Shown here: in pieces, positions 1 to 64,000 of the stretch
Layout of the letters: every line of letters begins with the position of its first letter
Position numbering within the stretch: position 1 is the stretch's first letter
NCBI RefSeq assembly: GCF_026586625.1
Contig: NZ_JAODIW010000006.1
Coordinates: 692,927 to 756,926, forward strand
Length of the DNA: 64,000 nt
Direction of reading: 5' to 3'
Source: Halobium salinum
Lineage (GTDB): Archaea; Halobacteriota; Halobacteria; Halobacteriales; Haloferacaceae
Made by a program: the position numbers and the translations under genes
The notes under the pieces: model-generated
What the model was told of the DNA's origin: nothing
Seen by the model: the letters and a program-made list of their open reading frames with translations, nothing else
Databases searched by the model: none

Positions 1-189
1 GTGGGTGACGCTAACACCGGGGAAGCCGAACTCCGAGGGGTCCTTCGCGGCGAGGTAGTCGTAGATAACGCCCCAATCAGAGGCGCGGAAGCCGTCGTCG
101 GAGTAGCCGTTGACGATAGAGGCGAACGAGTACGGGTGGCCGTTGCCGGGCGTGAGTCCGACCACGCCGAGATCGAGTTGGTCGGCCAC
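1..189 (-). CDS. Gfo/Idh/MocA-family sugar oxidoreductase, N-terminal fragment
   Basis: Reading the minus strand from a GTG at 189, 63 codons stay open to the window edge, so only the N-terminus is present. It opens with VVGLTPGNGHPYSF and then IVNGYSDDGF, which resembles the GLISPGNGHPYSW...NGYD opening of the Gfo/Idh/MocA dehydrogenases (PtmF type) of nonulosonate clusters. Such enzymes oxidise or reduce sugar intermediates with NAD(P) in the cytoplasm. The GTG follows the TGA of the upstream dehydrogenase with no gap (TGAGTG), so the two genes are probably translationally coupled. Exact substrate cannot be told. The family call rests on this short N-terminus and on context. Confidence 0.75.
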   Translation of the reverse strand, partial: MADQLDLGVVGLTPGNGHPYSFASIVNGYSDDGFRASDWGVIYDYLAAKDPSEFGFPGVSVTH

Positions 190-945
190 TCAGAGCACCT
201 CCTGTAGTGCGTCCGAGCCCTGGCCCTGCTCCCACCGAATGTCGCCCAAGTCGGGGAAGAGCGGGATCTCGTAGCCGAGCCAGAAGAACCCGCCCGTCGG
301 CCCGCCCTCAGGGAGCGTGAGGAGGTAGTCTGCGGTCGGGTGGCATTCTGCGGGGTCGAGCGGTCCGTTTGGCGCCATTTCCGTCTCACACGGCCCGGGG
401 CTCATCAAGTTGATCTTCACGTTCGTGCTGGCGTATTCCTTAGCCGTAATGACCGTCATCGCGTTGAGCGCGGCCTTCGACGAGGTGTACGGGACGGTCC
501 CCGACGGGCAGTCGATTGGCGCCCCGGAAGTGACGTTGACGACCCGTCCAAAGCCGGTATCGGCCATCCGTGGGACGAGTTCCTGCATCAGCACGAACGG
601 CGCGAGAGCGTTGACGCGCATTGAGTACAGCACGTCCTCGGGGTCGAGTTCGGTGAGTGGTCCGCCCACGTTCACGCCCGCGTTGTTAACGAGGTAGGGG
701 ATAGGGCCGAACTCGTCGATCAGGCCGCGAATCGTCTCTCGGGTTCCTTCGAGGTCCGAGAGGTCGAGTTTGCGGGGCGTTACCGAATCGACCTCGGCGA
801 ACTCTTCTTCCATTCGGTCGATGCGGCGGGCAAGCGCGAGGACGTGATACCCTTCGTCCACAGCGAGATGTTCTACGAGCGAGCGGCCGATTCCGCTGCT
901 TGCACCCGTTACGACGATCGTCTTCAGTTTGGTGGTTCCTCTCAT
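190..945 (-). CDS. Short-chain dehydrogenase/reductase (PtmA-like position)
   Basis: A 251-residue classical SDR. The NAD(P)-binding glycine motif TGASSGIG is at about residues 13-20, NNAG at about 87-90 and the catalytic YTSSK at about 153-157, with the usual Ser a little upstream. The length fits the family. It lies between the CMP-sugar synthetase and the Gfo/Idh/MocA gene, the arrangement of PtmA-B-F in legionaminic acid loci, so an oxidoreduction of a sugar intermediate is the likely job (inference). The ATG at 945 lies 3 bases after the stop of the upstream gene, indicating one operon. The protein lacks a signal peptide and should be cytoplasmic. Confidence 0.9.
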   Translation of the reverse strand: MRGTTKLKTIVVTGASSGIGRSLVEHLAVDEGYHVLALARRIDRMEEEFAEVDSVTPRKLDLSDLEGTRETIRGLIDEFGPIPYLVNNAGVNVGGPLTELDPEDVLYSMRVNALAPFVLMQELVPRMADTGFGRVVNVTSGAPIDCPSGTVPYTSSKAALNAMTVITAKEYASTNVKINLMSPGPCETEMAPNGPLDPAECHPTADYLLTLPEGGPTGGFFWLGYEIPLFPDLGDIRWEQGQGSDALQEVL

Positions 946-948
946 GAA

Positions 949-1722
949 TTACTCCGTCTGCGACGCCAGTACTGTCTCGGCCAGCGCGAAGTCCAGTTCC
1001 GTATCGATGTCGACGGACCGCTCTGGAGGCATGACGACCGCCCCGTACTCCCCGAACAGCAGCGAGCGTCCTTCGTCCGGGAGGGCGTCGAGCCGGAAGA
1101 CGTAGGCGCCTCCGTTCAGCCGGTACGTCTCGGGCAGGGACTGCCGTGGCAGCCACGGGTCTGCGTCCTCGACGAACGTCGTCGGTCGGTCGACCTCGCC
1201 ACCGAGCGTCCACGCTCGGTGAGGGTTTATCTCGCTCTCGACGAAAGTCGCGGCCGAGTCACGACCCACGAAGACGTGGTCGAGACAGCGCGCCACGTCC
1301 TCGGTGGCGCGGAACGGACAGGTCGGCTCCAACATCGCTACGACGGTCGCGTCGTCGCCGTCCTCGACCAACCAGTCCCTGACGTGCCGTAGCGCGTCAA
1401 TGACGAGAGAGTTGTCCTCGGCGAGATGGACGGGGCGTTCCACGACCTCTGCACCGTACTCACGAGCGACGGCGGCTATCTGCTCGTCGTCGGTGCTGAC
1501 GAGGACGCGGTCCACCGCGTCGACCGCGTGGGCGACCTCGATCGACCACGCGAGTAGTGGCTTCCCGCCGAGGTGCTTGAGGTTCTTTCCCGGAACCGAC
1601 TTGCTACCTCCGCGGGCCGGGACGACGGCGACGACCCGCTCATCCGTACCGTCGTCAGACTCAGCGCGGGCACCCTCGTCTCTGGCCTGGGTAGCGTCGT
1701 CCACATCGAGCGCCTCGTTCAT
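949..1722 (-). CDS. Acylneuraminate cytidylyltransferase family protein (CMP-nonulosonate synthetase)
   Basis: 257 residues with the nucleotide-binding loop VVPARGGSKSVPGKNLK near the N-terminus, the signature of NeuA/LegF/PtmB enzymes that join CTP to a nonulosonic acid to give the CMP-activated sugar. Further family features are the VSTDDEQIAAVA segment and ALRHVRDWL. I chose the ATG at 1722 because it overlaps the upstream stop as ATGA; another in-frame ATG at 1734 would add four residues. This is the strongest marker that the cluster makes a sialic-acid-like sugar. The condensing enzyme (NeuB type) is not in the window and may lie beyond base 1. Confidence 0.92.
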   Translation of the reverse strand: MNEALDVDDATQARDEGARAESDDGTDERVVAVVPARGGSKSVPGKNLKHLGGKPLLAWSIEVAHAVDAVDRVLVSTDDEQIAAVAREYGAEVVERPVHLAEDNSLVIDALRHVRDWLVEDGDDATVVAMLEPTCPFRATEDVARCLDHVFVGRDSAATFVESEINPHRAWTLGGEVDRPTTFVEDADPWLPRQSLPETYRLNGGAYVFRLDALPDEGRSLLFGEYGAVVMPPERSVDIDTELDFALAETVLASQTE

Positions 1723-2489
1723 CGGATGGTCCACCCCCCGTCGATGACCAGGTTGTGGCCGGTCACGTAGGTTGAGGCGTTCGAGACGAGGTAGACGACT
1801 GCACCGATGAAGTCTTCGGGTTCGGCCATCCGGCCGACTGCGGTCCGCTCCTCATACCGTTCCACGAACTCCGGGTGCTGATTGTCGAACACGCCGCCAG
1901 GGGAGAGTGAATTGACGCGGACGCCGTCCCGACCGAGGTACGAAGCCATGTAGCGGGTGAGGTTCAAGACGCCGCCCTTGATTGCCGAGTACTCGACGGG
2001 GCTGGTCATCCCCGTCCCCTCGTAGACAGCGAAGTTCGGGGCCTGAATCCCGTATGTGGAGCCGAAGTTGACGATGCTCCCTCCACCCTGTTGACCGACC
2101 ATGACCTGACTCGCGAGGTAAGCACCGAGGAAATAGCTGTTGAGGTGGAGGTCAACGTTCTCGCGCCAGTCCGCGTAGGTCATCGTCTCGTAGGACTGGC
2201 CGTAGTTCTCGTTTCGCGGGTACGAGCAGTTGACGAACCCGTCGACGGTGCCGAACTCCGAGACCACGGTCTCGAAGCAGTCGCGCATCGATGCCTCGCT
2301 GGTCACATCGGTCTCGACGAACCGGCCCTTGACCTCGTCGGCGAGGGTCGCCCCACGATCGACGGCGGCGTCGGCGACGACGATGGCCGCGCCGTGGTCC
2401 GCCAGTCCTCGCGTCAGCGCCGAGCCGATGAGGCCGGCGCCGCCCGAGACGACGACTGTGTTGTTGGATAAGTCGAACAATTGGTTCAT
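1719..2489 (-). CDS. Short-chain dehydrogenase/reductase
   Basis: 256 residues beginning MNQLFDLSNNTVVVSGGAGL. Glycine motif GGAGLIGSAL at about 16-25, a YSAIKGGVLNLTRYMA segment carrying the Tyr and Lys of the active site, and a C-terminal VTGHNLVIDGGW typical of SDRs. It resembles 3-oxoacyl-reductase-like or gluconate-type SDRs of sugar-modification loci. An upstream extension of the frame to 2711 reads basic and runs against the usual acidic composition, so the ATG at 2489 is preferred. The end overlaps the next start by four bases (ATGA). Its substrate is probably a surface-sugar precursor (inference from context). Confidence 0.9.
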   Translation of the reverse strand: MNQLFDLSNNTVVVSGGAGLIGSALTRGLADHGAAIVVADAAVDRGATLADEVKGRFVETDVTSEASMRDCFETVVSEFGTVDGFVNCSYPRNENYGQSYETMTYADWRENVDLHLNSYFLGAYLASQVMVGQQGGGSIVNFGSTYGIQAPNFAVYEGTGMTSPVEYSAIKGGVLNLTRYMASYLGRDGVRVNSLSPGGVFDNQHPEFVERYEERTAVGRMAEPEDFIGAVVYLVSNASTYVTGHNLVIDGGWTIR

Positions 2490-2547
2490 TTGCTCGTATT
2501 GATGGCTGAGAGTAGTGACGGTCGCACTCTTTGGATTGATCGTTGAT

Positions 2548-3501
2548 TCAGTTGTCCGCAGGTGATTCCAGACGACCGAAGCCGAACGTGGCGCTCCCGT
2601 GGGGGAACTCGTTACAGTCGCATCGCGGGAGCGTGGCCCAGCGGCGGTCAGTTCGGGCCGGCAGGTCACCTGGCTCGGTCGTGAACGCAGCGTCACAACC
2701 GAGGGCGTCAAGGACGCGTATCGTCTCCGAGCTGAACGTCTCGCGCCCGCCGAAGGGGTACGCGAACAGGGAGACCGGTTGGGTGGGGGCGATGTCCCGG
2801 ACCGCGTCCAACGACCCCGCTATTTCTGTGCGCTGGCGCTCGACACTAAGTCGCGAGAGCACCAGATGCGACACCGTGTGGGCACCGAGAAGGTGGCCCG
2901 CCTCCGAGAGTGCCCGCAGGGCCGTCCTGTTGGCGTAGTAGCTGCCAGCGTCGATGCTGCTGCCCAGCCGGTCCTCGATCGCGTCGAGGACCTCGCTGAC
3001 ACAGTCGACGGGCAGTTCGTAGTTCACCGCCTGTTTCACCGCGCTCGCGTCGTCGTCGCCGACGCGGTGGTCGTAGCCATCGGTGATGCTGTCGTCCACG
3101 ACGATTGCCTGTTCCTCCATCACGTCTCTGAGCGTCCGGTGGACACGCTCGGGGCCGTGAGCTCCGAGTAGGGCGTGGGCACGGTGGACAGACAGCGCCT
3201 TGCTGCTTGAGAGTGGCTCAGTCGAGACGAAGAAGACGCCCCATAGCCCTCTTGCTCGGAGTTCGGGATGGACCCACTCGTGGTGGTCCGCCAGGCCGTC
3301 GTCGAACGTGAGGACGACACCTTCAGGCTGAGGGCGTTCGCTGTGGAGCCACTCGACAAACGCCTCCCGATCGACGATGCCGTACGTCTCCATGAGGTGG
3401 TCTAACTGGCGTCGGAAATCATCGAATGACAGGTGGTAGTAGCCGTGTGGTGCAGTCTCGGCGAACGCCGGCCGTACGTAGTGGTACATTGCGGCCTTCA
3501 T
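2548..3501 (-). CDS. Polysaccharide deacetylase family protein
   Basis: 317 residues starting MKAAMYHYVRPAFAETAPHG. The N-terminal MYHYVRP and the metal-site segment VVLTFDDGLADH (the TFDDG motif, about residues 60-75) identify the NodB/polysaccharide deacetylase fold. A second conserved part, HLLGAHTVSHLVLS, holds the HxxxH metal ligands near residue 235, followed by FAYPFGG. These enzymes remove N- or O-acetyl groups from sugars with a divalent metal. There is no signal peptide, so it likely acts on a precursor inside the cell. A purine-rich GGGGAG lies about 10 bases before the ATG. It sits in the surface-sugar operon, 49 bases after the epimerase gene. Confidence 0.9.
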   Translation of the reverse strand: MKAAMYHYVRPAFAETAPHGYYHLSFDDFRRQLDHLMETYGIVDREAFVEWLHSERPQPEGVVLTFDDGLADHHEWVHPELRARGLWGVFFVSTEPLSSSKALSVHRAHALLGAHGPERVHRTLRDVMEEQAIVVDDSITDGYDHRVGDDDASAVKQAVNYELPVDCVSEVLDAIEDRLGSSIDAGSYYANRTALRALSEAGHLLGAHTVSHLVLSRLSVERQRTEIAGSLDAVRDIAPTQPVSLFAYPFGGRETFSSETIRVLDALGCDAAFTTEPGDLPARTDRRWATLPRCDCNEFPHGSATFGFGRLESPADN

Positions 3502-3550
3502 CTGTGGCTCCCCGGCCCGTTCGTCAGGATATGATCCGCGACGACCGGGA

Positions 3551-4969
3551 TCAATCGCTTGCCTCCGTGGCTTGCAACTGTCTCTCGAGTGAGCGGCTAT
3601 TGTGGTAGACGGTGTCAGTGTAGTCACCGTAGAGCCCACCGTTGAGCGCCTCTGCCATCTCGTCGACGCCGCCGACAACAGTGTATTCGGTCTCGTACCC
3701 GAGGACCTCACGTATCTTCGAGAAGTCGACGCAGTAGCTGCGCTGGTCGGTGTCTTCCGGGCGGTGGTCCACGACGGCGTTCGGGAACGCCTCGGAGACC
3801 AGATCGCCGATTTCAATAATGCGGTAGTTCTCTTCGTCAGAACCGACGTTGAACACCTGGCCAGACACGTCCTCGATGGGCGCCTGCAGGCAGTCGATGT
3901 ACGCCTGTGCGGCGTCGGCGACGTGGACGAACGGGCGGTACTGCTTCCCACCGAAAATGGGGATGGTGCCCTCGGTGGCTGCCTTCGCGGTGAGGATGTT
4001 CACGACGAGGTCGAAGCGCATTCGCGGTGAGTGTCCGAAGATGGTTGCCATCCGAAAGACGGTGGGCGAGAAGTGCTCCGTCGCCATCTTGAGCAGCGCC
4101 TGCTCGGAGCGCACCTTCGTCTCTGCGTACAGCGACACCGGGTTGACCCCCGACTCCTCTGTGAGGCGTTCGCGGTCGTCCACGGCGCGTCCGTAGACGC
4201 TACAGGTCGAGGCGAAGAGGAATCGGTTCACCTGATGGGACTTGCAGATGTCGGCCGCCAGCCTCGTCGCGTGGTAGTTCATCTCGAGGGTTTTTTGTGG
4301 GTCGAGATTCGACGCTGGTTCGCCGACGATCGCTCCGAGATGAATAACGGCGTCCATGCCCCGGATGGCATCCGTCAGTATCTCGGTGGAACGCATATCC
4401 CCTTCGACGAGCGTGAATCGTTCGCTCTCGATTTCCGCGATTCCCTGGTCGCCGTAGGTGAGGTTGTCGAGGACGGTCACCTCGTACCCATGCTCGAGCA
4501 ACTTCCGACTGAGGACGGAGCCGATGTAGCCCGCCCCACCGATTACCAAGACGGACTGTAGCGGCTGGCGCGTGGTCTTCTTGTTGAGGCGGGTGCCCTC
4601 CGCGGTGAGGCGCTGAACATCGATGAGACGGTCCTTGTCATCGACGACGGGGAGGAAGAACGACTCTCGGCCTCGGTAGCGTCCTTGGAGGAGGTCAGTG
4701 AAGGCCGAGTGCTTTTCGTCATCAGACTGCGCGGGCGAGGCAGTTACTGGACCCTCGTTGACAACCTCCTCGACGGAGGCGTCGAGCGAGACGCCGCTGA
4801 GAATGCTACATCGAATGTCTCCATCGGTGGCCGTTCCGACCAAGTGGTCGCTGTTGTCAACGATCATAGCGATTCCGAGTTCGGTCTGGTCGATGAGCCA
4901 TATCGTATCCTGCTGAGTCGTTCCGGGTTTAACCACTAACTTCCGACTGCCCCTTCCGCAGGCTGACAT
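3551..4969 (-). CDS. Fusion of a CBS-domain pair with an NAD-dependent epimerase/dehydratase
   Basis: 472 residues in two parts. Residues about 10-122 read as a tandem CBS pair: GIAMIVDNSDHLVGTATDGD followed by IRCSIL closely matches the CBS half of PtmE-type nucleotidyltransferases, and LPVVDDKDRL is the second repeat's core. Residues about 138-472 are an extended SDR: GGAGYIGS at 144-151, the Ser/Thr-rich STCSVYG at 254-260 and YAETK at 281-285. The second part should act on an NDP-sugar. CBS domains usually bind adenosyl ligands and regulate. I do not know this order of domains as standard. A hand count over 60 coding bases gives about 58% GC, lower than most of the window. Confidence 0.88.
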   Translation of the reverse strand: MSACGRGSRKLVVKPGTTQQDTIWLIDQTELGIAMIVDNSDHLVGTATDGDIRCSILSGVSLDASVEEVVNEGPVTASPAQSDDEKHSAFTDLLQGRYRGRESFFLPVVDDKDRLIDVQRLTAEGTRLNKKTTRQPLQSVLVIGGAGYIGSVLSRKLLEHGYEVTVLDNLTYGDQGIAEIESERFTLVEGDMRSTEILTDAIRGMDAVIHLGAIVGEPASNLDPQKTLEMNYHATRLAADICKSHQVNRFLFASTCSVYGRAVDDRERLTEESGVNPVSLYAETKVRSEQALLKMATEHFSPTVFRMATIFGHSPRMRFDLVVNILTAKAATEGTIPIFGGKQYRPFVHVADAAQAYIDCLQAPIEDVSGQVFNVGSDEENYRIIEIGDLVSEAFPNAVVDHRPEDTDQRSYCVDFSKIREVLGYETEYTVVGGVDEMAEALNGGLYGDYTDTVYHNSRSLERQLQATEASD

Positions 4970-4991
4970 GTCTATGATGATGTTCGACTAT

Positions 4992-5003
4992 GGATATGAA
5001 TAG
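4992..5003 (-). promoter_or_regulatory. Possible TATA box of the CBS/epimerase gene
   Basis: On the minus strand the sequence reads CTATTCATATCC, centred about 28 bases before the ATG at 4969. That is the spacing expected for an archaeal TATA box serving a leaderless or nearly leaderless transcript. The surrounding 140 bases are AT-rich. The match is weak, so confidence is low. Confidence 0.35.
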
Positions 5004-5023
5004 TGAGGAACGTTGTGGAATAG

Positions 5024-5039
5024 CCATTGAGAACAATGG
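5024..5039. repeat. Small perfect inverted repeat CCATTG-AGAA-CAATGG
   Basis: Six-base arms around a four-base loop, lying between the aminotransferase stop and the promoter of the CBS/epimerase gene. It could form a hairpin in the read-through transcript or be an operator; no run of U follows on the minus strand, so a classical terminator is not supported. Confidence 0.45.
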
Positions 5040-5107
5040 ACACAGAACCGTTCAGTGGGGTCCGGTTAACGTACGGCAACAATGGGTTACACCTCCCTTT
5101 CGACACC

Positions 5108-6247
5108 TTACGGTTGATTTTCGACTCCCTTGCGAACCGCGTTTACGACTCGGTCGGTCTCTGCCTCGGTCAGTTTTGGGTGGATAGGCAACGAAAGTAC
5201 GCGGGAGGCAATTTCCTCTGTGACCGGGAGCGTCACGTTGGTGTACCGCTCTTGTCCGCGGTAGTAGTCGGTCTGGTGGGCGGAGGGCTCCCAGTATACC
5301 TTCGCGGCAACCCCGTCGGCTGCGAGCGACGCGATGAGTTCGTCCCGGTCGACGCCATCGCCGAGAACAACGCTGTACAGTTGGTAGACGTTCGTCCCAT
5401 TGGGGTGGTATGGTACTGGTTCGACACCCTTCACCGCGGAGAACCCGTCGTTAAGGCGCCCTGCCGCGGCCTGCCGCCCGCCGATGAGGTCGTCTATCTT
5501 ATCTAGCTGTGCACAGCCGATGCTTGCAATCAGGTCGGGCATCCTGATGTTGGTGCCGAGCGAGACGTAGGTGCCAGTCTGAGCGGACTCGAAGAAACTC
5601 GAGCTGGCGCGTCCGTGGGAACGATACAGCCGAATTTGCGTCGCGAGGTCGTCGTCATCGGTGATGATCGCCCCACCCTCACCGGTCGTGAGGACCTTGT
5701 TTTGGCAGAAACTGAGCGCTGCGGCCTCTCCAAACGTCCCCAACTTCCGACCGTCGACCTCGGCGCCGAAAGTTTCGGCCGCATCCTCAAGGACCCAACA
5801 CCCGTAGTCTGCGGCGATGTCGACCAACTCCTCGATGCGGCAACCGGCGCCGTAGGGATGAACCGGAAGGAGGCCAACTACATCGTCAGTAATGACGGCC
5901 TCGACGGATTCGGGGTCCAGTCCCAGGGTCTCGCGTTCGATGTCAGCGAACGCCGGCTTTGCTCCGGCAAGCTGAACAGAATTGACGGTTGCGACGAAGG
6001 TGAACGAGGGGACGATTACCTTGTCCCCTCGACCAACGCCGAGTGACTTGAGGGCAGCGCCGAGCGCCGTCGTTCCCGAGTTGACGGTAAGGGCGTGGTC
6101 CACGCCGAAGTAGTCGGCAAGCCGGTCCTCGAACTCATCAACGAACGGACCCTTCGTCCAGTGACTGCCGCGGCTGATGGAGCGCGTCGCGTTGCTGATT
6201 TCGCGCTCGTCCCAGGGGATCTCGAATAGCGGGATGTTGGACGGCAT
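5108..6247 (-). CDS. DegT/DnrJ/EryC1/StrS-family PLP sugar aminotransferase
   Basis: 379 residues from MPSNIPLFEIPWDEREISNA. Conserved parts in order: GPFVDEFE near the N-terminus, VNSGTTALGAAL (PLP phosphate binding), VIVPSFTFVATVN, LPVHPYGA, VLEDAAETFGAE (the Asp that contacts the PLP ring) and SFCQNKVLTTGEGGAIIT carrying the Schiff-base Lys. Such enzymes aminate keto-sugar nucleotides (for example 4-keto-6-deoxy sugars). It is the promoter-proximal gene of the surface-sugar operon. The ATG at 6247 is supported by a TATA-like box 25 bases upstream; the longer frame to 6352 has an unlikely N-terminus. GC counted over 60 bases is about 60%, suggesting a different origin from the flanking chromosome. 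Confidence 0.93.
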   Translation of the reverse strand: MPSNIPLFEIPWDEREISNATRSISRGSHWTKGPFVDEFEDRLADYFGVDHALTVNSGTTALGAALKSLGVGRGDKVIVPSFTFVATVNSVQLAGAKPAFADIERETLGLDPESVEAVITDDVVGLLPVHPYGAGCRIEELVDIAADYGCWVLEDAAETFGAEVDGRKLGTFGEAAALSFCQNKVLTTGEGGAIITDDDDLATQIRLYRSHGRASSSFFESAQTGTYVSLGTNIRMPDLIASIGCAQLDKIDDLIGGRQAAAGRLNDGFSAVKGVEPVPYHPNGTNVYQLYSVVLGDGVDRDELIASLAADGVAAKVYWEPSAHQTDYYRGQERYTNVTLPVTEEIASRVLSLPIHPKLTEAETDRVVNAVRKGVENQP

Positions 6248-6270
6248 GATCCTAGGTACGTCTGCCGTCC

Positions 6271-6276
6271 ATATAG
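6271..6276 (-). promoter_or_regulatory. TATA box of the surface-sugar operon
   Basis: The minus strand reads CTATAT, about 25-27 bases upstream of the aminotransferase ATG at 6247. This predicts transcription starting at or next to the start codon (leaderless mRNA). A second AT-rich tract, TACTATATTGAG on the minus strand near 6365-6380, could be an alternative promoter with a leader of roughly 90 bases. Confidence 0.5.
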
Positions 6277-6461
6277 TTGAACACCCTACAAGTCCTCCTT
6301 CGTCAGGGTAGTCGATGTCTTCTAGTTCCTGATGACAAAGCCGGTCCCCCACTAATACCAGCTCAATATAGTATTTCAGGATACTTTAGCAGGAATCCCA
6401 ACTCTCCCTCGGCGGGACATTCGCCGCTGATTCCGCGTTACTGGGGGAGAATGAAGGGTAC

Positions 6462-7388
6462 TCAGACGTCGAGACGGTCGACAACCCACTTCAGGAACTC
6501 CTCGACGTCCTCGGGATCCCGCAGCCGATACCTGGCGTCCGTCTCGGGGTCCTCGCCGACGTGTATCGAGAGTCCCGTCGGGTCGAGCGAGCGGAAGGCG
6601 TGTTCGTCGGTCGTGTCGTCGCCAACGTAGACGACGAGCCAGTCGTCGGGGACGTCCGCCGCGAACACGTCGACGGCCTTCCCCTTGTCCCAGGGGATGG
6701 CGGGACCGACCTCGACGATGGCCTTCCCCTCGGAGACATGCAGGCGGCCCTCGGCGACCTCTTCGACGACCGACTCGACGGTCTCGAGCACCTCCTCGCC
6801 GGGGTCGCCCGCGACGTTCCGGTAGTGGACCGTCGCCGTCACGTCTTTCGACTCGACGTGGAGTCCGTCGAGTTCGAGTCGTTCGCGCACGAGTTCGCAG
6901 ACCCGCTCGATGTCGCTCATACGGGCGGCGGCGACGGGGTGGACCGTCACGTCGTCGCTCCCGGCGGTCGACGACGCGGGAGCGTCCGCCTCGTCGTTGT
7001 CGGTGTCGGCGCCGACGTCCGCCCACACCTCGCCGAGGTCGTCCCCGTGGTCCTCGTGGAGCACCATCTCCAGGCCGTGGTTGCCCGCGTAGCCGACGCC
7101 CTCGATGCCGGCCCGATCGCGGAGGTCCGCCAACTCTCGCCCGCTGACGAGCGCGACGCGGACGCCGTCGAGGCTGCCGAGCCGTCGGAGCGCGTCGGCG
7201 CAGTCCGGGCGAATCTCGGGGGCGTCGGGGTCGTCGACGATGGCCGTGAGCGTGCCGTCGAAGTCAGAACAGAACAGGAGACCGGGAGCCGCGTCGAACA
7301 GGGCGGCTACCTCGTCCTCGCGATCCCAGAGGACGGGCGGGAGTTCGTCCGCATCCGCATCGGTCGAAGCGTCCGAGTCGTCCCCCAT
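6462..7388 (-). CDS. otsB: Trehalose-6-phosphate phosphatase
   Basis: 308 residues of the HAD superfamily. The nucleophile motif DFDGT is at 42-46, with motif II ALVSGRE, a Lys-containing IPWDKGKAV segment and the metal-binding GDDTTDEHAF. These are the marks of the OtsB phosphatase that turns trehalose-6-phosphate into trehalose. An acidic insertion at about 130-155 (Asp/Ala/Ser-rich) is typical of halophiles. The ATG at 7388 shares its A with the TGA of otsA (TGATG), so the two are translated together. Trehalose serves as a compatible solute or stress protectant. Confidence 0.95.
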   Translation of the reverse strand: MGDDSDASTDADADELPPVLWDREDEVAALFDAAPGLLFCSDFDGTLTAIVDDPDAPEIRPDCADALRRLGSLDGVRVALVSGRELADLRDRAGIEGVGYAGNHGLEMVLHEDHGDDLGEVWADVGADTDNDEADAPASSTAGSDDVTVHPVAAARMSDIERVCELVRERLELDGLHVESKDVTATVHYRNVAGDPGEEVLETVESVVEEVAEGRLHVSEGKAIVEVGPAIPWDKGKAVDVFAADVPDDWLVVYVGDDTTDEHAFRSLDPTGLSIHVGEDPETDARYRLRDPEDVEEFLKWVVDRLDV

Positions 7389-8896
7389 CAGTCCATCCCC
7401 ATGCGCCGTTTCATGCGAACGTCCGCGGCACCCTCGAACACGTCCTTCATCCACCGCGAGAGGTCGTGGGTCTCGACCCACTCGCGCATCGTGTGCATGC
7501 GCTCCCGGCGCTCGTCCTCGGGCATCCGCAGGGCCTCGCCGATGGCCGCCGCGAACTCGTCGGTGTCGTGGGGGTTGATTCCGACCGAGTGCTTGCCGAG
7601 CTCCTCGAAGGCGCCGGTCTGGTTCGACAGGACGAGCACGCCCGTCTCGTCGACCTGTGCGGCGACGAACTCCTTGGCGACGAGGTTCATCCCGTCTCTG
7701 AGCGCGCTGACGAGCATCACGTCGCTGTGGCGGTAGAGCCCGTTGAGGGTGTCGCCGTCGAGATGCTCGTCGAGGTAGACGACCGGCGTCCAGTCGTCGG
7801 TGCCGAAGCGCTCGTTGATGCGGTCGACGCCGGTGGTGACGCGGTCTTGGAGGTCCCGGTAGTCGGGGATGATGGAACGCGACTCGCTGGCCTTCTGGAC
7901 GTAGGTCAACTCGCCGCGCCACTCGGGGTGGTCCTCCCAGAGCTGTTCGAGGGCGTTGAGCCGCTCGGGGACGCCCTTCGTGTAGTCGAGGCGGTCGACG
8001 CCGACGGCGACGCGCTCGCCGGTGATACCGTACTCCTCGCGGAAGGCGTCCCAGTCCTCGGCGTCGAAGCGCTCGGCGGACGCCGCGATGCCCTCGAAGT
8101 CCACGGAGAGCGGGAACGACTCGATTTCGGTCGTCCGGCCGTCGTACTCGACGCGGTTGTTGCCGCGGTCGACGGTCGCGCCGTCGAGCCCCCGTTCGAT
8201 GCAGTCGAGGAAGTTCTCGACGTACTGGCCGGTGTGGAAGCCGACGAGGTCGTTGCCGAGCAGCCCTTCGAGGGTCTCCTGGCCGTGGGGGAGCGAGCGG
8301 AACGTGTCCCAGCCGGGCCACGTGATGTGCCAGAAGTGCATCAGGAAGGCGTCGGGCATCGCCTCGCGGACCATCCGCGGCGCTCGGGTGAAGTGGTAGT
8401 CCTGGAACCAGACGACGGCGTCGTCGTCTGCCTCCTCGCGGACGGCGCGCGCGAACTTCTCGTTGACCGCTTCGTACGCCTCGCGGTGTTCGTCGGCGAA
8501 GTCGGTCTTCCAGATGCCGCCGTGACACAGCGGCCACAGTACCCGGTTGGAGTAGCCGTAGTAGTACTGGTCGACCTCCTCGTCCGTGAGCCACACGCGG
8601 CGGAGGTGGTAGGCGGGGTCCTCGGGTGGCATCTCGACGGTGTCGTCTTCGGGGGTGACCTCGCGGTCGGCGTCGCCGTCGCCCCACGCAATCCACGTCC
8701 CCTCGACGCGCTGCATCACGGGGTCGAGACCGGCGGTGAGCCCGCCGGCGGGACGACTGACGGTCACCTCGCCGTCCTCGTCGTAGCCGTGACTGTACGG
8801 CTGGCGGTTGGAGACGACGATGAGCTGGCCGCCGTCGAGCAGCGGTTCGACGTCCGGCGTGTCGGAATCGTTCGGGGGGTCGGAATCGTCGGCCAT
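7388..8896 (-). CDS. otsA: Trehalose-6-phosphate synthase (GT20)
   Basis: 502 residues. The GT20 landmarks are present: VVSNRQPY at 27-34, RPAGGLTAGLDP at 48-59, WFQDYHF, the FHTGQYVENFL acceptor-site segment, GVDRLDYTKGVPERL and the nucleotide-sugar site LRDGMNLVAKEFV. The enzyme transfers glucose from an activated nucleotide sugar to glucose-6-phosphate. The first 20 residues are an acidic tail not found in bacterial OtsA. It forms a two-gene operon with otsB. A TATA-like box lies 42-48 bases upstream, so a short leader is expected. Confidence 0.96.
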   Translation of the reverse strand: MADDSDPPNDSDTPDVEPLLDGGQLIVVSNRQPYSHGYDEDGEVTVSRPAGGLTAGLDPVMQRVEGTWIAWGDGDADREVTPEDDTVEMPPEDPAYHLRRVWLTDEEVDQYYYGYSNRVLWPLCHGGIWKTDFADEHREAYEAVNEKFARAVREEADDDAVVWFQDYHFTRAPRMVREAMPDAFLMHFWHITWPGWDTFRSLPHGQETLEGLLGNDLVGFHTGQYVENFLDCIERGLDGATVDRGNNRVEYDGRTTEIESFPLSVDFEGIAASAERFDAEDWDAFREEYGITGERVAVGVDRLDYTKGVPERLNALEQLWEDHPEWRGELTYVQKASESRSIIPDYRDLQDRVTTGVDRINERFGTDDWTPVVYLDEHLDGDTLNGLYRHSDVMLVSALRDGMNLVAKEFVAAQVDETGVLVLSNQTGAFEELGKHSVGINPHDTDEFAAAIGEALRMPEDERRERMHTMREWVETHDLSRWMKDVFEGAADVRMKRRMGMD

Positions 8897-8937
8897 GAGT
8901 GGGTCGGGGTAGCTGGTGAATCCTTGGCCCGTCGGGG

Positions 8938-8944
8938 TTATATG
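8938..8944 (-). promoter_or_regulatory. TATA box of otsA-otsB
   Basis: Minus strand CATATAA, about 45 bases before the otsA ATG. With the usual 25-base spacing the transcript would start near 8915 and carry a leader of about 20 bases. Confidence 0.45.
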
Positions 8945-9104
8945 AGTGCGGGCCGGCGGGCGTCTGACCCCGTCTATCGTGAAGATTCTCGACGTTGGGG
9001 GACGGTCCGGACGACCGAACTGTCGATGGGAGTGACCTGTTTCGGTCGGGGGGACCCGCAGCGACCCGGCGTCTCAGCGTCGTTGCGTCTCGACTCGTGC
9101 CGTC

Positions 9105-9467
9105 TCAGAGCCGCGACGAGTCGCCCGCGCCGTCGCCGAGGGCCGCGCCGGCGACCGAGAGCACGTCGGCGACGCGCCACTCCTGGTGTTCGACGCGGTT
9201 CTCGGCCGCATCGTAGGCGATGACGCCGATGTCGGCGAGCCGCGGGAGGTGGACGTGGTGGAGACGCGCGGCCACGTCGTCGCAGTCGTCGTGTCCGCGG
9301 GCGCGGAGGCGCTCCGCCAGCGCGTCGAGGTGGACCCGGTCGTCCATCGACGAGAGGGCGTCGAGCACCTCGCGGAGGCGAGCGTCGGTGAGCACCTTCG
9401 CGACCTGGTCGACGCGCGCGTCGCTCTCCCGAGAGCCTGAGGGCACCGTTCGTTCGTTGACTGCCAT
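9105..9467 (-). CDS. Small winged-helix regulator (DUF7344-like)
   Basis: 120 residues. The body reads as one winged helix: LREVLDALSSMDDRVHLDAL, then a segment ending VAARLHHVHLPRLADIGVIA and YDAAENRV, the pattern of the haloarchaeal HTH family now called DUF7344 (name from memory). The HLPRLAD..GVI part is the recognition region plus wing. No sensor domain is attached. It stands alone, so its targets are not shown by context. The ATG at 9467 is preferred, since upstream codons are Arg/Gly-rich and unlike halophilic protein. Confidence 0.8.
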   Translation of the reverse strand: MAVNERTVPSGSRESDARVDQVAKVLTDARLREVLDALSSMDDRVHLDALAERLRARGHDDCDDVAARLHHVHLPRLADIGVIAYDAAENRVEHQEWRVADVLSVAGAALGDGAGDSSRL

Positions 9468-9827
9468 CACCTCTGCCCACACGACGTCGTGGTAAAACTC
9501 CGCACGGCCGTTTCGATTCGTTTCGATTCGTTTCGAGCGGTTACGCGGCGTTTCGCGTCGGTCCCGAGCGTCACCGCCGGTACCGCTCCCGCTCGGCAGC
9601 GGCCGACCGCCGGCCGTCCATCGGTCGGGACGGTTGTTCCCTCCCGGTCCGTTCAACCCGTCTCCGGCGTCGGTCTCGCCGTCCCGGTCGTTCCCCTCGT
9701 CCCGTCGTCTTTGCCTGCTAGGGTCGTGCTAAGCGGTCGGGGTGGTGACCTGTCAGTCGGCGGTCGGCGGTTCTGCCTCCCGGGTGTTCCGTCCAGCCTG
9801 GTCGCTCGTCACTCAGTCGCTCGTCGC
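9468..9827. other. Intergenic region with short tandem repeats
   Basis: 360 bases without a convincing gene. It carries TTTCGATTCG twice in tandem and then TTTCGA (9511-9536) just upstream of the small regulator, and two copies of GTCGCTCGTC(A/G)CTCA at about 9799-9830 that run into the 3' end of the next gene. The first repeat is in the right place to be a regulator site. Confidence 0.5.
9511..9536. repeat. Tandem repeat TTTCGATTCG x2.6
   Basis: Two exact ten-base units and a six-base partial unit, ending 44 bases upstream of the winged-helix gene start at 9467. Ten-base phasing would place the units on one face of the DNA helix. Confidence 0.7.
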
Positions 9828-10490
9828 TCAGTCGCCCCCCACCCCGTCGGCGGTAACCACCTGTGCGACGAGACGACCGAGGCCGCGCCGCAACCGCTCG
9901 GAGACGGCGTGGTCGCTCACGGCGAGTTCGTCGGCGAGGTCGGAGAGGGTCGCGCGGCGCGGCACCTCGAAGTACCCTCGCCGAACCGCGGCCACGAGCG
10001 CTTCCCGCTGCTCGTCGGTGAGATCGACGGCGGCCCGCTTCCGGTGGCCGTTCCGACTGATGCGGAGCGGCTCCATCGTCACCCCGTGCTCGGCACAGTG
10101 AGCGGCGAACGTCGACACGCTCGACTCGTCCGGAAACCGGACGCGAAACGTCCACGACCCGCCCTCTCCGCGGACCCACATCGCCGCCGCGTCGACGAGG
10201 GCGAGGCAGGTGAAGATGTCGGGGGCGTCCGGCTCGACCCGCCGCCACTTCACGGAGTACAGCCGCTCCCCTCGACCCCCTTCGAGCCGGTCGAACCGTT
10301 CGACCGACGGCGCCCCCCGGAGACACGCCTCCAACGCCCCGAAGTCATCGGATTCGACCCAGACGTACGGTGCCACCCCCGTCTCGCCGTTCGGGACCAC
10401 CCGGTCGAACTCGACCCGCGCCTCCTCCCCCAGCACTCGCGCGGGTCCGAGCACGTCGGGCGGCACGCTCATGTCGACCACGACTGCCAT
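9828..10490 (-). CDS. Bat-type HTH_10 transcriptional regulator
   Basis: 220 residues. Residues about 1-150 form the sensor-like region common to short Bat-family regulators (SVKWRRVEPD, WTFRVRFPDESSV). Residues about 156-211 are the HTH_10 domain: LTDEQREALVAAVRRGYFEV, then PRRATLSDLADELAVSDHAV and SERLRRGLGRL. Many haloarchaea carry dozens of these. It is divergent from the larger Bat-like gene at 10576, with 85 bases between the two starts, so a shared control region is likely. Confidence 0.9.
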   Translation of the reverse strand: MAVVVDMSVPPDVLGPARVLGEEARVEFDRVVPNGETGVAPYVWVESDDFGALEACLRGAPSVERFDRLEGGRGERLYSVKWRRVEPDAPDIFTCLALVDAAAMWVRGEGGSWTFRVRFPDESSVSTFAAHCAEHGVTMEPLRISRNGHRKRAAVDLTDEQREALVAAVRRGYFEVPRRATLSDLADELAVSDHAVSERLRRGLGRLVAQVVTADGVGGD

Positions 10491-10575
10491 AAGCTAGCAT
10501 ACGACACTCGCACTTTAGTCCATTGCCCCGCGGAACGGGCAAGCGGCTAAGGCCCCGCCGGGCGAACCGAGACCG

Positions 10576-12678
10576 ATGACCACTCGTCTCCCCCACGTCC
10601 TCGTCGTCGCCGACCGACGGACGGGTGCCGTCGTCGAGCGCGCGTTCGCGGAGACCGCACACGTCGAGCGGGACCCGGCGCCCGACGAACTCGGGGCCGC
10701 GGACTGTGTCGTCGTCGACCACGACCCGCCGACCGTCGACGCCCTCGCCGTCCTTCGGACAGTGCGCGAGCGGCGGCCGACGCTTCCGGTCGTGCTGTTC
10801 CCCCGCGAGGGCGGAGAACGCCTCGCGGCCGACGCCCTCGCCGCCGGTGCCACGGCGTACGTCCCGCGGTCGGACGACAGCGAGGCCGACGCGGAACGCC
10901 TCGACTCGCGGGTCGCGGCGCTCCCCGACTGGCCGGCGGCCGACGGTTCGGACACCGACTCGCCGGCCGACGGTCCGGACACCGAGCCACCCACCACCGC
11001 TCCCAGCAACACACGACCCGTTGCCGGCGGCGCACGACCCGTTGCCGACGGCGTCGGCGCCGGCGCCGACGCCTTCCTGAAGGAGCGCGCGCTGGCCGAG
11101 GCGCCGGTCGGTATCACCATCGCGGAGGCGACGGCCGACCGGCCGCTCATCTACGTCAACGAGAACTTCGAGCGCATGACCGGCTACTCCGCGAGCGAGG
11201 CGCTGGGGCGCAACTGCAAGTTCATGCAGGGGCCCGACAGCTCCGAGGAAGCCATCCAGGAGATGCGGGACGCGTTGAACGCCGGCCGGGAGGTCGAGGT
11301 GGAAATCGTCAACTACCACCGCGACGGGACCCCGTTCTGGAACGAGGTCACCATCGCCCCCGTCCACGACGCAGACGAGAACCTCACGCACTTCGTGGGG
11401 TTCCAGACGGACGTCACCAAGCGAAAGGAGGCCGAGTTCGCCCTGGAGGCCGAGCGCGAACACCTCGAGCACCTGCTCGACCGGATGAACGGCTTGCTCG
11501 GCGACGTGACCGACACGCTGGTCGCGGCCGCCAGTCGCGAGGAGGTCGAGCGGGCGGTGTGTGACCGAGTCGCCGCCACCGACCCCTACGGTTTCGCGTG
11601 GCTCGTCGCCCCCGACCGGGCCGACGAGACGTTCCGGACGCGGGCGTCGGCCGGTCGGCCGGACGCCGGTACGGCCGCGGCCGAGAACGCGTCGGCGTCG
11701 ACGGGCGGAGCGGTCGTCTCCGAACTCTCCGTCCCCGACACGGAGGCCTCCCCGTTACGGCAGGCACTGGAGAGTCGGGAGGTCGTCGTCGCCGAGGTCG
11801 ACGACCTCCCACCGGGTCAGGTGCCGGCGCCCGTCGCCGGCTACGAGACGGTAGCGGCGGTGCCGCTCGCGTACCGCAAGACTACGTACGGGGTGCTCGC
11901 GGTGTACGCCGACGGCGCCTTCGACGAACGGGACACGGCCGTCCTCGCGGCCCTCGGTCGGGCCGTGGCGACCGCACTCAACGCGCTCGAGTCGAAACGG
12001 GTGCTGACCGCGGACAACGTCGGCGAACTCGAACTCACCCTCAGGGACCCGTCGCTGTTCTTCGTCGACGTTTCGGAGCGTACCGACTGTCGCCTCGAGT
12101 ACGCCGGGAGCGTCTACGGGGTCGAGGGGGCGACGAGCCTCTTTTTCACCGTCTCGGGGGCGCCGCCCGCGGAGGTAGTGGCACTGCTCGAAGCGTCGCC
12201 CGACGTGGCCTCGGCCTCGGTGCTCGCCGAGCGCGACGGCACCGGCACCGTCGAGGTGTCGCTCGACGAGGAGTCCATCGTCGGCCTGCTCGCCGAGGAC
12301 GGCGCCCGGACGCAGGCCATCACCGCCGAGGACGGCGAGGCCCGCCTCCGCGTCACGCTCCCGGCCGACGCCGACACCGGGGCGGTCGTCGACCGGCTCC
12401 GCGAACGCTACCCGGGGACCGAGTTCCGTTCCTACCGCGAGCGGACCCGCCCGGCGAAGACGAAGGCCGAGTACCTCGCCAGCGTCCGCGACCGACTCAC
12501 GGACCGCCAGTACGCCGCCCTCCAGAAGGCGTACATCGGCGGCTACTTCGACCGCCCGCGGCCCGTCACCGGCGACGACCTCGCGGCGTCGATGGGGGTC
12601 ACCCGCGCCACCTTCCACCAGCATCTGGTCGCCGCACAGCGCAAACTGCTCGGCGAGTTCTTCGACGAGAGCGGCTGA
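10576..12678 (+). CDS. Bat-like light/redox regulator: receiver-like, LOV/PAS, GAF and HTH_10
   Basis: 700 residues. Residues 1-115 look like a receiver-type domain (VVDHDPPTVDALAVLRTV, LPVVLFPREGG). After an Asp/Pro-rich linker, about 165-285 is a PAS domain with GRNCKFMQG at 211-219; Cys214 is in the place of the flavin-adduct Cys of LOV domains. A helical linker leads to a GAF domain (about 305-470), a Bat-specific region and HTH_10 at about 644-698. Halobacterium Bat has the same general architecture and activates bacterio-opsin and crtB1. Here phytoene synthase follows directly, so control of carotenoid synthesis by light or redox is a fair inference. No opsin gene is in the window. Confidence 0.92.
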   Translation: MTTRLPHVLVVADRRTGAVVERAFAETAHVERDPAPDELGAADCVVVDHDPPTVDALAVLRTVRERRPTLPVVLFPREGGERLAADALAAGATAYVPRSDDSEADAERLDSRVAALPDWPAADGSDTDSPADGPDTEPPTTAPSNTRPVAGGARPVADGVGAGADAFLKERALAEAPVGITIAEATADRPLIYVNENFERMTGYSASEALGRNCKFMQGPDSSEEAIQEMRDALNAGREVEVEIVNYHRDGTPFWNEVTIAPVHDADENLTHFVGFQTDVTKRKEAEFALEAEREHLEHLLDRMNGLLGDVTDTLVAAASREEVERAVCDRVAATDPYGFAWLVAPDRADETFRTRASAGRPDAGTAAAENASASTGGAVVSELSVPDTEASPLRQALESREVVVAEVDDLPPGQVPAPVAGYETVAAVPLAYRKTTYGVLAVYADGAFDERDTAVLAALGRAVATALNALESKRVLTADNVGELELTLRDPSLFFVDVSERTDCRLEYAGSVYGVEGATSLFFTVSGAPPAEVVALLEASPDVASASVLAERDGTGTVEVSLDEESIVGLLAEDGARTQAITAEDGEARLRVTLPADADTGAVVDRLRERYPGTEFRSYRERTRPAKTKAEYLASVRDRLTDRQYAALQKAYIGGYFDRPRPVTGDDLAASMGVTRATFHQHLVAAQRKLLGEFFDESG

Positions 12679-13006
12679 AATACGGGGTCTCCGCGCCGCG
12701 ACTGCCTCGTCCCGACCGCGGTCTATCGACAGTCGCCTCGGTCGCGAACCGACGACGTCCAGTCCGGCTCCGCACTACCGCTTCCGCGCGCGGACACCTT
12801 ACTGATAGGGTGGTTCGCTTAATCCGTATCCGTCCGTAGTACCGACTGCGGGCGGCGAGGTAGCGTCATCGGATTCGACGCTGCCGGCCGCACCTCCCTT
12901 CCGACCGGATGCGAACTCCCGACCCGCCCCGTGTCTCTCACCGGACGACCTCGAGGAGGCGGGCGTGACGCGGCGTCCCGAGGCGGAACTCACACGTGAT
13001 TCATCG
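12679..13006. other. Intergenic region upstream of crtB
   Basis: 328 bases with no supported gene. It should hold the crtB promoter. I see no strong TATA box. A GGAGG at 12954-12958 sits six bases before an in-frame GTG at 12965, which would give crtB a 14-residue N-terminal extension. Confidence 0.4.
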
Positions 13007-14089
13007 ATGGTCAGCCACCGACAACTCGAACTCAGCAAGTCTATCCAGCAGCGGACCGGGAAGACGTTCCACCTCGCGACGCGCTTTCTCCCCGAGCGCG
13101 TGCGCCACCCCACGTACGTCCTCTACGCCTTCTTCCGCCTCGCCGACGAGGTCGTCGACGACCCCGACGGGGGCCTGACCCCCGAGCAACAGCGCCGCCG
13201 ATTGGACGAGTTCCGCGCGGCCGCGCTCGGTCGCCGAGAGACCGACGACTCCGGCGTCGGCGACACTGCGCCTCAGACGGACGACTCCGGCGTCGGCAAC
13301 ACTGCGCCTCCGACGGACGACTCCGGCGTCGGCGACGCGGCGCCTCAGACGGACGACGCCGTCCTACGAGGCTTCAGCGAGGTTCGCGAGGAGTACGGCA
13401 TCCCCGACCGCGAGGTCGAGACGTTCGTCGACGCGATGGCGACCGACGTGTCGAAGGACACCTACGCCGACTACGACGAACTGAAGGCGTACATGCGCGG
13501 GTCGGCGGCGGCGGTCGGCACGATGATGACCGAAATCATGGGACTCGACGGCGAGGCGGCCGAGAGGGCGTACCCGAGCGCCATCGCGCTGGGCGAGGCG
13601 TTCCAGCTGACGAACTTCCTCCGCGACGTGGGCGAGGACGTCGTCGAGCGCGACCGGGTGTACCTCCCGCGGACGACCCTCTCGAAGCACGGCGTGAGCG
13701 TCGAGCAGATTCTCGACCGGCGGTTCGACGACGGCGTCGCCGCGGCGATGCGCGACGAGATGGCCCGCGCCGAGTCGCTGTACCACGAGGGCGTGGCCGG
13801 CATCCGGCATCTCCCGGCCGACTGCCGGTTCCCGGTGTTGCTCGCGGCGGTGTTGTACGCGGACCACCACCGGCTCATCCGCGAACGGGGCTACGACACG
13901 CTCACCGCGACGCCGTCGCTGTCGACCCGCCGGAAGCTGTCCCTCGCGGCCCGCACGCGCCTGCACTGGGCGCGCTCGAAGGACCCCGAGCGGGTGTTCG
14001 CTCGCGTCGTCGATACCGACGACGTGGACCACACCCGCACCGGACGCGGCTCCGAGACGGAGCGTTCGCGTTCGCACCTCTCCTCCTGA
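13007..14089 (+). CDS. crtB: Phytoene synthase
   Basis: 360 residues from MVSHRQLELSKSIQQRTGKT. First Asp-rich motif ADEVVDD and second motif LRDVGEDVVERDRVYLP are the two Mg-diphosphate sites of squalene/phytoene synthases; YAFFRLADE matches the family. The enzyme joins two geranylgeranyl diphosphates to phytoene, the first step toward bacterioruberin and retinal. Between the motifs an insertion of three 12-residue repeats lies at 13241-13348. The start is ambiguous: GTG at 12965 has a better ribosome-binding site, but the ATG at 13007 fits homologues as I remember them. It lies downstream of the Bat-like gene, like crtB1 in Halobacterium. Confidence 0.95.
   Translation: MVSHRQLELSKSIQQRTGKTFHLATRFLPERVRHPTYVLYAFFRLADEVVDDPDGGLTPEQQRRRLDEFRAAALGRRETDDSGVGDTAPQTDDSGVGNTAPPTDDSGVGDAAPQTDDAVLRGFSEVREEYGIPDREVETFVDAMATDVSKDTYADYDELKAYMRGSAAAVGTMMTEIMGLDGEAAERAYPSAIALGEAFQLTNFLRDVGEDVVERDRVYLPRTTLSKHGVSVEQILDRRFDDGVAAAMRDEMARAESLYHEGVAGIRHLPADCRFPVLLAAVLYADHHRLIRERGYDTLTATPSLSTRRKLSLAARTRLHWARSKDPERVFARVVDTDDVDHTRTGRGSETERSRSHLSS
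13241..13348 (+). repeat. In-frame 36-base tandem repeat inside crtB (3 copies)
   Basis: Encodes TDDSGVGDTAPQ, TDDSGVGNTAPP and TDDSGVGDAAPQ in succession, with few base changes between copies. It falls in a linker of phytoene synthase, not in a catalytic motif. Copy number is likely variable between strains. Confidence 0.9.
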
Positions 14090-14298
14090 CCTGCTCGTCC
14101 GTCCCGTCTCTGTCCAGTGTGTCACCTTCGGCACCGCTGCAGTCGGGGCTTTCCATCGTCTCCGGCGAACCGTCTTAGGTGCTCACCCCGAGAACTCGGT
14201 CCAGTCCCCGGGAGCTCGGGTCAGTCGGCCCCCTCCGACTCGAATCGACCGACTCGCCCGTCAGCTTAGCACTCAACGACCCTGCTCGCCATGTTCTT

Positions 14299-14326
14299 TG
14301 AAAAACGTAACCAATATTGTTTTTCA
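14299..14326. promoter_or_regulatory. Perfect 8-base inverted repeat, probable operator of the sugar porter
   Basis: TGAAAAAC at 14299-14306 and GTTTTTCA at 14319-14326, separated by 12 bases. It ends 14 bases before the TATA-like GTATAAG, a position where an archaeal activator or repressor would touch the basal machinery. It differs from the palindrome of the importer regulon. Confidence 0.6.
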
Positions 14327-14340
14327 TACTCTTTCATCCC

Positions 14341-14347
14341 GTATAAG
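14341..14347 (+). promoter_or_regulatory. TATA box of the sugar porter gene
   Basis: GTATAAG, 51-57 bases before the ATG. Predicted start of transcription near 14369, giving a leader of about 29 bases. Confidence 0.5.
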
Positions 14348-14397
14348 CCGAAACTATTGTAGTTCTATGCCGAATCTCCACGAATAACTGAATCTAT

Positions 14398-15846
14398 ATG
14401 GCAACGAGTACCCACGGGTCGACGGCAGGCGGCGGACGGTTCACGTACGTAGCCGCCGCGCTCGCCGCTCTGAACGGACTGCTGTTCGGCTTCGACACCG
14501 GCGTCATCTCGGGTGCGTTCCTCTACATCCGGGAGGCGTTCGTCATGTCCAGTCTCGTCGAGAGCGTCGTCGTCAGCGGGGCGCTGGCAGGTGCCGCAGT
14601 CGGCGCCGCGCTCGGCGGCCGGCTGGCCGACCGCTGGGGACGGCGTCGGCTCATTATCGTCGGCGGCGTCGTGTTCTTCGTCGGGTCGTTGCTGATGGCC
14701 GTGGCGCCGACCGTCGAAGTGCTCATCGTCGGGCGCCTCGTCGACGGCGTCGCCATCGGCTTCGCCTCCATCGTCGGCCCGCTGTACATCTCGGAGATAT
14801 CGCCGCCGAAGATTCGAGGGTCGCTCGTCTCGTTCAACCAGCTCGCCATCACGAGCGGCATCCTCGTCTCGTACTTCGTGAACTACGCGTTCTCGGAGGG
14901 GCCCGTGCTCGAACTCGCCCAGTCGCTGTTCGGCGCCGCCGGCTGGCGCTGGATGCTCGGCGCCGGGATGGTGCCCGCCCTGATCCTCGTCGGCGCGATG
15001 CTGTTCATGCCCGAGAGCCCCCGTTGGCTCGTCGAGCGCGGGCGCGAGGACGACGCTCGCGCCGTGCTGTCGCGCACCCGGACCGACGCGCAGGTGGAGT
15101 CGGAACTCGAAGAGATCCGTGAGACCGCGGAGACGCAGGACGGGGGCGTCGGCGACCTGCTTAAACCGTGGATTCGGCCGGCGCTCGTGGTCGGCATCGG
15201 TCTCGCCGCCTTCCAACAGGTGACGGGTATCAACACCGTCATCTACTACGCGCCGACCGTGCTGGAGTCGACCGGGTTCGGCAACACCGCCTCGATTCTC
15301 GCGACGGTCGGCATCGGCGTCGTCAACGTCGGGATGACTATCGTCGCCGTCCTCCTGATGGACCGCGCGGGCCGACGCCCGCTCCTCTTGACGGGGCTCG
15401 CCGGGATGATCATCACCCTCCTCGGTCTCGGGACGGCGTTCGCCCTCCCCGGGCTCTCCGGAGTTATCGGGTGGGTCGCGCTCGCCTGCCTGATGCTGTA
15501 CGTGGCGTTCTTCGCCATCGGACTCGGCCCCGTCTTTTGGCTGCTCATCTCGGAGATTTACCCGCTGCAGGTGCGCGGGACCGCGATGGGCGTCGTGACG
15601 GTCATCAACTGGGTCGCGAACCTCGTGGTCGCGCTCACGTTCCTCGGTCTCATCGACGTGGCCGGCCAATCCGGCACGTTCTGGCTGTACGCCGCCCTCA
15701 CGCTCGCGGCGCTCGCGTTCACCTACTTCCTCGTTCCCGAGACGAAGGGCCGCTCGCTGGAGGAGATCGAGCGGGACCTCCGCGACAGCGCCCTCGGCGA
15801 CGAGCGGACGGGGATGGTACGCGACGGGACGGCGGGAGACGACTGA
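14398..15846 (+). CDS. Sugar porter family MFS transporter
   Basis: 482 residues with about 12 membrane segments. The sugar-porter signatures are all present: FGFDTGVISGAFLYI in helix 1, GGRLADRWGRRR after helix 2, PESPRWLVERG before the central loop, GINTVIYYAP in helix 7, DRAGRRPLLL and the C-terminal PETKGRSLEEIE. These carriers (XylE/GLUT type) move hexoses or pentoses with protons or by facilitated diffusion. The specific sugar cannot be read. Its AT-rich promoter has its own inverted repeat, so it is probably regulated separately from the ABC importer downstream. Confidence 0.95.
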   Translation: MATSTHGSTAGGGRFTYVAAALAALNGLLFGFDTGVISGAFLYIREAFVMSSLVESVVVSGALAGAAVGAALGGRLADRWGRRRLIIVGGVVFFVGSLLMAVAPTVEVLIVGRLVDGVAIGFASIVGPLYISEISPPKIRGSLVSFNQLAITSGILVSYFVNYAFSEGPVLELAQSLFGAAGWRWMLGAGMVPALILVGAMLFMPESPRWLVERGREDDARAVLSRTRTDAQVESELEEIRETAETQDGGVGDLLKPWIRPALVVGIGLAAFQQVTGINTVIYYAPTVLESTGFGNTASILATVGIGVVNVGMTIVAVLLMDRAGRRPLLLTGLAGMIITLLGLGTAFALPGLSGVIGWVALACLMLYVAFFAIGLGPVFWLLISEIYPLQVRGTAMGVVTVINWVANLVVALTFLGLIDVAGQSGTFWLYAALTLAALAFTYFLVPETKGRSLEEIERDLRDSALGDERTGMVRDGTAGDD

Positions 15847-16072
15847 GCGCCACGACGGCCGGAATCCATTTCCGGCCGTCTCGCTGTCGCGGTGGTGAAG
15901 ACGACTCCACGCAGGAGACACACCGGCGCCGGGCAGTCTCGTCCGTCCGACTCTCGGATGGAAGGGGGGTCCGAGTACCGACGTGGCAACGCTGTCGTCG
16001 ATTTCCCCCTACCGACGTGGTTGCCAGGACCGTCCCGAAGACGGCGGATTCGGCGCGTACTGTCGGCGCCCC

Positions 16073-18070
16073 TCAGAAGTCGAGCGGCGGACCGTCGACC
16101 CGCCCGACCGCTCGGAGGCAGGCGAGCGGTGCGGCGGCGGCCCACGCCTGTGGCTCGCATGCCTCGCCGTACTCTAAGGGCACGCCAGTGTCGTCGCGGT
16201 CGAACCCGGCGAAGAGTTCGGGAAGCCGGTCGTTCCCGCGCTCGACGGCGGCCTCGACGAGCCCGTTCGCGACCGCCTCGGCGGCCTCCCGGCGACCATA
16301 CCGGGCCATCCCGAGCGCGACGAGCGAGGAGTCGTGCGGCCAGACGCTGCCGCGGTGGTAGCTCTGCGGGTTGTAGGCTTCGTGGGTCGCAGACAACGTC
16401 CGGAGTCCCCAGCCGGTGAACACGTCGTCGGCGACGAGTCGGTCGACGACGGCGTCGGCCCGCTCGTCCGGGACGATGCCGCTCCAGAGGCAGTGTCCCG
16501 GGTTCGTCGTGACGCTCTCGACGGGGTCGTTCTCCCCGTCGAGCGCGACGGCGTAGAACGACTCCTCGGGGAGCCAGAACGCCTCGTCGAAGGCGTCCGC
16601 GAGGGTCGCAGCGCGGTCGTCGAGCGCGGCGGCGTGGTCCTCGTCGTTCATCACTCCGCGCACGAGGTCGGCGGCACGGCGGAGCGCGTCGTAGTAGTAC
16701 CCCTGCACCTCGGCGACGGCGAGGGGTCCCTCCGGGTGGCCCCCATCCGGTCCGACGATGCCGTCGCCGCTGTCCTTCCAGGCCTGGTGGGTGAGCGCCT
16801 CCCCGTCGGTGGGGTACTCGAGGAACCCGTCGCCGTCGCGGTCGCCGTGTCGGGCACACCAGCCGAGCGCGGCCTCGACGTCCTCCCAGAGCGACTCGAC
16901 GAACGCGTCGTCACCGGTGAACCGCCACGTCTCGTGGACCAGCACGACGAACAGGGCCGTCGCGTCGATGGTCCCGTAGTACGGGGAGTGGGGCACCTGC
17001 TCGCGCTCGGCGAGCTCCCCCTCGCGCAGCTCGTGGAGGATTTTCCCCGGTTCCGCCTCGCGGAACTCGTCGACCGACTCGGCCTGGTGGGCGGCGAGGA
17101 AGCGGCAGGTTCCCTTCGCCGGCGCCGCGGTGAGCGGGAGCGCCTGGACCGCGGCGATGAGCGAGTCCCGGCCGAACGCCGTCGAGAACCACGGGACGCC
17201 GGCGGCGAACATCGGCCCGTGCTCGGTGTCGAGGCGGAGTTCGAGCAGATTCTCTCGGCTCTCGTCGAGCACCGGCGCCCAATCGTCTTCCGCGATGTCG
17301 TCGGGCCGACCGGTCTCGTCGGCGACCGCGTCGCCGTCGACCCCGCCGTTCGTCGCATCGCCGCCGGCGAGCGCTCCCGTCTCCGCCTCCCACTCCCGTT
17401 CGCGTTCGTCGACGCGGTCGAGGGCCGTCCCCCTCGCGGTCGCGGGGTCGAGCGTCGTTCCGTCCGGTCGCTCCGGTTCGATCGCTACCGTGACGGGGAC
17501 GCTCTCACCCGGGTCGAGATCGAGGTCGACCTCGACCACCGCGTCGGCCCGACCCGCGCCAGTTCGCGTCTCGGTGACCGAGCCACGCGAGACGGACACC
17601 GTCGTCGCCCACGAGCGGTCGAGGTCCGCCGGGTCGTAACCGAACGTCACCCGTCGGTCGCCGACGCCGACCCGTACGTCTCGCTCGACGGAGGCCTCGT
17701 GGCCTCGAACCTCGAACAGGTCCTCGAAGGCGGCCCCGACGGAGAGCGACAGCGTCACCGACTGGGGCTCCCCGCGGAGGTTGCTCACGGTCACCTCATC
17801 GTACAGGCCGTCCGTGACGACCTGCCGGTGACACAGGTGTACCGAGCGCGACCCCCGGTCGAGGGGCGTCGAGCGGTGGACCGTCCGCTCCCCCGGTCGA
17901 GGGGCCGCGACGTGAAGCGTCTCCAGGGACTGTTCGTCGATTTCCGCCTCGTACCGGTCGAGGTGTCGGGTGTCCCGGTGGTAGTAGCCGTCGTGTGCCC
18001 GAGCCGGCGTTCCGTCCAGCGCCGTGACGAGGAACGTCCGCCCGTCGACGACGGTGCTGTCGGTCTTCAT
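16073..18070 (-). CDS. Glycogen debranching-type enzyme (amylo-alpha-1,6-glucosidase family)
   Basis: 665 residues. Residues about 1-200 match the N-terminal domain of archaeal/bacterial debranching enzymes (FLVTALDG, GYYHRDTRHLDRYE). The C-terminal (alpha/alpha)6 glycosidase part has VPWFSTAFGRDSLIA, TIDATALFVVLVHETW, LEYPTDGEALTHQAWKDSGD and SYHRGSVWPHDSS. Such enzymes hydrolyse alpha-glucan branches or related oligosaccharides. The ATG at 18070 is supported by a TTTATAC box ending about 25 bases upstream, giving a leaderless message. It is divergent from the sugar importer and shares a palindromic operator with it, so glucan or maltodextrin degradation is the likely context. No export signal: a cytoplasmic enzyme. 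Confidence 0.92.
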   Translation of the reverse strand: MKTDSTVVDGRTFLVTALDGTPARAHDGYYHRDTRHLDRYEAEIDEQSLETLHVAAPRPGERTVHRSTPLDRGSRSVHLCHRQVVTDGLYDEVTVSNLRGEPQSVTLSLSVGAAFEDLFEVRGHEASVERDVRVGVGDRRVTFGYDPADLDRSWATTVSVSRGSVTETRTGAGRADAVVEVDLDLDPGESVPVTVAIEPERPDGTTLDPATARGTALDRVDEREREWEAETGALAGGDATNGGVDGDAVADETGRPDDIAEDDWAPVLDESRENLLELRLDTEHGPMFAAGVPWFSTAFGRDSLIAAVQALPLTAAPAKGTCRFLAAHQAESVDEFREAEPGKILHELREGELAEREQVPHSPYYGTIDATALFVVLVHETWRFTGDDAFVESLWEDVEAALGWCARHGDRDGDGFLEYPTDGEALTHQAWKDSGDGIVGPDGGHPEGPLAVAEVQGYYYDALRRAADLVRGVMNDEDHAAALDDRAATLADAFDEAFWLPEESFYAVALDGENDPVESVTTNPGHCLWSGIVPDERADAVVDRLVADDVFTGWGLRTLSATHEAYNPQSYHRGSVWPHDSSLVALGMARYGRREAAEAVANGLVEAAVERGNDRLPELFAGFDRDDTGVPLEYGEACEPQAWAAAAPLACLRAVGRVDGPPLDF

Positions 18071-18094
18071 CGCCCCGTACTCGTGAACGGTTAC

Positions 18095-18101
18095 GTATAA
18101 A
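18095..18101 (-). promoter_or_regulatory. TATA box of the debranching enzyme gene
   Basis: Minus strand TTTATAC. Its centre is 28 bases before the ATG at 18070. Exactly 14 bases separate it from the central palindrome. Confidence 0.6.
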
Positions 18102-18115
18102 GGCTGGCACCTCAC

Positions 18116-18129
18116 ACTACTGGAGTAGT
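18116..18129. promoter_or_regulatory. Palindromic operator ACTACT-GG-AGTAGT between divergent sugar genes
   Basis: Perfect six-base arms with a two-base centre. It lies midway between two TATA-like boxes, 14 bases from each. The same 14 bases occur upstream of the importer ATPase gene at 24935-24948. It contains TACT and GAGTA half-sites like those reported for Halobacterium TrmB, but closer together. The TrmB-like protein encoded at 22643-23716 is the obvious candidate to bind it. Confidence 0.75.
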
Positions 18130-18143
18130 TTGAAATTCCCTAG

Positions 18144-18150
18144 GTTTATC
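18144..18150 (+). promoter_or_regulatory. TATA box of the sugar importer operon
   Basis: GTTTATC, about 33 bases before the ATG at 18180, predicting a leader of only a few bases. Exactly 14 bases separate it from the palindrome. Confidence 0.55.
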
Positions 18151-18179
18151 CGTGAGGGATTACATCATCGACCAGGCAC

Positions 18180-19538
18180 ATGACAGGCACTGGCAATCGC
18201 GGCGAACTCTCGCGGCGGCGGTTCGTAGAGGCACTGAGTGCGGCAGGCGTGGCTGGGGCGTTTGCGGGCTGTACCGGGGACGGCGGCGGGTCCGCCAATG
18301 GCTCCGGCGAGGGCGGCGCCAACGGCTCCGGTGGGAACGCGGACGGAAGCTCCAACGAGTCGAGTGGCAACTCCGGGAGCGCGACGACGGTGCAGCTCTC
18401 CGGGTGGGCCGCCAACAACGAGGAGTCAGCGTTTCTTCAGGAGGTCGTCGGCCAGTTCGACGAGAACCACGAGGACATCACGGTCGACTACGACGCGATT
18501 CAGTCGAAGTACAAACAGAAGCTGAAGACACAACTGGGCGCAGGCAACGCTCCGGACACCTTCTACGTGAAAGGTGAGTACTTCAGCTCCTTCGCCTCGC
18601 AGGACGTGCTGCTCGAGCTTACGAGCGTCGCCGAAGGCGAGGGGTTCGACACCGACGACTTCTTCCAGCCGATTCTCGACGCGTTCCGGTACGACGGGAC
18701 GCTGTACGGCATTCCGAAGGGGTTCTCGACGCTCCAGCTCTACACCAACTCGACGCTGTGGGAGGAAGCCGGCGCGTCGGAGCCGAAGTCGTGGGACGAC
18801 CTCCGCTCCGGCCTCGAAGCGGTGAAGTCGAGCACGGACGTGAAGGCGCCGATGATCCTCCAGCCGAACGCTCGCGCCTGGTACGGCCTCGTCTTCCAGA
18901 ACGGCGGGCAGATTCTCAACGACGAGCGCGACGAGGCGGTGTTCGCCTCGAAGGCGGGTGTCGAAGCCCTGGAGTTCCTCGCTGGGCTGAAGCGCGACGG
19001 GCTCGCCGCCATCCCCTCCGACATCAGCGCCAGTTGGCAGGGAGCGGCGCTCGGCCAGAAGTCCGTCGCCGCCGGTATCACCGGGCCGTGGGCGATTCCC
19101 TTCCTGAAAGCCGAGCATCCCGACGTGAACGAGAACACGACCGTCAGCCACATCCCGACGCCGAGCGGCGGTACGAAGGCCACCCCGGCGTACACCGTCT
19201 CCTACAGCGTTTCGTCCAACACCGACGCCCCCGACGCGTCGAAGACGCTCGTCAGCTATCTGACCGGCAAGGAGGGGATGAAACAGTGGGCGAGCAAGGG
19301 GATCGAGCTCTCCGCCCGGAAGTCCCACGGGGACATGCAGTTCTACAAGGAGAACCCCCGCTATAAGACCCACTACGAGGCCGGCGAGTGGTCGAAGGTC
19401 GTCGGTTACGGCGTCAACAGCGCCGCCATCCTCAACCTGCTCAACCCCCAGCTGGAGGCCGTCATGGTCGGCGAGAAGGACCCGAAGCCGGCGCTCGAGA
19501 CGGCCCAGGAGAAGGTCAACACAGAGGTTCTCTCGTAA
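18180..19538 (+). CDS. Sugar ABC transporter substrate-binding lipoprotein (Tat-exported)
   Basis: 452 residues. The N-terminus has a twin-arginine signal SRRRFVEALSAAGVAG and a lipobox ending at Cys31 (FAGC), followed by a Gly/Ser-rich tether of about 35 residues. The mature part is a family 1 extracellular solute-binding protein: TFYVKGEYFSSFASQDVLLE, LYGIPKGFSTLQLYTNSTLW, AAGITGPWAIPFLK. It should sit outside the membrane by a lipid anchor and hand a sugar to the two permeases that follow 3 and about 1,100 bases later. Substrate is probably a malto-oligosaccharide or related glucoside, judged only from the divergent debranching enzyme. Confidence 0.94.
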   Translation: MTGTGNRGELSRRRFVEALSAAGVAGAFAGCTGDGGGSANGSGEGGANGSGGNADGSSNESSGNSGSATTVQLSGWAANNEESAFLQEVVGQFDENHEDITVDYDAIQSKYKQKLKTQLGAGNAPDTFYVKGEYFSSFASQDVLLELTSVAEGEGFDTDDFFQPILDAFRYDGTLYGIPKGFSTLQLYTNSTLWEEAGASEPKSWDDLRSGLEAVKSSTDVKAPMILQPNARAWYGLVFQNGGQILNDERDEAVFASKAGVEALEFLAGLKRDGLAAIPSDISASWQGAALGQKSVAAGITGPWAIPFLKAEHPDVNENTTVSHIPTPSGGTKATPAYTVSYSVSSNTDAPDASKTLVSYLTGKEGMKQWASKGIELSARKSHGDMQFYKENPRYKTHYEAGEWSKVVGYGVNSAAILNLLNPQLEAVMVGEKDPKPALETAQEKVNTEVLS

Positions 19539-19541
19539 GCC

Positions 19542-20552
19542 ATGGCGCTCGAAGAGGGAGAGGACCGGGGCGACCGGCGGTTCACGACGGCCGCCAGGGA
19601 CCTGCTCGGGGGGACCCGCGAGCGGCTCGGGAGCGGCGGCGACGGCGACGCCATCATGGGGTATCTGTTCTGTCTGCCGAACGTCGCCGTCTTCTCGCTG
19701 TTCCTCCTCGGGCCGGTGCTGTACGCGTTCTGGATCTCCTTCCAGCAGTGGAGCATCCTCCAGAACAGCGGGACGTGGGTCGGCCTCTCGAACTACGCCG
19801 AGGTGTTGACTCCCCTCCCCGTCACGGCGGAGGGGCTCAACCTCGTCGTGTTCACCGACCCGAGCGCGAACCTGTTCTGGTGGTCGCTGAAGACGACACT
19901 CGTCTACGCCATCGGGACGGTGCCGCTGCAGATCTACGGTGGGCTGGCGGTCGCGCTCATGCTCGACACGCGGGTCCGGTTCAAGAAGGCCTACCGCGCC
20001 GCGTACTTCATGCCGGTGATGCTCTCGGGCGCCGCGAGCGCCGTCATGTGGCGGTGGTTCCTCTCCGCCGACGGCGTCGTGAACAACCTGCTCCCGACGT
20101 TCCTCGAACACAACTGGGCGGGAAACCCCTCCTACGCGCTTGGCGGCGTCATGCTCATGGCCATCTGGGGCGGCATCGGTTCGAACATGATATTCTTCCT
20201 CGCCGGCCTCCAGAACATTCCACAGGAGCTGTACGAGGCCGCACGCATCGACGGGGCGAGCGCCTGGCATCGGTTCCGCCACGTGACGTGGCCGAACCTC
20301 GGCAACACCAACCTGTTCGTCATCGTCATGGCCGTCATCAGCGCCTTCCAGGTGTTCGGCATCGCGCTCGTGTTCAGCGAGGGCGGTCCGTACTACGCGA
20401 CGACGACGACCGTGCTGCTCATCTACCAGCGCGCGTTCGAGGAGGGGAAGATGGGGGTCGGCGCCGCGATGGCGTTCATCCTCTTCCTCATCATCTTCGC
20501 CTTCAGCTACTACCAGTACCGACACCACCAGTCGGGGGAGATCGAGTACTGA
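19542..20552 (+). CDS. Sugar ABC transporter permease (MalF-like)
   Basis: 336 residues. The first 40 are soluble and acidic, then six membrane segments start with GYLFCLPNVAVFSLFLLGPV. The EAA loop that docks the ATPase reads YEAARIDGASAWHRFRHVTW near residue 230. A periplasmic-side loop of about 60 residues between helices 1 and 2 carries ANLFWWSLKTTL. Its stop overlaps a following short open frame as TGATG. Works with the binding protein upstream, the second permease downstream and the ATPase encoded at 23754-24896. Confidence 0.95.
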   Translation: MALEEGEDRGDRRFTTAARDLLGGTRERLGSGGDGDAIMGYLFCLPNVAVFSLFLLGPVLYAFWISFQQWSILQNSGTWVGLSNYAEVLTPLPVTAEGLNLVVFTDPSANLFWWSLKTTLVYAIGTVPLQIYGGLAVALMLDTRVRFKKAYRAAYFMPVMLSGAASAVMWRWFLSADGVVNNLLPTFLEHNWAGNPSYALGGVMLMAIWGGIGSNMIFFLAGLQNIPQELYEAARIDGASAWHRFRHVTWPNLGNTNLFVIVMAVISAFQVFGIALVFSEGGPYYATTTTVLLIYQRAFEEGKMGVGAAMAFILFLIIFAFSYYQYRHHQSGEIEY

Positions 20553-20662
20553 TGACGGCGATTCATCGACAGACTGAGACGACGAACCACCGATGGACGG
20601 CGGCCGGTCTGCAGTCGGGTCACCGACCGAGCCCCGACGCGGCCGACGGGGGGGCAGCCTGA
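20552..20662 (+). CDS. Possible 36-residue coupling ORF between the two permease genes
   Basis: An ATG at 20552 shares its A with the stop of the first permease gene, and the frame closes with a TGA at 20660-20662 whose A is the first base of the next permease's ATG. Both junctions read TGATG. The product would be MTAIHRQTETTNHRWTAAGL plus 16 more residues, with no motif I know. It may be a real small protein or only a device that carries ribosomes across the gap. Composition is less acidic than neighbouring proteins, so coding is uncertain. Confidence 0.35.
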   Translation: MTAIHRQTETTNHRWTAAGLQSGHRPSPDAADGGAA

Positions 20663-21528
20663 TGGCCCGCTCCAGTTACGAGTACCCCGGCTACGAGCGG
20701 TCGGGAGCGAGCTACTGGACGAAGACGACGCTGCTGTACGCCGTCGTCACCCTCGGCGCGCTGTGGATGACGCTGCCGTTCTGGTGGACCATCACGACGA
20801 GCCTCTCGCAGAACCCGACCGCCGCGTCGGTGTCGTTCATCCCCGAGGCGGTGACGATCCAGCACTTCGTCACCCTGTGGGAGCGCCCGGACATCATGCT
20901 CGTCCGGTGGTTCCTCAACACGATGATCTTCGCCGGTGCGGTGACGACGTTCAACCTCGCGTTCGACAGCCTCGCGGGATACGCCCTCGCCAAGCTCGAC
21001 TTCGTTGGACGTGACAAGCTGTTCCTGCTGTTCATGTCGACGATGATGATTCCCGGGATGGTGACGCTCATCCCCGTCTACCTGCTGTTGGTCGAACTCG
21101 GGTGGGTGAACACCTACCAGGGGCTCATCGCGCCGCTCATCGCCAACCCGTTCGGCATCTTCCTGCTGCGACAGCACTTCAAGTCGCTCCCCTCGGCGCT
21201 GGGCGACGCCGCGAAGATAGACGGCTGCAACGAGTTCCAGACGTTCTACAAGGTGTACCTGCCGATGGCGAAGCCTGCACTCGCGACGCTCGGCATCTTC
21301 ACCTTCATGGGCGCCTGGAACAACTTCCAGTGGCCGCTCATTATCGCGGGCGAACAGAACATGTACACGCTCCCCATCGCACTGTTCGCCGTCCGCAACC
21401 AGTACTTCGCGGAGTGGGGACTGATGATGGCCGCGGCGCTCATCATCGTCGCACCCGTACTCATCGCGTTTCTCGCGGCGCAGAACTACTTCATCCGTGG
21501 GATGTCTCTCAGCGGGATGAAAGGGTAG
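20662..21528 (+). CDS. Sugar ABC transporter permease (MalG-like)
   Basis: 288 residues, six membrane segments, starting MARSSYEYPGYERSGASYW. The EAA loop reads GDAAKIDGCNEFQTFYKVYL near residue 190, followed by FTFMGAWNNFQWPL, typical of MalG/ThuG/UgpE permeases. The ATG at 20662 is fixed by the TGATG junction with the preceding short frame; an in-frame start at 20593 would add 23 basic residues unlike the family. Partner of the MalF-like subunit. Confidence 0.94.
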   Translation: MARSSYEYPGYERSGASYWTKTTLLYAVVTLGALWMTLPFWWTITTSLSQNPTAASVSFIPEAVTIQHFVTLWERPDIMLVRWFLNTMIFAGAVTTFNLAFDSLAGYALAKLDFVGRDKLFLLFMSTMMIPGMVTLIPVYLLLVELGWVNTYQGLIAPLIANPFGIFLLRQHFKSLPSALGDAAKIDGCNEFQTFYKVYLPMAKPALATLGIFTFMGAWNNFQWPLIIAGEQNMYTLPIALFAVRNQYFAEWGLMMAAALIIVAPVLIAFLAAQNYFIRGMSLSGMKG

Positions 21529-21684
21529 GTGAGGCGGGCCTCCCTCTTCGGGTAACCCCGCATCACGCTGTCGGTGTCCGGTCGAGCGATATCTCGGAAT
21601 CGTCGACCACTCTCCGCTCGTCGGTAACGGGCGGTGTCAGCGGTCGTAGTGTCGGGGCAGGTCGTACGCTCCCGGTGGACGCTC

Positions 21685-21972
21685 TCAGAAGTCGTCGACG
21701 AGCTCGCCGAGCCGGTCGACCGGGATGAGCTCCATCGTCTGCATGTCGAGTCCGTATCGCTCGATGGCGACCGACGTCTGGAAGGCTCTCTCACGCCCCT
21801 CGGCCTCGAACAACACGAGGAAGTCGTGCTCGCCGAGAACGGCGTAGGCGTCCAGCAGGCGAGCGTCGAGTTCTTCGAGGTCGTTCCGGATGTCGCCCCA
21901 GATGGTGGCGAACTCCTGTGCGTTCTGGACGCGGGCTTCGTCGGCGTCGACGAGAGCCATGTACGTACCCAT
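21685..21972 (-). CDS. GYD-domain protein
   Basis: 95 residues. The fold is suggested by MGTYMALVDADEARVQNAQE, then LLDAYAVLGEHDFLVLFEAE and a following YGLDMQTMELIPVDRL, which is the beta-alpha-beta pattern of the GYD family (short ferredoxin-like proteins, function not established, occurring in bacteria and haloarchaea). A second in-frame ATG at 21960 is possible, but the first matches the family start. It stands alone between the importer operon and a small regulator, on the opposite strand to the importer. Confidence 0.75.
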   Translation of the reverse strand: MGTYMALVDADEARVQNAQEFATIWGDIRNDLEELDARLLDAYAVLGEHDFLVLFEAEGRERAFQTSVAIERYGLDMQTMELIPVDRLGELVDDF

Positions 21973-22078
21973 GTCGCGGCGTTGGGGAACCGTCCAACTA
22001 ATTGTTCGGGCCGAACTGTCGAAACCAATCGGTGACGGGACGGGAATCGGGTCCCGTCGGTCAGCAGGTCTGGGTCCG

Positions 22079-22501
22079 CTACTCCGCGCGCTCGCCCGCC
22101 TCGTGGGGTTCGACTGTCGCCGAGGCGGCCGTCTCCGGGTCGAAGTGAACGGGTTCGTCGCCGGGGAGACACACGACGTTCTCGCGGCCGACGCGGTGAC
22201 GGACGAGGTGCTCCTCCGCCTCGAGGTCGGTCAGGAGTCGACTGACCGTCGACTCCGGGAGTTGGCTCTCCGCGACGAGGTGTTTCTGTCGGGTGCGCCC
22301 ACCGGCACGCTCGACGAGGTGATGGAGAAACGACCGCGGGGTCATCTCCTCCTCGAGCAGGAGGTCCGCCTCGGAGCGGGTCCCCCTTTCATCCGCCTCC
22401 CCGTCGGCACCGCCGTCCGGCTCCGGCCGACAGGACCGACCGTAGCCAACGCTCTGCAGCAGTCCGGCCGTCCGTCGGAGCAGTCGGCTGAGGCGCGTCA
22501 C
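22079..22501 (-). CDS. Winged-helix transcriptional regulator
   Basis: 140 residues. An acidic/basic N-terminal part of about 45 residues with no fold I recognise precedes a MarR-like winged helix: TPRSFLHHLVERAGGRTRQK, then LVAESQLPESTVSRLLTDLE and AEEHLVRHRVGRENVV. The LPESTVSRLL segment is the recognition helix and the last part the wing. It lies between the GYD gene and the TrmB-like gene, both minus. Targets unknown. Confidence 0.78.
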   Translation of the reverse strand: MTRLSRLLRRTAGLLQSVGYGRSCRPEPDGGADGEADERGTRSEADLLLEEEMTPRSFLHHLVERAGGRTRQKHLVAESQLPESTVSRLLTDLEAEEHLVRHRVGRENVVCLPGDEPVHFDPETAASATVEPHEAGERAE

Positions 22502-22642
22502 GGGCGTCTCCCTCCGTTCGCCGTCCGCTCTCTGTGAGTTCCGTGTGGCATTCCGGCTTCAGTTCTCTCACTTCACCCGGATGCAACATAAAATTGCTTG
22601 CCCTCGCAAGGGTCCCCGGCACGGTGAACGGCGTCGGGGGGT

Positions 22643-23716
22643 TCAGTCGACCGCTTCGACGACGAAGCGCTTGCCCTCGACCGCCTCGAACAGCGCACCC
22701 CACCCACCGATTTCGACGGTGTCCTCGGCCGTCTCGAGGGTGAGTGTCGCCTCGCCGGTGAACGTGGCGAGTTGCGGTCGGTCGAGGTCACCTCCCGTGA
22801 AGGTCGTTCCCCGGACGACCCCTGTCAACTCCACGTCTGTCCCGGTCTCCCGTTCCTGACCGTACACGGTCAGCACGACCCGCGCTTCGTCGACGTAGCG
22901 GTCGATGTCTCGAATGCACTCCCTGATGGACGTGTAGGTCCGAGGCAGCGAATCGTCGCGTGCGGAGTACACCGTCTCCCACCCCCACCAGAACGCCGTT
23001 CCGAAGTACCAGTCGAACATGCGGGACAACGAGTAGTCGTTGACGAGTACGCCGTACTCGTGGCTTGGGTGAAGGGGCTTCTCGGGGGCGAAACAGACGC
23101 GTGTTCTATCCACCAACACCAGGTACGGGGTCGGCATTCCCCGGTATCGAACCTCGGTCGCCACACCGTCGAACGTTGGCGCCTCCCCTTCGAGGGGGGA
23201 TTGGTCGGAGTCCTCGGGTGTAAGCGTGAACTTGACGACTACGTCGCGTTCGTACGCCTCCTCGAGCTCCCCCCGCAGCCGTTCGAACTGGTCGGCGGTG
23301 GCCGCCAGTTGGACCTCGTTTTCGGCTTCTCGAATGGCTTCCCGGGTGCGGTCGTATATCGACGACAGCGGCTTGAGCACGCTCACGCGGTGGTTCTCGA
23401 CGGTGGGGCGCTCCCAGCGCTCGTTGATCTCCGTGGCCGCCTCCGTGACCGTCTCCGCGTACGAGGTGAGCTGGTTCAACATCCGTTCGGGATCGTGTGC
23501 CCGCGCGTGGAGGCTCCCCTGTTGGTACGTCTCGACGAGTTCGTCGCCCTCGAGATTCCGGAGCACGTCGTAAATCCGCGCCTGTGGCACGTCACAGGCG
23601 TCGGCGATCTCCGTCGCGGACGCGCTCCCGAGTTCCAAGACGGCGATGTACGCGTCGGCCTCGTACTGCGTGAGACCCGTGTTCTGCAGGGTCTCCCGGA
23701 GCGTCTCCGTGTCCAT
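22643..23716 (-). CDS. TrmB-family sugar-responsive transcriptional regulator
   Basis: 357 residues beginning MDTETLRETLQNTGLTQYEA. Residues about 14-75 form the TrmB winged helix (AYIAVLELGSASATEIADAC, VPQARIYDVLRNLEGDELVE). A helical stretch then leads to the phospholipase-D-like effector part (ATADQFERLRGELEEAYERD, YLVLVDRTRVCFAPE) and a C-terminal beta domain ending GALFEAVEGKRFVVEA. TrmB proteins bind sugars and repress or activate sugar uptake and glycolytic genes. It sits between the importer operon and the importer ATPase gene, whose promoters share a perfect palindrome. Upstream codons to 23881 are basic and were left out. Confidence 0.92.
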   Translation of the reverse strand: MDTETLRETLQNTGLTQYEADAYIAVLELGSASATEIADACDVPQARIYDVLRNLEGDELVETYQQGSLHARAHDPERMLNQLTSYAETVTEAATEINERWERPTVENHRVSVLKPLSSIYDRTREAIREAENEVQLAATADQFERLRGELEEAYERDVVVKFTLTPEDSDQSPLEGEAPTFDGVATEVRYRGMPTPYLVLVDRTRVCFAPEKPLHPSHEYGVLVNDYSLSRMFDWYFGTAFWWGWETVYSARDDSLPRTYTSIRECIRDIDRYVDEARVVLTVYGQERETGTDVELTGVVRGTTFTGGDLDRPQLATFTGEATLTLETAEDTVEIGGWGALFEAVEGKRFVVEAVD

Positions 23717-23753
23717 AGTTGTGTGTGGGTGTCGGCCGCGTTTCAGCGTTTTC

Positions 23754-24896
23754 CTACAGCTGAACGCCGTCGGGAAGCGACGACTCGCCTCGCGAACGGT
23801 TGAACACCGTCTCCCCCGTCTCCGCGTCGAAGGCGTGGACTCGGTCGCGTGGGAATCGGAGCCGAAGCTGGTCGCCGACATCGATGCCGTAGTCGCCGGG
23901 GACCGACGCCGTCACCTCGGTGCCGGACACGTCGAGGTAGAGGTAGCTCTCCTTGCCCATTGGTTCGACGACTCTGACCGCCGCGCGCACGGTGTCCGGC
24001 CCCTCGGCCTCGGCGAGTTCGATATCCTCCGGGCGGATGCCGAGCGTCACGGCGCCGGCTCCCGAGGTTCGGATTCGCTCGGCCTGCTCGTCGGTGAAGT
24101 GGTAGTCGATTCCGCCCGTGCTCCCGACGCCGGCCGTCGCGTCGAAGGAGAGGCTGAGGAAGTTCATCGAGGGCGAGCCGATGAACCCGGCGACGAACCG
24201 ATTGGCGGGACGGTGGTAGCACTCGAGTGGCGTGCCGAGCTGCTGGAGCTCGCCGTCGTTGAGGACGGCGATGCGGTCCCCCATCGTCATCGCCTCCGTC
24301 TGGTCGTGGGTGACGTAGACGGTCGCGACGCCCAATCGCTCGTGGAGCTCCTGCAGTTCGGTCCGCATGTCAGTGCGGAGCTTCGCATCGAGGTTCGACA
24401 GCGGCTCGTCCATCAGGAACACCTCGGGTTCGCGGACGATGGCGCGACCGAGGGCAACCCGCTGTTTCTGGCCCCCGGAAAGCGCCTTCGGCTGGCGGTC
24501 GAGAAGCTCCTCGATACCGAGCATCTCGGCCGCGTCGTGGACCCGGCCGTGAATCTCCTCGTCGGAGAGGCTCGTCGTCATCTCCAGCCCGAAGGACATG
24601 TTCTCCTCGACGGTCTTGTGGGGGTACAGCGCGTAGTTCTGGAACACCATCGCGATGTCCCGGTCTTTCGGTTTCTGATCGTTCACGACCTCGCTCCCGA
24701 TGCGGACCTCCCCGTCGGTGACCGTCTCCAGTCCCGCGAGCAGTCGGAGCGTCGTCGACTTCCCGCAGCCGGATGGACCGACCAGTACCAGAAACTCCTC
24801 CGCCTCGACGGCGATGTTCAGGTCCTCGACGGCGACGACCGGCTCGCCGCCCTCCTCGAAGACTTTCGTCACCTCGTCGTACTCTACGGTCGCCAT
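23754..24896 (-). CDS. Sugar ABC transporter ATP-binding protein (MalK/UgpC-like)
   Basis: 380 residues. Walker A GPSGCGKST at 40-48, signature LSGGQKQRVALGRA followed by Walker B VFLMDEPLSNLDAKLR, and switch His in VYVTHDQTEAMTMGDR. Residues about 235-380 are the MalK-type regulatory (TOBE) region with FIGSPSMNFLSL and GIRPEDIELAEAEG. It energises the MalF/MalG-like pair at 19542-21528 although it is transcribed from the other strand 2 kb away; ATPases of this class often serve several sugar importers. The promoter carries the same palindrome as the importer operon. Confidence 0.95.
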   Translation of the reverse strand: MATVEYDEVTKVFEEGGEPVVAVEDLNIAVEAEEFLVLVGPSGCGKSTTLRLLAGLETVTDGEVRIGSEVVNDQKPKDRDIAMVFQNYALYPHKTVEENMSFGLEMTTSLSDEEIHGRVHDAAEMLGIEELLDRQPKALSGGQKQRVALGRAIVREPEVFLMDEPLSNLDAKLRTDMRTELQELHERLGVATVYVTHDQTEAMTMGDRIAVLNDGELQQLGTPLECYHRPANRFVAGFIGSPSMNFLSLSFDATAGVGSTGGIDYHFTDEQAERIRTSGAGAVTLGIRPEDIELAEAEGPDTVRAAVRVVEPMGKESYLYLDVSGTEVTASVPGDYGIDVGDQLRLRFPRDRVHAFDAETGETVFNRSRGESSLPDGVQL

Positions 24897-24921
24897 GGTC
24901 TATCACGACATTCCACCCCAG

Positions 24922-24930
24922 CCACATAGG
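24922..24930 (-). promoter_or_regulatory. Possible TATA box of the importer ATPase gene
   Basis: Minus strand CCTATGTGG, about 30 bases before the ATG at 24896. A weak match; the palindrome begins four bases further upstream. Confidence 0.3.
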
Positions 24931-24934
24931 AGTT

Positions 24935-24948
24935 ACTACTGGAGTAGT
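24935..24948. promoter_or_regulatory. Second copy of the palindromic operator ACTACT-GG-AGTAGT
   Basis: Identical over 14 bases to the site at 18116-18129, centred about 45 bases upstream of the importer ATPase start. Supports joint control of the debranching enzyme, importer operon and ATPase. Confidence 0.75.
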
Positions 24949-24992
24949 GTGGGTGGTGCAGGGGGAATCCCCTCGGGTCGCGTCCCAATTGG

Positions 24993-25442
24993 TCACAGCC
25001 CGAACAGCCACGGAACGAGTTCGGGGACGATGTAGCCGAACCACTGAATCGTCCATGAGACGCCGAGCCAGAGCAGCCCCCACGGCGCCGAGAAACCGAC
25101 CGGTCGAACCGGCCAGACGGCCCCTTCGTGGCTCATGGTCCGCGGATAGACGTAATCTGCGAGCAGGTGAAGCGCCGTCCCGACGGCGACGAAGTTGAGC
25201 GCGTCGAGCAGCGGTGGGGCCGCCTCGAAGACCCCGAGGCGTCCGAACACGACGTATAGAACCGCGGGGAGCAAGAGTGTGTGGAGTGCCCACGACCGGT
25301 GGGTGCGGCTCCGGACGGCGTCGAGTTCGGGCAGCAACACGCCGACGAGCAACGGCACCGCGACGGCCGGGTGATGACCGAGTACGACGGCGAGAAACGC
25401 AACCGGCACGGCGCTCGCGACGTGGTGCTCCCGTGCGGTCAT
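24993..25442 (-). CDS. YdjM/DUF457-like membrane-bound metal-dependent hydrolase
   Basis: 149 residues with about four membrane segments. HHPAVAVPLLVGVLLPELDA resembles the N-terminal G.LLPDLD metal motif, and FVAVGTALHLLADYVYPR the HLLLD motif of the YdjM/DUF457 family. Biochemical role of the family is uncertain. The start overlaps the stop of the upstream membrane-protein gene by four bases (ATGA), so the two make a small operon. Confidence 0.75.
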   Translation of the reverse strand: MTAREHHVASAVPVAFLAVVLGHHPAVAVPLLVGVLLPELDAVRSRTHRSWALHTLLLPAVLYVVFGRLGVFEAAPPLLDALNFVAVGTALHLLADYVYPRTMSHEGAVWPVRPVGFSAPWGLLWLGVSWTIQWFGYIVPELVPWLFGL

Positions 25443-26140
25443 CGGCCGTCACCCCGGAGCTCACCGCGGTACGCGGCGACGACTCGGTCCGCGCCGGCGC
25501 CGCTCACCTCCTCGAAGGCGACCACCTCGAGCAGCCCGAGCAGGCCCGGCAGCAGGAGCACGACGCCGACGCCCGTGGCGAGACAGAGACCGGACACGAT
25601 GGCGGCGAACACGGCGACGAGCACCGAGAAGGAGGGGGTGTCGAGGAGGTGGTAGGCGGCGTCCCGGAGTGCCCGCCCGCCGCTCGGCTGTCTGTCCGGG
25701 GGCGCCCGAGCGATGAGTGACGATGCCCGAAGCGCGACGACCGTCGCGAGGACGACGGCGTACAGCCCGATTGTCGCGCCGAGCAGGAACGTGCCCGACC
25801 GCGTCCCGACACCAAGTAGGTAGTAGACGGCGGTGACGGCCACCGTACCGACCGTCACCCCGGTCAACGGGAGCCCGCGCCGGAGCTGTCGTCGGACCTC
25901 CCGGAGGAACGCGGCACCACGCTGGCGTTCGGACCCCTTCCGTCCGTCGAGCTCGTCACCGACGGCGCCGGTCAGGGTCCCGACGAGCGCGATGATCGCC
26001 GCGCCCACCGGCACGACGGGGACCGCGGCCAGCGAGAAGAGGAGGCTGAGAACGACCACCGTGACTAGCTCGTCGTAGGCGGCCCGGCCGACGGCCGCGA
26101 GCGTCGCCACGGGGTGGAGGGAGTCGAGTTCGTCGGCCAT
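25439..26140 (-). CDS. YesL/DUF624-like integral membrane protein
   Basis: 233 residues from MADELDSLHPVATLAAVGRA. Five to six hydrophobic segments are visible, among them LVTVVVLSLLFSLAAVPVVP and VLVAVFAAIVSGLCLATGVG. The first segment, ending in PVVPVGAAIIAL, resembles the IVTIGPA..AL pattern of DUF624 (YesL) proteins, which in bacteria often lie beside carbohydrate ABC importers; here it lies just beyond the sugar importer ATPase. Function is not known. The ATG at 26140 avoids a basic N-terminal stretch. Confidence 0.75.
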   Translation of the reverse strand: MADELDSLHPVATLAAVGRAAYDELVTVVVLSLLFSLAAVPVVPVGAAIIALVGTLTGAVGDELDGRKGSERQRGAAFLREVRRQLRRGLPLTGVTVGTVAVTAVYYLLGVGTRSGTFLLGATIGLYAVVLATVVALRASSLIARAPPDRQPSGGRALRDAAYHLLDTPSFSVLVAVFAAIVSGLCLATGVGVVLLLPGLLGLLEVVAFEEVSGAGADRVVAAYRGELRGDGR

Positions 26141-26459
26141 CGTCGCGTTGGCGGTTCTCCCGCTCCGAGCGAGAAAAACACGTCGGTCCCGGTGACGAGG
26201 TGCCGTCGCGCGGCCGCCGGGGTCGCGGCCGTCGAAAACGCTCGCCACCGGGCTCCGAGCCTCGCATCACGTCGGCGCACCACTACCGGCGAGGGACGAC
26301 ACACCAGCGTCCCGGCTCGTCGTCGGCGCACCACCGCCGGCGACCACATCAGTCCGCTGCCGGCACACCACTACCGGCGTCCGCGTCGGCACACCACCGT
26401 CGGGTCCGCCAGCCGCACGACACGTCGGCCCGACCGTTCGGACCGACGCTCCGAGTCCG
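26141..26459. other. Intergenic region with interspersed 21-base repeats
   Basis: 319 bases between two minus-strand genes, with no supported gene. It contains four imperfect copies of a 21-base unit (see the repeat entry). Confidence 0.6.
26271..26405. repeat. Four interspersed copies of GTCGGC(G/A)CACCAC(T/C)(A/G)CCGGCG
   Basis: Copies begin at 26271, 26322, 26359 and 26385 and differ at one to four positions. The spacings of 51, 37 and 26 bases are irregular, so this is neither CRISPR nor a simple tandem array. It sits between the 3' end of the HTH/membrane gene and the promoter of the YesL-like gene. Confidence 0.8.
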
Positions 26460-27095
26460 CTACTGTCGGTTACGGGCCACCAGCCCGAGCGTGACGACGG
26501 CGAACATCGCGGTCACGACTATCGCGAGCGACCCGGTCAGGGCGGCGGGCGCGAACCCTGCCCACGTCGCACCGGTCAGCGCCAGCCCGACGACCGTCGC
26601 GGCGCCGTAGTACGCCGTCCCGTCGGCCGCCGGTGCCGTCTCCGCCTCCAGCGGCGTCTCCTCGGTGTCGCCGTCTTCGCCGACCGCCACGTCGATGTCG
26701 AGGTACGGGTCGAAACTGTCGGCCAGAGAGGTCCGCTCGACCACCCCACGACTCTGGTCGTACTCGACGATGCCCATCTCGTCGAGCTTCGGGAGGTGAC
26801 TCTGATACAGCGCGATGTAGGTTCGCTGTCGTTCGTCCGAGCTGATCTCCGCGACCTCCTTCCCGTTCTCCCACGCGGCGACCTGCTCCGCGATGTCGCG
26901 CATGTCGACCTGTCCATCCGTGGTCCGGAGGAAGTTCAACACCCGTCGGCGGCGCTGGTTCTGCAGGACGTGAAACAGGTCGTCCTTGCCGAGTTCCGCA
27001 GACTCCTCGATTTCCGACTGCGATTCGCTCGCCCGGTCGGCGTCCGTCTCCCCTGTCGACTCTCCGTCGGTTACGTCAGTGCCCACCCAACTCAT
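26460..27095 (-). CDS. DUF7344-type HTH protein with two membrane helices
   Basis: 211 residues. An acidic tail of 38 residues is followed by the winged helix (DDLFHVLQNQRRRRVLNFLR, LYQSHLPKLDEMGIVEYDQS), the layout of haloarchaeal DUF7344 proteins (name from memory). After another acidic linker, residues about 160-208 hold two hydrophobic helices (YYGAATVVGLALTGATWAGF and SLAIVVTAMFAVVTLGLVA). The DNA-binding part would therefore face the cytoplasm from the membrane. It is divergent from the FMN-binding protein gene, with a 17-base perfect palindrome in the shared region. Confidence 0.85.
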   Translation of the reverse strand: MSWVGTDVTDGESTGETDADRASESQSEIEESAELGKDDLFHVLQNQRRRRVLNFLRTTDGQVDMRDIAEQVAAWENGKEVAEISSDERQRTYIALYQSHLPKLDEMGIVEYDQSRGVVERTSLADSFDPYLDIDVAVGEDGDTEETPLEAETAPAADGTAYYGAATVVGLALTGATWAGFAPAALTGSLAIVVTAMFAVVTLGLVARNRQ

Positions 27096-27150
27096 ATTCG
27101 TACACCTTGTGCGTACAGGGTTGAACTTGCGCTCCGGTATTCAGCGTCGT

Positions 27151-27167
27151 TCCCAAACAGTTTGGGA
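27151..27167. promoter_or_regulatory. Perfect 17-base palindrome TCCCAAAC-A-GTTTGGGA
   Basis: Eight-base arms around one base, 56 bases upstream of the HTH gene start at 27095 and 118 bases upstream of the FMN-protein start at 27286. The size and symmetry are those of a dimeric regulator site. The HTH gene itself may be the binder (autoregulation), which is inference. Confidence 0.6.
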
Positions 27168-27285
27168 CACCACGATTACACGTCCTCGAATCGCAGTACT
27201 GCGTCGGGGTACGTGATTTAATATCGTGGTACTCGGTATCACAATTCAGGGATGGGTTCATGAGCGAATCCCGCGTAGGACGAGT

Positions 27286-27723
27286 ATGGAGTCGGACGAT
27301 TACACCTACACGCTTGCCATGTCGGACCGTGAGATCGAGGACGCACTCAGGGAGGGCGAGGTCGGGGTGCTCTCGCTCGCGACCGACGGCGACGCCTACG
27401 CGATTCCAGTCGCGTACCACTACGCAGACCGGACGGTGTTCTTCCGACTCGGCGAGCACGACGGCAGCGAGAAGATGCAGTTCGTCGAGTCGACCGACGA
27501 GGCCTGTTTCGTCCACTACGACTACGAGTCGGAGATGGAATCGACGAGTATCATGGTTCGCGGGCCGTTGACGCGCGTTCCCGACGCGGAGGCTCCCGAC
27601 CGCGTCGACATCGACGACGCGTACGTCTCACTCCGCGTGTTCGGCGAGCCCATCGAGGAACTCGAACCGCGCCTGTATCGCCTTGACGTCGCCGAGTGGA
27701 GCGGACGGAAGACCGCTGAATAG
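27286..27723 (+). CDS. Pyridoxamine 5'-phosphate oxidase family FMN-binding protein
   Basis: 145 residues from MESDDYTYTLAMSDREIEDA. The split-barrel pattern is visible: GEVGVLSLATDGDAYAIPVA, YHYADRTVFFRLGEHDGSEK and ACFVHYDYESEMESTSIMVR. Proteins of this group bind FMN (or related cofactors) and are common in haloarchaea with no assigned substrate. An in-frame start at 27226 would add 20 residues that do not fit the family. TTTAATATC at 27218-27226 could be the TATA box of a transcript with a leader of about 35-40 bases. Confidence 0.88.
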   Translation: MESDDYTYTLAMSDREIEDALREGEVGVLSLATDGDAYAIPVAYHYADRTVFFRLGEHDGSEKMQFVESTDEACFVHYDYESEMESTSIMVRGPLTRVPDAEAPDRVDIDDAYVSLRVFGEPIEELEPRLYRLDVAEWSGRKTAE

Positions 27724-27824
27724 TCACTTGGTAGGGCCGTCGCCGAGTGACCGGGGGTTCCCCGGGACAGAGTCGGCGGCGGACGGTTCCCGAGGTCTGA
27801 GAATCGCGGCTCCCGTATTTGTTC

Positions 27825-27842
27825 CGAACGAGTGAACGTTCG
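27825..27842. promoter_or_regulatory. Inverted repeat CGAACG-N6-CGTTCG before the stress-protein gene
   Basis: Six-base perfect arms directly before the ATG at 27850. If the message is leaderless or nearly so, a protein bound here would block initiation. Confidence 0.35.
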
Positions 27843-27849
27843 ACCGTAG

Positions 27850-28305
27850 ATGTACGAACACGTTCTGCTCCCCATCGACGGCACCGACGCGGACGACGTC
27901 GTCGTCCGAGCGGCCTCGCTCGCGCGGTCGACCGACGCCACCGTCCACCTGCTCTACGTCGTCGACGACCGAGCGTTCCTCACGCTCGAAGACGCCGACG
28001 ACGCGGCGGACCGACTCCGACGGGAAGGCGAGACGACACTCGCCGACGTTCGCAGCCGACTCGAAGCCGCAGGCCTGCCGGTAGTGTCCGAACTTCGGTG
28101 GGGAAGTCCGGGTCCGGAGATCGTCGACTACGCCGAGTCCGCCGGCGTCGACGTCGTAGTGATGGGTGCTCACGCCGACTACGAGGACAACATGCTCGGC
28201 AGCGTCTCCCAGCACGTCCTCGCTCAGTCTCCCGTCCCCGTACTCACCGTCCGGCTCACCGGGTCGAGCGACGACACCCGCGAGGTGACCCTCGCGGGCA
28301 ACTGA
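27850..28305 (+). CDS. Universal stress protein (UspA family)
   Basis: 151 residues. MYEHVLLPIDGTDADD is the usual first strand and loop; HLLYVVDDRAF follows, and the C-terminal nucleotide-loop region reads VVMGAHADYEDNMLGSVSQH, then VPVLTVRL. The ATP-binding pattern G-2x-G-9x-G-S/T is only partly kept (GAHADYEDNMLGS), so ATP binding is uncertain. Stand-alone gene. Role in stress response is by family only. Confidence 0.9.
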   Translation: MYEHVLLPIDGTDADDVVVRAASLARSTDATVHLLYVVDDRAFLTLEDADDAADRLRREGETTLADVRSRLEAAGLPVVSELRWGSPGPEIVDYAESAGVDVVVMGAHADYEDNMLGSVSQHVLAQSPVPVLTVRLTGSSDDTREVTLAGN

Positions 28306-28363
28306 ACCCGCCGTCCGACACCACCACCGTTCGGCACTGTCCAGTCCACCGACCCGAGAGACC

Positions 28364-28570
28364 ATGTACGAGAACACTCCACGCCACGACCCGTCCGATG
28401 ACTCGGCCGCAGACTACCACCCGCCCGAACTCGTCGGGACGGTCGTCCGTTACGACGGCGCCCCCGACGAGTGCACCGTCTACCCTCGCGACGCGACCGA
28501 AGCCGAACTGCTCACGACGTGGATCACGGCCGCCGAGAGTTCCTTCGTCGACCTCGAGGAGATGCGCTGA
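28364..28570 (+). CDS. Small DUF7511-like haloarchaeal protein
   Basis: 68 residues, very acidic (pI low). The body ELVGTVVRYDGAPDECTVYP followed by LLTTWITAAESSFVDLEEMR matches a small conserved haloarchaeal family I remember as DUF7511; its function is unknown. It lies 58 bases after the stress-protein gene on the same strand and could be co-transcribed with it. Confidence 0.75.
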   Translation: MYENTPRHDPSDDSAADYHPPELVGTVVRYDGAPDECTVYPRDATEAELLTTWITAAESSFVDLEEMR

Positions 28571-28634
28571 CGACGCCCTGTGGAGCCGGTAGCGTCGCCA
28601 CGGGGCCGGCGTCTCCCGACTCGACCGCTACACG

Positions 28635-29741
28635 CTACAACGCGCCGAGTAGGCGGTCCACGTCCTCCTCCGTGTTGACCACGTGTAACGACGCCCGGAC
28701 CGCGCCGTCGACGGGGAGCGAGCGGAGCACGACCCCCTCCTCCCGGAGCCGTTCGACGGTCGCCTCTGCGTCGTCGACACGCCACGACACCAGGCCGGAC
28801 TCGTACTCGCGGGGGCTGAGGAGCGCGCCGTCCGGGAGTCCCGCTTTCAGTCGGTCGGTCAGGCGCTCGACGTGACGTTCCACCGTGTCGAGTCCGACCG
28901 CCTCGATGGCGTCCATCGCGGCCCTGAGCCCCGCGTACGGCCCCGGACTGGTCGTTCCGACCTCCAGTCGCGGTGCACCCGGCTTGAACACGTACGACTC
29001 CGCCATCGGCTCCTCGACGCTCCGGTAGCCGACGAAGGACGGTTCGAGCGCCTCGGCGGCCGCCCGGTCGACGTAGACGAACCCGGCGCCCCACGGCCCG
29101 AGGAGCCACTTGTGACCCGCGGCGACGACGTAGTCCGCCCCCCACTCTCGCACGTCCATCGTCGTCTGTCCGGGGACCTGTACGGCGTCGACCAGCACTC
29201 GGGCGCCCGCCTCGTGTGCGAGTTCGACGGCCTCGGCGACGGGGAGTTCGGTGCCGTAACACCAGTCGATGGCCGAGAGGAAGAGTAGCTCCGCGTCCGC
29301 GAGGGCGTCGTCGAGGTCGTCGAGGTCGAGTCGACCCGCGTCCGTCTGCACGACCTCGACTTCGACGCCGCGGCGGTCCCGAAGACGCTTCCAGGGGAGG
29401 ATGCCGGCGGAGTGTTCCAGGTCCGTCCGGACGACGGTGTCTCCCGGCTCCCAGTCGATTGCACAGGCGACCCGGTTGATGCCGTCGCTGGTGCTCTGTG
29501 TGAGGGCGATTTCGTCGGGGTCGGCGCCGACGAACTCGGCCACCCGCTCCCTGGTTCGGTCGAACTGGTCCCAAGCGAAGGGGTACATCCCCTCCTCGCC
29601 GGGTGCGTCGAACTCGTGGCGTTCGAGACAGTCGTTCGCGGCTGCGACCACGCGTCGGGGGCTGGGGCCGCTGGCACCCGTGTTCAGGTACACCGTCTCG
29701 TCGAACGTCGGTACGTCGGCGCGGAGTTCCGCCGGGTCCAT
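28635..29741 (-). CDS. Class V aminotransferase (cysteine desulfurase-like fold)
   Basis: 368 residues from MDPAELRADVPTFDETVYLN. Fold-type I PLP features in order: YLNTGASGPSP, IALTQSTSDGINRVA, the DLEHSAGILPW segment, VLVDAVQVPGQ with the PLP-ring Asp, and AGHKWLLGPWGAGFVYV with the Schiff-base Lys. The closest groups are SufS/CsdA-like and isopenicillin-N-epimerase-like enzymes. I do not see a catalytic Cys loop typical of desulfurases near the C-terminus, so the reaction is left open. Transcribed away from the thioredoxin gene. Confidence 0.9.
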   Translation of the reverse strand: MDPAELRADVPTFDETVYLNTGASGPSPRRVVAAANDCLERHEFDAPGEEGMYPFAWDQFDRTRERVAEFVGADPDEIALTQSTSDGINRVACAIDWEPGDTVVRTDLEHSAGILPWKRLRDRRGVEVEVVQTDAGRLDLDDLDDALADAELLFLSAIDWCYGTELPVAEAVELAHEAGARVLVDAVQVPGQTTMDVREWGADYVVAAGHKWLLGPWGAGFVYVDRAAAEALEPSFVGYRSVEEPMAESYVFKPGAPRLEVGTTSPGPYAGLRAAMDAIEAVGLDTVERHVERLTDRLKAGLPDGALLSPREYESGLVSWRVDDAEATVERLREEGVVLRSLPVDGAVRASLHVVNTEEDVDRLLGAL

Positions 29742-29898
29742 GTGGGTGCTCGGCCCAGAACCCACTTATCGTTGACCCGAACGTCGCGGCCCCGAACTGG
29801 TTCTTCTCCCCCCTCGTTCCGGCTTCCAGACTCTCCCACGTCTCCGACTCTCACGAGGACCGAGAGATTGAGGCCGCTCCGGGCCCTACCACGCGCCG

Positions 29899-30231
29899 AT
29901 GACCGACACCTCACAGCGCCCGAAGCCGGTCGCGCTCGACTCCCGCGCGGACCTGGACGCGCTCGTCGCCGACCACGAGCGCGTCCTCGTCGAGTTCTAC
30001 ACGAACGGCTGTGGCAAGTGTCAGTCGATGGAGCCGGTGCTCGGAGTCGTCGCCCGGCAGACGGACGCGACTGTCGCCATGGTGAACGCTCGGGAGACAC
30101 TCGACCTCGTCGAGGAACTCGGATTCCGGGGCGTCCCCACCTTCCTCGTCTACCGCGACGGCACGGTCGTCGACCAGCTGTTCGGCACCTTCGGGGCGGA
30201 GGAGCTGGTCGCCGCCGTCGAGAGCGACTGA
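29899..30231 (+). CDS. Thioredoxin family protein
   Basis: 110 residues. VLVEFYTNGCGKCQSMEPVL carries the CxxC active site as Cys-Gly-Lys-Cys, instead of the common Cys-Gly-Pro-Cys; the cis-proline loop GFRGVPTFLVYRDG follows at about 75-90. A cytoplasmic disulfide reductase by family. The Lys in the active site should shift the redox potential, as seen in other CGxC variants (inference). Confidence 0.92.
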   Translation: MTDTSQRPKPVALDSRADLDALVADHERVLVEFYTNGCGKCQSMEPVLGVVARQTDATVAMVNARETLDLVEELGFRGVPTFLVYRDGTVVDQLFGTFGAEELVAAVESD

Positions 30232-30315
30232 CCGGCTCCCGGCGGACATCCGAAAGGAGACTAAAACTGCACGTAATAACAGGGGTTCCTCACTAGCCGG
30301 CGGCGGACCCAGACG

Positions 30316-31005
30316 GTGACACGCGTGACGACTATCGTCGAGTTCAGCGTCGACCCTGCCGCTCTCGTACTCCCGTCGTTCGGCTCCCGCCCGCAGGCGG
30401 AGGCCGAAATCGTCTCTCTCGCCGCGTGCGATGGGCCGCTGAGTCAACTGCTCAGATGTCGAGGACCGACGGGTCCCGAGGAGACCGTTGCCGCGCTCGA
30501 CGCCGACCCGACCGTCGCCGAGGCCGGCTCCGTCTCCGACCTCGGCGACGGGTGGCTCTGTCGCGTCGAGTGGGACGAGGTCGGCCCGCTCGTCCCCTAC
30601 CTCACGGAGCGGATGGACGCCGCCGTCGAGTTGGCGGCGCTCTCGGGCGGACGCTGGACCCTCCGGGTCTGGTTCCCGGCGGACGACGACGTCTCCGATC
30701 TGCTCCGCTTCGAGACGGACACCGGCGTGGACGCCGGTCTCGAGGTCGAGCGAGTCCACACGACCGCGGAAGGTGAGCGGACCCCTTTCGGTCTCTCCGA
30801 GGCTCAGTACGACGCCGTCCGGCACGCCCTGCAGTCGGGCTACTACGACATTCCCCGTCGGGCGACGACGGGCGACCTCGCCGCGGCGTTCGACATCTCC
30901 CAACAGGCCCTCTCGGAGCGGCTCCGGCGCGCACACGGCCGGCTCGCCGACGGCGCGGTCGCCGACGCCGCAGCGGGCGAAGAGGGGCCCGCCGACGAGC
31001 GCTGA
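30316..31005 (+). CDS. Bat-type HTH_10 transcriptional regulator
   Basis: 229 residues. The N-terminal 150 residues form the usual sensor region (VTTIVEFSVDPAALVLPSFG, WLCRVEWDEVGPLVPYLTER, WTLRVWFPADDDVSDLLRF). HTH_10 lies at about 159-214: LSEAQYDAVRHALQSGYYDI, then PRRATTGDLAAAFDISQQAL. A start at the second GTG (30325) is equally possible. It precedes a short-chain dehydrogenase gene by 61 bases on the same strand. Ligand and targets unknown. Confidence 0.9.
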   Translation: MTRVTTIVEFSVDPAALVLPSFGSRPQAEAEIVSLAACDGPLSQLLRCRGPTGPEETVAALDADPTVAEAGSVSDLGDGWLCRVEWDEVGPLVPYLTERMDAAVELAALSGGRWTLRVWFPADDDVSDLLRFETDTGVDAGLEVERVHTTAEGERTPFGLSEAQYDAVRHALQSGYYDIPRRATTGDLAAAFDISQQALSERLRRAHGRLADGAVADAAAGEEGPADER

Positions 31006-31066
31006 CCGGCTCGGGTCCTCCCCTGGCCGTGGATGTTATCTCCGTTCGTGTGTCACCTCGCACTCG

Positions 31067-31834
31067 ATGTCGAACTACGAGTTCCACGACCGCGTCGCCG
31101 TCGTCACGGGTGGGAGCACCGGTATCGGCCGCGCGACGGCCGAAGCGTTCGCCGAGGCCGGAGCCGCGGTCGTCATCGGCGACGTGAACGACGAGGAGGC
31201 GGAGGCGACGGTGGAATCCATCCGCCAGGGCGGCGGCGAAGCCACGGCGGTCCACGCCGACGTGACCGACGCGGCGGCCGTCGCCGCGATGGTCGAGACG
31301 GCGGTCGACGAGTACGGCGGTCTCGACTTCGCGTTCAACAACGCCGGCATCGGCGGCGAACAGGCCAAGACCGCCGACTACTCGGAGGACGGGTGGCAAC
31401 GCGTCCTCGACGTGAACCTCACCGGCGTCTGGCGGTGCATGCGCGAGCAGCTCCCCCGAATGGTCGAAGACGGCGGGGGTGTCGTCGTCAACAACGCCTC
31501 GATTCTGGGCAAGGTCGGCTTCGAGACCGCCCCCGCCTACGTGGCCGCCAAGCACGGACTCCTCGGACTCACGAAGACCGCGGCACTGGAGTACGCCGGG
31601 GCGGACGTCCGTGTCAACGCGGTGTGTCCCGGGTTCGTCGACACGCCCCTGCTGGAGCAGGGTGGACTCACGACCGACCAAGAGATGCGGGGTCAGATCG
31701 AGGGGCTCCACGCGATGAACCGCCTCGGGACGCCCGAGGAGATTGCCGACGCCGTCTGCTGGCTCTGCTCCGACGGCGCCTCGTTCACGACGGGTGCCGC
31801 ACTCGACGTGGAGGGCGGTTACCTCAGTCGGTGA
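31067..31834 (+). CDS. Short-chain dehydrogenase/reductase
   Basis: 255 residues from MSNYEFHDRVAVVTGGSTGI. TGGSTGIGRAT (cofactor loop), NNAGIGG, NASILGKVG with the catalytic Ser, and YVAAKHGLLGLTK with Tyr and Lys, closing with GAALDVEGGYLS. A classical SDR close to glucose/3-oxoacyl reductase types; the Asp after the second strand (GDVNDEEAE) argues for NAD rather than NADP. Substrate cannot be predicted. Confidence 0.93.
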   Translation: MSNYEFHDRVAVVTGGSTGIGRATAEAFAEAGAAVVIGDVNDEEAEATVESIRQGGGEATAVHADVTDAAAVAAMVETAVDEYGGLDFAFNNAGIGGEQAKTADYSEDGWQRVLDVNLTGVWRCMREQLPRMVEDGGGVVVNNASILGKVGFETAPAYVAAKHGLLGLTKTAALEYAGADVRVNAVCPGFVDTPLLEQGGLTTDQEMRGQIEGLHAMNRLGTPEEIADAVCWLCSDGASFTTGAALDVEGGYLSR

Positions 31835-31925
31835 GAGCCCTCCGACCCGCTGTGGCCGCTTAGGACGGTTCCCCGTCGGCTGGAACCGGCGATACGCTTT
31901 CCAGTATCCTTGACGTACGTTAGTT

Positions 31926-33323
31926 ATGAACCGTGACCCCGTACGCGTCGGCGTCCTGAGCCTCCACGACAGCAAGGAGACGAAGGCCATCCTGAACGCC
32001 GTCGAGGCGCTGGGTCACGAGCCCGAGTGGCTCCGCGAGGCGAACACCGTCGTCGAGGCCCGAGACGGGGACGCGACGCTCACCCCCGACGTCGACGTGC
32101 TCGTCAACCGACTCCTCCTCTCCAGCACCGACCAGCCGGCCGAACACCTCGGCGTCGCTCAGACGCTGGCGGCGCTCCGGCCGACGCTCAACCACCCCGA
32201 CGCCACCTCGCGGGCCGCCCACAAGGTGGCGACCGTCGCGACGCTCGTCGGCGCCGGGGTGTCCGTCCCCCACACGGTGTTCGCACTCGGCGCGGACGAA
32301 CTGAACCGCCGGCGGGGGACGTTCGGTCCCGAGGCCGTGTTCAAGACCGCTATCGGAACACACGGCGGCGGGACGTGGCGCGTGGCCGAGAGTGACCCGC
32401 TGACGGCCACGGTCGGCCGCCGTCGGGCCTTCCTGCAGGCGTTCGTCGGCACCGACGGGCCGCCGCGGGACCTCCGGGTGTACGTCGTCGGCGGCGAGGT
32501 GGTGGGCGCCATGTACCGCACTGCCCCGGCGGGGGACTGGCGGACGAACGTCGCCCGCGGCGGGAGCGTCGAGGACGCCACGGCGACGCTCCCCGACGCG
32601 GCCCACGACTTCGCGCTCCGGGCGACGGCCGCGCTCGGCCTCGACTACGCCGGCGTCGACCTCATCGAGGGCGAGGACGGCTGGTTCGTGCTCGAAGTGA
32701 ACCCGACGGCCGGGTTCAGGGGGCTGTACCGGGCCACCGGCTGTAGCCCGGCGCCGTACATCGCGAAGTTGGCCATCGAGCGAGTCGGGAGGGACGTCGA
32801 CGCCGACCTCGTCCGGGAGCTGTCGGCGACGCTCGACGACTCCACGCCGACCTGCGTCCCGCGCCCGGAGACGACACGGCCGGACCCGGTCGTCGTCGGT
32901 CTCACGGAGCGCGTCGTCGTCAGCGGCACCACCGGGACCGAGACGGTCGTCGCCGAGGCGGACTCCGGCGCCGCACGGACCGCCATCGACCTCCCGCTCG
33001 CCGCGGCAATCGGCGCCGGCCCGATTCACACCGCCGGGGACTCGACGGACCCGGAGGCCGTCGCCGAGGAGCGTCCCGTCGTCGACCTCGTCGTCGGCAT
33101 CGGCGGCGCTCAACACACGGTCGCCGCGACCATCGAGGACCGGCGCGACGCCCACCCCGTCAGCCTCGGGCGGGACGTGCTCCGGAACTACCACCTCGAC
33201 GTGTCGCGCCGAGCGACGACCTCGACGGGCGCGCGCGAGGAGTCGTCTCCGGCGTCGGCCTCGCCGCCGGACGACCGGCCGGTCCCGACACGGTCCTCGC
33301 GGTCGCGGTCGTCGCAGTCGTAG
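31926..33323 (+). CDS. RimK-type ATP-grasp ligase fused to a RimB-like retropepsin domain
   Basis: 465 residues. Residues 1-290 form an ATP-grasp ligase of the RimK/LysX group: HPDATSRAAHKVATVATLVG, VFKTAIGTHGGGTWRV, FVGTDGPPRDLRVYVVGGEV and FVLEVNPTAGFRGLYRATG. Residues about 325-435 resemble the RimB-like aspartic (retropepsin) domain with AEADSGAARTAIDL at the Asp site and VSLGRDVLRNYHLDVSRR at the end. RimK adds amino acids to protein C-termini and RimB trims them, so one chain may hold opposing activities. The last 30 residues are Ser/Arg-rich, odd for a halophile; a Val-rich hydrophobic segment lies in the -1 frame across the stop. Confidence 0.9.
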   Translation: MNRDPVRVGVLSLHDSKETKAILNAVEALGHEPEWLREANTVVEARDGDATLTPDVDVLVNRLLLSSTDQPAEHLGVAQTLAALRPTLNHPDATSRAAHKVATVATLVGAGVSVPHTVFALGADELNRRRGTFGPEAVFKTAIGTHGGGTWRVAESDPLTATVGRRRAFLQAFVGTDGPPRDLRVYVVGGEVVGAMYRTAPAGDWRTNVARGGSVEDATATLPDAAHDFALRATAALGLDYAGVDLIEGEDGWFVLEVNPTAGFRGLYRATGCSPAPYIAKLAIERVGRDVDADLVRELSATLDDSTPTCVPRPETTRPDPVVVGLTERVVVSGTTGTETVVAEADSGAARTAIDLPLAAAIGAGPIHTAGDSTDPEAVAEERPVVDLVVGIGGAQHTVAATIEDRRDAHPVSLGRDVLRNYHLDVSRRATTSTGAREESSPASASPPDDRPVPTRSSRSRSSQS

Positions 33324-33491
33324 TCGCAGTCCTCACCGTCCTCGGGTTCGTAGTCGCCGGGTTCGTAGTCGCGACCGTCGCACGCCCCGTGGTCCGCAGG
33401 CCGGCGGAGTGGCGGCGACGACGAGCGGCCGTCGACCGCCATCGACCTGATTCCCGATACGTTGATTGTCCTCTATCGGTGAGTGTGAACG

Positions 33492-34931
33492 ATGACGGCG
33501 TCGCGCCGGGCGATGATTCGGGGGATAGGGGTCGGGGTGGCGAGCGGCGGGGCCGTCCTCGGGCGGAGTCGGGCGAGTCGTCGCGGCCGACGGGGGGTCA
33601 CGGAGACCGACAGCTTCGACCCCGAGCGACACGGCTTCGGCTTCCGGAACTGGTCGTCGTCGGACCCGTACTTCCCGACGCACGACCACGAGCGGGTCTC
33701 GGAGACCGAGATTCGGCGGGCACTCGGCAGGACGTGGGGGGGCGTCACCCGACGCCTGTTCGGACTGCCGCTCGCCTCGCTCCCGTCGCCGCTGGTCTCG
33801 GCCATCGCCGGCCAGTTGTACGTGAGCGCCAACCAGTTCGCGGCGGCCAACGGCCACTGTTACGGGATGACCTACGCGGCCCAGCGCTACTTCGAACGGC
33901 CCGAGCAGGTCCCACTCGACCGCGAGTCGGCCAGCGAGTTCCGCCACCCCGAGGCGCCGGCCGGCGACCCCGAGCGCGACCCGGTGGCGCAGGACGTCGA
34001 CGTGTTCCAGACCTCCCAACTACTCGACCCCTACGCTTGGGTCGGTCGCCGCGACCTGCTCAACCCCCACCGCATCGACTACCGCGCCCACCTCGACGCG
34101 GTCACGGCCGCGGTCGACACGTTCGGCTCGGCGAGCATCTCGCTCATGAACTCGGCGACCTACGTCGCCCACGAGGTGCTCGTCTACGACTACGCTCGCG
34201 AGGGGAGCGCGACCCGACTCTCCGTCTACGACCCCAACTTCGGCGCCCGGTTCTACGCCGACGACTGGTGGCGCGGCCGGCTCTCCCTGCGCGTCGACCC
34301 GGACGCCGACGCGCCGGTCGAGCGTTACACCGCCGGCGTCCGGCGCGACCCGCGGGAGGGCATCTCGGGGTACGACACGTTCGTCTACAACCGCTGGGAG
34401 CGACTCATCGCCGCCCGCAACGGCCCCGACGAACACCCGGCACGCGAGCGGGGTCAGTCCCGACTCAGAGACCAACTGCTCGGCGTCCTGACGGTCACGC
34501 TCGACGCCGCGGAAGCGGTGTTACACGTCGTCGACCCCGACGACGCCCCCGTCTCGCGGGTCCGGAGCGAGCACATGGACCGCTCCCGCACGGACACCCA
34601 CGCGATGCGGAGCCGCTACGGCCCGGACCCCGGTACCTACCGACTCCTGGTCAGTTCGGGTACCGCGACCGACTACACCCTCGGCGCCACCCTGGCCGAC
34701 CGCTCGGGCGGGCGGCTCGACGCGAGTCGGTCGCGGTCGCTCGACGCCGGCGAACACCACGAGTACCGACTGACGGTTCCCGAGGGGGAGGCGGACGCGA
34801 CGCTCGAACGGGCCGGCGTCCGCTCGGGGCTCCCCGACTGGGCGACGCTGGCGGCCGGCGGGGCGGTCGCGGGCGCCGTCGGTGCGGGCGCGCTCGGATA
34901 CGCGGCCGGCCGGTCGAGCGACGACGAGTGA
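33492..34931 (+). CDS. Exported protein with papain-like Cys/His/Asp pattern, membrane-anchored
   Basis: 479 residues of no family I can name. The N-terminus SRRAMIRGIGVGVASGGAVL is a Tat-type signal. The core has NGHCYGMTYAAQRYF (Cys123), YVAHEVLVYDY (His227) and LSVYDPNFG (Asp247 and Asn249), in the order and rough spacing of papain-fold cysteine peptidases or transglutaminase-like enzymes. A beta-rich region near 350-440 resembles a pre-peptidase C-terminal domain (GTYRLLVSSGTATDYTLG). Residues about 453-473 are a Gly/Ala-rich hydrophobic anchor. It should act outside the cell. A peptidase role is a hypothesis. Confidence 0.8.
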   Translation: MTASRRAMIRGIGVGVASGGAVLGRSRASRRGRRGVTETDSFDPERHGFGFRNWSSSDPYFPTHDHERVSETEIRRALGRTWGGVTRRLFGLPLASLPSPLVSAIAGQLYVSANQFAAANGHCYGMTYAAQRYFERPEQVPLDRESASEFRHPEAPAGDPERDPVAQDVDVFQTSQLLDPYAWVGRRDLLNPHRIDYRAHLDAVTAAVDTFGSASISLMNSATYVAHEVLVYDYAREGSATRLSVYDPNFGARFYADDWWRGRLSLRVDPDADAPVERYTAGVRRDPREGISGYDTFVYNRWERLIAARNGPDEHPARERGQSRLRDQLLGVLTVTLDAAEAVLHVVDPDDAPVSRVRSEHMDRSRTDTHAMRSRYGPDPGTYRLLVSSGTATDYTLGATLADRSGGRLDASRSRSLDAGEHHEYRLTVPEGEADATLERAGVRSGLPDWATLAAGGAVAGAVGAGALGYAAGRSSDDE

Positions 34932-35023
34932 GTAGGGGTCGGGGACCCGGGGACACCGCCGGTCGGGTCCACCGCACTCCCGCGGCCGATAGTTCCGTAC
35001 CCACCCCGTCCGTAGAACGGTCG

Positions 35024-36565
35024 ATGACCGCCGACTACCGCGTCGGTCTGCGGCCGGCGCGGGTCGAACACGACCGCATCGCCCTCCCAGTCGAGGGGTC
35101 GCTTCCCGGCTGGCTCCGGGGGACCTTCGTCAGGAACGGTCCCGGCACGTTCGCCGTCGGGGACCGGGAACTGGCCCACTGGTTCGACGGGTTCGCCATG
35201 CTCCGGGCGTACCGGGTCGACGGCGCGGACGGTGACAACGACCGCGTCGAGTTCTCGAACCGGTTCCTCCGGAGCGAGGCGTACCGGTACGCACGCGAGC
35301 ACGGCGAACTCGGCTACCGGGAGTTCGCGAGCGACCCGCCGACCTCGGCGCTGGACCGACTCCGTCGCCTGCGCGACCCGGGGTTCACCGACAACGCGAC
35401 CGTCGACGTGGACCACCTCGGCGGCGAGTTCGTCGCCACGACCGAATCGCCGCGGGCGGTCGCGTTCGACCTCGACAGCCTGCGAACGCGCCGGACCGTC
35501 GGCTACCCGGACGACCTCGGCGCGACCGACACCGTCCACCCCCACTTCGACTTCGAGACGGGCGCGCACCTCGGCTTCGCCACCGACTTCGGGCGCGACC
35601 CGGGGTACGTGTACTACCGGATTTCGCCGGGGGAGCGGGAGCGCGAACCGCTCGGTCGCGTATCGATGGACCCGCCGGGGTACGTCCACAGCTTCTCGCT
35701 CACCGAACGCTACGCCGTCTTCACCGTGCCGCCGTTCGTCGTCGACTCGCCGCTCGCCTTCCTTCGCGACCGGCCCGTTATCGAGAACTTCCGGTGGCGG
35801 CCCGAACTGGGGACGAGAGTCGTCGTGCTCGACCGCGAGACCGGCGCCGAGCGAGCGCGCTACCGGACGGCCCCCTTCTTCGTCTTCCACGCCGCCAACG
35901 CGTTCGAGCGGCCTGTGGCGAGCGGGAGCGGCGAACTCGTCGTCGACCTCGTTGCCTTCCCCGACGCCGACGTGGTCTCGGACTTCTATCTCGACAACCT
36001 CCGGGTCGACGACCCGAGCCTCCCGACCGGCGAACTCCGGCGGCTCCGACTCCCGTTCGACCCGGAGTACGGCGAGCGCACGAGTGGAACCGTCGTCACG
36101 GAGACGCACCATCGCGGCCCGGTCGCCTTCCCGACCATCAACTACGAGCGGTGCAACGGTCGGCCCTACCGGTACGTCTGGGCGGCGGGCAACCGCGAAC
36201 GGCCCCCGGAGAGCCTGCCGAATCGACTGGTGAAGGTCGACCTGCGCTCGGGGACGACGCGGGTGTGGCAGGAGCGGGGGACGTTCCCGAGCGAGGCGGT
36301 GTTCGTCCCGGCCCCTGACGACGCCGGCGACAGCGACGACGCCGCCAGCGATGCCGCCGCCGCCGACGACGCCGCGCCCGCCGAGGACGACGGCGTCCTC
36401 CTCGCCTCGGTACTCGACGCCGACGCCGAGCGGACGTTCCTGCTCGTTCTCGACGCGGCGACGATGACCGAACTCGCGCGGGCGACGGTGCCGACCGCGA
36501 TGCCGCTCGGCTTCCACGGACAGTTTTACCGCGAGGGCGAGCGGCCGACCCGGTCGATGCCCTGA
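35024..36565 (+). CDS. Carotenoid oxygenase (RPE65/CCD family)
   Basis: 513 residues. The seven-bladed propeller opens with LPGWLRGTFVRNGPGTFAVG and HWFDGFAMLRAY. The four iron-ligand His can be placed: His172 (VHPHFD), His222 (YVHSFSLTE), His289 (FFVFHAANAFE) and His498 (GFHGQFY). Such enzymes cleave conjugated double bonds of carotenoids or apocarotenoids with O2; retinal is one possible product. An Asp/Ala insertion at about 428-455 is a halophile feature. The start at 35024 is set by homology; the same frame is open far upstream but reads as Arg-rich nonsense. Lies 92 bases after the putative peptidase gene. Confidence 0.93.
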   Translation: MTADYRVGLRPARVEHDRIALPVEGSLPGWLRGTFVRNGPGTFAVGDRELAHWFDGFAMLRAYRVDGADGDNDRVEFSNRFLRSEAYRYAREHGELGYREFASDPPTSALDRLRRLRDPGFTDNATVDVDHLGGEFVATTESPRAVAFDLDSLRTRRTVGYPDDLGATDTVHPHFDFETGAHLGFATDFGRDPGYVYYRISPGEREREPLGRVSMDPPGYVHSFSLTERYAVFTVPPFVVDSPLAFLRDRPVIENFRWRPELGTRVVVLDRETGAERARYRTAPFFVFHAANAFERPVASGSGELVVDLVAFPDADVVSDFYLDNLRVDDPSLPTGELRRLRLPFDPEYGERTSGTVVTETHHRGPVAFPTINYERCNGRPYRYVWAAGNRERPPESLPNRLVKVDLRSGTTRVWQERGTFPSEAVFVPAPDDAGDSDDAASDAAAADDAAPAEDDGVLLASVLDADAERTFLLVLDAATMTELARATVPTAMPLGFHGQFYREGERPTRSMP

Positions 36566-36674
36566 CCCACCCGTTCGCCACACGCCGACCCCTGTCGACC
36601 GTCACGTCACCGAGACTGACGAACGAAACCGTCATGGGCGGCCACTGAGAACCGTTCTCTAGGAGGCTACACCG

Positions 36675-37565
36675 ATGGACGTCGACCGCTCGAAGTCGTT
36701 CGACGCGGACGACTCGTTCAAACTGCTCGGCAGCGAGATACGGCTCGGAATCGTCCGAGCGCTGGGCGAGACGTGGGGTCCCGAGAACCGTGACCCCGTC
36801 CCCTTCTCGGAACTCCGCCGGCTGGTCGGTACCGAGGACAGCGGCCAGTTCGACTACCACCTCGGGAAGCTCCGCGGGACGTACGTCAGGCGGACCGAGG
36901 ACGGCTACCGGCTCACCTACCCCGGCGTCCGGGTGTACCAGACGCTCGAGGCGGGGACGTTCAACGAGCGCGCGACGGTCGAGCCGTTCGACCTCGACGC
37001 CACCTGCTTCGGCTGCGGGTCGGCGCTGGAGGCGAGCTACCGGAACCACCTGTTCCGTATCGCCTGTGGCTCCTGTGACCGCCAGTACTACAAGTACTTC
37101 CTCCCGCCCGGACAGGTCACCGCTAGCCCGGTCGCGGAGCTGCTCGACACCCTCGACACGGCGCTCCGGCGCGACCTCGCTGCCGTCGTGTCGGGGGTCT
37201 GCCCGTCCTGTTCCGGGGCAGTCGAGCTGGCCGTGGGGCCGGAGGTCGGGTGCGTCTTCGACGCCAACGACGTGTTGGACGTCGCGGCCAGTTATGACTG
37301 CACGCTCTGTGGCTCGCATCTGGAGTCGACCGTGGGCGGCGCGCTCGTTGCCCACCCCGCCCTCGTCTCCTTCTTCTACCGGCGTGGCGTCGACCTCTCC
37401 GACCGGCGCCTCTGGACCCTCCCCTTCGTTCACGACGAGTCACGGACGACGCTTCGCTCGACCGACCCCGTTCGCGCCGCCGTCACCGCCCGCTGTGACG
37501 GCGACGAACTGTCGCTCGTCGTCGACGGCGGGCTCGACGTGGTGTCCGTCGAAGGGGCGCCGTAA
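36675..37565 (+). CDS. ArsR-like HTH regulator with a zinc-ribbon C-terminal region
   Basis: 296 residues. Residues about 10-90 are a winged helix: DDSFKLLGSEIRLGIVRALG, FSELRRLVGTEDSGQFDYHL, YRLTYPGVRVYQTLEAG. Beyond lie paired cysteines: CFGCG at about 116, CGSCDR at about 135, CPSC near 179 and CTLCG near 210, which suggest two zinc ribbons. This architecture matches haloarchaeal HTH proteins I remember as DUF7351. DNA binding is well supported; the effector is not. Confidence 0.87.
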   Translation: MDVDRSKSFDADDSFKLLGSEIRLGIVRALGETWGPENRDPVPFSELRRLVGTEDSGQFDYHLGKLRGTYVRRTEDGYRLTYPGVRVYQTLEAGTFNERATVEPFDLDATCFGCGSALEASYRNHLFRIACGSCDRQYYKYFLPPGQVTASPVAELLDTLDTALRRDLAAVVSGVCPSCSGAVELAVGPEVGCVFDANDVLDVAASYDCTLCGSHLESTVGGALVAHPALVSFFYRRGVDLSDRRLWTLPFVHDESRTTLRSTDPVRAAVTARCDGDELSLVVDGGLDVVSVEGAP

Positions 37566-37763
37566 GGCGGACGGGTTCGGGCGGGAGCGACACCGTCGCT
37601 CGGCGGCGAGGCGGTCGGCGCCGGCGCGGCACTCCGACGGTCCCCGAGGGGCGGACGGACGCGCTCCGCCGACCCACACGGACCGTCGGCGGAATCGCGG
37701 ACGGTGAGGAACGTCCCACCCGCACGGGGGGTCGGAGCGTCCCGGCTCGGGGGACCTCCCGAT

Positions 37764-39671
37764 TCACCCCGCCCGCGCGCGCTCGGCGATGAGCGCCAAC
37801 AGTTCGGGGTCGGCCTTCTCCAGGTCGCCGACCTGTACGTTCCACAGCGTCGCGTACAGTCCGCCGGCGTCGACGAGGTCGTCGTGCGTGCCGCGCTCGA
37901 CGATTCGCCCCTCGTCGACGACGAGAATCTGGTCGGCCTCTTTCACCGTCGAGAGTCGGTGAGCGATGACGAACGTCGTCCGGTCCGCGGTGAGGCGGGC
38001 GAGTGCCCCCTGGATGAGGAGTTCGGTCTCCGTGTCGACCGCGGAGGTGGCCTCGTCGAGGACGAGAATCTCGGGATCCTGAAGCATCGCCCGGGCGATG
38101 GAGAGGCGCTGGCGCTGGCCACCCGAGAGCTTGACGCCGCGCTCGCCGATGCGGGTGTCGTAGCCGTCCGGGAGCCGGTCGACGAACGAGGTCGCCTCGG
38201 CGGCCGCGGCGGCGGCGACCATCTCGTCTTCGGAGACGTCGAACGCGCCGTACGTGAGGTTCTCGCGGACGGTGCCGTCGAAGAGGTAGACGTCCTGTGA
38301 GACGTAGCCGACGGCCCGCCGGAGGTCGGTGAGGCGCACCTCGCGGAGGTCGTGTCCGTCGACCCGAATCGACCCCGCACTGGGGTCGTACAGCCGGAGC
38401 ACGAGCTTCGCGAGCGTCGTCTTCCCCGCACCCGTCGGGCCGACGAAGGCGACCGTCTCGCCCGGCTCGGCGGTGAAGGAGACGTCGTGGAGCACGGTCC
38501 GGCCGTTCCCGTAGGCGAAGTCGACGGCGTCGAACTCGACGCGGCCCTCGACCGAGTCGAGGGGTTCGGCGTCCGGGTCGTCGCCGACGGCGACGGGGAG
38601 GTCCGAGAGCCCGAAGATGCGCTCGCCGGAGGCGCGGGCGTTCTCGTAGGAGTTGACGATGCGGCCCGCGCCCGCGAGGGGGTCGATAAAGCGCTGGGTC
38701 ATGAACAGGAACGTGACGAACTCCCCCACGGAGAGCGTCCCGGTGAACGGGCCCGGCCCCTCGCCCGTGACGATCCAGAGCCCGCCGAGGACGAACGTCG
38801 CGGCGAAGGACACCCCGGCGAGCAGCTCCATCGTCGGCTGGTAGAAGTACTCTAGGCGGTTGACCGCCCACGTCCGGAGGTAGTACTCCCAGGAGGCGTC
38901 GCTCACGCGGTCGGTCTCGAACCCCTCCGTGTTCGCGGTCTTGATAACCTCGATGCCCGAGAGGTTGTTCTCCAGCCGGGAGTTCAGGTCGCCGACGGCC
39001 GCCCGCAGGGCGCGGTATCGCGGACGAATCGTCCGCATGAACGAGACGGTGAAGACGCCGAGCAGAGGGACGGCGACGAGCGTCACGAGCGCCAGTTGGG
39101 CGTTGAGCCAGAACAGCACGCCCGCGATGCCGACGACCGTGACGACGAGTTGGAGCGTGCCCGACAGCGTGCTGCCGAGGAAGTCCCGGAGGTTCCGCAC
39201 GTCGTTGTTCAGGACGGACATGACCTGCCCGGTCTGCTTGTCGTCGAAGAAGGCCATGTCGAGGTCCTGCATCGCGCCGTAGGTGTCGACGCGTAGTCGG
39301 TGCTGGACCCGGTTCGAGAACAGCGAGAGACCGACGCCCTGTATCCAGGTGAAGACGACACCGAGGACGAACGCCGCCACGATGAGTCCGACCGAGAGCC
39401 ACAGCAGGTCGACCGCCGCGGTGGGGAGCCACGCGTCGGGGACGAGCGGGAGCCGGTACGGTCGGTCGTTGAACACGCCGTCGATGGCGACGCCGAGCAC
39501 GACCGGCGGGACCAGTCCCACCAGCCGGCCGAACACGCTGGCGACGAGTCCGACGAGAAACAGCGGGAGGTCGGCGCTGCCGTACCGGCGGAACAGGCGG
39601 ACCATCGGGTCCGCAGTCGAGTCGCGGTAGTCGTCGAACGGGTTGTCGTCGGGTGCTGGGCCGTATCGCAA
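37764..39671 (-). CDS. ABC exporter, fused membrane and ATPase domains
   Basis: 635 residues. About six membrane helices in residues 30-340 (LPLFLVGLVASVFGRLVGLV, VDLLWLSVGLIVAAFVLGVV), then an ATPase: Walker A VGPTGAGKTTLAK, signature KLSGGQRQRLSIARAML, Walker B ILVLDEATSAVD and the switch His in VIAHRLSTV. This is the MsbA/MDR-type half transporter that works as a dimer and exports lipids, drugs or peptides. The first codon of this reading is TTG at 39671; an ATG at 39605 would drop 22 acidic residues. Stand-alone gene. Confidence 0.93.
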   Translation of the reverse strand: MRYGPAPDDNPFDDYRDSTADPMVRLFRRYGSADLPLFLVGLVASVFGRLVGLVPPVVLGVAIDGVFNDRPYRLPLVPDAWLPTAAVDLLWLSVGLIVAAFVLGVVFTWIQGVGLSLFSNRVQHRLRVDTYGAMQDLDMAFFDDKQTGQVMSVLNNDVRNLRDFLGSTLSGTLQLVVTVVGIAGVLFWLNAQLALVTLVAVPLLGVFTVSFMRTIRPRYRALRAAVGDLNSRLENNLSGIEVIKTANTEGFETDRVSDASWEYYLRTWAVNRLEYFYQPTMELLAGVSFAATFVLGGLWIVTGEGPGPFTGTLSVGEFVTFLFMTQRFIDPLAGAGRIVNSYENARASGERIFGLSDLPVAVGDDPDAEPLDSVEGRVEFDAVDFAYGNGRTVLHDVSFTAEPGETVAFVGPTGAGKTTLAKLVLRLYDPSAGSIRVDGHDLREVRLTDLRRAVGYVSQDVYLFDGTVRENLTYGAFDVSEDEMVAAAAAAEATSFVDRLPDGYDTRIGERGVKLSGGQRQRLSIARAMLQDPEILVLDEATSAVDTETELLIQGALARLTADRTTFVIAHRLSTVKEADQILVVDEGRIVERGTHDDLVDAGGLYATLWNVQVGDLEKADPELLALIAERARAG

Positions 39672-39871
39672 GCGGTCACCTCCGGGCGGTCGAGCGCGGA
39701 GTGACGGCCGCTCCTCGACCCGTCGGATTCACTTCGGGTTAGGGGACGCTCGGCTATGAACTGCGCGTCAGTGCGGCTGACAGGTTTCGGAGGCGTCGTC
39801 GCCATCACCCCGTGAGTCGTTCTCAGGGGCCACCAGTTTCAACGCTCGCTGGTCCGAACGTCCGACGAAGG

Positions 39872-40936
39872 ATGGGCGACGATACGCGGTTCGAACTCAC
39901 CGACACCCGGAAACGGCCGGTGTTCGCCGGCACTCCACTCTCGGGGCTGTTCAAGTGGCTCCTCCTCTCGGGGAACCGCTGGTACGTCGCGCTCGCCCTC
40001 GCGGGCGGGTTCTTCCTCCTCACGATGGGCGTCGGACTCTATGGCCCGGTCTCCGTCTCCCGGTTCGTGGGTCGGGGGGTCTCCCCGTCGGCCGCGCTCA
40101 TCGAGCTGCTGAAGTCCATCGTCTCCATCGTCACCATCATCCTCTCCATCAACCAGCTCGTGCTCTCCCCGAAGTTCGGCTCCGTCGGCGACCAGCGTGA
40201 CGCGCTGCAGGACTCGATGCAGCTCCGCGAGCGCGCCGAGCGCGTCATCGACGCCCGGGTCTCGGCGCTGTCGCCGGCGGCGTTCCTCCACGACGCCCTC
40301 GACGCGGTCGCCGAGCGGGCCGACGAACTGACCGACCCGCCCGTCGACGCGGTGAACGAGCCGGACCGGGACGCGCTCCGCCGGGACCTCACGTCGTACG
40401 CGGCGGACGTGCGCGACGACGCCGAGTCAATTCGCGACGAACTCGCCGACGCCGAGTTCGGGGGGTTCGAGGCGATTCCGGCCGCCATCCGCTTCGACGT
40501 CTCGCGGAAGGTCCAGCAGGCGCGCCTGCTCCGCCGGACCCACGCCGACGCTATCGACGCCGAGACCGACGGCCGGCTCGACGGGCTGGTCGAACGCCTC
40601 GAACTGTTCGCGGTCGCGAGGGAGTTCTTCAAGACGACGTTCATCGGCTCGGAGTACATCGCCTTCTCCCGGGGGCTGCTGTTCGTCTCCGTCCCGTCGC
40701 TGCTCGTCGCGCTGTACGCGATGCTGATCTACGACCCGGGAGCCTTCGCCGGGACGACGCTCGGCGTCGACGACGGCCTCTGGTTCGTGACGGCCGCGTT
40801 CACCGTCTCCCTGCTCCCACTCGCGGTGCTTGTCTCGTTCGTCGCCAGACTGGCCACCCTCTCGCAGTCGACGCTGTTCGTCGGGCCGTTCGCCGCGGGC
40901 GCGGCGGACCGGCGGGAGCGGTCGGACGGTGACTGA
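39872..40936 (+). CDS. Four-helix membrane protein with a coiled-coil cytoplasmic region, unknown function
   Basis: 354 residues from [20 protein letters not shown]. Two hydrophobic segments near the N-terminus ([20 protein letters not shown] and [20 protein letters not shown]) and two near the C-terminus ([20 protein letters not shown] and [20 protein letters not shown]) bracket about 170 charged residues predicted helical ([40 protein letters not shown]). This layout recurs in haloarchaea as hypothetical proteins. No catalytic motif. Starts further upstream are basic and unlikely. Confidence 0.82.
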
Positions 40937-41172
40937 CCGACCGAGCACGATTCGTCGCGGGACGCTCGTGGTCGTGGCAGCGACACACGTTGCGTGAGGG
41001 GCCCTCCGGTTTCGGGGAAGGAACCCACTACTGGCTGTGGGCAGTGCCTACCGGAGCGAGCGGCGGGTGTCTTCGAGCGCCGACCGTGAGCGCTGAGTGG
41101 CCCGACGTCGCGTCGCCGACCGCCCGACACCGGAGTGAACAGGCACAAGACCCCGCGCGGCCGACACGCCAC

Positions 41173-41769
41173 ATGCGCCAGTTCCTCGTCACCGGCCACG
41201 ACGCGCCGACGACGCCCGACTTCTCGCTCGACGACATCGCCGGCGGCGCCGGCCGCCTCGACGTGCTCTGTCGGTGTGTCAACTCCGCGTTCTTTCTCTC
41301 GCACGCGCTCCGGGAGGACGTGCGAGTCCACCTCGTGCTCGGGGACGAGTTCACGGTTCGCTTCGAGGGGTCCGAACTCCGGCGGTTGAACCCCGACGAA
41401 CGCAGTACGGCGGCGCTGATTCGCGGCGCACTGGAGGCTCGCGACGGAGCCATCGGGCACATGCCCGCCGACGCGAGTCCGGGCGTCTCGACATACCGGA
41501 TGGGGTTCGAGGAGACGCTCGAACGGGTCGCCGAGGACGCGACGGTCGTCGAACTCCACGAGGACGGCGACCCGGTCGTCGAGGTCGAGCCACCCGAGGA
41601 CCCTCTGTTCGTCCTCTCCGACCACCACGATTTCACCGGGGCGGAGGCGGACCTGCTCGCCGACGTGGCGGAGGAGCGGGTCCGTATCGGACCGGAGCGC
41701 CTCCACGCCGACCACACGATTACGGTCGCACACAACTACCTCGACACGGCCGGGTACACGCGGTACTGA
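41173..41769 (+). CDS. trmY: tRNA (pseudouridine54-N1)-methyltransferase TrmY
   Basis: 198 residues from [20 protein letters not shown]. The archaeal TrmY pattern is clear: [40 protein letters not shown] and the C-terminal [19 protein letters not shown]. It is a SPOUT-class methyltransferase that methylates pseudouridine 54 in tRNA to m1psi in place of bacterial ribothymidine. Length fits the family. It lies 101 bases ahead of a tRNA gene on the same strand, though co-transcription is not shown. Confidence 0.95.
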
Positions 41770-41870
41770 GTCGACTGCCGCCCCGTGAGGCTCCGTGCGG
41801 GTGGTGAACGTCCGGCCGGGGTGGACGGCTTCCGGAAGCGTTAAACGAACACCTGCCCACGTTCGAGTGC

Positions 41871-41943
41871 GGGCCGGTGGGGTAGCTTGGTATCCTTCGG
41901 CCTTCGGGTGGCCGTAACCGCGATTCAAATTCGCGCCGGCCCA
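41871..41943 (+). tRNA. tRNA-Pro(CGG)
   Basis: 73 bases without intron. Acceptor arm GGGCCGG pairs with CCGGCCC and ends in A73. The anticodon stem CGGCC/GGCCG encloses loop UUCGGGU, giving anticodon CGG. The T arm is CGCGA-UUCAAAU-UCGCG, a perfect stem. CCA is not encoded. The last 22 bases and the 28 following are repeated at 42120-42169, an old integration trace. Confidence 0.95.
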
Positions 41944-41971
41944 CTTCTCCCGCACCTCGTCCGGCGAGCGC
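41922..41971. repeat. First copy of a 50-base direct repeat spanning the tRNA-Pro 3' end
   Basis: Starts in the T arm of tRNA-Pro and extends 28 bases past its end. 48 of 50 bases match 42120-42169. Likely one border (att site) of a former integrated element. Confidence 0.85.
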
Positions 41972-42119
41972 CGCGTAGCGTGTGCTCGCGCTTACCGAGT
42001 GCGGATGCAGAGCCTACGTGGAAATCTGAACCGAGGAGCAAAGCGAACACCGCGAGCGCAAGTGACCGCGTTCCCGCGAGCGAAGTGAGCGAGAGCCAGC
42101 GAGACCGCCGGCCGCGCGT

Positions 42120-42169
42120 GATTCAAATTCGCGCCGGTCCACTTCTCCCACACCTCGTCCGGCGAGCGC
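42120..42169. repeat. Second copy of the tRNA-Pro 3'-end direct repeat
   Basis: Matches 41922-41971 except for C to T in the acceptor part and G to A eleven bases later. It lacks the 5' two-thirds of the tRNA, so it is not a tRNA gene. Confidence 0.85.
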
Positions 42170-42475
42170 AGTGAACCGTCAGCACTGGGTGTGAAATCAC
42201 TCGCCAATCGACCGTGGGTCTGGGAGCGCAGCGAACGCCGTGAGCGTGAGCGACAGCGCCCCCACGAGCGGGGTGATACTCTAAACTCACTGGCGCCGCC
42301 GACGGCCGCGAGCCAACGACCGAACCGGCGGCTGAAGGAAGGACGAGTCGCGGGTCGGAACCGACCCGGGTACCGGCACCGCAGTACGCCGCTGAATCGA
42401 CCGATCGAGCCGTCGGCGAACGCTCTTTGCCGGCTGTAGGCTCGCCATATCGGGCGACGGATGGATATCACTGCG

Positions 42476-42485
42476 GTTTCGAAAC
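42476..42485. promoter_or_regulatory. Palindrome GTTTCGAAAC upstream of the ATP-grasp gene
   Basis: Perfect ten-base palindrome, followed at once by GTATG-N6-CATAC (42487-42502). With a TACTAATA box at about 42500-42507, 25-30 bases before the ATG at 42531, the promoter looks leaderless and the palindrome lies just upstream of the basal elements. Confidence 0.45.
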
Positions 42486-42530
42486 GGTATGTTTCTCCAT
42501 ACTAATACCGGTCCGGCTCTATCGGCCTCT

Positions 42531-43922
42531 ATGGACGGAGAACCCGGGAGCGAAGACACAGTCCTCATCCCGACTGGCTACGACCCCGCCAGCTATCCGT
42601 GTGTACGGTCGCTCGGAAGCAGGGGCGTTCGCACGCTCCTCGCGTCCGAATTCGACGACGTACCGGCGTCGGCTTCGCGTTTCTGTGACGAGGTGACACG
42701 CGTTCCCGCGCCCGGCGACGACCTCCTCGCCTACAAGGATGCGCTCGTCGGCCTCGCGGCACGGCCGGACGTACGGACTGTCGTCCCGATTCGACCGGCG
42801 GACACCTACGTGCTCTCGAAGTTCCGAGAGGAGTTCGAGCGATACGTGACGCTCGTCGTCCCCGAGATGGAGACCATGCGGACGGTCCACGACCGGGTCC
42901 GACTCGCCGCGGCCTGCGAGGAGGCGGGCGTCCCCGTCCCGCGGACCCGTCGACTCGGCGAGATGGACGACTGGAGCGGCCAGCACATCATCAAGTCGCG
43001 GTACAACATCCTCGTCGACGAGTACATGCCCGAGTACGAACCGGGCGAGAACCGGGTGGTCAAGGACGTGACGCACGTCCGCCAGGGCGACACGCCCGAC
43101 ACCGACGAGCTGGTCGAGCGGATGGGTCACGAGCCCATCGTCCAGGAGTTCATCCCCATCGAGGACGAGTACATGTTCGCCGGGTTGTACGACCACGGCG
43201 AACCGGTCGCGACGTTCCAGCACAAGCAGATTCGAGGCAACTCCTACACCGGCGGCGGCGGCGTCTACCGGAAGTCGATGTACGACCAGGAGATGGAGGA
43301 CGTGGCCCGAAAGCTCCTCTCCCACCTCGACTACCACGGGATCGCCTGCATCGAGTACATGAAACACGCCGAAACCGGCGAGTACGTCCTGACCGAGATC
43401 AACCCGCGGATGTGGCAGTCGCTCCCCTCGACGGTCCGCGCGGGCGCGGACTTCCCGCACTACTACTGGCAGCTCGCGACCGGCCAGAAGGACCGCATCG
43501 AACCCGGCTACGAGCTGGGTGTCGGCAGTCACCTCCTCTACGGGGAGGTCGGCCACCTCCTCTCCGTCCTCACCGACGACTCCGACCTCGTCGAGCGCCC
43601 CTCCTTCGTCCGTCGGGCGTGGGAGATCGCCGCCTCCTGTTACGACGAGCCGAAGTTCGACATCCTCCGGTTCGACGACCCCGCCCCGTTCCTCCGCGGT
43701 GTCGCTCACATGCTCCCGGACGGTGAGGACCTCCGGGGGAAGCTCCCCTTTCTAGGCGGACGGCGTCGACCCGGAGACGACGACGGACCGGAACTCGGTG
43801 ACGGGAGCGAGGGCGCGTCCGCGACGGTGACCGTCGAAGCCGACTCGGACGCCGCCGTCGACGGGACGGTGCCGGGGCAGTCCGACGAGTCACCGACCGA
43901 GTCGGTGACCTCCGACGACTGA
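42531..43922 (+). CDS. ATP-grasp carboxylate-amine ligase
   Basis: 463 residues from MDGEPGSEDTVLIPTGYDPA. ATP-grasp features: RVRLAAACEEAGVPVPRTR, the HIIKSRYN segment with the ATP-binding Lys, PIVQEFIPIEDEYMFAGLYD, GGGGVYRKS (flexible loop) and YVLTEINPRMWQSLP with the metal-binding Glu-x-Asn. This haloarchaeal family is annotated as carboxylate-amine ligase; the joined substrates are unknown. The last 50 residues are an acidic, Ser/Asp-rich tail. A TATA-like box 25-30 bases upstream supports the ATG at 42531; an earlier in-frame ATG at 42489 overlaps the promoter palindromes. Confidence 0.9.
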   Translation: MDGEPGSEDTVLIPTGYDPASYPCVRSLGSRGVRTLLASEFDDVPASASRFCDEVTRVPAPGDDLLAYKDALVGLAARPDVRTVVPIRPADTYVLSKFREEFERYVTLVVPEMETMRTVHDRVRLAAACEEAGVPVPRTRRLGEMDDWSGQHIIKSRYNILVDEYMPEYEPGENRVVKDVTHVRQGDTPDTDELVERMGHEPIVQEFIPIEDEYMFAGLYDHGEPVATFQHKQIRGNSYTGGGGVYRKSMYDQEMEDVARKLLSHLDYHGIACIEYMKHAETGEYVLTEINPRMWQSLPSTVRAGADFPHYYWQLATGQKDRIEPGYELGVGSHLLYGEVGHLLSVLTDDSDLVERPSFVRRAWEIAASCYDEPKFDILRFDDPAPFLRGVAHMLPDGEDLRGKLPFLGGRRRPGDDDGPELGDGSEGASATVTVEADSDAAVDGTVPGQSDESPTESVTSDD

Positions 43923-44092
43923 GCCGCAGAGCGGAGCCCCCACGACCACTGAGCCGCCCTCCGACGACTGCACCTTCGGGCGGTGACCCATGGCGACCGA
44001 GCCTCGAAGCGGGGCCGTCGCCGAGACCGTCGACCAGGCCCGGACGCCACCGGGGAAGGGGTTATCCCCCTCCGTCGGATAGCTCGGGTACC

Positions 44093-44857
44093 GTGACCGA
44101 CCTCGCAGACCCCGACGACGTCGACGGCGGCGCCGACTTCGACGCCGACCCCGCCGACACCGACGAACTCGCGGCCGCCCGCGACGACGTGGTCGCCCGC
44201 GTCCGCGACCACGCCGGGCGCATCGCCCGCGAACTCGCGCTTCTCCAGGGCGGCGACTACGGGAGCGCCGACTTCGACACCGACGACGGCGAGTGGACGC
44301 TGAAGTACGAGGGCGGCGACCTCCAGTACCTCCGTTTCGACCCCAAACGCGGGAGCGAGACGTACGTCGTCTCGACGAAACAGCCGCCCGAACCGGACGC
44401 CCTCGCCGCGGCGATGGAAGACTACGACGCCTTCGTCGCCGCCTACAACGAGCACGTCGCCTCGCTGGACGGCGTGCTCGACGGCGTCGACACCGACTTC
44501 CCCGAGGCCGCCTCGACGGACGAGGTCGTCGCCCAGCGCGACCGCGTCCTCGACGCCGTCCGCGACGTGTGCGACCAGATAGCCGACCGCCTCTACCGCT
44601 TCGAAGGCGGCGACTACGGCACCTACACCGCCCGCGTCTCCGGCACGCGCTGGGAGCTGAAGTGGGAGGACGGACGGTCGTCCTACCTCCGCGTCGGCGG
44701 GTCGGGGGGCGTCTACCTCCTCTCGCAGTACGAGGCGCCCGCCGCGGCCGACGTCCGCGAACTCGCCGGGGACGTGCCGGCGTTCGTCGATTCGTTCAAC
44801 GAGTACGTCGAGGAGTTGGAGTCGGACCTCGACGGCGTCGCCTTCGGCGACGACTGA
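44093..44857 (+). CDS. Acidic protein built of two homologous halves, unknown function
   Basis: 254 residues, extremely acidic. Residues about 27-130 and 145-250 are similar: RDDVVARVRDHAGRIARELA..GGDYGSADF...WTLKYEGG...YLRF aligns with RDRVLDAVRDVCDQIADRLY..GGDYGTYTA...WELKWEDG...YLRV, and both halves end in a helix (FVAAYNEHVASLDG and FVDSFNEYVEELES). An internal duplication is therefore clear. I do not recognise the fold. GTG start; GGTTATCC about 30 bases upstream may be its TATA box. Confidence 0.8.
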   Translation: MTDLADPDDVDGGADFDADPADTDELAAARDDVVARVRDHAGRIARELALLQGGDYGSADFDTDDGEWTLKYEGGDLQYLRFDPKRGSETYVVSTKQPPEPDALAAAMEDYDAFVAAYNEHVASLDGVLDGVDTDFPEAASTDEVVAQRDRVLDAVRDVCDQIADRLYRFEGGDYGTYTARVSGTRWELKWEDGRSSYLRVGGSGGVYLLSQYEAPAAADVRELAGDVPAFVDSFNEYVEELESDLDGVAFGDD

Positions 44858-44891
44858 GTCCGACGAGTCGGGCTCGCGTGCTCCGCGTCTC

Positions 44892-45875
44892 TCACGCGAG
44901 GACGTACACGACCAGGGACGCCGCCGCCGCGACCGTCAGCGTCGCGAGTCCGGTGACGACGGCCCGGAGCGCACGCTCCTTCGGCGGTCCTGTCGCGCCG
45001 AAGAGCGCCGACAGTCCCACGAGGGCGGCGAGCGGGACGACGGTGAACCCGAGGACGTGTGCGTCCGCCATCGTCGGCCGAGGGAGCGCCAGCGCGACGG
45101 GCGCGTAGCCGACACCGAGGCCGACTCGCCAGTCGATCACGTCCTCGAGACGGCGGCCGTCGAGCCGAAGGGCGACGAGGAGGCCGGCCCAGACGGTGGC
45201 CACCTCGACGAACAGAACCGCGAGCAGGTTCACCGCCTCGTCGGCGGCGAAGACGACCCGGCCTGTGAGGAGGTCGGGGCCGACCGGCGCGAGCAACGGC
45301 GGCGGCGCGGCCATGAACACGTCGCCGAAGGGGTGCTCGAGGAGACCGAGCGTCCCGGCGCCGACGAGCGCCGGAAGCGGCAAGTCGGTGCGACGACCGA
45401 CGACGACGCCGACCAGGAGGACGCTCGCGGCGAACCCGGCGAGCACGAGGGCGCCGTCGACGCCGACCCAGTCGAGCACGGGACGGCTGAACCGAGCGAC
45501 CGCGGCGAGGCCGCCGACGCCGACGGTCCCGACGGCGGCCGCGACGAGGGTCGGACGCCCGTCGACGCGGAGCGTCCGCCCGATACCGGCACCGCCCGCG
45601 AAGACGACGGCGACACAGCAGAGGACCGGAAGCGGGTGGGTGACGACTCGGTGGAGGTCGTTGGTGACGACCCAGAACGCGTCCCAGCCGAGCGGGGCGC
45701 CGTCGAGAACGGCGGCAACGTAGCTCACCAGCCCGTAGACGACGTCGAGGTCGGGGAGGAGGGCGGCGACGGCGGCGACGAGGCCGAGCCCGTGGGCCGT
45801 CGTCGGGTCGTGACCGCGGACACGAGCGAGCGCTCCGGCCAGCGCGAAGGCGAGAAACTCGTGTCCGACGAACAT
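44892..45875 (-). CDS. DUF457-like membrane-bound metal-dependent hydrolase
   Basis: 327 residues, about eight membrane segments. The N-terminus MFVGHEFLAFALAGALARVR with HE, then ALLPDLDVVYGL (Asp pair) and HRVVTHPLPVL give the metal-site pattern of the LexA-binding/YdjM (DUF457) group; a further EHPFGDVFMA occurs near residue 195. The family's reaction is not well known. The ATG lies 3 bases after the stop of the upstream membrane-protein gene, so they form an operon. Confidence 0.82.
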   Translation of the reverse strand: MFVGHEFLAFALAGALARVRGHDPTTAHGLGLVAAVAALLPDLDVVYGLVSYVAAVLDGAPLGWDAFWVVTNDLHRVVTHPLPVLCCVAVVFAGGAGIGRTLRVDGRPTLVAAAVGTVGVGGLAAVARFSRPVLDWVGVDGALVLAGFAASVLLVGVVVGRRTDLPLPALVGAGTLGLLEHPFGDVFMAAPPPLLAPVGPDLLTGRVVFAADEAVNLLAVLFVEVATVWAGLLVALRLDGRRLEDVIDWRVGLGVGYAPVALALPRPTMADAHVLGFTVVPLAALVGLSALFGATGPPKERALRAVVTGLATLTVAAAASLVVYVLA

Positions 45876-45878
45876 CCG

Positions 45879-46505
45879 TCAGCGCTCCCGAGACGACCGG
45901 GAGACGCCGCCGTCCGAGGCCGGCTCCGGGGCCGGACTCGGGGTCGACTCGGTCGCCGGTCCCGCGTCGACGGCGTCGTCCGCAGTCCCCCCGACGAAGC
46001 GCCGGAGTACCACGTGGCCGAGGAGCACGACGGCGGCGCCGGCGGTGTCGAGGACGAGGTCGACCACCGTGTCCTCGACGTAGAACTCGACCGACCAGTG
46101 CCACCAGAAGTCCTTGAAGAGGTACTCGTACACCTCGAACCCGGCGCCGATGGCGAAGAGGGCGGGTACGAGCCACAGCGGCGCCCGGACCGAGCGAACC
46201 GGGCGGCAGAACCCGGCGTAGAGGATGGCGGCGACGCCTGCGCCACCCATGGAGTGGGTCAGTAAGTCCCACCACGGGACGGCGACGTAGACGCCGTACG
46301 CCAGCCCGCCGAAGTGAAAGACACAGACCAGCAGTCCCCAGCCGATTATCACGGCCCACGCGAGCGCCGTCCGCCGCCGCCCGAGGTCCGCCCGAAGCTG
46401 GCCGAAGAACCGGGCGAGCGTCCGCCACGGCCAGCCCATGGCCCGTCTCGCTCGACCACTCCCGCTCGTCTCCTCCGGGCCACCACTCGTCCTCCCGTCG
46501 CTCAT
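45879..46505 (-). CDS. YjdF/DUF2238-like membrane protein
   Basis: 208 residues. Membrane segments include RTALAWAVIIGWGLLVCVFH, WWDLLTHSMGGAGVAAILYA, LWLVPALFAIGAGFEVYEYL and VVDLVLDTAGAAVVLLGHVV. The WDLLTHSMGG, FEVYEYL and DTVVDLVLDTAG parts recall DUF2238 (YjdF), where WD..H, YE..E and D..WD are conserved. Function unknown. I chose the ATG at 46505, preceded by GGTGG; an internal ATG at 46439 is possible and would remove 22 residues. Confidence 0.8.
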   Translation of the reverse strand: MSDGRTSGGPEETSGSGRARRAMGWPWRTLARFFGQLRADLGRRRTALAWAVIIGWGLLVCVFHFGGLAYGVYVAVPWWDLLTHSMGGAGVAAILYAGFCRPVRSVRAPLWLVPALFAIGAGFEVYEYLFKDFWWHWSVEFYVEDTVVDLVLDTAGAAVVLLGHVVLRRFVGGTADDAVDAGPATESTPSPAPEPASDGGVSRSSRER

Positions 46506-46732
46506 CCAATCCACCGCCCCGTCGAGACGGGCCGCGCCGAGAGGCCCTGGAGAGGCACCGGTGTCGCGTGAACCATGTCGTTCGTCCCGAGCCGACCGAA
46601 CCGGTATATGTTTTCCGTCACGGAGCGGTGCACGACGAGCCGCCCGAGTCGATTCTCCCCCGCACACTCTTATCCCCGTACACTCACGAACGGACATCCA
46701 CACATTGATACCCGACCGTCGGGTTGGCTCCC

Positions 46733-47341
46733 ATGTCAAGCGATGGCCGCAACACCCGAGCGGGACGACAGGGGGACGAACGGGAACACGAGCGTCGACA
46801 CGGGCGACGGTCGGCCGTGCCGGCCCGTGGCCGGAGGGACGGCTCGGTGCTGATCGTCGTCTGCGGGCTCCCGGGCGTCGGAAAGACCAGCGTCGCCGAG
46901 CGCGTCGCGACCCGCGCCGAGGGGACGCTCCTGCGCACCGACGTGGTGCGAAAGGAGCGCTACCCGGACCCCGACTACACGAGCGAGGAGACTGACGCCG
47001 TCTACGCCGACCTGCTCGACCGGGCGGAGTCGCTTCTCGAAGCCGGCGATACCGTCGTCCTCGACGGCACGTTCAGGCGGGAGCGTCGCCGCGAGGACGC
47101 GAAGCGAATCGCGGCCGACGCCGACGCCGAGTTCAGGCTCCTGAAGGTCGAGTGTGACGAGGCCGTCGTCCGCGAGCGCATCGCGAACCGGACGGACGAC
47201 GAGAGCGACGCCGACTTCGAGGTCCACCGGCTCCTGCGCGAGGAGTTCGACCCCGTCGCCGTCGGCCACGCGACCGTCGACAACTCCGGCGCGCCCGAGG
47301 AGACGACCGCCCGCGTCGACGGGCTGTTCCCGACGCCGTGA
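46733..47341 (+). CDS. P-loop kinase (AAA/zeta-toxin-like fold)
   Basis: 202 residues from MSSDGRNTRAGRQGDEREHE. Walker A VVCGLPGVGKTSVAERV is near residue 45-55, followed by LLRTDVVRKERYP and a VVLDGTFRRERRREDAKRIA segment that matches the lid/acceptor region of small-molecule kinases with the zeta-toxin-like fold. Acceptor unknown. A TTG at 46724 could add three residues. The end overlaps the next gene as GTGA, so they are coupled. Confidence 0.85.
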   Translation: MSSDGRNTRAGRQGDEREHERRHGRRSAVPARGRRDGSVLIVVCGLPGVGKTSVAERVATRAEGTLLRTDVVRKERYPDPDYTSEETDAVYADLLDRAESLLEAGDTVVLDGTFRRERRREDAKRIAADADAEFRLLKVECDEAVVRERIANRTDDESDADFEVHRLLREEFDPVAVGHATVDNSGAPEETTARVDGLFPTP

Positions 47342-47700
47342 CCACGGACGCCGAGAGTCGCGAAGTCGGCGACACCGCCATCCACGGCGTCGGGGTCGAC
47401 CCCGAGACGCGCTGTGCCCACTACGCCGGCGAGCGCGACGTCGTCGCGATTCGGTTCGCCTGCTGTGACGCCTACTACCCGTGCTTCGACTGCCACGCCG
47501 CCGTGGCGGACCACCCGCCCGAGCCGATTCCCCGGGCGGCGTTCGACGAGGCGGGGGTGCTCTGTGGCGTCTGCGGGTCGACGCTGACCGTCTCCGAGTA
47601 CCTCGACTGTGGATTCACCTGTCCGCGCTGTGGTACCGCGTTCAACCCCGGCTGTGCGGCCCACTACGACCGGTACTTCGCGGGCGAGGCGGGTCACTGA
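47338..47700 (+). CDS. CHY-type zinc finger protein
   Basis: 120 residues with ten or more Cys/His metal ligands: CAHYAGERD, CCDAYYPCFDCH, CGVCGS, CPRC and CAAHYDRYF. This is the CHY zinc finger. In eukaryotes it lies in E3 ligases; in archaea and bacteria stand-alone copies occur with unknown roles. GTG start overlapping the kinase stop by four bases. Confidence 0.92.
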   Translation: MTTDAESREVGDTAIHGVGVDPETRCAHYAGERDVVAIRFACCDAYYPCFDCHAAVADHPPEPIPRAAFDEAGVLCGVCGSTLTVSEYLDCGFTCPRCGTAFNPGCAAHYDRYFAGEAGH

Positions 47701-47793
47701 GCCGCGGGAGCGAGGCGTGCCCACTACACTCACACCGGCCACGCCACCCGGCTTCGAGCGCCTTAACCACGTCCCGACCGAACCAACGGCCGA

Positions 47794-48873
47794 ATGACTG
47801 ACGCGATACGCGTCGAGGACCTGCGAAAGCAGTACGACGACGTGCAGGCCCTCGAAGGCGTCGACCTCACGGTTCCGGAGGGGAGCTTCTTCGGGCTGCT
47901 CGGACCGAACGGCGCGGGAAAGACCACGTTCATCAACATCCTCGTCGGGCTCGTCCGGCGCTCGGGCGGCACCGCCGAGGTGTTCGGTCACGACGTGGAG
48001 GACGACTACCGCGCCGCCCGCGACGCCATCGGCCTCGCGCCGCAGGAGTTCAACGTCGACCGCTTCTTCCCCATCCACGAGGTGCTCGAACACAAGGCCG
48101 GCTACCACGGCATCCCGCGCTCGGAGGCCCGGGAGCGCGCCGACGAGGTGCTCGAGCGCGTCGGCATCCTGGACAAGCGCGACACCCGCTTCGACTGGCT
48201 CTCCGGCGGGATGAAGCGTCGGTTCGTGCTCGCCCGGGCGCTCATCACCGACCCCGACCTCCTGATTCTGGACGAACCGACTGCGGGCGTCGACGTCCAA
48301 CTCCGCCACGACCTCTGGGAGCTCATCACTGACCTCAACGAGTCCGGCACGACGGTCCTGCTGACGACCCACTACATCGAGGAGGCCGAACGCCTCTGTG
48401 ACGAGGTCGCCATCCTCGACTCCGGCTCGGTCGTCACCGTCGCCAGCCCGGAGGAGTTGATGGAGCGCGGCCCCGACACCATCACCGTCACGCTCCGCGA
48501 GGCGCCCGACGCGCTCCCCGACCTCGGCCTCGACGACGGCCGCGTGGAGTCGGTCGACTTGGAGGGGGACCGCCTCGTCGTCACCGCCCGAGAGGGTGGG
48601 CTCGTCGCCCCGAACCTCGTCCGCGCGCTGGACCGTACCGGCAACGACATCGTCGACTTCGACGTGTCGCGCACCTCACTGGAGGAGGTGTTCGTCGAGC
48701 TCACCCGACAGAACGAGAGCGTGAGCGACGGTGCCGACGGCGGGTCCGGCGACGCCGACGAGGCCGACACCGCTCGCGACCGACAGGCCGCGGTCGCGGC
48801 GACCAACGGCACCGACTCCAGCGCCGGCACCGATTCGGACGCTGGCACCGCCGACGGGGGGGCCGGCCGATGA
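47794..48873 (+). CDS. ABC-2 type transporter ATP-binding protein
   Basis: 359 residues. Walker A LLGPNGAGKTTFINIL at about 38-50, signature WLSGGMKRRFVLARALI, Walker B LLILDEPTAGVDVQLR and the switch His in LLTTHYIEEAERLCDE. A C-terminal extension of about 60 residues is Asp/Thr/Ala-rich. NatA/drug-exporter type. Its stop overlaps the permease start as ATGA. Confidence 0.95.
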   Translation: MTDAIRVEDLRKQYDDVQALEGVDLTVPEGSFFGLLGPNGAGKTTFINILVGLVRRSGGTAEVFGHDVEDDYRAARDAIGLAPQEFNVDRFFPIHEVLEHKAGYHGIPRSEARERADEVLERVGILDKRDTRFDWLSGGMKRRFVLARALITDPDLLILDEPTAGVDVQLRHDLWELITDLNESGTTVLLTTHYIEEAERLCDEVAILDSGSVVTVASPEELMERGPDTITVTLREAPDALPDLGLDDGRVESVDLEGDRLVVTAREGGLVAPNLVRALDRTGNDIVDFDVSRTSLEEVFVELTRQNESVSDGADGGSGDADEADTARDRQAAVAATNGTDSSAGTDSDAGTADGGAGR

Positions 48874-49685
48874 GCGCCGAGTCCTCCACCTCGGGCCGCA
48901 GCGGCCTCGCCGCCGCCCTTGTCGGCTTCCGGACGCTCGCGCGTCGGGAGATTCTGCGCTTCCTCCGGCGGCCGAAGAACACGTTCGTCCCACCGTTCGT
49001 CACGAACGTGCTCTACTTCTCCGTCTTCGGGGTCATCCTCGGCGACCGCGTGGGGGGTGTCGCCGTCGACGGACAGACCGTACCCTACATCGTGTTTATC
49101 CTGCCAGGACTCGTCGTCCTCGGCGCCATCGCCAACGCCTTCGAGAACGCCTCTTTCTCCATCTTCCACGGCCGGTGGAACCACTACATCGAGGAGACGC
49201 TCACCTCGCCGATGTCCTACGGTCGGATGGTCGCGGCCTACGTCACCGCCGGCGTGGTTCGGGGGCTGACGGTCGGGGCGCTCATCGCCGTCATCGGCGC
49301 GTTCTTCACGCCGGTCGGCGTCGCGAACCTCCTCTATCTGGTCGCGTTCGCGCTCGTCATCACGCTGCTGTTCTCCGCCTTCGGTGTCGTCGGCGGGCTG
49401 TGGGCCGACGACTGGGACAACCTCACCATGATGAACCAGTTCATCGTCCGGCCGCTGGTCTTCTTCGGCGGCATCTTCTACGCTATCTCGGACCTCCCCT
49501 CGCCGTACTACGAACTCTCCCTCCTGAATCCGATGGTGTACATGGTAAACGGTGTCCGTCACGGCTTCCTCGGCGTCTCCGAGGTCGACCCGTTCACCTC
49601 CCTGCTCGTGCTGTCAGGGTTGACGGTCGCCGTCCTGGTGCTCGACGCGTACCTCTTCAGGAAGGGGTACGGGCTGACCGACTGA
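48870..49685 (+). CDS. ABC-2 type transporter permease
   Basis: 271 residues with six membrane segments: FVTNVLYFSVFGVILGDRVG, YIVFILPGLVVLGAIANAFE, LTVGALIAVIGAFFTPVGVA and a C-terminal LVLSGLTVAVLVLDAYLF. The region YELSLLNPMVYMVNGVRHGF is the conserved ABC-2 membrane signature. Forms an exporter with the preceding ATPase; substrate unknown (drug, lipid or polysaccharide classes exist). Confidence 0.94.
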   Translation: MSAESSTSGRSGLAAALVGFRTLARREILRFLRRPKNTFVPPFVTNVLYFSVFGVILGDRVGGVAVDGQTVPYIVFILPGLVVLGAIANAFENASFSIFHGRWNHYIEETLTSPMSYGRMVAAYVTAGVVRGLTVGALIAVIGAFFTPVGVANLLYLVAFALVITLLFSAFGVVGGLWADDWDNLTMMNQFIVRPLVFFGGIFYAISDLPSPYYELSLLNPMVYMVNGVRHGFLGVSEVDPFTSLLVLSGLTVAVLVLDAYLFRKGYGLTD

Positions 49686-49735
49686 GCGGGTGGTTCGCGG
49701 GGTCGTACCGCCCTCCGGTCGAATCGACTCCGGAC

Positions 49736-50137
49736 TCACCGCCGGATGTCCAGCCGAACCGCGTGAATACACAGCGCCAGTCCGCCGAGGGCGACCAGCA
49801 CGGGGCCGAACGTCCGCGGGTCGGTCCAGTCGAAGTACCGCGGGGCCGCGGAGACGTAGTAGGTGCTTTCCTGCTCGACCACGCGCGGCATCTGATACTC
49901 GGCTCTCGTCTCGAAGCGGACCGTCTCACCCGCCTTGGCGCGGTCGAACACCTGCTGCTGCTCGGGGCTGAGACTCGCGTAGGGCTCGATGGACGTGACC
50001 TGCATCGGCGGCTCGTCGCGCTCGTTCTTGATGTCGAACTTGTAGTCGTCGTCTGCGACGGCTATCCAGGAGGCCACCCCGGCCATCCCGACGAGGATGC
50101 CGAGGGTGAGGAGGGCGAAGGTTTTCCAACCGGCCAT
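49736..50137 (-). CDS. Small two-helix membrane protein, unknown function
   Basis: 133 residues. An N-terminal helix (FALLTLGILVGMAGVASWIA) may be a signal anchor, then about 75 extracellular residues (IEPYASLSPEQQQVFDRAKA) and a C-terminal helix FGPVLVALGGLALCIHAVRL. The topology places the middle outside. It follows the lycopene-cyclase-domain gene by 24 bases on the same strand, so the two are likely co-transcribed. I know no family. Confidence 0.75.
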   Translation of the reverse strand: MAGWKTFALLTLGILVGMAGVASWIAVADDDYKFDIKNERDEPPMQVTSIEPYASLSPEQQQVFDRAKAGETVRFETRAEYQMPRVVEQESTYYVSAAPRYFDWTDPRTFGPVLVALGGLALCIHAVRLDIRR

Positions 50138-50161
50138 GACTCCGAAATTCTACGCCATCTG

Positions 50162-50551
50162 TCATGAGTGTTTTCGTCGGCCGCGGTCCGAGTCCCCCCG
50201 GGGGCCGTCGTCGCTGGGGGCGTCGGGCGTGGTCGATTCGCCGTCCAGCACCTTCCGCAGCGTCTCGTGGGTGCCGACGACCATCGCGGGGACGACGAGC
50301 ATGAAGATGTGCTCCTCGATGGGGATGCCGAGCAGTTCGACCCCAGTGCGGAGCGGAATCTCGAACACCCCCACTTCGAGGGTGTACCAGTCCCAGACGT
50401 ACGCGAACGGGTAGAGGACGAGGACGGTCCGCGCGGCCGTCCGGAAGGCGTCCGCGTACCAGAGCAGGGCGAGTGCGACCGCTCCCCACATGACCTCCGT
50501 GGCGAGGTAGGTGTACGGGCCGAGCACCCCGATGTCGGGGACCGAGAGCAT
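50162..50551 (-). CDS. Half-size lycopene cyclase-domain membrane protein
   Basis: 129 residues from MLSVPDIGVLGPYTYLATEV. Three membrane segments (YLATEVMWGAVALALLWYAD, RTVLVLYPFAYVWDWYTLEV, HIFMLVVPAMVVGTHETLRK), with the lycopene-cyclase-domain signature PIEEHIFM between the second and third. CrtYc/CrtYd-type cyclases need two such halves, either as two proteins or fused; only one is in the window. It could pair with a second gene elsewhere or act otherwise. The C-terminus is acidic and charged. Frame upstream of the ATG is not family-like. Confidence 0.82.
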   Translation of the reverse strand: MLSVPDIGVLGPYTYLATEVMWGAVALALLWYADAFRTAARTVLVLYPFAYVWDWYTLEVGVFEIPLRTGVELLGIPIEEHIFMLVVPAMVVGTHETLRKVLDGESTTPDAPSDDGPRGDSDRGRRKHS

Positions 50552-50618
50552 GACCGGAACTGCGGCCGCCGGCGAAATAGCGTTGGTGTCCGTGGCGCGG
50601 TCGAAGTCGAACGTCGGC

Positions 50619-51074
50619 TCAGTCGGGGTACCCCTCGGCCGCCGGACTGCAGTCGAGCACTGCCACCCCGCCGAGGGTGAGTGCGTCGGGGTGTTCCCCA
50701 CCGAGCGGGTCCCGATAGCCGGTCGGTTCGAGGACGGCCCGAATCAGCGCCTGGTCCTCCGCGCGTACGTCGTCCAGGTCGGTGAGTCTGGAGACGGCGT
50801 GGGCCGCACAGCGGACGGCCACGGGCTCCCACGTCCGCCCCTCGTAGTGACTGTACGCGACGACCACGTCGTCGCCGGCACGGAGCAGGTCCGGGGCCGA
50901 CGAGCCACACGCTCCGCACGCGACCGCGCCGGCGTCGAGGTCCGGAGACACCGCGAACCCGCCGAGCACCCGCCCGGTGAGTTCGTGGGCGACCTGCTCC
51001 GGCGTCGGCCCGGCGACCGGGCCTCCACGTTCTCGGCGTCCATCCCGGGGGCCACCGCCCCGTTCGTCGCTCAT
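50619..51074 (-). CDS. Haloarchaeal CxxC protein, unknown function
   Basis: 151 residues. A charged N-terminus of 25 residues precedes TPEQVAHELTGRVLGGFAVS and a single ACGACGSSAP cysteine pair near 53-56; a further Cys occurs at about 89 and 142. The core YSHYEGRTWEPVAVRCAAHA is unlike domains I know. One zinc or no zinc is possible. It follows the aldo/keto reductase stop region in divergent array: its ATG at 51074 is 4 bases from the reductase's stop at 51079, both minus, so it is the downstream member of that operon. Confidence 0.75.
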   Translation of the reverse strand: MSDERGGGPRDGRRERGGPVAGPTPEQVAHELTGRVLGGFAVSPDLDAGAVACGACGSSAPDLLRAGDDVVVAYSHYEGRTWEPVAVRCAAHAVSRLTDLDDVRAEDQALIRAVLEPTGYRDPLGGEHPDALTLGGVAVLDCSPAAEGYPD

Positions 51075-51078
51075 GCGC

Positions 51079-51927
51079 TCAGCCGTCCAGCCGGCTCAGC
51101 TGGTCGTCACTCAGGTCGATGTGGGTGGCTTCGACGTTGTCGTGCAGGTGGTCGACGCTCGACGTGCCGGGGATGGGCAGGGTCACGTCGGAGTGGTGCA
51201 GCAGCCACGCGAGGGCAATCTGCTCCGCCGAGGCGTCGTGGTCGTCCGCGACCGACTCGACGGCGTCCTCGCGGTCGCCGAGGTCGCCGGCGCCCAGCGG
51301 GTACCAGGGGATGAACCCGATGTCGTACTCCTCACAGGCCTCCAGGACGTCCTCGCTGTCGCGGTTGCCGACGTTGTACTCGTTCTGCACCGTCGCGACC
51401 TCGACGATGTCGCGGGCGGTCTCCAGCTGGTCGACGGAGACGTTGCTGACGCCGACGTGGGCGATTTTCCCCTCGTCTTTCAGTTCGGCGAGCGCGTGGA
51501 CCGTGTCCTCGTAGTCCACGTCCGGGTCGGGGCGGTGGTGCTGGTAGAGGTCGATGGTGTCGACCTGGAGCCTGTCGAGGCTGCCGTAGATGGCGTTCTG
51601 GAGGTACTCCGGCTCCCCGCAGGGTGGCCACGAGCCGTCGCTGGTTCGCCAGAGCCCACCCTTCGTCGCGACGACGAGGTCGTCGGGGTACGGCGCCAGC
51701 GCCTCGCCGATGAGCCGCTCGCTGACACAGGGACCGTAGGAGTCAGCCGTGTCGACGAAGTCGATGCCGCAGTCGACAACCTCCTCGAGCAGGTCTTTCG
51801 CCTCCGCCTCGTCGTCCGGCGGACCGATGATGCCCTCGCCGGTGAGCCGCATCGCCCCGTATCCGAGCCGGTGGACGGTCAGTTCGCCGCCGATGTCGAA
51901 CGTGTCGCTCCGGTTCTCGACTGTCAT
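51079..51927 (-). CDS. Aldo/keto reductase
   Basis: 282 residues from MTVENRSDTFDIGGELTVHR. The (beta/alpha)8 family marks are LGYGAMRLTGEGI, the catalytic FVDTADSYGP (Asp and Tyr), LVVATKGGLWR with the Lys, DLYQHHRPDPDVDYEDTVHA, GVSNVSVDQLE and the NADPH site TLPIPGTSSVDHLHDN. Reduces aldehydes or ketones with NADPH; substrate not predictable. Cytoplasmic. First gene of a two-gene unit with the small CxxC protein. Confidence 0.94.
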   Translation of the reverse strand: MTVENRSDTFDIGGELTVHRLGYGAMRLTGEGIIGPPDDEAEAKDLLEEVVDCGIDFVDTADSYGPCVSERLIGEALAPYPDDLVVATKGGLWRTSDGSWPPCGEPEYLQNAIYGSLDRLQVDTIDLYQHHRPDPDVDYEDTVHALAELKDEGKIAHVGVSNVSVDQLETARDIVEVATVQNEYNVGNRDSEDVLEACEEYDIGFIPWYPLGAGDLGDREDAVESVADDHDASAEQIALAWLLHHSDVTLPIPGTSSVDHLHDNVEATHIDLSDDQLSRLDG

Positions 51928-52045
51928 ACCCGAACATGGACGAGCAGCGGGTAACGCCTTCGGGCCGTGGCGACCGGTGCGGTCGCTGTCGAGGCGGGGA
52001 GAGAAAGAAGCGGGAAAGGGAGAGAGTCGCCTTAGCGCCGGTCGG

Positions 52046-54391
52046 TTAGTCGCGTCGGACCGCCAGCAGTGCGGCGGCCAGCAGCGCGACGAGCGAGACG
52101 ACGACACCGAAGCCTGGCACCGAGCCCGAGGTCGTGTTCGCTTCGACCTCGCCGCCGGCGTCGGACTCGGTCTCCGTCTCGCCCTGCTGAGCGGCCTCGG
52201 AGCTGTCGTCCGTGGTCGTCTGCGTCGTCGACTCGGTCGTCGACGCCTCGGTCGTCGGCTCGGGCGTCGCGGTCGCGGTCTCGGCCGCCTCGACCGTGAC
52301 CGTCACCGACTTCGCGCCGACCGTCAGTTCGTGTTCGCCCGCACCCGAGAGGGCCGCGGTGAACGTCACGCTCTTCTTCTCGCCGCTGTCGGCGAAGACG
52401 CGCTTCTCGGCGAGCACCTCGCCGTCGTCTTTCAGCGCGAACTTCCGGTCGTGCTTGATGACGTCCGTGTTCGACACGTCGATGGTGACGGTGACCTCGT
52501 CGCCCTCGGTCACCGTCGTCGAGTCGACGGCGATGTCGCGGATGCCGAGTCCGCCGTCACTGCTGACGCCGGGACCGGCGGAGCCGCCGCCACCGCCGCC
52601 ACCGCCGCTACCGGACTTCTTCGGTGCCGGCTCGGGTTCGGGCTCGGGTTCGGGCTCGGGCTCGGGTTCGGGCTCGGGCTCGGGTTCGGCCGTCGTGTCC
52701 TCGGTCGTCGTGTCCTCGGCCGTAGTCGTGGTCGTCGTCTCCTCGGTCGTGGTTGTGGTCGTCGTCTCCTCGGTCGTAGTCGTCGTGTCGGTCGTACCGT
52801 CGTCCGTAGTCGTCTCCTGTGCTTGGACGGTCACGCTCCCGTCCGCGCTGGCGTCCTCGGCGTCGACCACTACGTCGTGGTCACCTGCCGGGAGGTCGCT
52901 CGTGGGTACCTCGAACTCGACCGTCCTGCTGTCGCCGCCGGCGAGCGTCACCCGCTGTCCCTCCATCATGGTGCCGCCGACGGAGACGGAGACCGTGCGG
53001 ACTCCCTCCACGTCGCCGGTGTTCTCGACCGTCGCGGAGACGGTCGCGGTCTCGCCCTGCGTCACCGAGGCGGGTTCGACGCTCACGTCGGAGACGCCGA
53101 AGTTCGAGGGCTCCTGCGGGGGCGTCTCGCCGCCCTCGCCGCAGGTGTTGCCCTTCTCGATGGTGATGGGCTCGCCCATCGTCAGGGAGCGCTGCTGGCC
53201 GTCCGCGTCACGAACCGTCCACGTGTCGACCGTGTCTTCGTCGTCCATCCGGTAGTTGAATCCGGCGGCGTCACGGTTCCACTGGTTCTGGATGGTGACT
53301 GCCTCGCCGTCGGCGAGGTTCTCCATCCCGCGGTAGGCGCCGCCGTCGGTCTCGCCGTTGCTCCACTGCCAGTCGACCTGGAAGTCGCCGCCGGTGAACT
53401 CGTCGAGGTGGTGCTGCTGCATGTCCTCGCCCTCGACGTGGTTGGCGTCGTCGTAGCGCGAGCCGTAGAACCCGTCGTCGGTCTCCGAGCGCCACGTCTC
53501 GTCGGTGTGCGGGTGGTAGTAGACTTCGTCGCCGCTTCGCAGGGTGTCCTCGCCTCGGAGTGGGGAGTAGTCGTCCATGTACGCCCACTCACCCTCCGGG
53601 AGGTTCGTGAACTGGAACGAGACGGCACCGCCGCCCGTCCCGCCGCCCTCGGACTGTCGGGTGTGCGTACCCAGCCAGCGGTCGTCCCAGTAGGTCCGGT
53701 GGGACCACTGGTCGGACTGCGTCGCCAGACGGTCGTGCTGGAGGACGAGGCTGGTCCCCTCCGGACCGTCGTAGAACCACATGTTACTCCCGCCGTTCTC
53801 CTGCCACGGGTGGACGCCGTACGTGCCCGCCGTCCACCGTTCCCAGCGGTACTGCTCGTACAGGTACGGAGCGTCGGTCGCGGTCTGCCCGTACGGCTGG
53901 CCGTTGGCGTAGTCGTTCGGCTTGTAGCGGACGTTGTTCTCGGGGTCGTACCAGGAGCTCCTGTCGCTCGCCGAGACCCACTTGTGGCTCCCGTTCTTCT
54001 GCGTGAAGAACCGGTAGTCCATCACCGACTCGATGGTCGGCGAGGGTTCCCAGTCGGGGTTAGTGTACGGCCCGAGCTCGCGTTCGCGTGGCACCTTCTC
54101 GCCCCAGACCCCGTCGTAGTTCAGCGGGTCAGTGTTCTCGTCGACCCACTGTGCGTGCGGTCTGAGCGTGTAGTCGGTCAGGTTTCGGGACTCCTCGTAC
54201 GTCTTCACGTGGTCTCCGGGCTGGTATGCTTCCACCACGAAGCATTGCCCACCCTGCTTGACGGTGAACTGCGACCGGTCCGTCCCGGGCGGCGTCGCGC
54301 CGGCCGGTGTCGCGCCCGTGAACGCGACGACGGACACGAGCATCAGCGCCGTCAGGCTGAGATTGAGGAGCTTTCGGTTTCTGGTTGTCAT
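52046..54391 (-). CDS. Large secreted surface glycoprotein with CARDB-like domains and PGF-CTERM anchor
   Basis: 781 residues. N-terminal signal peptide (LNLSLTALMLVSVVAFTGAT), then an aromatic-rich domain of about 390 residues, unknown to me (YWDDRWLGTHTRQ, WQWSNGETDGGAYRG). Two CARDB/adhesion-type domains follow (VSVEPASVTQGETATVSATV at about 445 and IAVDSTTVTEGDEVTVTIDV at about 630), divided by a Thr/Glu-rich stalk, a Pro-Glu repeat and a Gly run. The C-terminus is SVPGFGVVVSLVALLAAALL plus AVRRD, a PGF-CTERM signal cut and lipid-linked by archaeosortase A. The stalk is a likely O-glycosylation site. Confidence 0.92.
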   Translation of the reverse strand: MTTRNRKLLNLSLTALMLVSVVAFTGATPAGATPPGTDRSQFTVKQGGQCFVVEAYQPGDHVKTYEESRNLTDYTLRPHAQWVDENTDPLNYDGVWGEKVPRERELGPYTNPDWEPSPTIESVMDYRFFTQKNGSHKWVSASDRSSWYDPENNVRYKPNDYANGQPYGQTATDAPYLYEQYRWERWTAGTYGVHPWQENGGSNMWFYDGPEGTSLVLQHDRLATQSDQWSHRTYWDDRWLGTHTRQSEGGGTGGGAVSFQFTNLPEGEWAYMDDYSPLRGEDTLRSGDEVYYHPHTDETWRSETDDGFYGSRYDDANHVEGEDMQQHHLDEFTGGDFQVDWQWSNGETDGGAYRGMENLADGEAVTIQNQWNRDAAGFNYRMDDEDTVDTWTVRDADGQQRSLTMGEPITIEKGNTCGEGGETPPQEPSNFGVSDVSVEPASVTQGETATVSATVENTGDVEGVRTVSVSVGGTMMEGQRVTLAGGDSRTVEFEVPTSDLPAGDHDVVVDAEDASADGSVTVQAQETTTDDGTTDTTTTTEETTTTTTTEETTTTTTAEDTTTEDTTAEPEPEPEPEPEPEPEPEPEPAPKKSGSGGGGGGGGSAGPGVSSDGGLGIRDIAVDSTTVTEGDEVTVTIDVSNTDVIKHDRKFALKDDGEVLAEKRVFADSGEKKSVTFTAALSGAGEHELTVGAKSVTVTVEAAETATATPEPTTEASTTESTTQTTTDDSSEAAQQGETETESDAGGEVEANTTSGSVPGFGVVVSLVALLAAALLAVRRD
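52600..52800 (-). repeat. Low-complexity stalk of the surface glycoprotein (Thr-rich and Pro-Glu repeats)
   Basis: Codes on the minus strand for runs of Thr with Glu and Asp, then about ten Pro-Glu pairs and a run of Gly. On the plus strand it appears as CTCGGGTTCGGG and GTCGTCGT repeats. Such repeats change length easily by slippage. Confidence 0.8.
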
Positions 54392-54556
54392 CGGTCTCCG
54401 AGCGGACGGTCGGCCCTTCGGGGCTTTGTTAACCGCCTGCTTCCGTTAGACGAAACGGAGGAACGCCCCGTCTACGAACTGATACGGTCGGCCAGAAGAC
54501 GCTGTAGGCACCGACTACTCCGCGATTTTGGCGGCCGCGCCCCACCAGCACGCCGC

Positions 54557-55411
54557 TCAGGAGAGGGGTCTGAACCACACCGCCGCGACGAGGGCGGCGA
54601 GAAAGAGGTAGGACCCCCGAATCAACAGCATCGTCGCCAGTTCGGACTCCTCCGCCCGGGCGGCGACGACGGCGACGACCCCGAAGACGAGCACGGCCAG
54701 CACCGAACTGGGCGGGAAGACGGCCGCCACCGCGAGCGCGAGTACCACGAACAGACCGGTTACCATGAGGAGGAACGCGGCCGTCCGGGCCCGTTCGCGT
54801 CCGAGGACGACGGCCACGGTGCGCTTGGCGATAGACCGGTCGTACTCGTAGTCCTTCGCGTCGTCGATGACGATGATGCCCGAGAGGATGAGGACGAACA
54901 CGGCCGCGAAGGCGAGCACGACCGGCGTCAGCGTCCCGGTCTGGACGTAGAACCCGCCGAGGAGCGCGAAGGCGATGCCGAGCGGGTAGCCCGTTGTCGT
55001 CGTCACCGGGTTCGTGTCCATCTGTGGGGCGTGCAGGAATCCGATGACCCACCCCGGGAGCGTGAGCAAGGTGGCGACGGGGCCGACGAGGACGCCGATG
55101 ACGAGGAGGCCGAGGAAGAACAGCGTCGAGGAGAGCACGAGCGCGAGCCGACAGCCGTCGGCGGTGAGCGGGTGGTCGTCGTCCTCGCCGCGGACGTAGA
55201 AGTCGACGTACCCGTCCTTCACGTGGGCCGTGTACAGCGCACAGAACGCGACGGCGACGTGGAGTCCGGCGAGTCCGGGGTCGAACTCCCGGGCCAGCAC
55301 CGCGCCGAACGCGCTCGCCGCGAGCGGGGGGAGCATGAACACCGGGTGGACCTGCGAGGCGAGCGCGCGGACCGCCGCGCCGACGCCTCCGCCGTGACGG
55401 GCGACGTTCAT
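54557..55411 (-). CDS. UbiA-family prenyltransferase
   Basis: 284 residues from MNVARHGGGVGAAVRALASQ, eight or nine membrane segments. The two Asp-rich motifs are present in altered form: HVKDGYVDFYVRGEDDD near residue 63-79 and IIVIDDAKDYEYDRSIAKRT near 176-195. UbiA enzymes attach prenyl chains to aromatic rings, lipids or carotenoids (lycopene elongase is a haloarchaeal member). The first motif lacks the usual N-D-xxx-D order, so the acceptor is open. An alternative ATG at 55432 adds seven residues. Confidence 0.88.
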   Translation of the reverse strand: MNVARHGGGVGAAVRALASQVHPVFMLPPLAASAFGAVLAREFDPGLAGLHVAVAFCALYTAHVKDGYVDFYVRGEDDDHPLTADGCRLALVLSSTLFFLGLLVIGVLVGPVATLLTLPGWVIGFLHAPQMDTNPVTTTTGYPLGIAFALLGGFYVQTGTLTPVVLAFAAVFVLILSGIIVIDDAKDYEYDRSIAKRTVAVVLGRERARTAAFLLMVTGLFVVLALAVAAVFPPSSVLAVLVFGVVAVVAARAEESELATMLLIRGSYLFLAALVAAVWFRPLS

Positions 55412-55548
55412 GGACGGTCGTTGGACGCCCATCCGTAAGTAGCCGGTCGCCGGTTCGAAGGGGAGGACCGCGGGGCGTCGCCGAGCGGAGCTCCACCGGC
55501 GCCGGAGTCGAAAACTACTCCCCCGGGCCGCTCGGAGACCCACGGAAG

Positions 55549-56832
55549 ATGGTCTCCAGAGACGCGGTGGGGGGTGCGCTCGCCGTCGGCGGCGTCGTCC
55601 TGCTCGTCGCGACGCTCGCCCTCAGCGCCGCGCTCGCACCCGCGATCGGCGCGACCGGCGACGACGGCGTCGCCCGTCCCACGCTCGTCGGCTCGCAGGG
55701 CGGCGGTGCGGGGCTCCACGAGCACGGGAGCGTCTACCTCGTCGAGAACGACTCGGTGACGTGGCGCGAGTCGAGCGCGAACAGCTACTTCGACGTGACG
55801 ATGCTCGACAACGGCACCGTCGCCGCCGGCTTCATGCACGGCGGCTACCAGCAGTGTGGGCGCTACGACAGCCCCTGCACCCGCACCGGCTTTCGCATCA
55901 TCGACCCGACTGCCGAACCCGAACCGGAAGTCGTGAGCGAGTTCAGCTTCCCCGTCAGGTCGCAGGGCAACAGCGAGGTCCACGACGTCGAGCCGCTGCC
56001 CGAGGGCGGCTACGTCGTCTCCGACATGGAGTACGAGCGCATCATGGTCGTGCGCAACGGCTCCGTCGAGTGGCAGTGGAACGCCAGCAGCGTCTACGAG
56101 GCGCCCGCGGACCCGACCCGCGAGGACTGGCTCCACATCAACGACGTGGACTACATCGGCGAGGACCGCTTCCTCGTCTCGGTTCGCAACGCGAACCAAC
56201 TGCTCGTCGTCGAACGGCAGGGCCAGGGGAGCGAGGTCGTCGAGGTCGTGAACGCCGTCGAAGACGAGAGCGACGAGGACGGCGTGGGCATCGCCGACCG
56301 GGACATCCTCTACAGCCAGCACAACCCGCAGTGGCTCGGCGACGGCGCGGTGCTGGTCGCCGACTCCCACAACAACCGGGTGGTCGAACTCCACCGCGAC
56401 GAGCAGACCGGCGAGTGGGAGGAGGCGTGGACGCTCGCGAGCGCCGAGGGGGTCAACTTCCGCTGGCCCCGCGACGCCGACCGGCTGGAGAACGGCAACA
56501 CGCTCATCACCGACTCGCTGAACGGGCGCATCGTCGAGGTGAACGAGTCCGGTGCGACGGTGTGGAGCTACAAGACGGAGTACGTCCCCTACGAGGCCGA
56601 GCGGTTACCCGAGGGCGAACGCCCCACCGGCCAGCAGTACGCCACGGCGGGTGACGCCGGCCCCGGCGCCGTACCGGTGCTCACCCCGCTGCTCTCGGCG
56701 GTTCGGGCGAGCTACCCGCTCCCTCACTGGCTGAACGAGCCCCAACTCGGACTGACTCTCCTCTCGCTCGGGATGGTGTTCGGCGGCGTCGGCGCCGTCG
56801 TCGTCGGCCGGCTCCGCGGTCGACGTCGGTAG
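55549..56832 (+). CDS. Arylsulfotransferase-like propeller protein with membrane anchors
   Basis: 427 residues. N-terminal hydrophobic segment (LAVGGVVLLVATLALSAALA), then a beta-propeller of the arylsulfotransferase (ASST) kind: HDVEPLPEGGYVVSDMEYER, HINDVDYIGEDRFLVSVRNA, YSQHNPQWLGDGAVLVADSH, WPRDADRLENGNTLITDSLN. A C-terminal helix LTLLSLGMVFGGVGAVVVGR anchors it, so the propeller faces outside. Whether it transfers sulfate is untested; haloarchaeal glycans can be sulfated. Divergent from the UbiA gene. Confidence 0.88.
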   Translation: MVSRDAVGGALAVGGVVLLVATLALSAALAPAIGATGDDGVARPTLVGSQGGGAGLHEHGSVYLVENDSVTWRESSANSYFDVTMLDNGTVAAGFMHGGYQQCGRYDSPCTRTGFRIIDPTAEPEPEVVSEFSFPVRSQGNSEVHDVEPLPEGGYVVSDMEYERIMVVRNGSVEWQWNASSVYEAPADPTREDWLHINDVDYIGEDRFLVSVRNANQLLVVERQGQGSEVVEVVNAVEDESDEDGVGIADRDILYSQHNPQWLGDGAVLVADSHNNRVVELHRDEQTGEWEEAWTLASAEGVNFRWPRDADRLENGNTLITDSLNGRIVEVNESGATVWSYKTEYVPYEAERLPEGERPTGQQYATAGDAGPGAVPVLTPLLSAVRASYPLPHWLNEPQLGLTLLSLGMVFGGVGAVVVGRLRGRRR

Positions 56833-56920
56833 CGCCTGCGCTCCCACCGGCCCGCTCGGGCCGCGTGGCTCGTTCGGAACCACACGCCTCTTCATGGCCC
56901 CTACCGACCGGTCGACCATG

Positions 56921-57562
56921 ACCGACGCCGCAGACGACGATTCGCTCGACGGCCCGACGGGGTCGAAGGACTCGGCGGACCCGGGGAGTTCTGACGATGC
57001 CGCCGACCCCCTCGCGTGGGAGACGACCGACACCGGAATCGACTACTCCTGTCCGGGCTTCGACGTTCGGCGCGACGACGTTCGCCTCCCCGACGGCACC
57101 GAGACGGACTACCACTACGTCGACGAGCGCGCGGCGGTCGTCGTCCTCCCCTTCGTCGGCTCGCCGCCCACGACCGGCGACAGCGAGGTCGTCACTATCG
57201 CCGAGTGGCGACAGGCGGTCTCCCGCGTCAGCCGGGGGCTCCCGGCCGGCACGCTCGAACCGGACGACGACGACCTCGCCGTCGCGGCGCGGCGCGAACT
57301 CCGCGAGGAGACGGGGTACGAAGCCGGCACGGTCGAGCATCTCACGACCGTCGAGCCGGTCAACGGCATCGCCAACAGCGTCCACCACGCGTTCGTCGCT
57401 CACGGCTGTGAGCCGACCGGCGAGCAGGAACTCGACTTCAACGAGAGCATCCGCGTCGAGACGACGACGTACGACGACCTGCTCGCGAGCGTCGTCGACG
57501 GCGACTGTCGCGACGGCCGGACCGCGCTGGCGGTGATGCAGTACGAACTGACGCGACAGTAG
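56921..57562 (+). CDS. Nudix hydrolase
   Basis: 213 residues. The Nudix box is complete: G-x5-E-x7-R-E-x2-E-E-x-G in the segment LAVAARRELREETGYEAG, about residues 125-150, preceded by GLPAGTLEPDDDD. A long acidic N-terminus of 40 residues precedes it. Such enzymes hydrolyse nucleoside diphosphates linked to another group, for example ADP-ribose; the NxVHHAFVAHGCEP segment does not decide. The ATG at 56921 is preferred over 56894 by its acidic start. Confidence 0.92.
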   Translation, partial: TDAADDDSLDGPTGSKDSADPGSSDDAADPLAWETTDTGIDYSCPGFDVRRDDVRLPDGTETDYHYVDERAAVVVLPFVGSPPTTGDSEVVTIAEWRQAVSRVSRGLPAGTLEPDDDDLAVAARRELREETGYEAGTVEHLTTVEPVNGIANSVHHAFVAHGCEPTGEQELDFNESIRVETTTYDDLLASVVDGDCRDGRTALAVMQYELTRQ

Positions 57563-57753
57563 GGTTCGACGGCGGTAGTCCGGGCGCCATCCGGACGACT
57601 CGCCGAGCGAAGGGCGCAGCGAGTCAGAGGAGCCGAGAGCCCGAGGGCTTCCGGGGGCTACTGGACCAACCACCGTATCGGCTACATCAGAACGACGGTG
57701 TTCGAACCAAGCGGGCCGAACCGCTTTGGTCCCCCGCCCCGTCCCATCCGGTG

Positions 57754-58524
57754 ATGATCGAGCGCGACAGCCGGCTGTGGGCCCCGTGGACACTGTTCGT
57801 CGGGGTGTTCGTCGGCATCACCGGCGTCGCGGCCTCCGTCGTGCTCATGCAGACGTTCGCCGCCGTGTTGGCGGGGCTCGGCGTCGAACTCTCGGTGACG
57901 ACGCTACTCGTCGTCACGCTCTTTCTCGGGCAGTACGCCGCCTTCGGCGGCATCGCGCTCTTGTACCTCCGACTTCGGGGACTCGACCGCGACTACGTCG
58001 GCGTGCGGTCGCCGTCGCTCCGGGACCTCGCCGTCGCCGTCGGCGGCTGGCTCGGCGCGCTCGGCGTCGTCATCACCGCCGGGACCCTCATCCAGGCGAC
58101 GGGGGCGACCCCCGCCAACAACCAGACCGCCCAACTCGGGGCGAACTTCCCCTCGTTGTTGCTCGTGCTCGTACCCGCCTCCTTTCTCGTCATCGGCCCC
58201 TGCGAGGAACTGCTGTTCCGTGGCATCGTCCAGCGGCGCTTCCGCGAGGCGTTCCCCTCGGCGGCCGCAGTCGTCCTCGGCGCGGCGCTGTTCGCCGCCA
58301 TCCACTTCATGGCGCTGACGGGTGGCGCGGAGGCCCGCCTCACGACCATCGCCATCCTCTTCTTCCCGAGTCTGGTGTTCGGGGCGGCCTACGAGTACAC
58401 GGGCAACGTGCTCGTCCCGGCGTTCATCCACGGCGCCTACAACGCGACGCTGTTCGCGCTGTTGTACGTCGCCGTGAAGTTCGCGGGTATCCAGCCGTCC
58501 TCGGTCGTCGGTGTCGTGGTCTAA
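57754..58524 (+). CDS. CPBP-family intramembrane metalloprotease (CAAX-like)
   Basis: 256 residues with about eight membrane segments. The catalytic motif CEELLFRGIVQRRFREAF (EExxxR) is near residue 150, HFMAL (motif with FxxxH, here AAIHFMAL) near 190 and NVLVPAFIHGAYNATLFALL at about 230. The group includes prenyl-protein Abi/CAAX-like proteases and immunity proteins. Substrate unknown. Stand-alone gene; GTG directly ahead of the ATG would add one residue. Confidence 0.93.
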   Translation: MIERDSRLWAPWTLFVGVFVGITGVAASVVLMQTFAAVLAGLGVELSVTTLLVVTLFLGQYAAFGGIALLYLRLRGLDRDYVGVRSPSLRDLAVAVGGWLGALGVVITAGTLIQATGATPANNQTAQLGANFPSLLLVLVPASFLVIGPCEELLFRGIVQRRFREAFPSAAAVVLGAALFAAIHFMALTGGAEARLTTIAILFFPSLVFGAAYEYTGNVLVPAFIHGAYNATLFALLYVAVKFAGIQPSSVVGVVV

Positions 58525-58783
58525 GTGTCCGCTGTTCGACCCGACTCGTCGACCCTCGGAAGCCGGAGTCTCCGGGGCCTTACCCACGACGGCCGGTTAG
58601 TCATCGCTCACGCGCGAAACGCAGATGTGTCGTCCGGTCCTCTCGCCCCCAGCGGCGTCGTCGGCGACCGACCCGACACCGATTCGCCCGGAACAAGAGG
58701 CTGAACCGATATCCGATTCGGCCGCCAGCCCGCGGGCGGCCGAAACGACACGCTTACCGCCCGCGCTCCGGAATCCCCGCCAA

Positions 58784-60280
58784 ATGCGCGACCACTTCGA
58801 ACTCCGCGACGCCGACGCCATGGGCCGCATCGGCTCGCTCTCGGTGCCCCGGGCGGGCGTCACGGTCGAGACGCCCGCGCTCCTCCCGGTCGTCAACCCG
58901 AACATCCAGACCATCGAACCGGCTCGACTGAGCGAGGAGTTCGGCGCGGACATTCTCATCACCAACTCCTACATCATCCGCAAGACCGAGGAACTCAACG
59001 AACGAGCGCTGACGGAGGGGCTCCACGAGATGCTCGGCTTCGACGGAGCCATCATGACCGACTCCGGCTCCTTCCAGCTCGCGGAGTACGGCGAGATCGA
59101 CGTGACGACCGAGGAGATTCTCGCCTTCCAGCGCGACATCGGGTCGGACATCGCGACGCCGGTCGACATCCCGACGCCGCCGGACGTGAGCAGAGAGCAG
59201 GCCGAGGAGGAACTGGGCGTCACCGCCGAGGCGCTCGCCGACGCCGAGGCGTTCGACGCCGGCGACTCCGAAATGCTGCTCAACGCGCCGGTGCAGGGGT
59301 CGACGTACCCCGACCTCCGTGAGCGCGCCGGGCGGCAGGCCGCCGAGACCGACCTCGACGTGTTCCCCGTCGGCGCGGTCGTCCCGCTGATGAACGCCTA
59401 CCGCTACGACGACATGGTGGAAGCCGTCCTCGCGGCGAAGCGCGGGCTCGGCCCCGCGGCGCCGGTCCACCTGTTCGGCGCCGGCCACCCGATGATGTTC
59501 GCACTTGCCGCGGCCTGCGGCTGTGACCTGTTCGACTCCGCCGCCTACGCGCTGATGGCCCGCGACGGTCGCTACCTCACCGTCCGGGGGACCGAGCAGT
59601 TCGAGGACCTCGACTACTTCCCCTGTTCGTGTGCGGTCTGCACCGAGCACACCCCCGACGACCTCCGGGGGATGGACCACCGCGCCCGCGAGGACCTGCT
59701 CGCCGAACACAACCTGCACGTCTCCTTCGCTGAGATTCGCCGGGTGAAACAGGCCATCCGTTCAGGGAACCTCCTCGAACTGGTCGAAGTGCGCGCCCGC
59801 GGCCACCCGGCGATGCTGGACGGCTACCGCGCCCTGCTCGACGGCGCGAGCGACCTCGAACGGGAGGACCCCGTCTCGAAAGGGGCGTTCTTCTACACCT
59901 CCCACGAGTCCGCCCGACGCCCCGAGGTGCTGCGCCACCGCGAACGGCTCGCCCGTCTCGACGTCCCCGACCGGGTCCTCCTCACCGAGGACGGCGAACC
60001 CAACGACCACGACTACGACGCGGTGTGGCGGGTCGTCCCCCCGTTCGGGCCGTTTCCGAAGTCGCTGTCGGACACCTACCCGCTCACGGCGGAGGTTCCG
60101 GAGCGCGTCGACACCGCGGCCCAGCGGGCCGCCGCCGAGGGGGTTGCGGAACTGGCCGAGGCGCATCCCGAGGCGTCGCTGACGCTCTCTCACGACGGCT
60201 GGCCGGCGCACGTCCTCGAGGCCGTCCCCGAGTCGGTGACGGTCGAGACGCTGCCGAAGGCACGCGAGCGCGAGGAGTAG
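58784..60280 (+). CDS. tgtA: tRNA-guanine(15) transglycosylase
   Basis: 498 residues from [20 protein letters not shown]. Archaeal TGT markers: [24 protein letters not shown] with the catalytic Asp, [29 protein letters not shown], and the zinc site CSCAVCTEH at about 285-293. It swaps G15 in the D loop of tRNA for preQ0, the first step to archaeosine. The partner enzyme ArcS is encoded 600 bases downstream, with one small gene on the other strand between them. No separate PUA domain is joined to this chain's C-terminus in the part I can identify. Confidence 0.96.
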
Positions 60281-60304
60281 TCCGCCCTCGACCTATCGAC
60301 CCGG

Positions 60305-60748
60305 TCAGTCCGTCATTCGCCCCGAGTAGTCCCAACTGACCAGCCTGTCGGGGTCGATTCGGATGTGGACCTCCTCGCGTTCGGGGTCGAGAAGGTGGGT
60401 CGCGAGCGGGGAGTCCGTCCCGCCGAGGTAGCGTTCGAGCATCCCCCGCAGCAGTTGTTTCTCCTCGTCGGGCGTCACCGAGGCGACACCCCGGCCGCGG
60501 ACCCCCCGGTACGGGGTGTCGTTCGTCGACACCTCGAAGGCCACCCGGTCGTCGGATTCGAGCATCCCTACTATATCGGCGTCGGCCTTGGTCGCGCAGT
60601 GGAAGGCGCCGTCCTCGAAGCGATACCAGAGCGAGAGAATCCACGGGTATCCCGAGGGGGCGTGACAGGAGAGACGAAGCGGCACGACCGTCTCGGTGAG
60701 GAACTGCTCGACCTGCTCGGGGGACCACGGGCCGCGGCGGTCGACCAT
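60305..60748 (-). CDS. Pyridoxamine 5'-phosphate oxidase family protein
   Basis: 147 residues from MVDRRGPWSPEQVEQFLTET. The FMN split-barrel pattern is VPLRLSCHAPSGYPWILSLW, YRFEDGAFHCATKADADIVG, VAFEVSTNDTPYRGVRGRGV and VHIRIDPDRLVSWDYSGRMT. A common haloarchaeal group without an assigned substrate. It lies head-to-head with arcS and tail-to-tail with tgtA, so it interrupts the archaeosine pair. The 129 bases between its start and that of arcS must hold both promoters. Confidence 0.88.
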   Translation of the reverse strand: MVDRRGPWSPEQVEQFLTETVVPLRLSCHAPSGYPWILSLWYRFEDGAFHCATKADADIVGMLESDDRVAFEVSTNDTPYRGVRGRGVASVTPDEEKQLLRGMLERYLGGTDSPLATHLLDPEREEVHIRIDPDRLVSWDYSGRMTD

Positions 60749-60877
60749 GGTCGACGTTGGTGCGGGGGAGTCAAAGCGGTTCGGCCGACGGGACGGACTG
60801 GCACGTCCGGCGAGTTCGGGAGCCGCTACGACGACCGAAACGAAGCACAGTAAACCCTCCACCGCACACCTCACGCC

Positions 60878-62671
60878 ATGACCGACTACTTCGAGGTCCA
60901 CGCGCGGGACGGGCCGGCCCGTCTCGGCGAGTTGCGCCTCGACCCGTCGCTGACGACGCCCGCTCTCGTCGACGACCGCGTCCACGACGCCGGCTCGCTG
61001 TGGAACGAGGAGCGCGAGACCCCCGAGGGCGACGAGTCGACGCTGACCGTCCTCCCCCACCGGGCGTTCCCGGCCGGCACCCGCGAGGAAGTCGTCGACT
61101 CCTTCGCGGTCGACTATCCGGACGTGGACTTCCCGAGCGCCGCGGTCGTGAAGTCCGACGCGGCCGAATCGGCCACGGACGCGGACGCCGACGCCTACGT
61201 GCTCTCGGACGCGAACGGCTTCGTCGGCCACGCCTCGGCGTTTCGCGACGCCGTCCTCGCGTTCACGGACGCCGTCCCGGCCGACGCCGGGCGCTACCTC
61301 GCCGGCGTCGCCACGCCGCGAAACGTCGCCGTCCTCGCCTACGCCGGCTTCGACCTGTTCGACGCGAAGCGCGCCCGAGCGCGGGGACTGGAGGGGTTCT
61401 ACCTGACGAGCGAGGGCGAGCACTTCCTCGAGGACCTCGACGAACTCCCGTGTGCCTGTGAGGCCTGCCGCAAGCCCCGCGAGGAGTTCACCCGCGCCGA
61501 CTGCGCCGACCACAACGCGAACGCCCTCGCGGCCGAACTCGCGGTCGTCCGCCGCCGCATCCGGGACGGTCGCCTCCGGGACTACGTCGAGGGGCAAGCC
61601 CGCCACGAGGCGTGGCTCACCGCGACCTTCCGGGAGTTCGACGACCAGTACGGCTACCTCGAACAGCACACGCCGGTTCTGCGGGACGCCGAACTCCTGG
61701 CGGCGAGCGAGGACACCCTCAGGCGCGTGGAGATACAGCGCTTCGCCGACCGGGTCACCTCCCGGTACCGGAACCGCTTCGACAACCCGCTCGTGCTCGT
61801 CCCCTGCTCGGCGACGAAACCCTACAGCGAGTCCCAGTCGCACTCCCAGTTCCACCGCGCGACCCAGTTCCGCGCGCACACCGTCTCGATGACCTCCCCC
61901 ATCGGCGTCGTGCCGATGGAACTGGAGCTCACCTACCCGGCCCAGCACTACGACTCCGTGGTGACGGGCAACTGGACCGAGGGGGAGAAGGCGTTCGTCG
62001 CCAACGTCCTGCAGCGGTACCTCGAACGCAACGAGTACCCCCGCATCGTCGCCCACGTCCCGCCGGGCGGTTACACGGACATCGTCGAACGCGTCGAGGC
62101 CGAACTCGACTTGGACGTCGAGTACACCGTCCCGGACCACCCGACGACCGACGAGTCGCTGGCGAACCTCTCCTCGACGCTCTCGGGCGAACTGAAGTTC
62201 CCGAAGCGCGAGCGCGAGCACAACACGGTGAAGGCCATCGCCGACTACATGATGGGGCCGGGCGCCGGTGACGACCTGTTCGCCGACGTGGAGATTACGA
62301 TGACGAGTCGCTACCCCAAACTCCAGATTCGGAACGCGAACGCCGAAATCGAGGGTCACGGCGGCGAGAACGCCCAACTCGCGACGATGGTGCCCCAGTA
62401 CGGCGTGCTCTCCTTCACCCTCGAAGGGGCGAGGGTGTGGGCCGAGAGCGACGCCCCGACGAAGCGCGTCGAGATAGACAACTTCGTTCCCCGCGGTTCC
62501 GTGCTCGCCCCCGGCGTCGTCGACGCGGACGACGACATCCGCGTCGGCGACGAGGTGGTCATCGAGGGGCCGAAGGCGTTCGCCGTCGGCCGCGCCGTCA
62601 TGTCCGGCCCGGAGATGGTCGAGTCGACGCGGGGCATCGCGAGCGAGGTCCGCCACTGCGAGGAGACGTAG
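60878..62671 (+). CDS. arcS: Archaeosine synthase subunit alpha
   Basis: 597 residues. The N-terminal 290 residues resemble an inactive TGT domain with the CACEACRKPREEF zinc-like site. The ArcS-specific motif PCSATKPYSESQSH starts at 309, with Cys310 and Lys314 as the residues important in the family (Lys for preQ0-nitrile addition). A PUA domain lies at about 522-595 (VEIDNFVPRGSVLAPGVVDA, GDEVVIEGPKAFAVGRAVMS). It converts preQ0 in tRNA toward archaeosine together with the radical SAM partner RaSEA. It completes the pathway begun by TgtA. Confidence 0.95.
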   Translation: MTDYFEVHARDGPARLGELRLDPSLTTPALVDDRVHDAGSLWNEERETPEGDESTLTVLPHRAFPAGTREEVVDSFAVDYPDVDFPSAAVVKSDAAESATDADADAYVLSDANGFVGHASAFRDAVLAFTDAVPADAGRYLAGVATPRNVAVLAYAGFDLFDAKRARARGLEGFYLTSEGEHFLEDLDELPCACEACRKPREEFTRADCADHNANALAAELAVVRRRIRDGRLRDYVEGQARHEAWLTATFREFDDQYGYLEQHTPVLRDAELLAASEDTLRRVEIQRFADRVTSRYRNRFDNPLVLVPCSATKPYSESQSHSQFHRATQFRAHTVSMTSPIGVVPMELELTYPAQHYDSVVTGNWTEGEKAFVANVLQRYLERNEYPRIVAHVPPGGYTDIVERVEAELDLDVEYTVPDHPTTDESLANLSSTLSGELKFPKREREHNTVKAIADYMMGPGAGDDLFADVEITMTSRYPKLQIRNANAEIEGHGGENAQLATMVPQYGVLSFTLEGARVWAESDAPTKRVEIDNFVPRGSVLAPGVVDADDDIRVGDEVVIEGPKAFAVGRAVMSGPEMVESTRGIASEVRHCEET

Positions 62672-62746
62672 TCGGGCGAACGCGAGGGGGACGAGAGACG
62701 TAACCCGAGCGAAACGTTTTCGCGGACCGGCCGGGTGGGTCGACGC

Positions 62747-63208
62747 ATGCGTCCCCGAACCGCCCTCCCCGTCGCGCTCCTCGCCGCCGTCGTCGGCGCC
62801 ATCACCGTCGTCCGGCCGTTCCTCCCGATGCTGACCGACACGTCCCCCACGGGCGGCGTGTCACTCCTCCACCTCGTCGGCCTCCTCGGTCTCCTGTTGA
62901 ACCCCGGCGCCGTCTTCCTACTCGGTCGCCGAGTCGGCTGCGAGTACGGCGTCGCCGGCGAGACGACGACCCTCCTCGGTGGGTTCGTCGCCACTGGGGT
63001 CGCGGGGGTCGCCGTCGGGAGCGCAGTCGCCGGCGCGTACGTCTTCGAGGCGGTGTCGCTGACGCCCCCCACCGGACTGGTCGCGACGGCCGCGGACCTC
63101 CTCTTACGGTCGCTCCTCACCGGCGTGCCGTTCGGTATCGCCGGGTTCGCCGGAGCGGCGTGGGCGGCGCTTCGGACCGGAGGCGGCCGTTCGGCGATGG
63201 CCCCGTAA
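62747..63208 (+). CDS. Small four-helix membrane protein, unknown function
   Basis: 153 residues from MRPRTALPVALLAAVVGAIT. Four hydrophobic segments (LPVALLAAVVGAITVVRPF, LHLVGLLGLLLNPGAVFLLG, LLGGFVATGVAGVAVGSAVA, LLTGVPFGIAGFAGAAWAAL). No motif that I recognise. A GTG at 62735 would add four residues. It converges on the PQQ-type gene with an 18-base gap. Confidence 0.72.
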   Translation: MRPRTALPVALLAAVVGAITVVRPFLPMLTDTSPTGGVSLLHLVGLLGLLLNPGAVFLLGRRVGCEYGVAGETTTLLGGFVATGVAGVAVGSAVAGAYVFEAVSLTPPTGLVATAADLLLRSLLTGVPFGIAGFAGAAWAALRTGGGRSAMAP

Positions 63209-63226
63209 CGTCCGAGTCGGCACCGG

Positions 63227-64000
63227 TCACTCGAAGGCGACGAGCCGCGTCGGCATCCCCCCGTCCGTCGGGACGGTCGCGTACAGCCGACTCTCGGCGA
63301 CGGAGAGGCCCCGGACCGACGCGGCGAACGACAGGCCCCAGAGCCGGTCGCCGGTGTCGACGTCGAACGCTTCGACCGTCGAGGGCTCCGGTCCGTCCTC
63401 CCGCGGTTCGACCGTCGGGACGACCACCGTGTCGCCTCCGGCCGCGGGTCGTGCCCAGAAGCCGGGGACGCCGTCGAGGTCGGTCCGCCAGCGACGGCGA
63501 CCGTCGTGGCCGAGACAGCGGAGCGTCCCGTCGGCGGCCGCGAGGAGGACTGCGTCGTCGGTGACGACGGGCGGGGCGTGGAGGCGACCGCCGGTCTCGG
63601 CGCCTCCGTCGGCTTCGGTGTCGGTCGTGGCCACGTCGTCGACCGACCACCGAAGTTCGCCCGTCTCCCGGTCGAACGCTCGGACGGTTCCGGCGCGGTC
63701 CCGGTGGTAGCCGACGACGGCGAGGTCGTCGGTCAGTGCCGGACTGAAGGTGGGCGCAGGGTCGCCGAGCGTCCATCCCGGCGGGGTGAACTCCCAACGG
63801 GTCGACCGCTCCTTCGGTATCGACGGCGGCCAGTCCTCGTCGCGGTCCTCCCACGGCCACTCGATGGCGACGCTGCCGAGGTCGAGGGCGGCCACCTCCG
63901 GGTACGCGGAGACGTACACCGTCCCGTCGTCGACGGCGGGGTGCCCCTTCACGTCGCCGTACCAGGTGTGCCACGCGACCCGGCCGGTCGCGTCGAGCGC
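63227..64000 (-). CDS. PQQ-like beta-propeller protein, C-terminal part (runs off the window)
   Basis: 257 residues of the C-terminal part; the N-terminus lies beyond base 64000. The repeats follow the PQQ/WD-like pattern, for example VKGHPAVDDGTVYVSAYPEV, AFDRETGELRWSVDDVATTD, AADGTLRCLGHDGRRRWRTD and AFDVDTGDRLWGLSFAASVR. Each is a blade of four strands ending in a Trp. Haloarchaeal members are often exported by Tat and anchored outside. Ligand unknown; classical PQQ dehydrogenase residues cannot be checked in this part. Confidence 0.88.
   Translation of the reverse strand, partial: ALDATGRVAWHTWYGDVKGHPAVDDGTVYVSAYPEVAALDLGSVAIEWPWEDRDEDWPPSIPKERSTRWEFTPPGWTLGDPAPTFSPALTDDLAVVGYHRDRAGTVRAFDRETGELRWSVDDVATTDTEADGGAETGGRLHAPPVVTDDAVLLAAADGTLRCLGHDGRRRWRTDLDGVPGFWARPAAGGDTVVVPTVEPREDGPEPSTVEAFDVDTGDRLWGLSFAASVRGLSVAESRLYATVPTDGGMPTRLVAFE

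Follow-up and report, generated by a model that had tools for sequence, protein, structure and literature searches.

A tRNA-tail repeat behind tRNA-Pro(CGG) of Halobium salinum and its tandem relatives at haloarchaeal tRNA genes

The window analysed here is a stretch of 64,000 nucleotides of the Halobium salinum genome (contig NZ_JAODIW010000006.1, C11:692927-756926), in which an intact tRNA-Pro(CGG) gene is followed by a second copy of its own 3' end (Table 1). Directly upstream of the tRNA lies a gene with a match to PF04013, a putative RNA methyltransferase family (window 40990-41769), which we take to be TrmY, an enzyme acting on the tRNA T-loop; the downstream neighbour (window 42489-43922) encodes an ATP-grasp-like protein. 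The tRNA-Pro(CGG) gene is not among the 47 tRNAs found by Rfam's tRNA model in this genome. The direct repeat covers 50 nt (41922-41971 and 42120-42169, 198 nt from start to start) with 48 of 50 positions identical, and in a repeat search it takes an extended form of 63 nt at 89% identity. Each copy joins 22 nt of tRNA-Pro (positions 52-73, one mismatch) to 28 nt of 3' flank (one mismatch), and a GAGCG-rich spacer of 148 nt (41972-42119) lies between them. The coordinates thus confirm the description on which the original prediction was built, a 48/50 repeat that begins in the T arm, runs 28 bases past the tRNA and whose copies are separated by about 150 bases of GAGCG-rich filler.

Table 1. 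Features of the tRNA-Pro(CGG) locus, in window coordinates
Feature	Position	Strand	Remarks
Intact tRNA-Pro(CGG), positions 1-73	41871..41943	+	ARAGORN 41871-41944; cloverleaf in RNAfold; N73 = 41943 by reading
Tail: tRNA positions 52-73 (T-loop, 3' T strand, 3' acceptor strand, N73)	41922..41943	+	
3' flank, repeated behind the second tail	41944..41971	+	27/28 identical to 42142-42169
Flank hairpin GCGAGCGCCGCGTAGCGTGTGCTCGC	41964..41989	+	RNAfold -19.1 kcal/mol for 41960-41995
Probable degenerate antisense T-arm	42020..42032	+	By eye, against other units
Loop resembling type A of other units	42033..42070	+	By eye
GAGCG-rich stretch	42071..42106	+	By eye, like the tRNA-Pro units of relatives L017, L023, L026, L032
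Second tail	42120..42141	+	21/22 identical to the first
Second copy of flank start	42142..42169	+	27/28 identical to 41944..41971

The original prediction interpreted the repeat as the scar of an integrated element. Part of this interpretation stands, as a partial 3' tRNA copy that starts in the T-arm is present downstream of the intact gene (41922-41943, 42120-42141). The lone scar of a single lost element is not supported, because the same layout occurs at 22 of 46 tRNA genes of this genome and units of similar length recur in tandem behind many tRNAs. The genome has nine PF00589 (integrase) matches, none of them in the window, and the 148-nt spacer is too short for an integrase gene. Searching the genome with the 330-nt locus returned one full match and two short partial matches. 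One of the partial matches (L002) falls on a gene for tRNA-Asp, whose 3' tail is likewise repeated downstream, across a spacer rich in GAGCG. The tRNA-Pro repeat is therefore not an isolated case.

All tRNA loci of this genome (G000) and of two others, G175 and G363, were surveyed, the three belonging to three families of one order. A copy was defined as a match with at most 4 mismatches to the 21 nt of tRNA positions 53-73, located no more than 400 nt downstream of the tRNA. The set for H. salinum consisted of Rfam tRNAs with tRNA-Pro(CGG) put in by hand; since the Rfam model missed this gene, the same tRNA is possibly absent from the sets of the other genomes. A downstream copy of the gene's own tail was found at 61 of 130 tRNA genes (22/46 in H. 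salinum, 22/43 in G175 and 17/41 in G363), whereas controls with 21 nt from the 5' end of the tRNA and with 21 nt from its middle gave 0 of 130 each and the upstream side gave 1 of 130. Tails of other tRNAs gave 192 hits in 5516 comparisons (48/2070, 84/1806 and 60/1640), with isoacceptors that have like tails counted as hits. Within 600 nt the three genomes hold 98 tail copies in total, at a median spacing of 134 nt (range 44-344, 10th-90th percentile 102-171 nt). Many copies are perfect: 36/61 of those in first place behind the tRNA, 14/24 in second place, 5/9 in third, 1/4 in fourth and 0/1 in fifth.

Copies with no more than 2 mismatches, 78 in number, were used to measure the limits of the repeated segment. 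On the left, agreement with the tRNA is 1.00 at position 53, 0.90 at position 52 and 0.35 at position 51; it is 0.96 at N73, 0.69 at +1, 0.54 at +2 and mostly 0.3-0.47 thereafter on the right; identity within 53-73 is high through the selection of copies, and the drop outside is the actual result. The limits of the tail in the window match these 52/53-73 limits. The short tRNA copies in the three haloarchaea are a repeat family with sharp limits. The tRNAs that carry them are not conserved across the three families, which share 11, 9 and 9 carriers against 9.9, 8.1 and 8.4 expected.

The sequence between two tails has a recognizable organization. The flank starts T/C-rich and carries a hairpin, and in most units it is followed by the T-arm of the adjacent tRNA in antisense, then by a loop and by the next tail. 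For the antisense arm, the best match over 13 nt has a mean of 10.2 with its own tRNA and of 8.9 with the other tRNAs in the same genome, while shuffled spacers give 7.3, and in 73 of 99 units no more than 10% of the other tRNAs fit it better than its own. Judged by base pairing across units, the loop stem covaries: the inner 5-bp stem of one loop type has 83 of 95 Watson-Crick pairs in 19 automatically collected hairpins, compared with at most 79 in 1000 shuffles, and 253 of 275 in 55 hairpins hand-picked from printed lists, compared with at most 190 in 2000 shuffles. Among 70 distinct hairpins the sense strand is the better folding one in 56 and the antisense strand in 13, and the outer stems contain 40 G.T against 13 A.C pairs. 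The predicted inner-stem folds have more wobble on the antisense strand (50 vs 24). In wobble, the outer and inner stems favour opposite strands. By loose patterns, 54 of 83 loops fit a forward type and 5 of 83 fit as a reverse complement.

Similar units also occur behind different tRNAs. When 1365 unit pairs with tRNA tails differing at 4 or more of 21 places were compared, 11 agreed at 75% or more over the whole spacer, and the best 8 of these 11 all come from G175, a genome with exactly identical loops behind different tRNAs and with alternating repeated units at tRNA-Ser. The top pair (92%) joins tRNA-Lys(TTT) with tRNA-Arg(CCG), each of which keeps its own tail. A scan for foreign tails yielded five rows, three of them the neighbouring tRNA-Met or its copy and two of them weak (4 mismatches), and thus no convincing case. 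Rfam searches of eight loci returned, besides tRNA, just four matches, all below the gathering score, with E between 0.13 and 0.82.

The unit in the window is a degenerate, worn member of the tRNA-tail repeat family and not a one-off scar. Its antisense arm matches at the level of chance (7/13, equalled by 278 of 500 shuffles). A near-identical flank hairpin is found 3' of tRNA-Asp in L002 and in the tRNA-Asp units of Haloarcula. The repetition of the flank itself, as in the window, is unusual, with 8 of 98 copies agreeing at 80% or more over +1 to +25.

The tRNA-Pro locus was compared in relatives, as had been suggested, using the best matches at 29 loci (166 of 170 genomes matched in the family search). 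One spacing common to all relatives, which the original prediction had named as the sign of a static repeat, was not observed. A second tail occurs in 6 of the 29 loci (L013, L017, L022, L023, L026 and L032), at 121-162 nt, and L032 has a threefold tandem of 131 nt; the remaining 23 have no second tail at the threshold used. No integrated element was noticed on reading the 1.5-kb flanks of these loci.

The distribution of the units was followed further with the hairpin pattern GATTYGAAYC-N25-55-GTTCRAATC, which describes the antisense-loop-sense arrangement. It is present in 354 of 391 Halobacteria genomes and in 80 of 86 genera, with the reversed-pattern control at 0 in every row. Outside the class but within the same phylum it occurs in 2 of 311 genomes, once each, and the reversed control matches once. 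Thirty loci from the class scan were read, and 27 of them have a tRNA gene no more than 1.5 kb away, with the hairpin 3' of that gene; among the three exceptions, L108 belongs to a tRNA-Arg about 8 kb off (L264). As far as pattern matching can tell, antisense-loop-sense units are spread class-wide in Halobacteria.

The genus of G363, Haloarcula, allowed a single slot to be compared among species, each represented by one genome. Of 32 genomes, 30 were read at tRNA-Asp. Their locus is orthologous by its surroundings, the upstream 700 nt being shared in 29 of 30 and the sequence past the final tail in 25 of 30. There are no extra tails in 8 of the 30 genomes and one to four in the other 22. Directly after tRNA-Asp, 29 genomes have one of three main flank types (13, 9 and 7 genomes) and one genome has a flank of its own. 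Genomes disagree on the order in which the types follow each other: A precedes B in 3 and B precedes A in 8, while A precedes C in 3 and C precedes A in 6. An origin of all present arrangements by deletion from one long ancestral array is disfavoured by these conflicts, and no more than disfavoured because cluster A is wide, taking in 32 of 59 flanks under single linkage, and the same type can occur more than once in an array. The flank type behind the last tail also differs between Haloarcula genomes, and part of the change is therefore not simple insertion. Flanks and loops appear by eye to assort separately. One orthologous slot thus differs in unit content between species.

In archaea, tyrosine integrases target tRNA genes, and integration restores the tRNA and leaves a partial 3' copy downstream, as described in parts of PMC8371274 and PMC3119063. 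The statement of the original prediction that such enzymes can leave copies of this kind holds for tails of this length: section 18 of PMC3119063 describes a prophage of Haloquadratum walsbyi in tRNA-Ala that is bounded by exactly the 22-nt tail stretch, and when re-read in the genome its tRNA-Ala copy corresponds to positions 52-73. The possibility that this prophage ends in a degenerate unit was dropped after a shuffle test (8/13, equalled by 182 of 500). The three census genomes contain 9, 5 and 7 PF00589 matches. Gene-bearing versions of the units were sought at 39 further tRNA loci read to 20 kb, allowing at most 3 mismatches beyond the near range, and distant tail copies were found at three of them, exact at L303 (with a longer match of 32 nt) and L322 and with 3 mismatches at L308. 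L322 is the tRNA-Arg(TCT) of H. salinum, with an exact 21-nt tail copy at +2154 (2.15 kb downstream); the intervening ~2.1 kb hold a frame for an HTH_10/BAT regulator and a truncated integrase-like frame, which stays below the Pfam cut-offs (18.5 and 17.1 bits), resembles annotated haloarchaeal integrases and matched nothing in PHROGs. A frame resembling integrase N-termini lies within about 150 nt of the distant tail copy, on its inner side, at L322, L303 and L299 (Haloquadratum). The right ends of the integrase-bearing elements L322 and L299 have no antisense arm above chance, and the ~8 kb between tRNA-Arg and the next tails in L264 show no obvious integrase on their reading frames.

Longer copies are found at tRNA-Glu(TTC) of H. 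salinum, where a first integrase match follows the tRNA, a second one lies about 14 kb on together with an exact tRNA copy of 62 nt, and a further exact copy, of 47 nt, is found about 82 kb on. Elements of the tRNA-Glu kind therefore leave longer repeats. The stretches have the appearance of two integrase-bearing elements in tandem (C11:1437457-1519608; L057, L079, L078), and by eye a degenerate-unit-like sequence lies behind the last tRNA-Glu copy.

These results lead us to propose, tentatively, that short tRNA-anchored units recombine at the T-arm, perhaps through a tRNA-targeting tyrosine integrase acting in trans, and that the window holds a worn member. The unit would comprise the tRNA tail (52/53-73), a hairpin-bearing flank that starts T/C-rich and, in most cases, a structured loop next to an antisense T-arm, and the T-arm and tail would serve as the recombination site. 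Units would be inserted at the 3' end of the tRNA, displacing older tails downstream, and with this point of entry the tRNA always retains a working tail. They could also disappear or be swapped between tails. The agent would most probably be a tyrosine integrase working in trans on units without genes, assisted by recombination at short repeats, and its recognition site may be the hairpin into which the antisense-loop-sense sequence folds; the cell need not benefit. The T-arm tail is plausibly an attachment site both for elements that encode integrases and, in trans, for gene-less units; recombination of the att-site kind is the best-supported mechanism. Against an integrase speak the small numbers of integrase matches (9, 5 and 7 per genome) and the observation that no recombinase is linked to the short units. 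The chance-level antisense arms at the right ends of L322 and L299 and in the window's own unit, the inner-stem wobble that favours the antisense strand and the varying flank type behind the last tail also count against the proposal. In addition, a tail carried in a mobile unit predicts some foreign tails, of which none convincing was found; this, together with foreign flanks beside native tails, fits target duplication better than att exchange by an integrase. An insertion with duplication of 21-22 bp of target would likewise agree with native tails beside shared flanks.

Part of the unit shuffling fits recombination between short repeats, and it is possible, although on balance unlikely, that recombination is all there is: old units would be duplicated, deleted and converted through the 21-22-nt tails and short arms or by replication slippage, with no dedicated recombinase or mobility, and template switching at an imperfect palindrome would keep arms and stems complementary. 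The tandem identical units of L032 and the alternating units at tRNA-Ser of G175 resemble unequal exchange, flanks and loops assort separately, and deletion between 10-19 bp repeats is described for Haloquadratum in part of PMC3119063. However, near-identical intervals behind different tRNAs with native tails require exchange exactly at N73, where acceptor sequences differ. Closely spaced tails should moreover delete readily, yet hairpins are kept in 354 of 391 genomes, which suggests continued gain. That the transcribed hairpins serve tRNA 3' end formation, termination or regulation is improbable. Their constant position on the 3' side (27 tRNA-linked loci of 30 read), the better folding of the sense strand, the excess of G.T over A.C in the outer stem and the covarying inner stem would agree with such a role, but carrier tRNAs are not conserved between families, unit presence and copy number differ within Haloarcula, and a search of the eight loci up to E = 1 gave no Rfam family of this kind. 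It is quite improbable that the tails are att sites of deleted proviruses or plasmids. The 22-nt tRNA-Ala copy that bounds the Haloquadratum prophage (PMC3119063, section 18) and the 21-nt copy at tRNA-Arg(TCT), which bounds ~2.1 kb that include an integrase-like frame, are precedents for such an origin, whereas the uniform length (102-171 nt), the recurring hairpin types and the stacking of units in tandem behind half of the tRNA genes are unlike random remnants, and the tRNA-Glu elements of the same genome leave repeats of 47-62 nt.

The units can be set against known systems. They resemble the products of tRNA-targeting tyrosine integrases in the partial 3' copy downstream of an intact tRNA and in the 21-22-nt copies that lie beside integrase frames in haloarchaea; they differ from att repeats in forming ~130-nt tandem units too short for an ordinary gene, in their tRNA-matched antisense arms and in occurring behind roughly every second tRNA gene. 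The cassette arrays of integrons consist of tandem units separated by imperfect attC hairpins with covarying stems and AAC...GTT arms, and insertion takes place at a fixed first site. The tail units have a possible likeness to these in the tandem arrangement, the imperfect hairpins with covarying stems, the AAC...GTT arms and, on the proposed reading, a fixed first site of insertion; in contrast, they contain no cassette genes, their arms follow the neighbouring tRNA, and the 98 listed spacings of 44-344 nt are too small for ordinary integron cassettes. We consider it unlikely, if worth stating, that an integron-like system is at work, with haloarchaeal tRNA genes as platforms to which minimal cassettes attach. 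A recombinase would insert very small hairpin units at position 53/54 of the T-arm, and with each of them a working tail would be brought in or duplicated. Arrays free of genes would thereby lengthen, shorten and be rearranged behind about half of the class's tRNA genes, at no cost to the tRNA.

Casposons, with Cas1-type insertion, share the target at the tRNA 3' end, the TCAAATC of the T-arm and the direct repeats; as described in part of PMC6614799, TCAAATC is recognised and the direct repeats of 14-15 bp lie beyond it, whereas the 21-22-nt repeat of the tail units (52/53-73) includes it. A CRISPR array is out, as the repeat is the tail of the neighbouring tRNA and the spacing of 44-344 nt is not near-constant. 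The PATEs and small mobile repeats of Haloquadratum, of which the PATEs are IS605-related and one small-repeat group measures about 110 bp, are likewise short gene-less haloarchaeal elements with palindromes, and a link to tRNA is not in their description in the relevant part of PMC3119063. A palindrome reported behind about half of one archaeon's tRNA genes is similar in the share of genes concerned but is short, fixed, without tail copies and reported as species-specific. Partial tRNA copies at element ends are known; tandem tRNA-tail units were not found described in the titles and opening abstracts of the open-access literature, nor was a class-wide family of them with tRNA-matched hairpins, and subscription journals may hold a description.

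If the proposed reading is correct, a fast-changing repeat family sits by the 3' sides of tRNA genes across a class of well-studied archaea, and T-arm sequences act in recombination far more often than integrated viruses imply. Annotation of prophages and att sites would be confused where short tRNA copies are mistaken for element ends. Haloferax and Haloarcula would offer a tractable system for the spread of gene-less units without harm to essential genes.

Searches of mobile DNA gave few matches. The spacer of the window matched neither plasmid nor phage records. The tRNA-Asp units of Haloarcula matched no phage record and two plasmid records, of which the Natronorubrum match adjoins a tRNA-Val and the Haloarcula match lies within a tRNA-like gene cluster; a tRNA-Tyr array gave just one 31-nt bacterial match among plasmids. 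On the Haloarcula halophila plasmid NZ_CP119561.1 (237657-242714; L297), ARAGORN predicts 22 tRNA-like genes within about 3.1 kb, with a gene for a TROVE-domain protein downstream of them, and one tRNA-Cys-like sequence is apparently split in the T-arm by a unit-type hairpin. Among viral contigs 71 stretches match, of which 40 were left out (G+C of at most 0.48 in the filter, or counted per contig). By eye, L110 (metagenome 3300000875) is the sole haloarchaeal-looking contig among the matches listed. It has a tRNA-Gly 3' copy from near the anticodon loop on, which looks provirus-like by eye, and then host-like sequence, with a tRNA-Glu and its hairpin unit about 0.9 kb beyond the tRNA-Gly 3' part. 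The bacterial-looking contigs L135, L148, L159, L162, L174 and L177 contain long near-perfect palindromes around a T-arm-like sequence, which end mostly in CCATGCCCCGCTAC on one side.
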